From the IMG/VR virus record IMGVR_UViG_3300031974_003070, positions 1 to 30,500 of that record: 30,500 nt of DNA; one strand, written 5' to 3'. The position numbers and the translations under genes are program-made. The notes beneath the pieces are model-generated. The model worked only from the letters and a program-made list of their open reading frames with translations, did not search any database and was not told the origin of the DNA. The DNA is from a virus. How positions within the stretch are numbered: position 1 is the stretch's first letter; each line of letters opens with the position of its first letter. Of the stretch, positions 1 to 30,500 are shown piece by piece.

Positions 1-408
1 TCGACCCAAGACTTTTTCCAAGTTCACAAGTCAAACGATGACAGATTTATTTTACTGAAAGATTCCACAAGCGGTGCAAGGTATGCCTATGCCGCAATAG
101 ATGGGAACACCTCAACAGATTTACATGGTAGCTATGGTTCGCCTTCTTTGTATGTGAATGGTAGTGCAGAGAGCCCAGCTAATAGAGATGCTTTGCACAC
201 TTTGTTGTGTACGGACACTCAAGTTTTAATGTCAAGTTTAGGGGGCGATTCCTCGGCGTGGACGGGCAATATAATTTGGGGAAAGTACTCTTCAGCAAAT
301 ATCTATGACGGAAATGTGCAAGAAATAATTTTCTTCAACTCCGACCAATCAGGCAACCGCACGGGCATTGAGACGAACATTAACGACCACTTTGACATCT
401 ACACCTAA
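1..408 (+). CDS. Tail fibre / receptor-binding protein, C-terminal part (5' end outside window)
   Basis: The frame is open from base 1 to a TAA at 406-408, giving about 135 residues of a larger protein. The last ~30 residues (NVQEII, SDQSGNRT, HFDIYT) are nearly the same as the end of the complete fibre gene at 27668-28984. The rest differs, although it has the same beta-rich, Gly/Ser/Asn-rich look of a concanavalin A/LamG-like lectin fold. By comparison with that gene it is probably an adhesin at the tail tip. Its stop overlaps the next start (TAATG), so it is probably translated together with the lysis genes. The function is inferred from the partner copy and position. Confidence 0.75.
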   Translation, partial: STQDFFQVHKSNDDRFILLKDSTSGARYAYAAIDGNTSTDLHGSYGSPSLYVNGSAESPANRDALHTLLCTDTQVLMSSLGGDSSAWTGNIIWGKYSSANIYDGNVQEIIFFNSDQSGNRTGIETNINDHFDIYT

Positions 409-629
409 TGTGGTATATAGGAACATTTGAGGAGGTAACCGCCTACAACCAAAAGGTAAATGAGGCAAAGGCGTACAACGGCAACGTAACGAACAACTGG
501 GCGAACCCACGCCAACACCCTGACGGGAGCAAGTGGGCAATAATTGCACATACCACCGAACCCGATGAGGAGAGCGGCCTAACCTTGGTCGAAGAACTTA
601 CAGAAGACTGGAATAGTGAGATACTTTAA
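408..629 (+). CDS. Conserved small phage protein (73 aa), unknown
   Basis: 73-residue acidic soluble protein with no membrane segment or recognisable motif. It begins MWYIGTFEEV; the middle NWANPRQHPDGSKWAII is fully kept in the second copy (28981-29205), which argues for selection. ATG 408 overlaps the fibre stop, and its own 3' end overlaps the GTG start of the peptidase by 14 bases, so it lies inside a translationally coupled fibre-lysis operon. It could be a fibre accessory/chaperone or a lysis-associated protein; the sequence does not decide. Confidence 0.8.
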   Translation: MWYIGTFEEVTAYNQKVNEAKAYNGNVTNNWANPRQHPDGSKWAIIAHTTEPDEESGLTLVEELTEDWNSEIL

Positions 630-969
630 ACTAGAGGAGTTTGATAGCCCCGACAAACCTGGTAGCGGTGAGTTGATGTCCAAGATGCTTCTTGAGATGC
701 TAGACGAACTCAGGGGCAATTGTGGTTTTGCGCTGAAGATCAATTCAGGAGTGAGGACAGAAGAGAGGAATAAGGCGGTTGGGGGGTCACCTAACTCAAG
801 TCACCTAAAGGGCCTTGCCGTGGACATTCACTGCACTGAGTCCGCTAAGAGGTTTAAAATTGTTGACGAAGCGTTAAGGCTGGGCTTTGACAGAATCGGA
901 ATAGCTAAGACCTTCATTCATTTGGATATTGACCTAGATAAATCACCTGACGTAATTTGGATGTACTGA
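616..969 (+). CDS. M15-family peptidase endolysin
   Basis: 117 aa with the hallmarks of the small peptidase M15 (VanY/L-Ala-D-Glu endopeptidase-like) fold: SSHLKGLAVDIHC carries the zinc ligands of the H-x(6)-D type, and FIHLDID near the C terminus supplies the last histidine. Such enzymes cut peptide cross-links in peptidoglycan and serve as phage endolysins. No signal peptide is visible, so export would depend on the holin encoded next. GTG start; the second copy uses the same GTG. The stop overlaps the holin ATG (TGATG). Confidence 0.85.
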   Translation: MRYFKLEEFDSPDKPGSGELMSKMLLEMLDELRGNCGFALKINSGVRTEERNKAVGGSPNSSHLKGLAVDIHCTESAKRFKIVDEALRLGFDRIGIAKTFIHLDIDLDKSPDVIWMY

Positions 970-1238
970 TGAGTTTAAACGAACTTGGAATAAATATCGG
1001 TTTGATGATTGGCGGCTTCTTTGGCTCGCTTATAACCGTCAAGAAAAAGAGATGTGTAAAGGAGCAGCTTCTAGCCGTGGTTACTGGAACTATGGCGGCT
1101 AACTACCTTTCTCCCGTCCTTATTGAGTGGTTCAACCTAACGGGGTCTAGTCAGTATGGTACGGCCTTTATCGTAGGCTTCGGGGGCTTGAAAGTAGTAG
1201 AAGCGTTCTACGACAAATTCTTTAATAAGATCGGATGA
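969..1238 (+). CDS. Holin (LydA-like small membrane protein)
   Basis: 89 aa from ATG 969, which overlaps the endolysin stop; an upstream TTG at 957 is possible but less likely. Three hydrophobic stretches are visible: the glycine-rich IGLMIGGFFGSLI, LLAVVTGTMAANYLSPVLIEW, and FIVGFGGLKVVEAFY. A KKKR cluster follows the first. This pattern resembles LydA/superfamily III phage holins. Position directly after the endolysin supports the role of permeabilising the inner membrane. The protein is identical in the second copy although the DNA differs, a sign of strong purifying selection. Confidence 0.75.
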   Translation: MSLNELGINIGLMIGGFFGSLITVKKKRCVKEQLLAVVTGTMAANYLSPVLIEWFNLTGSSQYGTAFIVGFGGLKVVEAFYDKFFNKIG

Positions 1239-1432
1239 ATAAGCTTTTTTGGGACTTGGTTCAATTCGTTATTATCGCCCTACTTGCCTTCTCAATGTTT
1301 GCGTGGATAGAAGTTAAGTTCTTCCTTCCTACCCTAGAGAGGGACATAGTAGAACACCTACCCCACGACACCGTTTATGTTGTCAGCGATAGCGTAAAGG
1401 TGGATTCTAGCTTGGTAAAATACCTAGACTAA
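1235..1432 (+). CDS. Small single-span membrane protein of the lysis cassette
   Basis: 65 aa with one clear N-terminal transmembrane segment (LVQFVIIALLAFSMFAW, about residues 8-24) and a charged C-terminal part likely on the other side of the membrane. ATG overlaps the holin stop by ATGA. It could be a second holin/antiholin or an inner-membrane lysis accessory. The spanin role seems already filled by the gene at 27187. Its stop overlaps the stop of the convergent minus-strand gene, leaving no room for a terminator between them. Confidence 0.7.
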   Translation: MNKLFWDLVQFVIIALLAFSMFAWIEVKFFLPTLERDIVEHLPHDTVYVVSDSVKVDSSLVKYLD

Positions 1433-1602
1433 GACCCACAAGCTTCGCAGTCCTCATCATCCAGGTTGCACGTTGTTTCCTCGTCCTCGTCAAGCGACTT
1501 AACGAAGTCATCCATACTAACGGGCTCGTCCTTAATTATCTTAACAACTTTAGGGTCTAACGGTACTTCTTGGCCCGTTGTTAGGTCTACTTGTTTAGCC
1601 AT
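1429..1602 (-). CDS. Small acidic Cys-containing protein (57 aa), unknown
   Basis: 57 aa beginning MAKQVDLTTGQEVPLDP, with an acidic C-terminal half (SLDEDEE, LDDEDCEACGS) containing three cysteines. It lies at the 3' end of the minus-strand operon; its start overlaps the stop of the upstream gene by 8 bases (ATGGCTAA) and its stop overlaps the convergent lysis gene. The second copy (30005-30178) differs at only a few residues, which supports a real gene. Function unknown. Confidence 0.7.
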   Translation of the reverse strand: MAKQVDLTTGQEVPLDPKVVKIIKDEPVSMDDFVKSLDEDEETTCNLDDEDCEACGS

Positions 1603-1768
1603 TTGATTTGTTTAAGCGTTCAACTTTCTTTTCAATGAAACCTCTTTCAAGGTAGTACTTAATAAGCTTCGAATCTATGCTTGTGACTCGTTGCCCCTTC
1701 TGAATTACTCTCCCTCTTTGTCGGAAGTCCTTTAAGGCATAGTATGCAGTTCTAACACCACTAGGCAC
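1595..1768 (-). CDS. Small basic protein (57 aa), possible DNA-binding
   Basis: 57 aa from a GTG start (MPSGVRTAYYALKDFRQRGR...), rich in Lys/Arg, predicted mostly helical with a YYLERGFIEKKVERLNK end that looks like a winged-helix or HTH C-terminal part. It overlaps the upstream membrane-protein stop by a few bases and the downstream start by 8. A partial second copy is at 30370-30500. The DNA-binding idea is inference only. Confidence 0.6.
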   Translation of the reverse strand: MPSGVRTAYYALKDFRQRGRVIQKGQRVTSIDSKLIKYYLERGFIEKKVERLNKSNG

Positions 1769-1973
1769 AACCAAACATCTTCACGAGCGTAACAACAAGG
1801 ATAACAAAGCCAGCACTCAGCGTCATCATAAGAATAGCCAGCCAAGCGATCATAACAAAAGCCCTAGTTCGGCTAATCACCTTCCTTCCTAGTTGGCTCT
1901 CTGTAAAGCATTTACGCATTTCAGTAGGGCCGCAATCGCACCCCTTTGCTAGTAGTTCGCACTTAGTTTCCAT
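1761..1973 (-). CDS. Small membrane protein (70 aa), unknown
   Basis: 70 aa. The N-terminal half is polar with four cysteines (CELLAKGCDCG, KCFTES) and the C-terminal half is one long or two short membrane segments (AFVMIAWLAILMMTLSAGFVILVVTLVKMF). The start overlaps the end of the metallophosphoesterase gene by 11 bases, so it belongs to the same minus-strand operon. No family recognised. Confidence 0.55.
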   Translation of the reverse strand: METKCELLAKGCDCGPTEMRKCFTESQLGRKVISRTRAFVMIAWLAILMMTLSAGFVILVVTLVKMFGCA

Positions 1974-2961
1974 AGATGTTCCCTTTTATGATTATTTTAT
2001 TTTCGAAGGCCCAGCCGTCTTCTGTAACGTCTAACATACCAAAACCGTGAACCCAAACAAGTTTAGCCTTACCGTAGTAGTCAGCGTTCAAGTTACAAAG
2101 ACAACCCATAGTAGCGCACATAATGTCCTGACCTAGCCCGTTCTTAATGTTGTAAGACTCTGAGCGGTGTAGGTGTCCCTGAATGGCTGACGTTTTGAGT
2201 TCCTGAGCCATCTTCCTAGACGGGTTAACCCCACCTATTCCATACTCGTGCCCGTGAAGAACTAGAAGCCCGTTAGCGTCTATTATTGTTTGGTCGTGTA
2301 AGACTTCTATTGCGTATTCTTTGGTTCTGAAGAATTGCTCAATACCCATATTCATTCCGAAGTTCATAGAAAGCAAACCAGCGATATAAGGAGCGTTCTT
2401 ATTCAAGTCCCTGAATAGTCGGTTCTCGTGGTTGCCCAACTTCCAAATTATCTTAGCCTTCGGGAACTCTTCTACTAGTCCGCTAAAGAACTCTTGTGCT
2501 ATTTCTATTTCACCCACCAGGTCAACCCCGTCCCACTTCTTAGCGTGAGAAGAAATAGAATAAAAGTCACACAAGTCCCCATTCAAAAGAATTCCATCAA
2601 CGTCCCTTTCTTTGGCGTACATTAAAGCCGTTTTAAGGGCCTTTTCATCGTGGTAGGGGAAGTGAATGTCATTCAGGACTATCCAAGTACCTTCAGGAAG
2701 TTTAAACGTCTTAGAACCCTTCTTTAACGCTCTAGGGATTAGGGCCTCTATTCCACGCTCTACCCTCTTTCTGTTCTCCTTTGTTATTTTATTGCACGGA
2801 AGAATGCTGGTCACTTGCCGCCTAACGCTATTAATTTGCTTATCTGTCTGCTCAAACACTTCGGGGAAGGCTCTGACAACCATTCTAGCAATAGTGCGTT
2901 TAGGCTCCTTATGAAGCTGGTTCTCTTCGATGTATTGGGTAATTAACTGCTTCTTAGTCAT
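1963..2961 (-). CDS. Calcineurin-like metallophosphoesterase
   Basis: 332 aa. The two-metal phosphoesterase motifs appear in order: DIH (residues 98-100), GDLCD (128-132), GNHE (176-179), HGH (236-238) and GHLH (262-265). The set is complete, so activity is expected. Residues 1-80 form an extra basic helical domain that may bind DNA. Related phage enzymes act on nucleotides or nucleic acid, but the substrate cannot be read from sequence. The start overlaps the stop of the 66-aa gene upstream, within the early minus-strand block beside the methyltransferase and recombination genes. Confidence 0.9.
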   Translation of the reverse strand: MTKKQLITQYIEENQLHKEPKRTIARMVVRAFPEVFEQTDKQINSVRRQVTSILPCNKITKENRKRVERGIEALIPRALKKGSKTFKLPEGTWIVLNDIHFPYHDEKALKTALMYAKERDVDGILLNGDLCDFYSISSHAKKWDGVDLVGEIEIAQEFFSGLVEEFPKAKIIWKLGNHENRLFRDLNKNAPYIAGLLSMNFGMNMGIEQFFRTKEYAIEVLHDQTIIDANGLLVLHGHEYGIGGVNPSRKMAQELKTSAIQGHLHRSESYNIKNGLGQDIMCATMGCLCNLNADYYGKAKLVWVHGFGMLDVTEDGWAFENKIIIKGNIYGN

Positions 2962-3154
2962 TGAGGAGGCGCATTATGACTTCGGGGTCGTGGTTCATCA
3001 ACTTCGTCAAGATTCTTTGTTCTTGCTCCTTGGCCTCGTCATAGGCTTCCTTTGAATCGGTGCAACCTAGATTAGCGAAGAGAATAGCGCATTGGTGTAA
3101 CGCCTCGTCTATCATTTCCTTAACCTTGGGGTCAGTGTAGTAAGGACTGTTCAT
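2954..3154 (-). CDS. Small hypothetical protein (66 aa)
   Basis: 66 aa (MNSPYYTDPKVKEMIDEAL...), acidic and probably all-helical, with two cysteines (HQCAILFANLGC). It overlaps the methyltransferase 3' end by 23 bases and the metallophosphoesterase start by 8. The overlap at both ends and the operon position support translation. No family recognised. Confidence 0.55.
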   Translation of the reverse strand: MNSPYYTDPKVKEMIDEALHQCAILFANLGCTDSKEAYDEAKEQEQRILTKLMNHDPEVIMRLLND

Positions 3155-4031
3155 AAGCTTCTATTGCTTTAAAAATTTGGTGCGCTACTTGGGGTACTAT
3201 GGCGTTCCCGTAGGCCGCTATTGATTCGTTTCGCCACTTAGGAAAGGTGATGCCGTCCAGTTCTCGGGAAAGCCCATCATTTCCTCCACAAACTGGGGGT
3301 TTAGTTGGGAACTCTTCCCAGCCTCTTGGGACATTAAGTGATTCAGTTCGCTTCTCCGTGAAGGTTGATCCGTTGGGCGTTCCTTGTCCGTCCCTCCTTT
3401 GTAGTCTCTCGTTGTCGGAGTCGGGAGCATTGCCGCCACTCTGCCCAAGTTCAGGCTGTGGGAATCCTTGCCGTCCTTTGTCTTTCGTCTTCCGCTCTCC
3501 GTTAGTTCGCATTGAGTTGTTGGCTCTTGAGTGGTCGGAGTCGGGAGCATGGGCGCAGAACCAAACTCGTTGTCTAACGTGTGGAGCGTTGACTGCACAA
3601 GCTGGAAGTATAAACGGTTGGACTTCGTACCCTTCAGCCTCCAGGTCAGCGCACACCTCTTCGAATACCAACCCTCCTGACCAATTAATAATTCCGAGAA
3701 CGTTTTCCCCCACGACCCAACGCGGCTGAATCTCTCTAATTGCTCTAAGCATTTCGGGCCATAAGTGGCGTTCGTCCTCCTTTCCGAGTCGCTTTCCAGC
3801 ACTTGAGTAGGGTTGACAAGGGAAGCCGCCTGACAAGACTGAAATTCTTCCTCTGTGAACATTGAAATCTGTTTCCGTGATGTCTGCATAAGATAAAGCT
3901 TTAGGAAAGTGGTGTTTAAGGACTCTCTGACCAAACTCATTCCATTCACAATGAAACACATTCTCCCATCCCATCCATTCAGCCGCCAGGTCAAAGCCTC
4001 CGATTCCACTAAATAAGCTACCGTGTTTCAT
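3132..4031 (-). CDS. DNA C5-cytosine methyltransferase (orphan)
   Basis: 299 aa with the conserved m5C-methyltransferase motifs in order: I (FSGIGG, residues 7-12, SAM binding), IV (GGFPCQPYSSAGKR, 68-81, catalytic Cys72), VI (GENV, 108-111), VIII (RQRVW, 153-157) and X (YGNAIVP, about 274-280). The segment between VIII and X, about residues 160-270, is the target-recognition region and is low-complexity with a repeated APDSD. No cognate endonuclease is nearby, so it probably protects phage DNA or alters its methylation. Specificity is not readable. A 263-codon open frame runs through it in another frame of the same strand (see findings). Confidence 0.93.
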   Translation of the reverse strand: MKHGSLFSGIGGFDLAAEWMGWENVFHCEWNEFGQRVLKHHFPKALSYADITETDFNVHRGRISVLSGGFPCQPYSSAGKRLGKEDERHLWPEMLRAIREIQPRWVVGENVLGIINWSGGLVFEEVCADLEAEGYEVQPFILPACAVNAPHVRQRVWFCAHAPDSDHSRANNSMRTNGERKTKDKGRQGFPQPELGQSGGNAPDSDNERLQRRDGQGTPNGSTFTEKRTESLNVPRGWEEFPTKPPVCGGNDGLSRELDGITFPKWRNESIAAYGNAIVPQVAHQIFKAIEAYEQSLLH

Positions 4032-4287
4032 CTAGTATTAATAGAATTACAAGATAACCAATTAAATCTTTTATTGTGTCCCCCTTACTTTCACTCACCT
4101 CCAAGTTTTCACTTTCCAACCTCTTTAGCTTGTCTGCTATCCTTGCTAGAATGCCGTTCTTCGCTGGTATGATCTCACCAAAAACCTCAACGTCATCAAA
4201 CGCACTATTACCGTAGTCCGCATTTTTTGATAGTTGCAGTTCTTTAAGTTGGTCGTAGACCCTAGAAATCTGTTCGGCTCTTGTCAT
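4018..4287 (-). CDS. DUF1599-like (nucleotide-modification-associated) protein
   Basis: 89 aa with the family pattern: NADYGNSAFDD near residue 22, then ILARIADKLKRLES, then DTIKDLIGYLVILLIL at the C terminus. This matches my memory of the DUF1599 domain, an all-alpha NTP-pyrophosphohydrolase-like family often found in phages with DNA-modification genes. Its overlap with the methyltransferase start (14 bases) fits that association. The biochemical role is not established, and acidic catalytic residues of a MazG-type site are not obvious. Confidence 0.7.
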   Translation of the reverse strand: MTRAEQISRVYDQLKELQLSKNADYGNSAFDDVEVFGEIIPAKNGILARIADKLKRLESENLEVSESKGDTIKDLIGYLVILLILDETR

Positions 4288-4469
4288 TAGTGTACGAATC
4301 TTACATCTTCGTAATTAAAACTTAAAGGCAAGTCAGCACCCTCAAAGTAAGCTAGAGCCTCATATCTAGTATCCGCAAAGCATTGGGCTATAATCACCCC
4401 ATCTTGAACTAAATTCCACTTGCTGGTAATTATTCCTTTCTTCATTTGTTTGGTGTTTATGTGCATCAT
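4287..4469 (-). CDS. Small hypothetical protein (60 aa)
   Basis: 60 aa, starting at either of two adjacent ATGs (MMHINTKQM...). Predicted short beta strands (KWNLVQDGVIIAQCFAD) followed by a helix. Its last base is the first base of the next start codon region, so coupling is tight. No family recognised. Confidence 0.5.
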   Translation of the reverse strand: MMHINTKQMKKGIITSKWNLVQDGVIIAQCFADTRYEALAYFEGADLPLSFNYEDVRFVH

Positions 4470-4480
4470 TGGGACTAATA

Positions 4481-5107
4481 TTAAAGGCTACTGATGTTTT
4501 TACGCATCAAATCCACCTCATAAAGCCCAGTTAATTCGGTTAACTCCCTCTTCAGTTTTATTCTGTCCTCATTCTCAAGGTAATACCCTTTTTTCCCAAA
4601 GTCAAGAACGAACACCCTAACAACGTCACGAGCGGTAGCCAACTCAGGAATACTCCATTTACCCGTTTTAAAGACTTGTGGGAGCGTTTCTATCTCTTTT
4701 AGTAGGGTATGACCACCCACCAAAGAAAGTCCCTTAGAGAAGCCCTGACGGTTTCCTTCCATAAATCTATTGTCGTACTTGGACTGACCCCAAATATTCA
4801 AAAGATGGAACCTTAAAACGGGGTGAGTTGATCTAGCATAGTAATGCCCAGCGTCCATAATACCTTCCTTGAAGGCTGAACCGTTACTTATACAAGGGTG
4901 ACCGTGGTCTATCAACCTCACCGCTTTGTTAACGTCCCTTTGCAGTTCCTCTAGCCAACGGGAATGTGTCCAAGTAGACTTCTTAGACATTATGCCATTT
5001 TGGAGATTTATGGCGCACTCCACGGAGCAAACCATTTGCTCTTTTTTGTTCTTCAGGAACATTGTCCCGCAACTCCAGCAAAGTGTTGAGCCGTGAGATT
5101 TCCTCAT
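4481..5107 (-). CDS. ninG: NinG/Rap-like recombination endonuclease (divergent)
   Basis: 208 aa. The core HPCISNG...DAGHYYARSTHPVLRF...GNRQG (residues 70-122) follows the lambda NinG/Rap pattern, a nuclease acting on branched recombination intermediates. The usual zinc cysteine pairs are largely gone: the CxxC-like place reads CISN and the second pair reads QSKYDN. A separate putative zinc finger sits at the N terminus (C10, C13, C27, C31). The gene overlaps the DnaA-like gene by 125 bases in another frame, unusually long for this genome; a downstream start (M40) would remove most of that overlap but also the zinc finger. It fits functionally with the SSB/exonuclease/annealing genes further upstream. 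Confidence 0.7.
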   Translation of the reverse strand: MRKSHGSTLCWSCGTMFLKNKKEQMVCSVECAINLQNGIMSKKSTWTHSRWLEELQRDVNKAVRLIDHGHPCISNGSAFKEGIMDAGHYYARSTHPVLRFHLLNIWGQSKYDNRFMEGNRQGFSKGLSLVGGHTLLKEIETLPQVFKTGKWSIPELATARDVVRVFVLDFGKKGYYLENEDRIKLKRELTELTGLYEVDLMRKNISSL

Positions 5108-5558
5108 TTAACAAAGGTAACAACTTGGTTTTAACCCACTTCTCTTTGACCTGGTCAAGATTGCCCTTAATAATTCGTAGGTTCTCTAGTGACCTTTTAC
5201 GCTCCTTAAATACCCGAAGTTTCAGCTTATCATTCAGGTCAAAGATGGAAAGTTCTTGGTCTGTAAAAGCCTCTAGTTCGTGTCCGTGCATATCGGTGAA
5301 AGCCTTGGTGGCGTTTAGTATCAAATCACGGTGAACCTCAGAAGGTTTTCTATCCGTATAGTGAATTATTGTGGCGTGATCTCTACCAATAAGGGAAGCT
5401 ATTTCCCCAAGGGTTTTATTTGTCAGCCCCCTAGCTATACTAGCGTAAATGATACGGGTCTTAACTAGTGGCGTTGTTCTCGTGGTGGACATCACTTCAC
5501 TAACGTCCGTTCCCATATAGTCACACGCAAAAAGGAGTACATCTCTAAGCTTGAGCAT
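4983..5558 (-). CDS. DnaA domain IV-containing DNA-binding protein
   Basis: 191 aa from ATG 5558, preferred because an upstream extension to 5708 would run through the preceding gene. Residues 24-68 are a DnaA C-terminal helix-turn-helix: TRTTPLVKTRIIYASIARG followed by LGEIASLIGRDHATIIHY, with the RDHAT signature that contacts the DnaA box. No AAA+ ATPase domain is present. Residues 85-191 are helical, charged and coiled-coil-like. It may bind host or phage DnaA boxes and steer replication initiation or transcription. It overlaps the upstream small gene by 14 bases and the NinG-like gene by 125. Confidence 0.82.
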   Translation of the reverse strand: MLKLRDVLLFACDYMGTDVSEVMSTTRTTPLVKTRIIYASIARGLTNKTLGEIASLIGRDHATIIHYTDRKPSEVHRDLILNATKAFTDMHGHELEAFTDQELSIFDLNDKLKLRVFKERKRSLENLRIIKGNLDQVKEKWVKTKLLPLLNEEISRLNTLLELRDNVPEEQKRANGLLRGVRHKSPKWHNV

Positions 5559-5751
5559 CTTCGAAAAGTTCAATGAATTTAGTAAAGGAGAAACGGCCTT
5601 CAACAATCCCAGCGTTACGCATCGCAAACCACACACCAGCGGCAGTATAAAGCGGAAGCATAGACGGGTAAAGGTTGACCTTGAGGGTTCGGATAATGTC
5701 TTTCTCAAACGTCACCCCGTGGTGTTCTAATCTTTCAAATAGGTTTCTCAT
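5545..5751 (-). CDS. Small hypothetical protein (68 aa)
   Basis: 68 aa (MRNLFERLEHHGVTFEKDII...), mixed helical, with no membrane segment or recognised motif. It is coupled upstream by an ATGA overlap and downstream by a 14-base overlap with the DnaA-domain gene, so it may be a partner of that protein. Confidence 0.6.
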   Translation of the reverse strand: MRNLFERLEHHGVTFEKDIIRTLKVNLYPSMLPLYTAAGVWFAMRNAGIVEGRFSFTKFIELFEDAQA

Positions 5752-6107
5752 CGTAGTTCAAATTCTAGGTAAACAACGGGGCTATCGTTAAAATCCTCAA
5801 TGTAAAGGACGGGATCGAAATCTTTCAACTCAGTACCTGGAGCGTCCTTAAAATAGAAGTCTTCTATTTCTAGGGTAACCTCATACTCGTTGTCAATCCT
5901 ATTAACGTGGTTCGTCCAACCCCTTTCAGAAAATGCCTCTTCGGTCTTGTACTCAGTAATTCCAACGGTAGCCTCACCGCTGAACGCAAACCGAAAGCCT
6001 TCTTTTGAGTTGGGTATTACCTCAACCTTGTAGTCTACTTCTACGGAGTTTACTTCTTGCATTTCGGTTAGCCCGTAAATGTCGTAAACGGTTATTCTTT
6101 GCTTCAT
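5748..6107 (-). CDS. Hypothetical beta-rich protein (119 aa)
   Basis: 119 aa from ATG 6107 (MKQRITVYDIYG...). An upstream extension to 6182 would run through the terminator and promoter region and is rejected. The protein is acidic with many alternating beta-strand segments (VEVDYKVEVIP, EYEVTLEIEDFYF) and resembles no family I know. It is the first gene of a transcription unit: a TAGCTTTG box lies 18 bases upstream and the tail tube terminator precedes it. Confidence 0.65.
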   Translation of the reverse strand: MKQRITVYDIYGLTEMQEVNSVEVDYKVEVIPNSKEGFRFAFSGEATVGITEYKTEEAFSERGWTNHVNRIDNEYEVTLEIEDFYFKDAPGTELKDFDPVLYIEDFNDSPVVYLEFELR

Positions 6108-6125
6108 TGTTTTTATTGTTTGCAA

Positions 6126-6133
6126 CAAAGCTA
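6126..6133 (-). promoter_or_regulatory. Promoter -7-like box TAGCTTTG
   Basis: TAGCTTTG on the minus strand matches the Bacteroidetes -7 consensus TAnnTTTG. An 18-base A-rich leader separates it from ATG 6107. The same octamer precedes the ParB-like gene at 9492. No clear -33 TTG is seen. Confidence 0.5.
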
Positions 6134-6149
6134 ATGTAAATAATTGAAT

Positions 6150-6173
6150 AAAAAAAAGGAGGCCGAAGCCTCC
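6150..6173 (-). terminator. Intrinsic terminator after the tail tube gene
   Basis: Minus strand reads GGAGGC-TTCG-GCCTCC followed by seven T: a perfect 6-bp stem with a UUCG tetraloop and U tract. It ends the 6198-6611 gene and separates it from the downstream early operon. Confidence 0.88.
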
Positions 6174-6197
6174 CTTAAACAAGTATGAAAAAACTAA

Positions 6198-6611
6198 TTA
6201 AGCAGTTCCGAGGGTCAGCGCACCAGTAACACGGAAACTCATAGATACGTTAACGGCTGAATCAATACTAGCAGTAATGTTCATAGCGGTAATGTAGCAA
6301 GTCCCCGAAATCTGAAAGTCCCCCGTAGTAGTACCACCATAAACGAAGTCAAGGATAGTACCAGCCTTTTGGTCAGCCATAAGAGTGGTAAGGTTTGATC
6401 CGTCAGCCTCAAGGTGGAAATCAGCGGAAAAGTCAGCGGAACGAGTTCCAGCAATGCCCGTATAATCTCCCGAACCTTCATAAGAAGTGGTATCAATCTC
6501 GTTAGTAGTGATGTTCATTGCCGAACTAACCACCCCAGCGATTGCCGCATCCGTTCCAGGTGTTGCTGAGTCAGTTTGAACACGGACGTAAAGCCCATCC
6601 ATCTTAGCCAT
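6198..6611 (-). CDS. Major tail (tube) protein
   Basis: 137 aa from ATG 6611 (MAKMDGLYVRVQTDS...). The sequence has the typical siphovirus tail tube look: an N-terminal G-x-Y-V-x-V strand, a TNEIDTTSYEGSGDY segment, ADFHLEADG, and a terminal SMSFRVTGALTLGTA strand. These proteins stack as rings around the tape measure. It stands alone as a transcription unit, with its own TATATTTG promoter box and a strong terminator on each side, as expected for a very abundant protein. Its place among minus-strand early genes, far from the other tail genes, is unusual. Confidence 0.82.
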   Translation of the reverse strand: MAKMDGLYVRVQTDSATPGTDAAIAGVVSSAMNITTNEIDTTSYEGSGDYTGIAGTRSADFSADFHLEADGSNLTTLMADQKAGTILDFVYGGTTTGDFQISGTCYITAMNITASIDSAVNVSMSFRVTGALTLGTA

Positions 6612-6632
6612 TTGCAAGTCTTTTGATTACCA

Positions 6633-6640
6633 CAAATATA
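6633..6640 (-). promoter_or_regulatory. Promoter -7-like box TATATTTG of the tail tube gene
   Basis: Perfect TAnnTTTG match on the minus strand, immediately downstream of the upstream terminator and 21 bases before ATG 6611. This would allow independent late expression of the tail tube gene. Confidence 0.6.
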
Positions 6641-6659
6641 AAAGGGGGCCGAAGCCCCC
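6641..6659 (-). terminator. Intrinsic terminator after ssb
   Basis: Minus strand GGGGGC-TTCG-GCCCCC followed by TTTT. It is the same hairpin as the one after the major capsid gene, and insulates the tail tube unit from the ssb transcript. Confidence 0.85.
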
Positions 6660-6702
6660 CTATAAAGCACCCTTAACGGGATAGTCGATCGTACCCAGGT
6701 GC

Positions 6703-7035
6703 TTAGAACGGTAGTCCGTCCGAGGATTCAGTTGCACCCCCTTTTGATTCGGAACCCATAAAGGTCAGCGTATCGACTGCTAGGTTTAAATAACCTTTGT
6801 CGGCTTTCGCACTTACCCAAGGTTTTCCGCTGACGGCTACCTTAATAGACTTGACATCCTTAAAGAAGGGCCATAGCTTTTCCGCTCTTACCCCGTACAT
6901 CGAACAAGAAACCCAAGCGGTTGAGTCCTTACCCGTCTTCACGGCTACTGAGAAAGACAAACGGCAAGGCTTATCGCCCATTGCTTCCGTGAACTTGTGT
7001 GTGGCTGAGTTACCAGCGCAATTCAGATTTAGCAT
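6703..7035 (-). CDS. ssb: Single-stranded DNA-binding protein
   Basis: 110 aa, an OB-fold SSB of small phage type. Strand pattern CRLSFSVAVKTGKDSTAWVSCSMYG and YLNLAVDTLTFMG, then an acidic/Gly-Ser linker ending in SSDGLPF, which matches the SSB C-terminal tip (D-x-[IL]-P-F) that recruits replication and repair partners. It lies directly downstream of the exonuclease and annealing genes, making a recombination/replication set. The start has an A/G-rich leader rather than a classical Shine-Dalgarno sequence. Confidence 0.85.
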   Translation of the reverse strand: MLNLNCAGNSATHKFTEAMGDKPCRLSFSVAVKTGKDSTAWVSCSMYGVRAEKLWPFFKDVKSIKVAVSGKPWVSAKADKGYLNLAVDTLTFMGSESKGGATESSDGLPF

Positions 7036-7050
7036 CTTTTTCTTTTTTTG

Positions 7051-7058
7051 CTAAGTTA
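7051..7058 (-). promoter_or_regulatory. Possible promoter box TAACTTAG before ssb
   Basis: TAACTTAG on the minus strand matches the TAnnTTAG variant seen before other genes here; a 15-base A-rich leader leads to ATG 7035. A supporting -33 element is not clear. Confidence 0.35.
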
Positions 7059-7061
7059 ACA

Positions 7062-7754
7062 CTAGTCAAGACCTTCCGAGTCCCAACGCTTTACTATTTC
7101 TTGACATTCTTGAACCCTAGCCTTGATAAGTCTAAAGTTGTTTGGATCAACCTTGAAGTTAAACGACCTAACACGCTCGTGTATTTCGATGTCATCAAAC
7201 GTATGATTTCGGGTCACCTCCTCTTGAATCTTGGTATAAAGTGGATTAGAGTCACCACCCTCCAATTTAAGAGCCTCCCTATATATAAGACCCTCAACGA
7301 TGTCCTCAGGTGTGTTAGAAAGGCAATAGCTAAGTTGCAAGTCTTCGACTTCCCAAAGCCAAGCGTAGGCGGTTAACTGCCAGCCGTAAGGTGTAAGCTT
7401 TCCCGTCTTTGAAATTGGCCCCTCACCCTTGTGAAAGGTGTAGATGTCGAAGGAACTCTTAACGTCAATGACCTTATCACCCGTATAGATGTCAGCCTCT
7501 CCAGTTATGTAGTCATTGGACTTCCGCTCCGTGTTCTTCTCATAAAGTTCACCGTCTACCATAGATAGTAGGCTAATAGACTTCTCTTCCACGGCTAGCC
7601 CCTTGGCTATTTGTGCGGTGTTGATCTCCCTTGTACGTCCGTACTTTTGGAAAATCCACATTTCCTTGAGGGCGTTTAGTGCGGTAGCACCGATAGTATT
7701 CGAACCCCTTCCGTTGGTCATTATCTGACCTAATACGCTTGCTCTTATTTTCAT
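7062..7754 (-). CDS. YqaJ/lambda-exonuclease-like recombination nuclease
   Basis: 230 aa with a PD-(D/E)xK nuclease core: GLAVEEKSI (E56/E57), GEADIY (D88) and VIDVKSS (D97, K99), the order and spacing seen in phage 5'-3' exonucleases. A following GWQLTAYAWL resembles the conserved helix of the YqaJ-type fold. It would resect DNA ends to give single strands for the annealing protein. Start codon overlaps the stop of that gene (ATGA), so the pair is co-translated. Confidence 0.8.
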   Translation of the reverse strand: MKIRASVLGQIMTNGRGSNTIGATALNALKEMWIFQKYGRTREINTAQIAKGLAVEEKSISLLSMVDGELYEKNTERKSNDYITGEADIYTGDKVIDVKSSFDIYTFHKGEGPISKTGKLTPYGWQLTAYAWLWEVEDLQLSYCLSNTPEDIVEGLIYREALKLEGGDSNPLYTKIQEEVTRNHTFDDIEIHERVRSFNFKVDPNNFRLIKARVQECQEIVKRWDSEGLD

Positions 7755-8269
7755 TTGTTCATTTTTTCTGCAAGTTCAACAATTGCCTGAAGCTTCTTAA
7801 ATTCCTCGTTCGTGAAAACCGAACCCATCTTTACGGCTAGTTTGTCGTAGTTGTTTTGAGTTGGGTTAGCAGTTAGCCACTTCAGGGCCTTTTCAAAATC
7901 TGACTCTTCGGCCTCTTGCTTTGCGATAGCCATAGAAACTTCGTTGCTTGAAGCAATGCTGGACTCTATACCTATACCCATAAAGGCCAAGGCACGTCCA
8001 ACGGCTGAAGTTTCGCAGTTCTCAACGTAGCTAGTAGAATTTATCTTACTAGAAGTCTTGTCCTCTTGTGCTAGCCCTTGTGAGATAATACGCCCCTCGT
8101 TGTCCTTAATGGTGCAACGGATAGTAACGCTTTCGCTCGTTAGGTGTATACACTCAGACTCGATGGCCCAGCCTTCGTACTTCTTTTCATTCCGAAAGAA
8201 AAGCACTCTTTGGTTAACCTCAACGTAAGCCTTGCCCCGTATGTTGGTTGTTTTGAACTTGTGGTTCAT
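7751..8269 (-). CDS. Single-strand annealing protein (ERF/Sak-like recombinase)
   Basis: 172 aa. The signature block SYVENCETSAVGRALAFMG followed by IGIESSIASSNEV (about residues 80-111) is typical of ERF/Rad52-like phage annealing proteins. The N-terminal part forms beta strands as expected for that fold. The C-terminal 50 residues are helical and variable. With the coupled exonuclease and SSB it forms a Red-type recombination system that could repair, circularise or concatemerise the genome and drive mosaic exchange. Confidence 0.8.
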   Translation of the reverse strand: MNHKFKTTNIRGKAYVEVNQRVLFFRNEKKYEGWAIESECIHLTSESVTIRCTIKDNEGRIISQGLAQEDKTSSKINSTSYVENCETSAVGRALAFMGIGIESSIASSNEVSMAIAKQEAEESDFEKALKWLTANPTQNNYDKLAVKMGSVFTNEEFKKLQAIVELAEKMNK

Positions 8270-8287
8270 TGGTTGTTGTTTTATGGA

Positions 8288-8632
8288 TTAGAGTTCAATT
8301 TCGTTCGGGTTAAATTCAGCCCGTCCACTCTCAATAAGTGAATTCAGTTGGCTTTGGTTCCCGTTATTTTCTATGTAGTCTAGACAAGCGTCATGGTCGT
8401 AGAACTTCCATTCTCGTTCCAATGCGTGGAAGGTTGCACCTAGAACCCCCTTATCTCTAAGGAATAGTTCAACCTGGTACGTCTTGAATGGTACGGCTCT
8501 AATCAACTCAGAACCATTATAGGCAACGATAGCACCGCTATCTCTATTAGTTTCAATATACCTATAACCTTGGTAAAACAAGTATTCGGCAAGGCTTTGA
8601 GGCATTAACCCCCGTGGTTGTGTTTGAGCCAT
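8288..8632 (-). CDS. Hypothetical protein (114 aa), first gene of the recombination unit
   Basis: 114 aa (MAQTQPRGLMPQSLAEYLF...), soluble, mixed alpha/beta, no family recognised. It opens the leftward early operon: a TATATTTG box lies exactly four bases upstream of its ATG, so its mRNA may be leaderless. Eighteen bases separate it from the annealing protein gene. Confidence 0.65.
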   Translation of the reverse strand: MAQTQPRGLMPQSLAEYLFYQGYRYIETNRDSGAIVAYNGSELIRAVPFKTYQVELFLRDKGVLGATFHALEREWKFYDHDACLDYIENNGNQSQLNSLIESGRAEFNPNEIEL

Positions 8633-8636
8633 AGGA

Positions 8637-8644
8637 CAAATATA
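8637..8644 (-). promoter_or_regulatory. Leftward early promoter box TATATTTG, N4 before ATG
   Basis: Minus strand TATATTTG-TCCT-ATG. Perfect -7 consensus with a 4-base gap to the start codon; transcription would begin at or next to the ATG. Confidence 0.6.
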
Positions 8645-8987
8645 GTAATTAAATTTTAATTCTTTCGCTCTAAATCTAAGCCACCCAAAGCAAGTACTAC
8701 CCCCCTTCCCCCCATTACAGAGAGGAAATAACCTTGCTTCGGTACGGCTGAGTTTGTCGCTTTAGAGATCACTTGCACCCCTTCGGACATCCACCTTACG
8801 GCTGCTACCTTTCGGGATAACGGTACTGGATGGCTTATGCTTTCACGGAGTACCAACCCCCTAACCTCTTCGGTGTCTGCTAGTTAAACGATTCGCTGCC
8901 GCTTTCTACTAGCTTCTTATGTCCACAAAGGTAAGCAAACCTATAAAACAAGTCAAGAACCCCTTAAACGGCTTCCGCTCGTGGGCC
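8645..8987. other. Divergent control region between leftward and rightward units
   Basis: About 340 bases between the leftward promoter box and the box of the gene at 9000. It starts with a very AT-rich stretch (about 8645-8662). It contains one weak leftward ORF (8656-8856) and a CGCTCGTG motif (GCTCGTG at 8977-8983). An in-frame ATG at 8919 would extend the 9000 gene upstream, but it reads through the promoter box and is not favoured. No RNA gene or obvious origin repeats were seen. Confidence 0.5.
8656..8856 (-). CDS. Possible small protein in the divergent region (44-66 aa)
   Basis: Open leftward frame from a TTG at 8856 (66 aa) or an internal ATG at 8790 (44 aa). The frame also stays open a few codons upstream with no better start. 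Residue makeup looks protein-like (SEGVQVISKATNSAVPKQGY then a Gly/Val-rich hydrophobic segment), but there is no family match, promoter or clear start. Low confidence. Confidence 0.3.
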   Translation of the reverse strand: MVLRESISHPVPLSRKVAAVRWMSEGVQVISKATNSAVPKQGYFLSVMGGRGVVLALGGLDLERKN

Positions 8988-8995
8988 TACTTTTG
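8988..8995 (+). promoter_or_regulatory. Promoter box TACTTTTG, N4 before ATG 9000
   Basis: TACTTTTG-CCCT-ATG: consensus -7 box with the recurrent 4-base gap, identical to the boxes before the portal and tape measure genes. It decides the start of the next gene. Confidence 0.6.
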
Positions 8996-8999
8996 CCCT

Positions 9000-9455
9000 A
9001 TGCGACAGACTACCGATATAATGCGTTTGGTTCATAATGCAATTAGAACCGTACTTAACGCCAATGGTCAGAGTTCAATAGCTATCCAGTATAGCCGAAC
9101 CAACGTCAGCGACTTAGACAAGTACGTTTACATTGATATAGGTGGCGCAGATAGAACGGGTTCACAAAGTGACCTGAGTTATGACTACACAATAACCACG
9201 GGAGTGATCTTCTATGAACAAAGCCCAGCTTACTCAGTCACCAACCATCATACTTTAATCGACCTGGTCTATAAGGCTTTTCAAGACACCACCTTAACGG
9301 GCGAAATCCACACGGAAGCTAGAACCTTAGACCTAGAACTTGAGAGCGTTAGCGACCTTGGAGCCTCTAAGGAGCAGACCCGTAGCGATGATGGGAGGTA
9401 TATAGTCCGCTATCTAATGGACTTCAACCTTCGTATGAACCTAACTGCTAGCTAG
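9000..9455 (+). CDS. Tail terminator / tail completion protein (DUF3168-like)
   Basis: 151 aa from ATG 9000, chosen over an in-frame ATG at 8919 because the promoter box sits just before 9000. It begins with a helix (IMRLVHNAIRTVLNA) and continues with strands (VYIDIGG, YDYTITTGVIFYEQ, YIVRYLMDFNLRMN), the pattern of DUF3168/gpU-like proteins that cap the tail tube at the head-proximal end. It is separated from the other connectors (21468-22735) but lies near the tail tube gene, as though the terminator-tube pair had moved together. Confidence 0.6.
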   Translation: MRQTTDIMRLVHNAIRTVLNANGQSSIAIQYSRTNVSDLDKYVYIDIGGADRTGSQSDLSYDYTITTGVIFYEQSPAYSVTNHHTLIDLVYKAFQDTTLTGEIHTEARTLDLELESVSDLGASKEQTRSDDGRYIVRYLMDFNLRMNLTAS

Positions 9456-9491
9456 TTAGAACTTCTTTTTATTTGTTTGCTCTTTTTGTTC

Positions 9492-9499
9492 TAGCTTTG
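9492..9499 (+). promoter_or_regulatory. Promoter box TAGCTTTG before the ParB-like gene
   Basis: TAGCTTTG in an AT-rich gap, 21 bases before ATG 9521, with an A-rich leader (GGATAAAAAAACAATT). TTTG repeats at 9472-9479 may serve as the -33 part but at short spacing. Confidence 0.5.
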
Positions 9500-9520
9500 T
9501 GCTAGGATAAAAAAACAATT

Positions 9521-10711
9521 ATGTGCAAACCATTAGAAACACAAGATAGACAGGCTGAATTTCAGTTTGAACAAAATGAATTGAGTTTACACGAACACCA
9601 AAGGGCTTTAATTAGTCTATTGGATAAGATGTCAGAAGATGAACGTATTGAATCAATTAATGAAATAAAAAAAGCCTTACACCAAATAAGTCCATTCAGA
9701 AATGAGCCAGTCGATTGTGTAACCTGGGTGAAATCTGATAAAGTAGTAGCCAACGAATACAACCCCAACAAAGTGGCTCCCCCCGAAATGGAGTTGTTGG
9801 AGGTTTCAATAATGAATGATGGCTATACTCAACCCATTGTTACTTGGCCTTCGGGTGACAAAATAGAGGTAGTTGATGGCTTTCATAGATCGCGTGTAGG
9901 CAAAGAGTCTAAAATAGTTAGTCATCGGGTAAAGGGCTATTTACCAACTGTTGAAATAAGGTCTGAGCAGTCGGGTAAAAATGATCGTATAGCTTCCACT
10001 ATTCGCCACAATAGGGCAAGGGGTAAACACCAGGTTGACGCTATGAGCGAAATAGTCATAGAGTTAAAAAACAGAAACTGGACTAATAAGAGAATAGCCA
10101 AACAGTTGGGAATGGACGAAGAGGAAGTTTTAAGGCTTTGTCAAATCTCAGGGCTGGAACATTTGTTCGGTGATCAGGACTTTTCCAAGGCTTGGGAATC
10201 GGGGGACTCTAATAATGTGTATAAGCCTATAACAGACGAATTAGATGCCGAAGAAATAGAAATGTATCGGACGGCAAACACTAATGACCCTAACCGCATA
10301 TTTCACACATACGACAAGTGGGAGTGTCATAAAGCTGGCTTTTATGCAAGTTCAGTACCTAGCAAAACCGCCAACGAATGTGAACAAGAATATGCAGACT
10401 TTCTAAGCGATGATAAAGCATTCAGAGAAGCTTTAGACAAGGTCATTAGTGAATGGAAATATAGTTGCGAACACTACCTAACAAACACGGCAATGAATCG
10501 CATAGCCTGGCTAGGTCAAGCTTCAATGTGTTACGCTTGCGGTATACCTTCTAAGTACTGCGGAGGCTTTAACAGACTGAGCGAGGACGAAAAGCAGACG
10601 GCTAACGAAACCGCCTTAGAGTATCTGAACAAGTGGATGCAAGCGAATGACCGCCCCACGTTAGATATGGATCAAGCCCTGAGTATTGGTAGACAAGTAG
10701 AAATATATTAA
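9521..10711 (+). CDS. ParB-like nuclease-domain protein, IbrB-like
   Basis: 396 aa. After an acidic N-terminal region, residues 70-165 form a ParB N-terminal domain: a partner-box-like segment, then IEVVDGFHRSRVG (115-127) and RHNRARGKH (162-170). A helix-turn-helix follows (NKRIAKQLGMDEEEVLRLCQ). The C-terminal ~180 residues are specific, with SMCYACGIPSKYC near the end. ParB-like proteins of this kind pair with a PAPS-reductase-like partner (IbrB with IbrA), and exactly that gene follows after one base. The DNA looks more AT-rich than its neighbours, suggesting separate origin. Role uncertain. Confidence 0.8.
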   Translation: MCKPLETQDRQAEFQFEQNELSLHEHQRALISLLDKMSEDERIESINEIKKALHQISPFRNEPVDCVTWVKSDKVVANEYNPNKVAPPEMELLEVSIMNDGYTQPIVTWPSGDKIEVVDGFHRSRVGKESKIVSHRVKGYLPTVEIRSEQSGKNDRIASTIRHNRARGKHQVDAMSEIVIELKNRNWTNKRIAKQLGMDEEEVLRLCQISGLEHLFGDQDFSKAWESGDSNNVYKPITDELDAEEIEMYRTANTNDPNRIFHTYDKWECHKAGFYASSVPSKTANECEQEYADFLSDDKAFREALDKVISEWKYSCEHYLTNTAMNRIAWLGQASMCYACGIPSKYCGGFNRLSEDEKQTANETALEYLNKWMQANDRPTLDMDQALSIGRQVEIY

Positions 10712-10712
10712 G

Positions 10713-11924
10713 ATGGCTAACAAGGTATATTTAAAGACAAACGTCTTACAAGAAGCTCAGAGCAGAATTAAGCATACGTTTGATTCAGTAGAAAGAGTTT
10801 ACATTTCTTTTAGTGGGGGCAAAGACTCTACGGTTATGACTCACCTGGTAATGGAAGAGGCTATAAAGAGAGGTAGAAAAGTAGGTTTATTGGTCATAGA
10901 CTTAGAGGCTCAATACTCAGCGACCATTGAACATATCCGTGAGGTTGTACAGATGTATAGAGAACACATTGACCTACATTGGATTTGTGCCGATCTGCTA
11001 TTAAGGAATGCGGTTTCTGATTATCAGCCAAAGTGGGCTTGCTGGGATAGTGAGAATGAATCTATATGGGTTCGCCAAAAGCCCGAAGAAGCGGCAGACT
11101 TAAGCCAGTACGACTTTTATTTTCCCAAAATGGAGTTTGAGGAATTTATGGTCTTGTTCGGTAAGTGGTACGCCCAGGGTCAAACGTGTGGGGCTTTTAT
11201 TGGTATTCGTTCCGATGAGTCATTGCACCGTTATAGGGCTATTGTAGCGCAAAAGAAAAACCTGACCCTTAACGGATGGAAGTGGACAACCAAAATAGCC
11301 AACAAGCTCTTTAATATTTACCCCATATACGATTGGAGGACAGAAGATATATGGGTATATCATAGCAAGAGAAAAGACCTTCCCCACAATAAGGTATATG
11401 ATATGATGACCAAAGCGGGGGTGAAGTTTTCAAACCAGCGTTTGTGTCAGCCCTTTGGCGATGATCAGAAAAAAGGTCTTTGGCTATATCACATACTTGA
11501 GCCCACAACGTGGTACAAGCTTTTAAATCGTGTCTCAGGCGTAAACTCAGGGGCTTTGTATGTAAATGAAACGGGTAATGTGTCGGGGAATAAGGATGTA
11601 ACAAAGCCAGCTAATCATACTTGGGAATCTTATACCAACTTTTTACTCCGATCCTTACCCGAACCAATGCAAGTGCATTACCGTGAGCGTTTCGTTAAGT
11701 TCATCGCTGGGTGGAAGCAGAGAGGGTATAAGCAAATACCTGACCAGGCCCCGCACGACTTAGAGGTTAAATGTTGGGCTCCTTCGTGGAAAAGAATGGC
11801 TCGGTGTATTCTCAGGAATGACTATTATTGCAAGGGTTTAGGACAGACTCAGCCTAAAAGCGAAGCTTACGAAAAGTATAAGCAAATTAAGGCAAAAAGA
11901 AAGCTTGAAGAGCAAATGGGTTAA
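10713..11924 (+). CDS. PAPS-reductase-like ATP pyrophosphatase, IbrA-like
   Basis: 403 aa. SFSGGKDST (residues 32-40) is the PP-loop of adenine-nucleotide alpha-hydrolases, as in PAPS reductase, IbrA and DndC. YPIYDWRTEDIW and KVYDMMTKAGV are also typical of the IbrA/DUF3440 branch. Cysteines cluster at the C terminus (KCWAP...RCILRNDYYCKG). A classical sulphate-assimilation role is unlikely in a phage; regulation or sulphur-based nucleic-acid modification are possible. It is paired with the ParB-like gene (one-base gap), and the pair precedes the replication genes. Confidence 0.85.
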   Translation: MANKVYLKTNVLQEAQSRIKHTFDSVERVYISFSGGKDSTVMTHLVMEEAIKRGRKVGLLVIDLEAQYSATIEHIREVVQMYREHIDLHWICADLLLRNAVSDYQPKWACWDSENESIWVRQKPEEAADLSQYDFYFPKMEFEEFMVLFGKWYAQGQTCGAFIGIRSDESLHRYRAIVAQKKNLTLNGWKWTTKIANKLFNIYPIYDWRTEDIWVYHSKRKDLPHNKVYDMMTKAGVKFSNQRLCQPFGDDQKKGLWLYHILEPTTWYKLLNRVSGVNSGALYVNETGNVSGNKDVTKPANHTWESYTNFLLRSLPEPMQVHYRERFVKFIAGWKQRGYKQIPDQAPHDLEVKCWAPSWKRMARCILRNDYYCKGLGQTQPKSEAYEKYKQIKAKRKLEEQMG

Positions 11925-11925
11925 A

Positions 11926-12255
11926 ATGACAGAAAAAGAAAAAAAGACCTTGCGTGAGGCTATCCTGATAATGGAACGGCTTTTAGACGATGGGCAGACA
12001 GACCTATTTGGTGACACACTAAGCAACCAAAGAAGACCACCGAGATTTAAGAAACCCACCAAGGAAGAGGTAACCACCTACTTCGTAGAAAAGGGCTATA
12101 CGGCTTGGCGTGGTGCTGAGATGTGGAACTATTACGAAGGCCTGAACTGGTGTAACTCTAAAGGGAAACCCGTCCACTCGTGGAAGCTTACCGCTCAAAG
12201 TGTTTGGATGACTCCCGAACACAAGCTAACCAAGAAGACGGGCTTTGATCTATGA
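11926..12255 (+). CDS. Replication accessory protein with DnaT/DnaD-associated C-terminal motif
   Basis: 109 aa from ATG 11926, one base after the previous stop. The C-terminal half has the motif P-x-x-E-E-V-x-x-Y ... YYEGLNW...GKPVHSWKL, found at the C termini of many phage replication initiators and helicase-loader-like proteins. The N-terminal part is charged and helical. Its stop overlaps the start of the DnaB-like helicase (ATGA), which supports a helicase-loading or replisome role. Confidence 0.6.
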   Translation: MTEKEKKTLREAILIMERLLDDGQTDLFGDTLSNQRRPPRFKKPTKEEVTTYFVEKGYTAWRGAEMWNYYEGLNWCNSKGKPVHSWKLTAQSVWMTPEHKLTKKTGFDL

Positions 12256-13484
12256 ACCTAGAAGCCTCTTTAGTTGGTCTGCTAATAAACGACCCAGCGG
12301 CAATAGATAGCGTCCGAATTGAACCCGAATGGTTCGAAGACCCTACTTATTTCAAGATAGTCAAGGCTTGCAAGGAAACAAGGGCAAAGGGAAGCCACGA
12401 GGATTTAGTTACATTGGGTCAGAGATTCCCCGACCTGGTAGCCACCCTAGTAGAACTTTCCAAGAATGCACCGTTTAGAGCGGATGTGATCCCTTACGCT
12501 ACCCTAGTTCAAGAGGACTTTATTAAACGACAAGCCCAAAGGGTAGGACAAGACTTAATTCAGACCCAAGACATCGAAGGGGTTTTTAAAGCGTCTAACG
12601 ACATTAACCAACTTCTTGAAGGTAGCACACCCCAAACAAGCAAGACGCTCTTAGAACTAATGAACGGGGCGTTAGAACGTATAAAAGACACCTCTATGGG
12701 CGCACCTACGGGGAATAGCGTTCTAGATGGGGTTTTAAACGGCTTGAAAGGTGGTGACTTGAGTGTTTTGGCGGCACGTCCAGCAATGGGAAAGACTGCT
12801 TTCGCTATTGAAACTGCCGTAGCTTCGCAGTCAAAGGGCCGTGTTCTGTTCTTTTCCCTTGAAATGCCTAGTGACCAACTGATTAAAAGGCTTTGGGCTA
12901 ATACCAGGGAGGTTGAAATGAAGGAGGTTTTTGGTTCTAGCCCTGACGTTAGCAAGCTTCAGAACGCTATGATGAAAAGCGAAGGCTATAAGATTGAAGT
13001 CCTTGAGGATTATGTTTACGTTGAGGACATAGCTAGCAAGGTAGCCAAGGAGAATAGGAAGGGAGATGTTTCGCTCGTGGTGGTTGATTATTTGCAACTA
13101 GCCAAGACCCGTCAGAAGACCAGCAACCGAGAAAGGGAGGTAGGGGAAATGTCTTGGGCGTTTAAGATGATCGCTAAAAAGAACAACCTTCCCGTTTTAC
13201 TATTGTCCCAACTAAGTAGGGCCGTAGAATCAACGGAAACCAAAGAACCCGATAGCCACCACCTAAGAGATTCAGGGAGCATTGAACAAGACGCTTCGGT
13301 TATTATAATGCTTTATAGGTCAGTAGTTTACGGCATTCAAGAGGATGGGGAATACTTCGACTTGATTAAGGTTACAAAGAACCGTAACGGGGAAACTGGG
13401 CGCATTAAGGGGAGTTATTTTGATGGACGCTACCAGTCTTGGAGTGGAAAAACTTTTAAAGAAGGAAAAGACCCACCCTTTTAA
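12252..13484 (+). CDS. dnaB: Replicative DNA helicase, DnaB family
   Basis: 410 aa. An N-terminal helical domain (about 1-100) is followed by the RecA-like core: Walker A ARPAMGKT (175-182), FFSLEMP (200-206), Walker B LVVVDYLQL (275-283), motif H3 LLLSQLSR (316-323), and KNRNGETG carrying the arginine finger. This is the hexameric helicase that unwinds the fork. The N-terminal domain is shorter than in bacterial DnaB. Coupled to the upstream accessory gene. No phage DNA polymerase or primase is visible, so replication probably uses host enzymes. Confidence 0.95.
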   Translation: MNLEASLVGLLINDPAAIDSVRIEPEWFEDPTYFKIVKACKETRAKGSHEDLVTLGQRFPDLVATLVELSKNAPFRADVIPYATLVQEDFIKRQAQRVGQDLIQTQDIEGVFKASNDINQLLEGSTPQTSKTLLELMNGALERIKDTSMGAPTGNSVLDGVLNGLKGGDLSVLAARPAMGKTAFAIETAVASQSKGRVLFFSLEMPSDQLIKRLWANTREVEMKEVFGSSPDVSKLQNAMMKSEGYKIEVLEDYVYVEDIASKVAKENRKGDVSLVVVDYLQLAKTRQKTSNREREVGEMSWAFKMIAKKNNLPVLLLSQLSRAVESTETKEPDSHHLRDSGSIEQDASVIIMLYRSVVYGIQEDGEYFDLIKVTKNRNGETGRIKGSYFDGRYQSWSGKTFKEGKDPPF

Positions 13485-13489
13485 GTGGC

Positions 13490-13497
13490 TATATTTA
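13490..13497 (+). promoter_or_regulatory. Promoter-like box TATATTTA, N4 before ATG 13502
   Basis: TATATTTA-GGCT-ATG, one mismatch (final A for G) from TAnnTTTG, at the recurrent 4-base distance. It would start the packaging-gene transcript. Confidence 0.5.
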
Positions 13498-13501
13498 GGC
13501 T

Positions 13502-13768
13502 ATGGAGGTAGAAAACTACTTGGAGGCTATGCGGTTGATCAAACTAATCGACCTGACCCCTGAAGACTACCTAGACCTTTCGGCTAGCCACGTCCTTCTG
13601 TATGATGAGTTCATTGAATGGCTCAAGGATTTCATCCTTTCCCACGAAACCACCAGCTATCAGCTGCAAATGATTGAAGACTTAATGGAAATTAGGGCTT
13701 ATGACGCTATAGCCGAACTTTTTTTACCGACCAATAACGAGCAGTTAAGTATTTACGACATACTTTGA
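13502..13768 (+). CDS. Small acidic protein (88 aa), unknown
   Basis: 88 aa, acidic, predicted all-helical (MEVENYLEAMRLIKLIDLTPEDYL...), ending QLSIYDIL. It sits between helicase and terminase at the head of the packaging unit, behind its own promoter-like box. No family recognised. Confidence 0.65.
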   Translation: MEVENYLEAMRLIKLIDLTPEDYLDLSASHVLLYDEFIEWLKDFILSHETTSYQLQMIEDLMEIRAYDAIAELFLPTNNEQLSIYDIL

Positions 13769-13905
13769 ACAAGTTGAAGGAGATGGGTATTAGCAAAAAC
13801 ACCTTTTGCATTACCGAATTTGGGGACATTGTGAGCGTTTATGACGTTGTCAAAGCAGTTTTAGACTATGAACGAAGAAGAGAAGGCGAGGGAGAACTTA
13901 GCTAA
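13765..13905 (+). CDS. Very small ORF (40-46 aa) before the terminase small subunit
   Basis: TTG at 13765 overlaps the previous stop (46 aa), or ATG at 13783 (40 aa). The translated sequence (MGISKNTFCITEFGDIVSVYD, then VVKAVLDYERRREG) looks like folded protein and fills an otherwise empty gap. It overlaps the next gene by 38 bases. No family known; moderate to low confidence. Confidence 0.4.
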   Translation: MNKLKEMGISKNTFCITEFGDIVSVYDVVKAVLDYERRREGEGELS

Positions 13906-14332
13906 TACGAAGCAAGGGAGGCACCTGGCTAAAGTTCGGCACAGATTCACCGAAGAGGATCGAAAGAAGTCGGCTAGTATACGGCACAAGTCTTCTAAAA
14001 GGGAGATAGAGGAAATAAGGCGCATCTTCGCTAAGATGGCTGACGGTGTTCAGCCTAGAATTCATAAGTTCCTACTTGACACGGCTGAGGGTGTACCCCA
14101 AAGGGATGAGGGAGGCAACGTGATTAGGGACGAACGTGGGGCCGTTGTGTGGTCTAACGCTCCTGACCCAGCCCGTGCGGTTGACATTTTTCTAAAAATC
14201 AGTAAATTCGTTATTCCTGAGTTGAAGGCGGTAAGTGTGGAGGCTCTAGTAAGAGATGAGAGTGGGACGAAAATAACCTTACCCCCTTGGATGATTCAGG
14301 AGGCTATTGAGGATGACGAACCCGAACCTTGA
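13868..14332 (+). CDS. Terminase small subunit (probable)
   Basis: 154 aa, charged and helical: basic N-terminal half (RHLAKVRHRFTEEDRKKSASIRHKSSKREIEEIRRIFAKMA), a central oligomerisation-like segment (DPARAVDIFLKISKFVIPEL) and an acidic tail (EDDEPEP). This arrangement and its position directly before the large subunit fit a DNA-recognising small terminase subunit. No cos-like or pac site could be pinpointed. Confidence 0.7.
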   Translation: MNEEEKARENLANTKQGRHLAKVRHRFTEEDRKKSASIRHKSSKREIEEIRRIFAKMADGVQPRIHKFLLDTAEGVPQRDEGGNVIRDERGAVVWSNAPDPARAVDIFLKISKFVIPELKAVSVEALVRDESGTKITLPPWMIQEAIEDDEPEP

Positions 14333-15446
14333 CTTTTTACGGCAAAACCACGAGTCTAAGAGGCTATTAAGCCTAAGAGGGGGGACAAGGTCAGGGAAGT
14401 CTTATTCAGCCGTTCAGTTCCTTATTGAACTTTGCTACAAGTACCCAAACGCTGGGATGGTTATTACCATTGCTAGGCAAACACTACCAGCTTTGAAGGC
14501 TTCAACCCTTCGGGACTTTGTTGAGATTCTGCAAAGCTTTGAGGCATACGTTGAAGAAGACCACAACAAGACCGAGGGAACCTATAAGCTTAGAGGGAAC
14601 ACCGTTGAATTTATTTCTTTGGATCAACCCCAAAAGCTAAGAGGTAGGAAACGGGATGCGCTTTTTTTGGACGAGTGTAATGAAATAACCGCTGAGTCAT
14701 TTAGACAACTATCATACAGAACCACGGGGTTTATCATCCTTAGTTATAACCCTAGCGACCTGGACGGCTGGTGGTACGAAGTGGAAGCTAGAGAAGATGC
14801 CGCTTTAATTGTCACCACCTACAAGGACAACCCACACTTACCAAAGTCAATTATTGCCGAAATAGAGAGCCTTAAAATGTCAAGCCCTGAAGATTGGGCG
14901 GTTTTTGGTTTGGGTGAGAGGGGACGAGGTAAGAAGGGCAGAATTTATAGGAACTTCACCAAGGTCGAAGAACTAGACTTTTCGGAGTGTTCAGACGTTT
15001 GCGTTGGTATCGACTTCGGCTTTAGCCAAGACCCTACGGCAGTCGTTCTAGTCGGCAAGCATAATGATCGGGTCTATGTAGATGAACTGGTGTACGAAAC
15101 CCATCTTACTAATACTGAGTTGGTTGAGAGAATAAAACCCCATTGCGAAGGATTAAGGGTTATTTGCGATAGTGCAGAACCTAAGAGCATAGCGGAACTA
15201 AGAAGAGGGGGGTTAAATGCAATTGGTGCGATTAAGGGGCCTGACTCTATTAGAAACGGGATCAAACTTCTACAATCCAAGGAGGTTCTATATACAAGAA
15301 GAAGTAAGGACTTAGAAAGGGAACTAGGGTCATACGTTTGGAACCTGGACAAAAACGAGAGGCCAACTGAAAAGCCCATCGATTCCTTCAACCACCTTCT
15401 TGACGCTCTGAGGTATAGTGTGGGGTTTTTGTATAAACGGGGCTAA
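14313..15446 (+). CDS. terL: Terminase large subunit
   Basis: 377 aa from ATG 14313 (a TTG two codons upstream at 14307 is an alternative). ATPase: Walker A GGTRSGKS (23-30), Walker B DALFLDE (115-121), motif III FIILSYNPSD (140-149). Nuclease: acidic residues in VGIDFGFSQDP (D234), ICDSAEPKSI (D287) and LLDALRYS (D364). Both halves are complete. This is the DNA-translocating and cutting motor at the portal. It overlaps the small subunit by 20 bases. The family resembles the PBSX/Terminase_3 group; cleavage type is not inferred. Confidence 0.93.
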   Translation: MTNPNLDFLRQNHESKRLLSLRGGTRSGKSYSAVQFLIELCYKYPNAGMVITIARQTLPALKASTLRDFVEILQSFEAYVEEDHNKTEGTYKLRGNTVEFISLDQPQKLRGRKRDALFLDECNEITAESFRQLSYRTTGFIILSYNPSDLDGWWYEVEAREDAALIVTTYKDNPHLPKSIIAEIESLKMSSPEDWAVFGLGERGRGKKGRIYRNFTKVEELDFSECSDVCVGIDFGFSQDPTAVVLVGKHNDRVYVDELVYETHLTNTELVERIKPHCEGLRVICDSAEPKSIAELRRGGLNAIGAIKGPDSIRNGIKLLQSKEVLYTRRSKDLERELGSYVWNLDKNERPTEKPIDSFNHLLDALRYSVGFLYKRG

Positions 15447-15456
15447 AGGGCTAAAT

Positions 15457-15464
15457 TACTTTTG
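15457..15464 (+). promoter_or_regulatory. Promoter box TACTTTTG, N4 before portal ATG
   Basis: TACTTTTG-TGTT-ATG at the usual 4-base gap. It supports ATG 15469 over the longer frame starting at 15418. Confidence 0.6.
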
Positions 15465-15468
15465 TGTT

Positions 15469-16734
15469 ATGGCATTACTCGACTTTCTAAAGTACGACCG
15501 AAAAGAGTCTAAGATTCAAGAGCAGTTAAGCAAACTACTCACGGCCCAGCTAACCCACTTGGGGGCTAACTCAGCAATTTGGCAACCGTTTAACTTTGAG
15601 AGTCTACTAGAACAAGCCTACCAAAAGAACCCTGACGTATATTCAGTAATTAACTTCCTTTCTAAGAAGATGTCTGACGTGCCTTTGTGTGCGTATGACT
15701 CCGAGGGGAACAAGATAGAATACGAACCACTTGAGAGGGTCAAGGAGCAACCCAATAGCTACCAAAGTTTTAACGACTTCCTAGCTAACCTTTATTCGAA
15801 CTACCTTCTAACGGGTAACGGCTATATCTATTGTCAGAAGGGTGAAACCGCAATTACTGAAGGTCGTATTCTGCTCGTGGAAGCTTTGCCTAGTGTATAC
15901 ATAGAAGCCATCTCAGGTAAGAGCGGTAGAGGGGTAGCAGAATACAGATTCACAGAAGGCTATATAAACACGAAGATGGACGCAGACAATGTGATCCACA
16001 TTAAGAACGTGCAAATGGCTTTCGGTAGTGGTGAACACCTTTACGGACAAAGCCCACTTCAAGCCGCCTTTAAATCAATTCAGACATCTAATAGCGGTTA
16101 TGATTCTCAAAAGGCAAGTATGGACAACCAAGGGGCGGCTGGTATCTTATATAACAAAGGTATCGACTTCGCTGGTGGTAAAGATGCGTGGACACAAGAC
16201 GAGATTAACGAGATGCGCCAAAGCATTAAGGAAGTCCGAAAGAACTCAAATAGTAATTCTATTGGTGTTGGTGTCGGGGACTTGGGTTATATCAACTTCG
16301 GTATTACTCCAGTCGATATGGGGATAATGGAAGTCCTAGACCTTTCCCTTAGTGACGTTTGCAACGCCTATAATCTGCCCGTTGGTCTGTTCAACAACAA
16401 CGATTCTAGCACGTTCTCAAATCAGGAGCAGTACAGAAAGCAAGCTTACACGGACTCTATCCTTCCTACTCTGAGCAAGTTTGAATATTCCTTCAACCGT
16501 CTGTTTATGAATGACGAGGGGGTTTATTTCAAGTTTGACACTAGTGAGATTCCCGAACTTCAGGCCGACAAGAAGGAGCAAGTTTCCGCTTTAAGTGGTG
16601 CGTATTGGATGACCCCGAACGAAAAAAGGGAGATGATGGGGCTTGCCGCTATTGAGGATGCTGATATGAACCAAGTCTATGTACCTTCTAGCCTTACGCC
16701 AATCGATCTAAGCGGCTTTGAAGGTGAAGAATGA
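15469..16734 (+). CDS. Portal protein, HK97 family
   Basis: 421 aa from ATG 15469 (MALLDFLKYDRKES...). Family features: NPDVYSVINFLSKKMSDVPL near the N terminus, NYLLTGNGYIYCQ, the conserved YGQSPLQAAFKSIQTSN, then SLSDVCNAYNLPVGLFNNND with STFSNQEQYRKQAYTDSILP. Twelve copies form the ring through which DNA enters the capsid and to which the tail attaches. The 3' end overlaps the MuF gene by ATGA. Confidence 0.92.
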   Translation: MALLDFLKYDRKESKIQEQLSKLLTAQLTHLGANSAIWQPFNFESLLEQAYQKNPDVYSVINFLSKKMSDVPLCAYDSEGNKIEYEPLERVKEQPNSYQSFNDFLANLYSNYLLTGNGYIYCQKGETAITEGRILLVEALPSVYIEAISGKSGRGVAEYRFTEGYINTKMDADNVIHIKNVQMAFGSGEHLYGQSPLQAAFKSIQTSNSGYDSQKASMDNQGAAGILYNKGIDFAGGKDAWTQDEINEMRQSIKEVRKNSNSNSIGVGVGDLGYINFGITPVDMGIMEVLDLSLSDVCNAYNLPVGLFNNNDSSTFSNQEQYRKQAYTDSILPTLSKFEYSFNRLFMNDEGVYFKFDTSEIPELQADKKEQVSALSGAYWMTPNEKREMMGLAAIEDADMNQVYVPSSLTPIDLSGFEGEE

Positions 16735-18458
16735 GCCCAGCGGACAAGCGATATTTAGACGTAAATAGACGTAGGGACAAGATTTCTAGGCGTTACGCTC
16801 GTGAACTCACGGAAGAAATCTATAAGGCCAATCTAAAGTATATAAAGGGGGCTGACCTAAGTAACCTGGAAAACGTCATCTACCCCGTAAACTACCCTTC
16901 TACTGACGTAGAGAAGCTAGTTGAAGACCTTTACTTTGATGCTGGCTATTTATTCTCTGACCAGTTCGTTAAGGACTTTGCACAAGGTAAGTTTAAGAGT
17001 GATCTAAGCGAAGGTATACCCAAGGTGCAATGGAAGACCGAGGCTATTGGGAAATACTTTCGGAGCAACCTAAACCAAATAAAGACCATAAGCCTAACTT
17101 CTGAGATTGGGGCACAAAGGCTACTTAATTCCGTTGTCTATGATGCTATACAAGACGGCAAAGGGATAAGGGCGGTAACCGATGCACTCAAGAACGACAA
17201 GTTTCTAAGGAGCCTTAAGAGAACTTCACGCTTCCAAGCTGAACGAATAGCCCGAACCGAAACCCTTTCAGCCGCTTCGTATGGTGAGTATATAGGCTCA
17301 CAAGAGTTATTTCAGAAGTACGGGGTTACAATGGGCAAGTATTGGATCGCTAAGAAGGATGCTAGAACCCGTAATTCTCACAACGAGATGAAACGGAGCG
17401 AAACCATAGGAGCAGAAGAAGACTTTGAGGTTGGCGGCTCTAAGATGCAGTTTCCAGGTGATAGAAGAGGAGGCCCAAGCCAAGTAATAAACTGCCGTTG
17501 TGCGTTAGGTTGGCGAAGAATCGAAGAGGAAACACCAGCACCCCCACCACCTCAAGCGAACATACCAACGCCACAAATACCCGAAAAGCCAACGGGAACA
17601 ATTACGCCAAATAGAATAAACTCAATAGAGGACGCTGAAAAATATTTCAAAGAGAACGGGGTTCACCATTATAGCGTTGGGGCTAAGAGGACTTCCGTGC
17701 ATAAGGCAATAGCGCAAGCCCACGCAGACACACTAGGGGAGTTCGGGGTTGAACTTAGAACGGTTCACGACTCTAAATATTTTAATGATGTTTATTCTAA
17801 GGGTCAGGGGGTGAATTACGAAGGCTCTAGGCATAAAAGAATGAGTGGGAATACTAACGCTCAAGCAATGGGGGAGGTTTGGAGGGAGAAAGGAGGTGTT
17901 AGGCCAACTGGCGTAACCTTAAAAAAGTCTTATATTGAGCAAACCCCTAATAAATATCAGCCAGCACACCTAAAGGATTTAAAGCAATTAGAGGAGAATG
18001 TTAGGATTTATGAAGACAATATAAGCTATTACCAAGAACAGATAGCAAAGGAAACCGACCCAAAGAAAATAAGCAACCTACAACACAAGGCCAGTCTTCA
18101 GAAAATAGGACTTCAAAAAAATATTAGGATCATAGAGAAGCTTAAATCCTCCCCGTGGTCTTATGGGTCAACGGCTGAAACCATTGAGGAGGCAGTTTAT
18201 ACAACTTCCGTACACGAGTTCGGACACATTTTAGACTATGCTACCAAAAACGAACTAAGAAGGATAGCCTCTAAAAGACACGGGCTAAATGGCCCGACTC
18301 GTTACGGGTCTTCCAATTCAGAGGAATTAGTGGCTGAGATATTCGCTGGCTATCACAGGGGTGACCTTGCACCTGAGTTTGTGGAAACTTACAAAGAGTT
18401 TGAAAGGTATATAAACGAGAACATTAAGGAGGTAAGAGAACGAGCAAGATACTTTTAA
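16731..18458 (+). CDS. MuF head morphogenesis protein fused to a C-terminal zincin-like domain
   Basis: 575 aa, about twice the length of a bare MuF protein. Residues 1-265 are a MuF-type head domain: FQAERIARTETLSAASYGEY, the GKYWIAKKDARTRNSHNEM segment and VINCRCALGWRR. A Pro-rich linker (APPPPQANIPTPQIPEKP) follows, then a domain with HEFGH (495-499) and SEELVAEIFAGY (from 530), matching a zinc metallopeptidase HExxH plus downstream Glu ligand. MuF proteins are packaged inside virions, and polymorphic toxin domains on their C termini are known. Delivery of a protease effector into the host is therefore plausible inference. Confidence 0.88.
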   Translation: MSPADKRYLDVNRRRDKISRRYARELTEEIYKANLKYIKGADLSNLENVIYPVNYPSTDVEKLVEDLYFDAGYLFSDQFVKDFAQGKFKSDLSEGIPKVQWKTEAIGKYFRSNLNQIKTISLTSEIGAQRLLNSVVYDAIQDGKGIRAVTDALKNDKFLRSLKRTSRFQAERIARTETLSAASYGEYIGSQELFQKYGVTMGKYWIAKKDARTRNSHNEMKRSETIGAEEDFEVGGSKMQFPGDRRGGPSQVINCRCALGWRRIEEETPAPPPPQANIPTPQIPEKPTGTITPNRINSIEDAEKYFKENGVHHYSVGAKRTSVHKAIAQAHADTLGEFGVELRTVHDSKYFNDVYSKGQGVNYEGSRHKRMSGNTNAQAMGEVWREKGGVRPTGVTLKKSYIEQTPNKYQPAHLKDLKQLEENVRIYEDNISYYQEQIAKETDPKKISNLQHKASLQKIGLQKNIRIIEKLKSSPWSYGSTAETIEEAVYTTSVHEFGHILDYATKNELRRIASKRHGLNGPTRYGSSNSEELVAEIFAGYHRGDLAPEFVETYKEFERYINENIKEVRERARYF

Positions 18459-18459
18459 T

Positions 18460-18639
18460 ATGCAGTATAAAACACCAAGGTGCTTCTCTTGTAAGCATTA
18501 CGAAGGGGGCAGAAAGTGCAAGGCTTATAAAGTCATTCCCGAAGACATCTTTTTTAAGGGTGAATTACATAGAAAACTAAGGGGGGACGAGCAAGAGGAA
18601 GTCAAATATTCAAAGCCTAGACGGATAAAGGGGGCTTAG
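18460..18639 (+). CDS. Small Cys-rich protein downstream of MuF
   Basis: 59 aa. RCFSCKHYEGGRKCKAY (residues 7-23) has three cysteines and a histidine that could bind zinc. The rest is IPEDIFFKGELHRKL and a basic end. Similar small proteins occur beside MuF genes in other phages, as I recall. ATG lies one base after the MuF stop. The spot is where an immunity protein for the MuF C-terminal domain would be expected, but no evidence beyond position supports that. Confidence 0.65.
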   Translation: MQYKTPRCFSCKHYEGGRKCKAYKVIPEDIFFKGELHRKLRGDEQEEVKYSKPRRIKGA

Positions 18640-18648
18640 TGGTATATC

Positions 18649-18656
18649 TATCTTAG
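18649..18656 (+). promoter_or_regulatory. Promoter-like box TATCTTAG, N5 before ATG 18662
   Basis: TATCTTAG-ACCCT-ATG, the TAnnTTAG variant at one base more than the usual gap. It may start the protease-capsid transcript. Confidence 0.45.
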
Positions 18657-18661
18657 ACCCT

Positions 18662-19648
18662 ATGTTTAAACCCACCCAAGAGATTATAGACAAGGCCCAA
18701 GGGGTCTTAGACTATGTGGCTGAAAATGGTTGGGGGACTTGTGGAACGGACGTAGGGAAGCAGAGAGCAAACGACTTAGCCAAGGGCCGTGAACTTTCCC
18801 TAGATGTCGTGAAGAGGGTTTATAGCTACCTAGCTAGGGCTTCTGAGTACTATGACGGGGGAAGCTATGAGAAGTGCGGAAATTTGATGTATGACGCTTG
18901 GGGAGGCAAACCAGCCTATTACTGGTCTAAAAAGATTGTGCAAGAAAACAAGAGTATGGATAAAGTATACACCACCAAGAACACGAGCCTAGAGTTAAAG
19001 GACGTGGACACCGAAAAGGGGACGGTAGCTGGCTACTTCTCAGCCTTTGACAACATTGATAGCCACGGGGACATAATGCGAAGAGGCTCTTACGCTAAGA
19101 GTATTCAGGAGAACGGGCCAATGGGTAAAGGGCGTATCGGTCATCTGTATATGCACGACCCACTAAACCCTATTGGGAAGATCACGGAACTTAAAGAAGA
19201 TGACTTCGGGCTTTACTTTGAATCTAAGATGTCTAAGCGTCCTTTCGCTCAAGATGTGCTTACGATGTACCAAGAGGGTATCATTAAAGAGCATTCAGTA
19301 GGTTTCGTTCCGCTCGTGTTCACCGAGAGACGTGAAGAAGGCAAGCTAAAGGGCTACGAAATAACCGAAACCAAACTAAGGGAAGGTTCAAGCGTGGTCT
19401 TTGGTGCTAACGAGAACACCCCTTTTGTTGGAATGAAGAGCCTTGAAGAGATAGAAGGCAGAATGGAGGTGTTGGAAAGCTTCATTAAAGGGGCTAATGT
19501 GACTGATACTACATTTGTTACGATTGAAAATGAATTGTCGCAACTCAAAGCGTTAATAAATACACTCGTGACCAAGGAGCCGTCTAAGGACACTCCGAAT
19601 AACGAGCCGTTGAACGTCTTAGAATTGTGGAAGTCAATTAATGTTTAA
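18662..19648 (+). CDS. Prohead protease with an extra N-terminal domain
   Basis: 328 aa. Residues 1-100 are an extra domain (GTDVGKQRANDLAKGRELS, VVKRVYSYLARA, YDAWGGKPAYYWSKK) of a type seen as an appendage to phage head proteins. Residues 105-255 are an HK97-type prohead protease: TVAGYFSAFDNIDSHGDIM, HLYMHDPLNPIGKI (catalytic His) and EHSVGFVPL (catalytic Ser). The C terminus is a helical scaffold-like tail. The enzyme cleaves scaffold/delta domains during head maturation. Its end overlaps the capsid start by 8 bases. Confidence 0.88.
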   Translation: MFKPTQEIIDKAQGVLDYVAENGWGTCGTDVGKQRANDLAKGRELSLDVVKRVYSYLARASEYYDGGSYEKCGNLMYDAWGGKPAYYWSKKIVQENKSMDKVYTTKNTSLELKDVDTEKGTVAGYFSAFDNIDSHGDIMRRGSYAKSIQENGPMGKGRIGHLYMHDPLNPIGKITELKEDDFGLYFESKMSKRPFAQDVLTMYQEGIIKEHSVGFVPLVFTERREEGKLKGYEITETKLREGSSVVFGANENTPFVGMKSLEEIEGRMEVLESFIKGANVTDTTFVTIENELSQLKALINTLVTKEPSKDTPNNEPLNVLELWKSINV

Positions 19649-20879
19649 CCTTCCTAAAACGAGAAAAGTGGAAGAGATCAAAACACAGTTGGAGGCCATC
19701 AAAAAAGACTTGGATGGTGCTATCAACGCTGGTGCAGAAGCATCAAAAGAATACACTCAAGAAAAGCTGAACGCTTTCAACGAGGTACTGGAGAAGTCTA
19801 ACGCTTCTATTGCCAACCTGGAGGCTCGTGTGAACGAACTCAAGAGCAACGGAATGGAGGACAAGGACGCAGTAGCTAAGACTACTCAGGAGGCCCTTAT
19901 GAACGCTATGGACTCTGACGGGTTCCGTTCATTTGTTAAGGGTGAGTCTAGCCGTTTCAACATCGAAGACCTCAAGGTTAAGGCCGTTGGTGATATGCCT
20001 ACTGCTGACACTACGACTCAGATCGTTGACAACGCTTATTTGCCTATCCTTCCTGAAGTTGAGCGCAAGTTTCGTGTAAGAAACGCACTCCGTCAAGGTT
20101 CTATGAGCGGTGACGCAGTTCAGTTCCCCGATGTTAGCGGTGGCGAAGGTGCGCCTACTACCGTTGCTGAGGGTGCGGTTAAGCCTCAAATGGACAAGGA
20201 TTTCGCTTTGGTTACTTACAACGCTCAGACCATCGCTGGTTATATGCGTCTGTCTAACCAAATGCTTTCCGACTTCCAAGGAATCACATCTTACCTGGCT
20301 TACGAACTCCCACGCCAAATCTACAATGTTGAGGACACTCAGTTGTTGACTGGTAACGGAACGGCTCCTAACCTCTATGGTTTGAGCAATGGTGCTAAGA
20401 GTGATGCCGAGTTGGTTGGTAGTGCTTTCGAGAACGCTATCGCTAATGGTCTTTCGACTAAGTTCGATTGTATCCTTGCTGGTATCGGAATCCTGAAGGC
20501 TAGCGACTACGCTCCTGACGCGATCCTTATGAACCCACAAGATGTAGTTCAGTTGGCTTACGCTCGTGACACGAACGGACAATACACCGCTCCCGTCATC
20601 TTCGTAGACAACACGCCTACTATCTTCGGTCTTCCAATTCAGGAGTCTTCAGCGGTAACGGCTGGATCATTCTTCGTAATGGATTCTCAGAACGTAGGGC
20701 AGTTGTTCCAGCGTGAGGGCATCTCTGTAAGGTTCTTCGAGCAAGACGGTGACAACGTAACTTACAACCAAACTACGGTTCGGGGTGAGATGCGTGAGGC
20801 CTTTGCTAAGTTCCATTCGGATGCTTGCTTCACCGATACGTTTGCTAACGTCACTACCGTTATTGAAGCTGCTGCTTAA
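19641..20879 (+). CDS. Major capsid protein, HK97 fold
   Basis: 412 aa. Residues 1-75 are a coiled-coil delta/scaffold domain (VEEIKTQLEAIKKDLDGAIN, LEKSNASIANLEARVNELK) likely removed by the protease encoded upstream. The rest shows HK97 capsid features: DNAYLPILPEVERKFRVRNALRQG, TIAGYMRLSNQMLSD, DAILMNPQDVVQLAYARD, and a terminal VRGEMREAFAKFHSDACF. A strong terminator follows the stop by 20 bases, as expected for the most abundant virion protein. Confidence 0.95.
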   Translation: MFNLPKTRKVEEIKTQLEAIKKDLDGAINAGAEASKEYTQEKLNAFNEVLEKSNASIANLEARVNELKSNGMEDKDAVAKTTQEALMNAMDSDGFRSFVKGESSRFNIEDLKVKAVGDMPTADTTTQIVDNAYLPILPEVERKFRVRNALRQGSMSGDAVQFPDVSGGEGAPTTVAEGAVKPQMDKDFALVTYNAQTIAGYMRLSNQMLSDFQGITSYLAYELPRQIYNVEDTQLLTGNGTAPNLYGLSNGAKSDAELVGSAFENAIANGLSTKFDCILAGIGILKASDYAPDAILMNPQDVVQLAYARDTNGQYTAPVIFVDNTPTIFGLPIQESSAVTAGSFFVMDSQNVGQLFQREGISVRFFEQDGDNVTYNQTTVRGEMREAFAKFHSDACFTDTFANVTTVIEAAA

Positions 20880-20899
20880 TTGGTGTGACTTACCTTCTA

Positions 20900-20921
20900 G
20901 GGGGCTTCGGCCCCCTTTTTT
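20900..20921 (+). terminator. Intrinsic terminator after the capsid gene
   Basis: GGGGGC-TTCG-GCCCCC followed by TTTTTT. Perfect 6-bp stem with UUCG loop, the same hairpin as at 6641-6659 on the other strand. Confidence 0.93.
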
Positions 20922-20949
20922 ATATCTTGTAGGGTTGTTGATTTTGTGC

Positions 20950-20957
20950 TATATTTA
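20950..20957 (+). promoter_or_regulatory. Promoter-like TTG-N20-TATATTTA between two terminators
   Basis: TATATTTA (one mismatch from TAnnTTTG) with a TTG at 20927-20929, 20 bases upstream, at the usual -33 distance. It lies just after the capsid terminator and has no proper gene before the next terminator. Confidence 0.45.
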
Positions 20958-20961
20958 CAAA

Positions 20962-21022
20962 AAACAAATAGCCATGCCGTAATAGCACTCAAAACATAGT
21001 CAAGCCCTTCGGGGCTTTTTTT
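20962..21022 (+). ncRNA. Candidate small RNA (about 60 nt)
   Basis: Sequence between the box at 20950 and the terminator at 21003-21022. The only start, ATG at 20974, gives ATG-CCG-TAA, so no protein is made. A promoter plus a terminator only about 60 bases apart suggests a short transcript. Start position is approximate; no family recognised. It may also be just a remnant leader. Confidence 0.3.
21003..21022 (+). terminator. Intrinsic terminator
   Basis: AGCCC-TTCG-GGGCT followed by a T run (21016-21022). It closes the possible small RNA and prevents read-through into the gene at 21071. Confidence 0.85.
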
Positions 21023-21041
21023 GTGGTTTAGAAATTTTGTT

Positions 21042-21049
21042 TATCTTAG
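21042..21049 (+). promoter_or_regulatory. Promoter-like TTG-N18-TATCTTAG before ATG 21071
   Basis: TATCTTAG with a TTG at 21021-21023 eighteen bases upstream, then a 21-base A-rich leader containing AACAACAACA before the start codon. Confidence 0.45.
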
Positions 21050-21070
21050 CGGTATAATAAAACAACAACA

Positions 21071-21376
21071 ATGACCACACACAAAATTGAATTAGTCGAG
21101 GAAATCTTCCAAATCATTGAAACCAAGGGACTTAAATACACTTTTATGACCCCCTTGTACGACAAGTACGGGTGCCTTAAAGACGATAGAACCTCTTACT
21201 TAATGGTTGAGGTTGACGAAAAGTACACCGCTGAGTTTGAAGTCCCTGACGCTGCTTACAGATATAAGGATTTAGATCTTGTTGCATTTCTTGGCCGTGG
21301 TATTAGACCACATCACTACCGCCCCCAAAGCTCATTCCGAATCTTTGACAAGGTTATGGATACATTGAGAGCCTAA
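21071..21376 (+). CDS. Hypothetical protein (101 aa), isolated transcription unit
   Basis: 101 aa (MTTHKIELVEEIFQIIETKG...), soluble, alpha/beta, with a VEVDEKYTAEFEVP strand pair and HHYRPQSS. No family recognised. It has its own promoter-like box and is bounded by terminators on both sides (21003-21022 and 21412-21433), so it is expressed apart from the capsid and connector genes; it could be a moron-type insertion or an abundant minor virion or host-takeover protein. Confidence 0.65.
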   Translation: MTTHKIELVEEIFQIIETKGLKYTFMTPLYDKYGCLKDDRTSYLMVEVDEKYTAEFEVPDAAYRYKDLDLVAFLGRGIRPHHYRPQSSFRIFDKVMDTLRA

Positions 21377-21384
21377 TAAATATT

Positions 21385-21403
21385 AACCCTTGTGTTTAGG
21401 GTT
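21385..21403 (+). terminator. Weak hairpin AACCCT/AGGGTT
   Basis: AACCCT-TGTGTTT-AGGGTT followed by TT, just after the 101-aa gene stop. It is weaker than the UUCG hairpin 9 bases further on and may reinforce it. Confidence 0.4.
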
Positions 21404-21411
21404 TTGATTCA

Positions 21412-21433
21412 GGGGGCTTCGGCCCCTTTTTTT
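21412..21433 (+). terminator. Intrinsic terminator before the connector genes
   Basis: GGGGGC-TTCG-GCCCC followed by seven T. Same sequence class as the hairpins after the capsid and ssb genes. Confidence 0.9.
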
Positions 21434-21455
21434 ATAGGTCTTACGCTCGTGGTAG

Positions 21456-21463
21456 TATTTTAG
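21456..21463 (+). promoter_or_regulatory. Promoter-like box TATTTTAG, N4 before ATG 21468
   Basis: TATTTTAG-CACT-ATG, almost the same as TATTTTAG-CCCT-ATG before the fibre gene. A GCTCGTG motif lies 4 bases upstream (21445-21451). Confidence 0.5.
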
Positions 21464-21467
21464 CACT

Positions 21468-22043
21468 ATGAGAACACGCACTAAGATAACCAGCACTTCA
21501 GCCCAAACGGGGGTAACATCAGCCGAACTAAAGCTATTCGCTAGAATCCCTGACATCGCTGGGGAAACCAACTTACTTTCTGCCCTATTGTCTTCCGCTC
21601 GTGACTATGTTATGCGCTACACGGGTTACGCCTTTGACCAGGTTATAGGAGTCAAGGTAGTAGTAACGGACTTCACGGACGAGATCAATAACTCCAAGCT
21701 TTACCTTGAACTGCCTATTGCTCTAATGGATGGGTCTTACTCTAGTGTCGTGGTAACGGGCTACGATGAGAACGGAGATAGCACAACGCTTACAAGCCGC
21801 ACAAGAGGAGACGATACGCTCGTGGTCAGTTCTGTAGATACGGGATATGAAGAGATACAAGTTACCTACACAGCAACACCTTCTATTCTACCCGATGCTA
21901 TACAACAAGCTATCCTTCTAATTGCCTCTGAATTGTATGACGAAAGGAAGGTAACGGTTAAGGGAACGATCACTGCAGAAACTGAATTCACGGTTAAAAA
22001 CCTCTTGTCGGGGTATAAGAGATTTACCTCTTTCTATGCTTAA
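21468..22043 (+). CDS. Head-tail connector (gp6-like adaptor)
   Basis: 191 aa. LLSALLSSARDYVMRYTGYAF matches the helical core of gp6/gp15-like adaptors, followed by a beta-rich insertion and the conserved terminal helices (PDAIQQAILLIASELYDER and KNLLSGYKRF). Such proteins bind under the portal ring. First gene of the connector-tail chaperone unit, behind a promoter-like box and a terminator. Confidence 0.8.
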   Translation: MRTRTKITSTSAQTGVTSAELKLFARIPDIAGETNLLSALLSSARDYVMRYTGYAFDQVIGVKVVVTDFTDEINNSKLYLELPIALMDGSYSSVVVTGYDENGDSTTLTSRTRGDDTLVVSSVDTGYEEIQVTYTATPSILPDAIQQAILLIASELYDERKVTVKGTITAETEFTVKNLLSGYKRFTSFYA

Positions 22044-22059
22044 CTTTAAATAGGTAAAG

Positions 22060-22386
22060 ATGAGAGAGTTAATAATTCTGTACACGGAAACGAATACCAC
22101 GGACGAGATAGGGGGCTTCACAACCGCTTTAACCCAACTAAGAGAGCAGTACGCAGACGTTCGGGTTGAATCAACGGGGTACACCCAACAGAACCCAAAC
22201 GCTTCTAGAAACGCTTCTATTGAGGTTACAATGAGGGACGCTACTGACTATTCTTCTGAGGAGGTAACCACAACGGGGAGCGAGTCCATTAAGGCTATTT
22301 CTTGGAGGGGCACAACCTACCGAGTGGAAAGCTTCCCAACGCCTGATCTAACTGGAATGGTCACCTTTACCGCTACTAGTGTTTAG
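22060..22386 (+). CDS. Head-tail joining / head closure protein
   Basis: 108 aa, beta-rich, matching the SPP1 gp16/Phage_H_T_join pattern: TDEIGGFTTALTQLREQYADV near the start, VTMRDATDY, then ISWRGTTYRVESFPTPD. Closes the connector after packaging. It overlaps the next gene's GTG start by 8 bases. Confidence 0.75.
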   Translation: MRELIILYTETNTTDEIGGFTTALTQLREQYADVRVESTGYTQQNPNASRNASIEVTMRDATDYSSEEVTTTGSESIKAISWRGTTYRVESFPTPDLTGMVTFTATSV

Positions 22387-22735
22387 AGTAGACGTACAAG
22401 ACGAGAGGTTAAGGGGTAAGCTGACCAAGGCTAAGATAGCCGTCTATAATGCCGTATTAGCTGAGTTGGCTACAAGTGCGCTAGAGATCCAAAGTGAGGC
22501 TAGAGAGATTGTACCCGTTGATGATGGTTTTCTTAAAGACTCAATACTAACCAACGAGATAGAAGACGGCTTCAAGATTGGTAGTAATGCGGTTTATGCT
22601 AATTACATTGAGTTCGGTAAGCCAACGGGAACGGGGCCAAATGGGGGGCCTAAGCCTTACCTAAGACCAGCGTTTGAGAACAATAAGAACAAGATAGTTA
22701 GAAGAGTACAAGCGATAATAAGAAAGCTACTATGA
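22379..22735 (+). CDS. HK97 gp10-like neck/tail completion protein
   Basis: 118 aa from a GTG start inside the previous gene's end. Typical features of the family: EIQSEAREIVPVDDGFLKDSI, then IGSNAVYANYIEFG, PKPYLRPAFENNKNKI. In many phages it precedes the tail terminator and tube genes; here those are elsewhere and the chaperone gene follows directly (ATGA overlap). Confidence 0.85.
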   Translation: MFRVDVQDERLRGKLTKAKIAVYNAVLAELATSALEIQSEAREIVPVDDGFLKDSILTNEIEDGFKIGSNAVYANYIEFGKPTGTGPNGGPKPYLRPAFENNKNKIVRRVQAIIRKLL

Positions 22736-23091
22736 AGATTGAAGAATTCATTTGGACGAATAGGGCGTTTATTGAGTACGGGAAGCTAAGAGGCTTAGAA
22801 ACCTTCGAGCAGACAATGGCTGACCTATTTGAGATAGTAGCACTATTCACGGGCCATAGGGAGAACGGTGATCAACTCAAACTAGAAGACTGGGAGCGTA
22901 TCGCTTCCTTTATGTACTCATCTCACCTAGCTTACAAGAAGTCCGTTAAGAAGCCCTTAGAGGTTACAGAAGATGATTTCCTTGAAACTGCTAAGACCAA
23001 CCCCGAACTGATGGGCAATGCCCTTAAAGAGTTCTTGGAGTCACTCCCAAAGGTTGAGAACAAGGAAGGGGGAAAGGAGGGAGCGGACTAA
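22732..23091 (+). CDS. Tail assembly chaperone gpG-like
   Basis: 119 aa, helical and acidic (FEQTMADLFEIVALFTGHREN, VTEDDFLETAKTNPEL), ending in a low-complexity KVENKEGGKEGAD. Placed immediately before the tape measure gene. The end contains GGGAAAG in the phase needed for -1 slippage (G GGA AAG), and the -1 frame stays open to 23393. So a minority of ribosomes should make a 220-aa gpGT fusion. This is the lambda gpG/gpGT arrangement. Confidence 0.82.
   Translation: MKIEEFIWTNRAFIEYGKLRGLETFEQTMADLFEIVALFTGHRENGDQLKLEDWERIASFMYSSHLAYKKSVKKPLEVTEDDFLETAKTNPELMGNALKEFLESLPKVENKEGGKEGAD
23070..23076 (+). promoter_or_regulatory. Programmed -1 ribosomal frameshift site GGGAAAG
   Basis: G-GGA-AAG in the zero frame of the gpG-like gene fits X-XXY-YYZ and equals the lambda G-T slippery heptamer. 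It is 5 codons before the gpG stop. No downstream pseudoknot was identified by eye. Confidence 0.8.
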
Positions 23092-23393
23092 CTTTCGACA
23101 AGGCTGAAGCCCTTTGGTGTGGTGACCTGGGTCTGCCGTTGGAACGCTTTTATAATACCACATTCAAAGAGTTCATCTATCGGCTAGAGGGGGTGAATAG
23201 GCGTATGGCTAGGGAAGATGACCGCTGGAGGAATATGATGGCTGCACTTATTAACCCACACGTCAAGAAGCCCGTTAAGGCCAAGGACATCCTAGAAATT
23301 CCTCTTATAGACGGTGACCCCCACAAGCCAGCTATTTCCTTTGAGGAACAAGCCAAGGTATTGGAAGCGTGGAATAAGGGGCAAGAGTCCTAA
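23076..23393 (+). CDS. gpT-like extension, made as gpGT by -1 frameshift
   Basis: Reading in the -1 frame from the slip site gives 105 residues after gpG residue 115: a GGSGLTFDKAEALWC lead-in, then LPLERFYNTTFKEFIYRL and a basic, helical end. Coding character is continuous from the slip site, upstream of the first possible start in that frame (TTG 23139). An independent start at 23139 would give 84 aa but would waste the conserved-looking lead-in. The fusion helps fold the tape measure and recruit tail tube subunits. Confidence 0.78.
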   Translation, partial: GGSGLTFDKAEALWCGDLGLPLERFYNTTFKEFIYRLEGVNRRMAREDDRWRNMMAALINPHVKKPVKAKDILEIPLIDGDPHKPAISFEEQAKVLEAWNKGQES

Positions 23394-23396
23394 AAC

Positions 23397-23404
23397 TACT
23401 TTTG
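23397..23404 (+). promoter_or_regulatory. Promoter box TACTTTTG, N4 before tape measure ATG
   Basis: TACTTTTG-TAGC-ATG, with a TTG at 23371-23373 (23 bases upstream) as a possible -33 element. Confidence 0.55.
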
Positions 23405-23408
23405 TAGC

Positions 23409-24968
23409 ATGACCGTAGAAGAACTAAATGTTAAGGTAACCGCTGACATCTCCGACCTCAAGAGGGACTTGGCGAGAATGGAGGGGGCCGTTAAGGGAAG
23501 TGCTAAGAAGTCCGAGGGGGCTATGAGTGCTGGAATGAAGAAGATTGGGGGAGCGATAGCAGCCGCTTTCTCAGTTCAGGCAGTAATTGGTTTCTCCAGG
23601 GCAGTCATTGAAGTACGGTCTGAGTTCGAAAGGTTCGAAGCGGTTCTTACTAATACCCTTGGTTCTAGGGGTGCGGCTAGGCAGATACTTAGTAACATTA
23701 AAGAGATGGCGGCAGAAACGCCCTTTAGTGTCGCTGAGTTGTCAGGTGCTTTTGTCAAGCTTACTAACTACGGCCTCAAGCCCTCTATGGAGTCAATGCG
23801 CCAATATGGTGATATAGCCAGTTCCGTGGGGAAAGGCTTTGATCAGTTAGCCGAAGCAGTCGCAGACGCAACAACGGGCGAATTCGAAAGACTCAAGGAG
23901 TTCGGGATTAGAGCCTCTAAGGAGGGGGAAAAGGTTACATTCACCTTTAAGGAGCAGAAGACAACCGTAGACTTCACCGCTAAATCAATTGAAAACTACA
24001 TTAAGGGACTAGGAAACCTAGAGGGGGTTAGTGGTTCTATGGCTGCAATCTCAGCAACTCTAGGGGGTAAGGTATCTAACCTTGGAGATAGTTGGGATAG
24101 CCTTCTTAATACGATTGGGGAAACTGGCCCCTGGCAAGACGCAATAGCTGGGATAAACGGGGCGGTTCAAGCTTTGGACAAGGCGTTAACTAGGATGGAC
24201 ACCCCTGAACTAACCCTAGCTAGAAGGATAACCGCTGCCGCTCAAGAGGGTATGCTAGAGGCTAGTGAAATGGCCTTGTTTACCAACGTGGATGAAATGA
24301 TCCTAGAGAGTGGTAAACTAGTCTTGACAACTAGGGAACTAGAAAAGATGTTCCTTGACAATGGAAAGAACTTCCAAGACGCTTTAGCCATATTCGAAGA
24401 ATCCCTAGACGCTTATGACGAATATGTTAAGGGGATTGTTGAAGGGGATAGTAATGGGGGTTCACAACAAGCCAAAGAGGACGAGGAGAGGGCAAGAAGA
24501 AAGTTGACTAGTCAATTATTGCTAGAGGGTAGGGCAAGGGCTAGAATATCCCCAATAGGTACTTTCAACCTACGCCTTCGGGAGCAAGTGGCTGAGATGG
24601 GTGAGGGGTTCGTGAAGCCTACCATTACGGGGCCTGAGATTAAGTATGAAGACACTTCGGGGGACTTGGTACTATCACAACTAGAAGACCGAGTTTTTGA
24701 AGCTGATGAAGCAATTTTTGACTTTGGGTCTGCCGCTGGTGGACTTGCTCAGGGTCTGTTGGATGCCGCACGAGGAACCCAAGACGCTTCCGTTATCTTC
24801 TCCAATGCTATCGGTCAAGTTATAACACAACTCCTAAGTACCCAAATCGGTGCAATGGCTGGGCCATTAGGCGGCTTGGTAGGTGGGTTGATTGGTATGA
24901 CAATAAAAGGCTCGGACTTGGAAACCTCACGCAATAGGTCAAACAACACAATAGCCCGTTACAACTAA
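23409..24968 (+). CDS. Tape measure protein
   Basis: 519 aa. The N-terminal part has the tape-measure hallmark LNVKVTADISDLKRDLARMEG, then a hydrophobic segment (IGGAIAAAFSVQAVIGFSRAV), then the conserved block FERFEAVLTNTLGSRGAA, ETPFSVAELSGAF, ATTGEFERLKEFGI. A second hydrophobic Gly/Ala-rich segment lies near the end (GAMAGPLGGLVGGLIGM). It sets tail length and helps DNA ejection. At about 1.5 angstrom per residue it predicts a short tail of roughly 75-80 nm. Confidence 0.9.
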   Translation: MTVEELNVKVTADISDLKRDLARMEGAVKGSAKKSEGAMSAGMKKIGGAIAAAFSVQAVIGFSRAVIEVRSEFERFEAVLTNTLGSRGAARQILSNIKEMAAETPFSVAELSGAFVKLTNYGLKPSMESMRQYGDIASSVGKGFDQLAEAVADATTGEFERLKEFGIRASKEGEKVTFTFKEQKTTVDFTAKSIENYIKGLGNLEGVSGSMAAISATLGGKVSNLGDSWDSLLNTIGETGPWQDAIAGINGAVQALDKALTRMDTPELTLARRITAAAQEGMLEASEMALFTNVDEMILESGKLVLTTRELEKMFLDNGKNFQDALAIFEESLDAYDEYVKGIVEGDSNGGSQQAKEDEERARRKLTSQLLLEGRARARISPIGTFNLRLREQVAEMGEGFVKPTITGPEIKYEDTSGDLVLSQLEDRVFEADEAIFDFGSAAGGLAQGLLDAARGTQDASVIFSNAIGQVITQLLSTQIGAMAGPLGGLVGGLIGMTIKGSDLETSRNRSNNTIARYN

Positions 24969-27190
24969 TGGCGATCATTTCAGACACTAGGGTTAGGGCA
25001 GAGGCTAAGTTTACTTCTACCACCACCGCTAGGGAGTACACTATCCACATTATCGACACCGAACACAATGGGGTGATTACACCCACTAGAAACATTGAGT
25101 TAGACCGTGACGGCTTTACCATTGAATACGGGTCAGGGGACAAGTTGAGCCCCATACAAGGCAGTTCGTTCTCAATGGGCATAATGATTAAGGACGTTGA
25201 CTATTTGCCCGACCTGGAGGACTTAGCCTCCGACATTATGGAACTGCAAGACGATAGGTTCGGAATCCGTGTCTATGAAGATGATGACCTAATGTGGTGT
25301 GGTGTGGTCTACCAAGACGGGGTAAATATAGACCTTACACATAAGCCATACGTCTTCAGAGTCACCGCAATGTGTGGGCTAGGGAAACTCAAAGAGATAG
25401 CCTCAGGGACACCGTGGGAGATAGATGAACACCCTAGTAACTTCGCTGGTGCAATTATTAAGATGCTCAGAGAGGTAGACCCACTAGAGTTAACCAACGG
25501 GACAGACTTCCTAGTTAGTGCGGTAGACCTTAGAGCAAACAACCATAGGGCTTATAACACTCAGTTCGACACCCTAGCGGAAACCACCGTCAAGGACTTT
25601 AAGCCGCTATTTTACAGACGCTGGCAAGACGTGGGGGATAGGGGTTCCATCTTTGAGGGTAGGCCGTGGGATTCGGTTCTAGAAAGAATCTTATTTGCTT
25701 TTCATTCACAGATTAGGATGATGAACGGAAGCTTTGAGATTGTCCCCATTCCTAAGATGTTCGTTGCTACCTCTACCTTTATTAGGAAGTTTGATCGGGA
25801 CTACTTTGAGTTACACACTAACACGGGTGACCCAAGGGATTACACGGGCGTAGCCTTCGGAACTAGAACCTTCGGGAGTGGCTTTACCAATACTAAGCTT
25901 CAAGACTTGTCTGTTGGCTTTGAGCAAGCGGCTGATCTAATTGTTTTAAGTGAGAAGTTCGGGCAAGAACTCATAAACCCCGACCAGCACCTAACGAGCA
26001 ACACGGACACGGGTACTTTTTCAACGGATGACAACGGCTTTATTTCGTTTGACTTTATAGTTGGGTGCTACCCCTTGAAGAACCTTCAGGCACTTGGTCG
26101 AGAGTGTTGGGTTGAATTAAGGGCTTTCGTTTCAACGGTTTACAACTCTCAAACATACTATTGGGGGCCATATAGGCAAACGAGTAGCGCACACAATAAG
26201 CTTGGCGAAGTACTTAGTTACACGAATTCTTGGGACACTACCGAGCGTTGGTTTACCCTTGGGCTAACTAACCTCTTCAGTAGCCAAAACACAACCTCAC
26301 AAGGACACGAACCACCCTACCCCGACTTTACTGATATGCCCTTAAACGGTATTCTTGGGGCTAATGAGACTCTAGTAGTTGGGAAAAATTACGGATGGGC
26401 TACCAGAACCAATATGCACCCACCCATTAGGGACACGGGAGTTAGAAACGTGGTACACATAAGCGGAGGCAAGGGAAATGTAACCGTTCAATTGAAATTT
26501 GTAGCCCTAGAGAAGAACACCAACGCTATTATATCTAGTTCCAACGTAGACACGGACTTCACCCTTACGGACGCTCAGAAGATCGCTGGAGGCTTTAGAA
26601 ACGAGAAGCAAGGGACAACCGTAAGGAGTGCATATAACGAGCAGTCGGATACTTTTGTGCATTCTATTGACACGGGCCAAACGGGTCTTAGCACGCTCGT
26701 GAAGGATGTCGGCAACCTATACATAAACGACAAGAGGGGTAACGTACCTAGTGAAGCTAGGGTTTACGATGGGACAGATTGGGACAACGACACCGAGAAC
26801 TGGACAGACGGCACGGGAACACCCGACACGCCACTAATAACCTACCTACTTAGGAAGTACGCTCAGATTTACCAAAAGCCCGTTAAGCGTCCCGATATGA
26901 AGTTCATAGACTCCCTGACGTTGGCTGGTCGCACCATTACGGGGGCTGGCTTTCCTTTGGGTTCTTCGGGAACGGTTCAATACCTCGTGTTAAGTTCCAA
27001 GTTCTTCGCTAGAGATGGATTCCTTGACCAAACGTGGTTAGCTTACGATTCGAACGAAGTCACAAATACCCCCGTAACGGATAAGCCTAACGCCCCTACT
27101 GCTAGCAAGGATGACGGTGGCCCGTCTTGGTTTGGCCCTCCAGGTAGGATAGATGGTGACCCTGGCACTTTACCAAATGACCCCGAATGA
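24968..27190 (+). CDS. Large tail/baseplate hub-like protein
   Basis: 740 aa. The N-terminal ~350 residues (EYTIHIIDTEHNGVITPTRNIELDRDGFTIEYGSGD...) look like the Dit/hub-type tail proteins of Bacteroidetes phages: repeated beta strands, an FRVTAMCGLGKLKEI segment and WDSVLERILFAFHSQIRMMNG with IVPIPK. The C-terminal part is beta-rich and ends in a Pro/Gly/Asp-rich tail. Position after the tape measure supports a tail-tip role. The start overlaps the previous stop (TAATG). No glycosidase or peptidase motif seen. Confidence 0.75.
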   Translation: MAIISDTRVRAEAKFTSTTTAREYTIHIIDTEHNGVITPTRNIELDRDGFTIEYGSGDKLSPIQGSSFSMGIMIKDVDYLPDLEDLASDIMELQDDRFGIRVYEDDDLMWCGVVYQDGVNIDLTHKPYVFRVTAMCGLGKLKEIASGTPWEIDEHPSNFAGAIIKMLREVDPLELTNGTDFLVSAVDLRANNHRAYNTQFDTLAETTVKDFKPLFYRRWQDVGDRGSIFEGRPWDSVLERILFAFHSQIRMMNGSFEIVPIPKMFVATSTFIRKFDRDYFELHTNTGDPRDYTGVAFGTRTFGSGFTNTKLQDLSVGFEQAADLIVLSEKFGQELINPDQHLTSNTDTGTFSTDDNGFISFDFIVGCYPLKNLQALGRECWVELRAFVSTVYNSQTYYWGPYRQTSSAHNKLGEVLSYTNSWDTTERWFTLGLTNLFSSQNTTSQGHEPPYPDFTDMPLNGILGANETLVVGKNYGWATRTNMHPPIRDTGVRNVVHISGGKGNVTVQLKFVALEKNTNAIISSSNVDTDFTLTDAQKIAGGFRNEKQGTTVRSAYNEQSDTFVHSIDTGQTGLSTLVKDVGNLYINDKRGNVPSEARVYDGTDWDNDTENWTDGTGTPDTPLITYLLRKYAQIYQKPVKRPDMKFIDSLTLAGRTITGAGFPLGSSGTVQYLVLSSKFFARDGFLDQTWLAYDSNEVTNTPVTDKPNAPTASKDDGGPSWFGPPGRIDGDPGTLPNDPE

Positions 27191-27651
27191 CCATAACACG
27201 CCCCAACCCCGACATCATTAAGGTTCTAGCGATCATTAGCATTATTTGCCTAGTGGCCTTAACCTCTTGTTCTGCAAGCTTCCACCTAAGAAGAGCAATA
27301 GAGAAAGACCCCACCATTATCCAACCCGAAATAGTTCAGGTGGTGGACACGGTTATTATTACGCCCTCAGAGCGCGTAGAAACGACTTTCGTGGCTCTCC
27401 CAATAGATACCATTACAATAGAGAAAGAACGCCTTAGAATTAAGATTAGACGCATTCACGACACTTTGAGGGTTGAGGGTGAGTGTAGGTCAGACACCAT
27501 AACCATAACAGAAACCATTGAACTCCCTCCAGTTATTAAGTACGAAGATCGTCCTTGGTGGTCTAAGTGGCTAATGTGGGGGCTTGTTGGTCTATTCGGT
27601 ATTAAGGTCGTGAATATGGCTATTGACAGACTATTAGGGGGCAGAGGGTAG
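27187..27651 (+). CDS. Unimolecular spanin (u-spanin) candidate
   Basis: 154 aa. The N terminus is a lipoprotein signal: hydrophobic IIKVLAIISIICLVALTSC with a lipobox ending at Cys28. The middle is periplasmic, beta/coil-rich (VVDTVIITPSERVETTFVAL; EKERLRIKIRRIHDTLRVEG). The C terminus has one membrane span (WLMWGLVGLFGIKVVNMAI) and a short basic end. Outer-membrane lipid anchor plus inner-membrane span in one chain is the u-spanin layout (as T1 gp11), which fuses the two membranes of a Gram-negative host at lysis. It is placed before the fibre, apart from endolysin and holin. Confidence 0.78.
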   Translation: MTITRPNPDIIKVLAIISIICLVALTSCSASFHLRRAIEKDPTIIQPEIVQVVDTVIITPSERVETTFVALPIDTITIEKERLRIKIRRIHDTLRVEGECRSDTITITETIELPPVIKYEDRPWWSKWLMWGLVGLFGIKVVNMAIDRLLGGRG

Positions 27652-27655
27652 GTCT

Positions 27656-27663
27656 TATTTTAG
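27656..27663 (+). promoter_or_regulatory. Promoter-like box TATTTTAG, N4 before fibre ATG
   Basis: TATTTTAG-CCCT-ATG, nearly the same as the box before 21468. It would drive the fibre-lysis operon. Confidence 0.5.
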
Positions 27664-27667
27664 CCCT

Positions 27668-28984
27668 ATGAATCTGAACCACTTCTACCATTATTACAAG
27701 TCTAAGAGCGGTGGGGTTTCCAATTTGCTTAAAGCAACCGAGGATTTCGATAGTTCTATCGATTGGAACAAGCTTCCTAGCACGGATGCCCCAACGGTTT
27801 CGGGTGGTATAACAGACCCCAACGGGGGTAGCGATGCCCAAAGAATCAACTTCACCGACAATAGGCAAGCACGGGTTCAGCAACGGGTGAGTTTGTCCGC
27901 TTCTACCCAATACACTTTTAGCGTTTACGCTCGTGTAAATACGGGAACTCAGCAGTTCAGACTAAGGAACGTAACCCTTGGCGAAGCTGAAGCTAAGACG
28001 GCAACGACTAGCTGGACAAGGTTTGAATACACCTTCACCACTACCACGGGGGGTAATTATGATCTGAGCATTCAGAATAGCAGCAATGACGCTAGAACGG
28101 TTGAGTTTTGGGGTGCTATGCTTAACGTGGGGGCTAGTGCTAATGATTACGTCAAGGTTGACCCAAGTATTAGCGGTTCTACACCAACACCAGCTTACTC
28201 AGGATTCGGGGACACTTACGGGGATGTAACGGCTTATTACTCTTTAAGGAAGTTCACCGAGGCGGAAACGCTCAACGCGATACGGGTGAGAAGGTCAAGC
28301 GATGACACCGAGCAAGACATTGGCTTTGATGCTAACGGAGACCTTGACACCACGGCTCTGCTTGCTTTTGTAGGAACGGGAGGCACAGACAACGGCTATG
28401 TAACAACCTTCTACGACCAGAGCGGAAACGGCAACAATGCGACCAACGCGACTTCAACCGAGCAGCCGCTTATCGTGTCAGGGGGAAGTGTAGTAACCGA
28501 GAACGGCAAGGCGGCTCTTGAGTTCGATGGGGTAAACGATGAGCTTGTAAACTCATCCATTACATTAACGCAACCCTTTACCTACTTCCACGCTCGGAAA
28601 TACAGAAATACGACTTCCCCGAGAATGGCTTTAAGTTTAAGCACCTCTACAAATTCTTGGGCTGATTACTTCGATGGTTCATCGTTAAGAGCGTATTTCG
28701 GCAGCACAGGGGCAAAATCAGAAGGCTTCAATACCGACCAAAACCTTTGGGGCGCAGTCGTAAACGGCACAAGCTCGGAGGTTTTGCTGAATGGAACTTC
28801 AACGGCTGCAAACTTGGGAACGAATAACGGGGATGCGGTAGTAATTGGCGACCGAGGCAATATATCGGGAATCAATGCAGCCGTGAACGTGCAGGAGATA
28901 ATCATCTTCGACTCCGACCAAAGCGGCAACCGTACAAACATGGAGACGAACATCAACGACCACTTTGACATCTACACGCCATGA
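27668..28984 (+). CDS. Tail fibre / receptor-binding protein with carbohydrate-binding domains
   Basis: 438 aa. Residues ~18-165 form a CBM/discoidin-like jelly roll (SASTQYTFSVYARVNTGTQQ, GNYDLSIQNSSNDARTVEFWGAMLN). Residues ~175-300 follow the arabinofuranosidase-B-like pattern often found in phage fibres: YYSLRKF, AIRVRRSSDDTEQDIGFD, LLAFVG, TTFYDQSGNGNNATNAT, ALEFDGVND. Residues ~300-438 are a ConA/LamG-like lectin. It probably binds host surface glycans; glycosidase activity is not implied. The last ~30 residues match the fibre fragment at 1-408 while the rest of the C-terminal lectin differs. The stop overlaps the next ATG. Confidence 0.85.
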   Translation: MNLNHFYHYYKSKSGGVSNLLKATEDFDSSIDWNKLPSTDAPTVSGGITDPNGGSDAQRINFTDNRQARVQQRVSLSASTQYTFSVYARVNTGTQQFRLRNVTLGEAEAKTATTSWTRFEYTFTTTTGGNYDLSIQNSSNDARTVEFWGAMLNVGASANDYVKVDPSISGSTPTPAYSGFGDTYGDVTAYYSLRKFTEAETLNAIRVRRSSDDTEQDIGFDANGDLDTTALLAFVGTGGTDNGYVTTFYDQSGNGNNATNATSTEQPLIVSGGSVVTENGKAALEFDGVNDELVNSSITLTQPFTYFHARKYRNTTSPRMALSLSTSTNSWADYFDGSSLRAYFGSTGAKSEGFNTDQNLWGAVVNGTSSEVLLNGTSTAANLGTNNGDAVVIGDRGNISGINAAVNVQEIIIFDSDQSGNRTNMETNINDHFDIYTP

Positions 28985-29205
28985 GTTGGTATATAGGAAC
29001 ATTTGAGGAGGTAATCACCTACAACGCCAAGGTCAACGAGGCGAAGGCGTACAATGGCAACGTAACGAACAACTGGGCGAACCCACGGCAACACCCTGAC
29101 GGGAGCAAGTGGGCAATAATCGCACATAGCACGGAACCCAATGAAGAGAGCGGCCTGACCTTAGTAGAGGAATTAACAGAAGACTGGAATAGTGAGGTAC
29201 TTTAA
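28981..29205 (+). CDS. Conserved small phage protein (74 aa), second copy
   Basis: 74 aa, homologue of 408-629 with one extra N-terminal Ser (MSWYIG) and about eight substitutions. ATGA overlap with the complete fibre gene. Unknown function; retention of the same fibre-73/74aa-endolysin order supports a real link to fibre or lysis. Confidence 0.8.
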   Translation: MSWYIGTFEEVITYNAKVNEAKAYNGNVTNNWANPRQHPDGSKWAIIAHSTEPNEESGLTLVEELTEDWNSEVL

Positions 29206-29545
29206 GATAAAGGAGTTCGATAGCCCCGACAAACCTGGAAGCGGTAAGTTGATGGATGAAAGTCTTTTGACTATGCTAGATGAGTTAAGGGAAAATTGTG
29301 GCTTTCCGCTGAAGATAAATTCAGGAGTGAGAACAGAAGAGAGGAATAAGGCGGTTGGGGGGTCGGCTAACTCAAGTCACCTAAAGGGCCTTGCCGTGGA
29401 CATTCATTGCACCGAGTCCGCTAAGAGGTTTAAGATTATTGACGAAGCGTTAAGGCTGGGCTTTGACAGAATAGGAATAGCTAAGACCTTCATTCATTTG
29501 GATATTGACCTAGATAAATCACCTGACGTAATTTGGACATACTGA
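29192..29545 (+). CDS. M15-family peptidase endolysin, second copy
   Basis: 117 aa from GTG; zinc motif residues (SSHLKGLAVDIHC and FIHLDID) are unchanged from the copy at 616-969. Substitutions concentrate in residues 4-50, away from the active site. It appears fully functional. Confidence 0.85.
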   Translation: MRYFKIKEFDSPDKPGSGKLMDESLLTMLDELRENCGFPLKINSGVRTEERNKAVGGSANSSHLKGLAVDIHCTESAKRFKIIDEALRLGFDRIGIAKTFIHLDIDLDKSPDVIWTY

Positions 29546-29814
29546 TGAGTTTAAACGAATTAGGCATAAATATAGGTTTGATGATTGGCGGCTTTTTCGG
29601 GTCGCTTATAACCGTCAAAAAAAAGAGATGTGTAAAGGAGCAGCTTCTAGCCGTGGTCACGGGAACTATGGCCGCTAACTACCTTTCTCCCGTCCTTATT
29701 GAATGGTTCAACCTAACGGGTTCCTCTCAGTATGGTACGGCCTTTATAGTAGGGTTCGGGGGGCTGAAAGTAGTAGAAGCGTTCTACGACAAATTCTTTA
29801 ACAAGATAGGATGA
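29545..29814 (+). CDS. Holin, second copy
   Basis: 89 aa, the same protein as encoded at 969-1238 residue for residue, although the DNA differs at synonymous positions (for example in the codons for ELGIN). ATG overlaps the endolysin stop. Confidence 0.75.
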   Translation: MSLNELGINIGLMIGGFFGSLITVKKKRCVKEQLLAVVTGTMAANYLSPVLIEWFNLTGSSQYGTAFIVGFGGLKVVEAFYDKFFNKIG

Positions 29815-30008
29815 ATAAGCTTTTTTGGGACTTGGTTCAATTCGTCATTATCGCTCTACTTGCCTTCTCAATGTTTGCGTGGATCGAGGTTAAATTCTTC
29901 CTTCCTACCCTAGAAAAGGATATAGTAGAACACCTACCCCGCGACACCGTTTATATTGTCAGCGATAGCGTAGAGGTTGATTCTATCCTAGTACACTACC
30001 TAGACTAA
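29811..30008 (+). CDS. Small single-span membrane protein, second copy
   Basis: 65 aa. The N-terminal membrane span is identical to the copy at 1235-1432; several changes lie in the C-terminal 30 residues (EKDIVEHLPRDTVYIVSDSVEVDSI). Coupled to the holin by ATGA. Confidence 0.7.
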   Translation: MNKLFWDLVQFVIIALLAFSMFAWIEVKFFLPTLEKDIVEHLPRDTVYIVSDSVEVDSILVHYLD

Positions 30009-30178
30009 GACCCACAAGCTTCGCACTCCTCATCGTCCAGGTTGCAAGTTGTTTCCTCGTCCTCGTCAAGCGACTTAACGAAGTCATCCATACTAACTGG
30101 CTCGTCTTTAATTATCTTAACAACTTTAGGGTCTAACGGTACTTCTTGGCCCGTTGTTAAATCTACTTGTTTAGGCAT
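30005..30178 (-). CDS. Small acidic Cys-containing protein, second copy
   Basis: 57 aa, homologue of 1429-1602 with A2P and D51E changes (MPKQVDL..., DDEECEACGS). Its start overlaps the stop of the inserted 68-aa gene by 8 bases (ATGCCTAA), replacing the overlap with the basic 57-aa gene seen in copy A. Confidence 0.7.
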   Translation of the reverse strand: MPKQVDLTTGQEVPLDPKVVKIIKDEPVSMDDFVKSLDEDEETTCNLDDEECEACGS

Positions 30179-30377
30179 TGTTTTGGGGGTTTAGGAATTT
30201 TTGAAGTTCTAAAATGAAATCAGCTAACTCTTCTTGGTTAAGGGGAAAATCTAAACACTCTTCAAAAGCGTTTACACCAATGAAAACATCTCCCTCAACG
30301 CTAGAACTTGTTTCTACAAATAGTTCTTGTTGTAAGCAACCTTCTTGTTTTTTTATTATACTTACCTTCTTATGCAT
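30171..30377 (-). CDS. 68-aa protein present only in copy B
   Basis: 68 aa (MHKKVSIIKKQEGCLQQELF...), with a helical C-terminal half (NQEELADFILELQKFLN). It has 8-base ATG-overlaps at both ends (ATGCATAA upstream, ATGCCTAA downstream), so it fits seamlessly into the operon. Copy A lacks it. Its codon use looks more AT-rich than its neighbours. No family recognised. Confidence 0.65.
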   Translation of the reverse strand: MHKKVSIIKKQEGCLQQELFVETSSSVEGDVFIGVNAFEECLDFPLNQEELADFILELQKFLNPQNNA

Positions 30378-30500
30378 TTGGTTTATTTAAGCGTTCAACT
30401 TTCTTCTCTATGAAACCTCTTTCAAGGTAGTACTTAATAAGCTTCGAATCTATGCTTGTGACTCGTTGCCCCTTCTGAATTACTCTCCCTCTTTGTCGGA
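30370..30500 (-). CDS. Small basic protein, second copy (5' end outside window)
   Basis: C-terminal ~43 residues of the homologue of 1595-1768; the end reads KPNA instead of KSNG because its stop overlaps the inserted gene's ATG. Truncated by the window edge, not by mutation as far as can be seen. Confidence 0.6.
   Translation of the reverse strand, partial: RQRGRVIQKGQRVTSIDSKLIKYYLERGFIEKKVERLNKPNA

What the first reader, a model, noticed from the sequence alone, without database searches (positions are those of the whole stretch)
16731..18639. MuF capsid protein carrying a C-terminal HExxH domain, with a small adjacent Cys-rich gene
After a normal MuF domain and a Pro-rich linker comes a ~290-residue region ending in a zincin motif (HEFGH, then SEELVAEIFAGY). 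Such architecture is that of packaged effectors or polymorphic toxins ejected with the DNA. The 59-aa Cys/His protein immediately downstream stands where an immunity or metallochaperone protein would be. The protease could instead act in the capsid, for example on scaffold or internal proteins, in addition to the HK97-type protease encoded next.
Basis: partly seen in the sequence, partly recalled or inferred. Interest (0 to 1): 0.62.

Follow-up and report, generated by a model that had tools for sequence, protein, structure and literature searches.

The report
Swappable protease cartridge in phage heads
A head protein of an apparently lytic Bacteroidota phage carries a zinc-protease tail that, together with the small gene behind it, is exchanged between near-identical phages as one cassette, as expected of an injected effector with its own keeper protein, although that function has not been shown.

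Summary
ORF 16731-18458 is a 575-aa MuF protein with a Pro-rich linker and a C-terminal domain (CTD) bearing HEFGH and a downstream E-x3-E; a 59-aa Cys/His gene follows after 1 nt. A profile of six such CTDs matches lethal-factor-type and Pro-Pro endopeptidase zincins (E 5e-9 and 5e-4), so it is a remote ATLF-like zincin. In 19 sibling contigs, DNA is ~91-93% identical up to 17585 and again from 18649. The stretch between, exactly CTD plus small gene, is replaced in complete siblings by a different zincin and a different small gene. The same zincin-for-zincin swap with its partner occurs between two cultured lytic Flavobacterium phages, lotta8 and pippi8, while relative FPSV-S1 has a short MuF with no CTD. 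The CTD is therefore dispensable for heads and moves as a cassette with its partner. The Cys/His family recurs behind unrelated MuF proteins, always with a metallopeptidase-like CTD, but also stands alone in chromosomes. Best reading: a packaged, ejected zinc-protease effector whose partner restrains or equips it in the producing cell. Toxicity, packaging and immunity are untested. This is a new variant of the known MuF polymorphic effectors.

The parts
16731..18458 (+). MuF minor head protein with C-terminal zincin, 575 aa
17130..17507 (+). MuF domain (PF04233), residues 134-259
   Evidence: E=4e-11
17532..17603 (+). Pro-rich linker (TPAPPPPQANIPTPQIPEKPTGTI); the left cassette junction (17585) lies in it
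17586..18648 (+). exchangeable cassette: CTD plus partner gene, bounded by about 91-93% identical DNA on both sides in siblings
18030..18404 (+). ATLF-like zincin core, residues about 434-558
18213..18227 (+). HEFGH, residues 495-499 (zinc ligands and general base, inferred)
18324..18338 (+). E532-L-V-A-E536, invariant Glu pair of the second helix; one is the likely third zinc ligand
18460..18639 (+). 59-aa Cys3His partner (C8, C11, C20, H37 conserved)
15418..16734 (+). portal protein; its stop overlaps the MuF start
18662..19648 (+). separate HK97-type head maturation protease (Peptidase_S78), with an N-terminal extension
19641..20879 (+). major capsid protein

Best explanation
The MuF N-terminus docks the protein on the portal inside the procapsid (inferred from SPP1 gp7). 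The C-terminal ATLF-like zinc protease is cargo: it rides in the head, leaves with the DNA and cleaves one or more proteins of the newly infected cell, such as a defence factor or a takeover target. The small gene behind it is its dedicated partner. It most likely keeps the protease inactive in the producing cell, or loads or sequesters its zinc, and is not needed in the virion. CTD and partner form one cassette that phages exchange by recombination between the Pro/Ala-rich linker and the next gene's start. Shown here: the architecture, zincin homology, joint swapping, recurrence of the pair, and dispensability of the CTD. Inferred: packaging, ejection, protease activity, target, and restraint by the partner.
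For: N-terminal 283 residues are 96-99% identical in siblings, while DNA identity stops at 17585 and resumes at 18649. The siblings with complete genes carry another zincin (HEYGHA...AEFFAH; model pLDDT 90.7) and another 78-83 aa gene. Divergence at synonymous sites is 0.1-0.5 in MuF-N, about 0.4 in the S78 gene and about 1 to saturated in the CTD, so CTD alleles are exchanged, not merely mutating fast. Lotta8-2 and pippi8-1 are 98.9% and 100% identical on the two sides of a stretch that again is exactly CTD + partner, zincin for zincin. FPSV-S1 has a 253-aa MuF without CTD and a methylase gene in the slot. Seven of seven window-type MuF-zincins are followed at once by a 53-71 aa ORF (window, L081, L084, L112, lotta8, Vibrio ZX4290, HTVC026P), four of them the Cys/His family. 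A profile of the CTDs hits lethal-factor and Pro-Pro endopeptidase chains. One MuF protein (L056) carries both zincin types in tandem. SPP1 gp7 is portal-bound, dispensable for assembly and needed for efficient infection (PMC6316719).
Against: No experiment shows packaging, ejection or toxicity. Many Bacteroidota prophages with the sibling-type zincin have no small ORF directly behind it, so a partner is not obligatory for that type. The Cys/His family also stands alone in chromosomes and follows JAMM-like MuF CTDs, so it is not specific to one zincin. The window's cassette was found in no second contig, and the contig may be composite. The window CTD itself could not be modelled (pLDDT 44).
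Confidence: 0.6

Rival explanations
1. The zincin works inside the head or on its own chain: it trims internal proteins or cleaves the Pro-rich linker to free itself (as proposed for P1 DdrB), and the partner is an assembly helper.
For: Iyer et al. 2017 propose autoprocessing for phage zincins (PMC5512222). The linker is Pro-rich and the nearest solved relatives include Pro-Pro endopeptidases.
Against: A separate S78 head protease follows. The CTD is exchanged for unrelated zincins in otherwise near-identical heads and is absent in FPSV-S1, so no head substrate seems to need it.
Confidence: 0.18
2. A classical interbacterial polymorphic toxin of a temperate phage: the protease harms non-lysogens and the 59-aa protein is the lysogen's immunity protein.
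For: The architecture fits MuF toxins; [quoted passage not shown]
Against: No phage integrase domain in the window or seven sibling records and none among the ORFs scanned with PHROGs; lotta8 and pippi8 are described as lytic (PMC7077304). A lytic phage has no lysogen to protect.
Confidence: 0.12
3. A variant of the best explanation in which the 59-aa protein is a zinc-handling factor (donor or scavenger) for MuF metallopeptidases in general, not an inhibitor.
For: Conserved Cys3His. It follows both zincin and JAMM-like MuF CTDs.
Against: Other MuF zincins have acidic partners without this Cys/His set (L081, Vibrio ZX4290, HTVC026P, pippi8) or none. The family also occurs alone in genomes.
Confidence: 0.3
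4. The swap is an assembly artefact: the contig joins two phages inside the MuF gene.
For: The contig ends are a 90% identical near-repeat, which suggests strain mixing; there is no second copy of the junction.
Against: Both junctions keep the frame and gene spacing; the pair has homologues in the same MuF position in lotta8, L084 and L112; the same kind of swap is seen in complete genomes of cultured phages.
Confidence: 0.04

Closest known systems
MuF polymorphic toxins (Jamet et al. 2017, PMC5576092; Zhang et al. 2012, PMC3482391)
   Same: MuF N-terminus, variable C-terminal enzyme, small ORF directly behind; metallopeptidase CTDs are already known there (20% of putative MuF toxins).
   Different: Jamet et al. 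found them only in temperate phages and reported none with a known toxin domain in virulent ones; here the pair is in phages without a recognised integrase, one cultured and described as lytic. Exchange of CTD + partner is seen directly between near-identical genomes, zincin for zincin.
ATLF-like / M34 zincins (lethal factor, Pro-Pro endopeptidase)
   Same: HExxH plus a downstream Glu helix; a profile of six phage CTDs matches the solved chains (E 5e-9 and 5e-4).
   Different: Below Pfam's ATLF cut-off (18.3 against 27.4 bits); different N-terminal part of the CTD, fused to a phage head protein, no known target.
Polyvalent-protein zincin MPTases (Iyer et al. 2017, PMC5512222)
   Same: Zincins carried by phage head or ejected proteins; effector or autoprocessing roles proposed.
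   Different: No match of the window CTD to MPTase-PolyVal (PF18818); a simple two-part protein, not a large multidomain one.
Bxa/Bsi/BAH of Bacteroides stercoris prophage (PMC11699363)
   Same: Prophage-borne enzyme effector of Bacteroidota with cognate immunity proteins and a polymorphic family.
   Different: An ADP-ribosyltransferase; sequence relation to the window was not tested.

Membership tests
MuF polymorphic toxins | N-terminal MuF domain | tested here: met
   PF04233 E=4e-11, above cut-off
MuF polymorphic toxins | C-terminal extension with an enzyme domain also used as a toxin elsewhere | tested here: met
   Remote ATLF-like zincin; ALF-metallopeptidase is listed as a toxin domain by Zhang 2012
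MuF polymorphic toxins | C-terminal domain exchanged by recombination behind a constant N-terminus | tested here: met
MuF polymorphic toxins | Small ORF directly downstream | tested here: met
   59 aa, 1 nt after the stop
MuF polymorphic toxins | Encoded by a temperate phage (observed association, not strictly a definition) | tested here: inconclusive
   No integrase in the window or siblings, but records may be partial; lotta8/pippi8 described as lytic
MuF polymorphic toxins | Toxic to cells lacking the partner; delivered with the virion | not testable with these tools
   needs experiments
ATLF / M34 (Pfam PF07737) | Score above Pfam's gathering cut-off | tested here: not met
   15.7-18.3 bits against 27.4
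ATLF / M34 (Pfam PF07737) | HExxH and a downstream catalytic Glu in homologous positions | tested here: met
   Invariant in six CTDs; the profile matches solved ATLF-like chains. The assignment of the third ligand rests on general knowledge
MPTase-PolyVal (PF18818) | Profile match | tested here: not met
   No match of the window CTD; only 2 of 25 sibling-type members match weakly
Polymorphic-toxin immunity proteins | Partner exchanged together with its effector domain | tested here: met
Polymorphic-toxin immunity proteins | Specific to one effector domain | tested here: inconclusive
   The Cys/His family pairs with zincin and JAMM-like MuF CTDs and also stands alone
Polymorphic-toxin immunity proteins | Neutralises the effector | not testable with these tools
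   needs co-expression and binding assays

The most novel reading that the evidence does not exclude
Lytic phages keep a cassette slot in the MuF gene into which zinc protease + keeper pairs are loaded and exchanged in an arms race. The Cys3His keepers are a new family of metallopeptidase regulators, and the stand-alone chromosomal copies are host antidotes against ejected phage proteases.
Probability: 0.15. Interest if true: 0.8.

Novelty: new variant of a known kind. Interest (0 to 1): 0.57.

Why it matters
MuF toxins were described as restricted to temperate phages and mostly inferred from architecture. Here two sets of near-identical phages differ, over the regions compared, chiefly in a protease + partner cassette, and one set is in culture on one host strain (lotta8-1, lotta8-2 and pippi8-1 on Flavobacterium sp. 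LMO8). This makes it directly testable what a head-packaged protease does in a new host, and whether the small Cys/His protein restrains it.

Tried and rejected
Close relatives of the window CTD were sought in IMG/VR, GTDB contigs, phages and plasmids: none. They were found only by chaining through weak homologues. Four further pattern-based viral scans built on the CTD or the 59-aa protein failed or found nothing; A6 was built on a wrong stretch of L081 and not used. AlphaFold of the window CTD with a two-row alignment was poor (pLDDT 44) and was not used for fold search. hhalign of the sibling zincin profile against the window CTD aligned only the linker (probability 15%), so the two zincins are not shown to be homologous beyond the fold class. 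Foldseek found no significant solved match for the sibling model; VIA-align put lethal-factor chains first at only Z 6.9, which may mean just a common zincin arrangement. PHROGs and NCBIfam gave no significant match for the window CTD and nothing for P0002. In one search the window row wrongly had the 59-aa protein attached; the conclusion (no similarity to sibling CTDs) was repeated with the right sequence. The hit of the window-type HMM to pippi8 is partly due to the linker shared with lotta8 and is not taken as homology of the zincin.

Full report
WHAT IS THERE. The window is a virus record of 30,500 bases with terminase, portal, MuF, S78 head protease, major capsid and tail genes of a tailed phage; the terminase is closest to phages of Bacteroidota (38% identity). 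ORF 16731-18458 is a 575-aa MuF protein: MuF domain at residues 134-259, a Pro-rich linker, then a ~285-residue C-terminal domain (CTD). HEFGH is residues 495-499; E532 and E536 lie in the next conserved helix. The 59-aa gene (18460-18639) starts 1 nt after the MuF stop.

IS IT A ZINCIN? Pfam alone gives only a sub-threshold ATLF hit (15.7-18.3 bits against 27.4). Homologues found step by step (L077, L081, L084, Flavobacterium phage lotta8, Vibrio phage ZX4290, Pelagibacter phage HTVC026P, L112) share H-E-x-G-H and E-x3-E. A profile of six of the MuF CTDs matches lethal-factor chains (E 5e-9 to 2e-5) and Pro-Pro endopeptidases (from 5e-4) in the PDB, whereas the profile of the sibling zincin does not (E 0.16). 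A model built without the window finds the window at E 6e-13 among 2794 ORFs. I call it ATLF-like, not a member of the Pfam family. Catalysis itself is inferred.

THE CASSETTE SWAP. Nineteen IMG/VR loci match residues up to about 298-349 only. At DNA level they are about 91-93% identical to the window up to base 17585, have no similarity from 17586 to 18648, and, where they reach that far, match again (85-94%) from 18649, 13 bases before the S78 start codon. Where the gene is complete, the siblings carry a different zincin and a different 78-83 aa gene. MuF residues 1-283 are 96-99% identical. Among siblings dS is 0.1-0.5 in MuF-N and about 0.4 in the S78 gene, but about 1 to saturated in the CTD: the CTD is replaced by exchange from a divergent pool. 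The sibling zincin gives a confident model (pLDDT 90.7), is common at MuF C-termini in Bacteroidota prophages, and one MuF (L056) carries both zincin types in tandem.

A SECOND, INDEPENDENT CASE IN CULTURE. Flavobacterium phage lotta8-2 has a MuF with a window-type zincin and a 66-aa Cys/His partner. Its relative pippi8-1, on the same host strain, is 98.9% identical up to the linker and 100% identical from the next gene on, over the region compared. In between it has another HExxH-bearing CTD (HEIGH) and an unrelated 70-aa acidic gene. In the more distant FPSV-S1 the MuF ends after 253 residues and a DNA methylase gene occupies the slot. The CTD is thus neither conserved nor needed for head building. 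Both lotta8 and pippi8 are grouped as lytic phages by their describers (PMC7077304), and lotta8-2 has no annotated integrase.

THE SMALL PARTNER. The 59-aa protein belongs to a family with conserved C8, C11, C20 and H37 (HMM without it finds it at E 1.2e-10). It has no Pfam, PHROG or NCBIfam family and no solved relative. All six cases seen directly behind a MuF gene have a metallopeptidase-like CTD: zincin in the window, L084, L112 and lotta8; a JAMM-like HNHPRG motif in L098 and L113 (the JAMM reading rests on the motif alone, Pfam is silent). But in 395 Bacteroidota genomes it was found in 19, mostly alone, and in 4 of 369 Gammaproteobacteria. Other MuF zincins have unrelated acidic partners, and several sibling-type prophage MuFs have none. 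A dedicated role beside MuF metallopeptidases is supported; whether it inhibits, delivers zinc or does something else is open.

HOW IT PROBABLY WORKS. From SPP1, gp7 (MuF) is brought into the procapsid by the portal in few copies, is dispensable for assembly and helps infection start (PMC6316719). By analogy the zincin is cargo that enters the next host with the DNA. The producing cell must tolerate an active protease late in infection, which is what a co-transferred keeper would allow even in a lytic phage; the new host lacks the keeper. The changing zincins and their replacement by other zincins suggest targets under selection, such as defence proteins, but no target is known. Every step from packaging on is inferred.

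WHAT IS KNOWN. MuF effectors with metallopeptidases and small downstream ORFs are known (PMC5576092; PMC3482391), as are zincins in phage polyvalent proteins (PMC5512222). New here, as far as the papers read show: direct in-place exchange of CTD + partner between near-identical phages, zincin for zincin, twice; occurrence in phages that appear lytic, where Jamet et al. [quoted passage not shown] and the Cys/His partner family.

LIMITS. The window contig may be composite, since its ends are a 90% near-repeat. The window's own cassette has no second copy in the collections searched. Absence of an integrase domain does not prove a lytic life style. Counts of pairs are small and come from sampled genomes.

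Noticed in passing
window 313-1725 and 28886-30500: The contig ends are a 90-97% identical near-repeat with endolysin and holin genes at both ends: the genome is probably about 28.6 kb and the contig wraps round onto a second strain.
   Followed up: partly
window 9519-11925: A 2.4-kb block with a ParB-like and a PAPS-reductase/DUF3440 gene is absent from siblings L002, L003, L013 and L018, whose DNA joins 9518 to 11926; DNA-modification or defence-related cargo is possible.
   Followed up: no
L056 1676-4564: One MuF protein of 962 aa carries a window-type zincin (HELGH) and a sibling-type zincin (HEYGH) in tandem, followed by an 87-aa gene.
   Followed up: partly
L098 and L113: MuF proteins with a C-terminal HNHPRG...SPxD (JAMM-like) domain directly followed by a Cys/His small gene; in L098 the MuF frame is broken.
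   Followed up: no
L091-L108: The Cys/His small family stands alone in many chromosomes of the Bacteroidota sample, with no MuF gene beside it; function unknown.
   Followed up: partly
L117 4602-5516: In Flavobacterium phage FPSV-S1 a Dcm-type DNA methylase gene lies where related phages have the MuF CTD cassette.
   Followed up: no
L077 1456-2139 (-): A free-standing, apparently secreted 227-aa relative of the window zincin core in a genome of the Bacteroidota sample.
   Followed up: no
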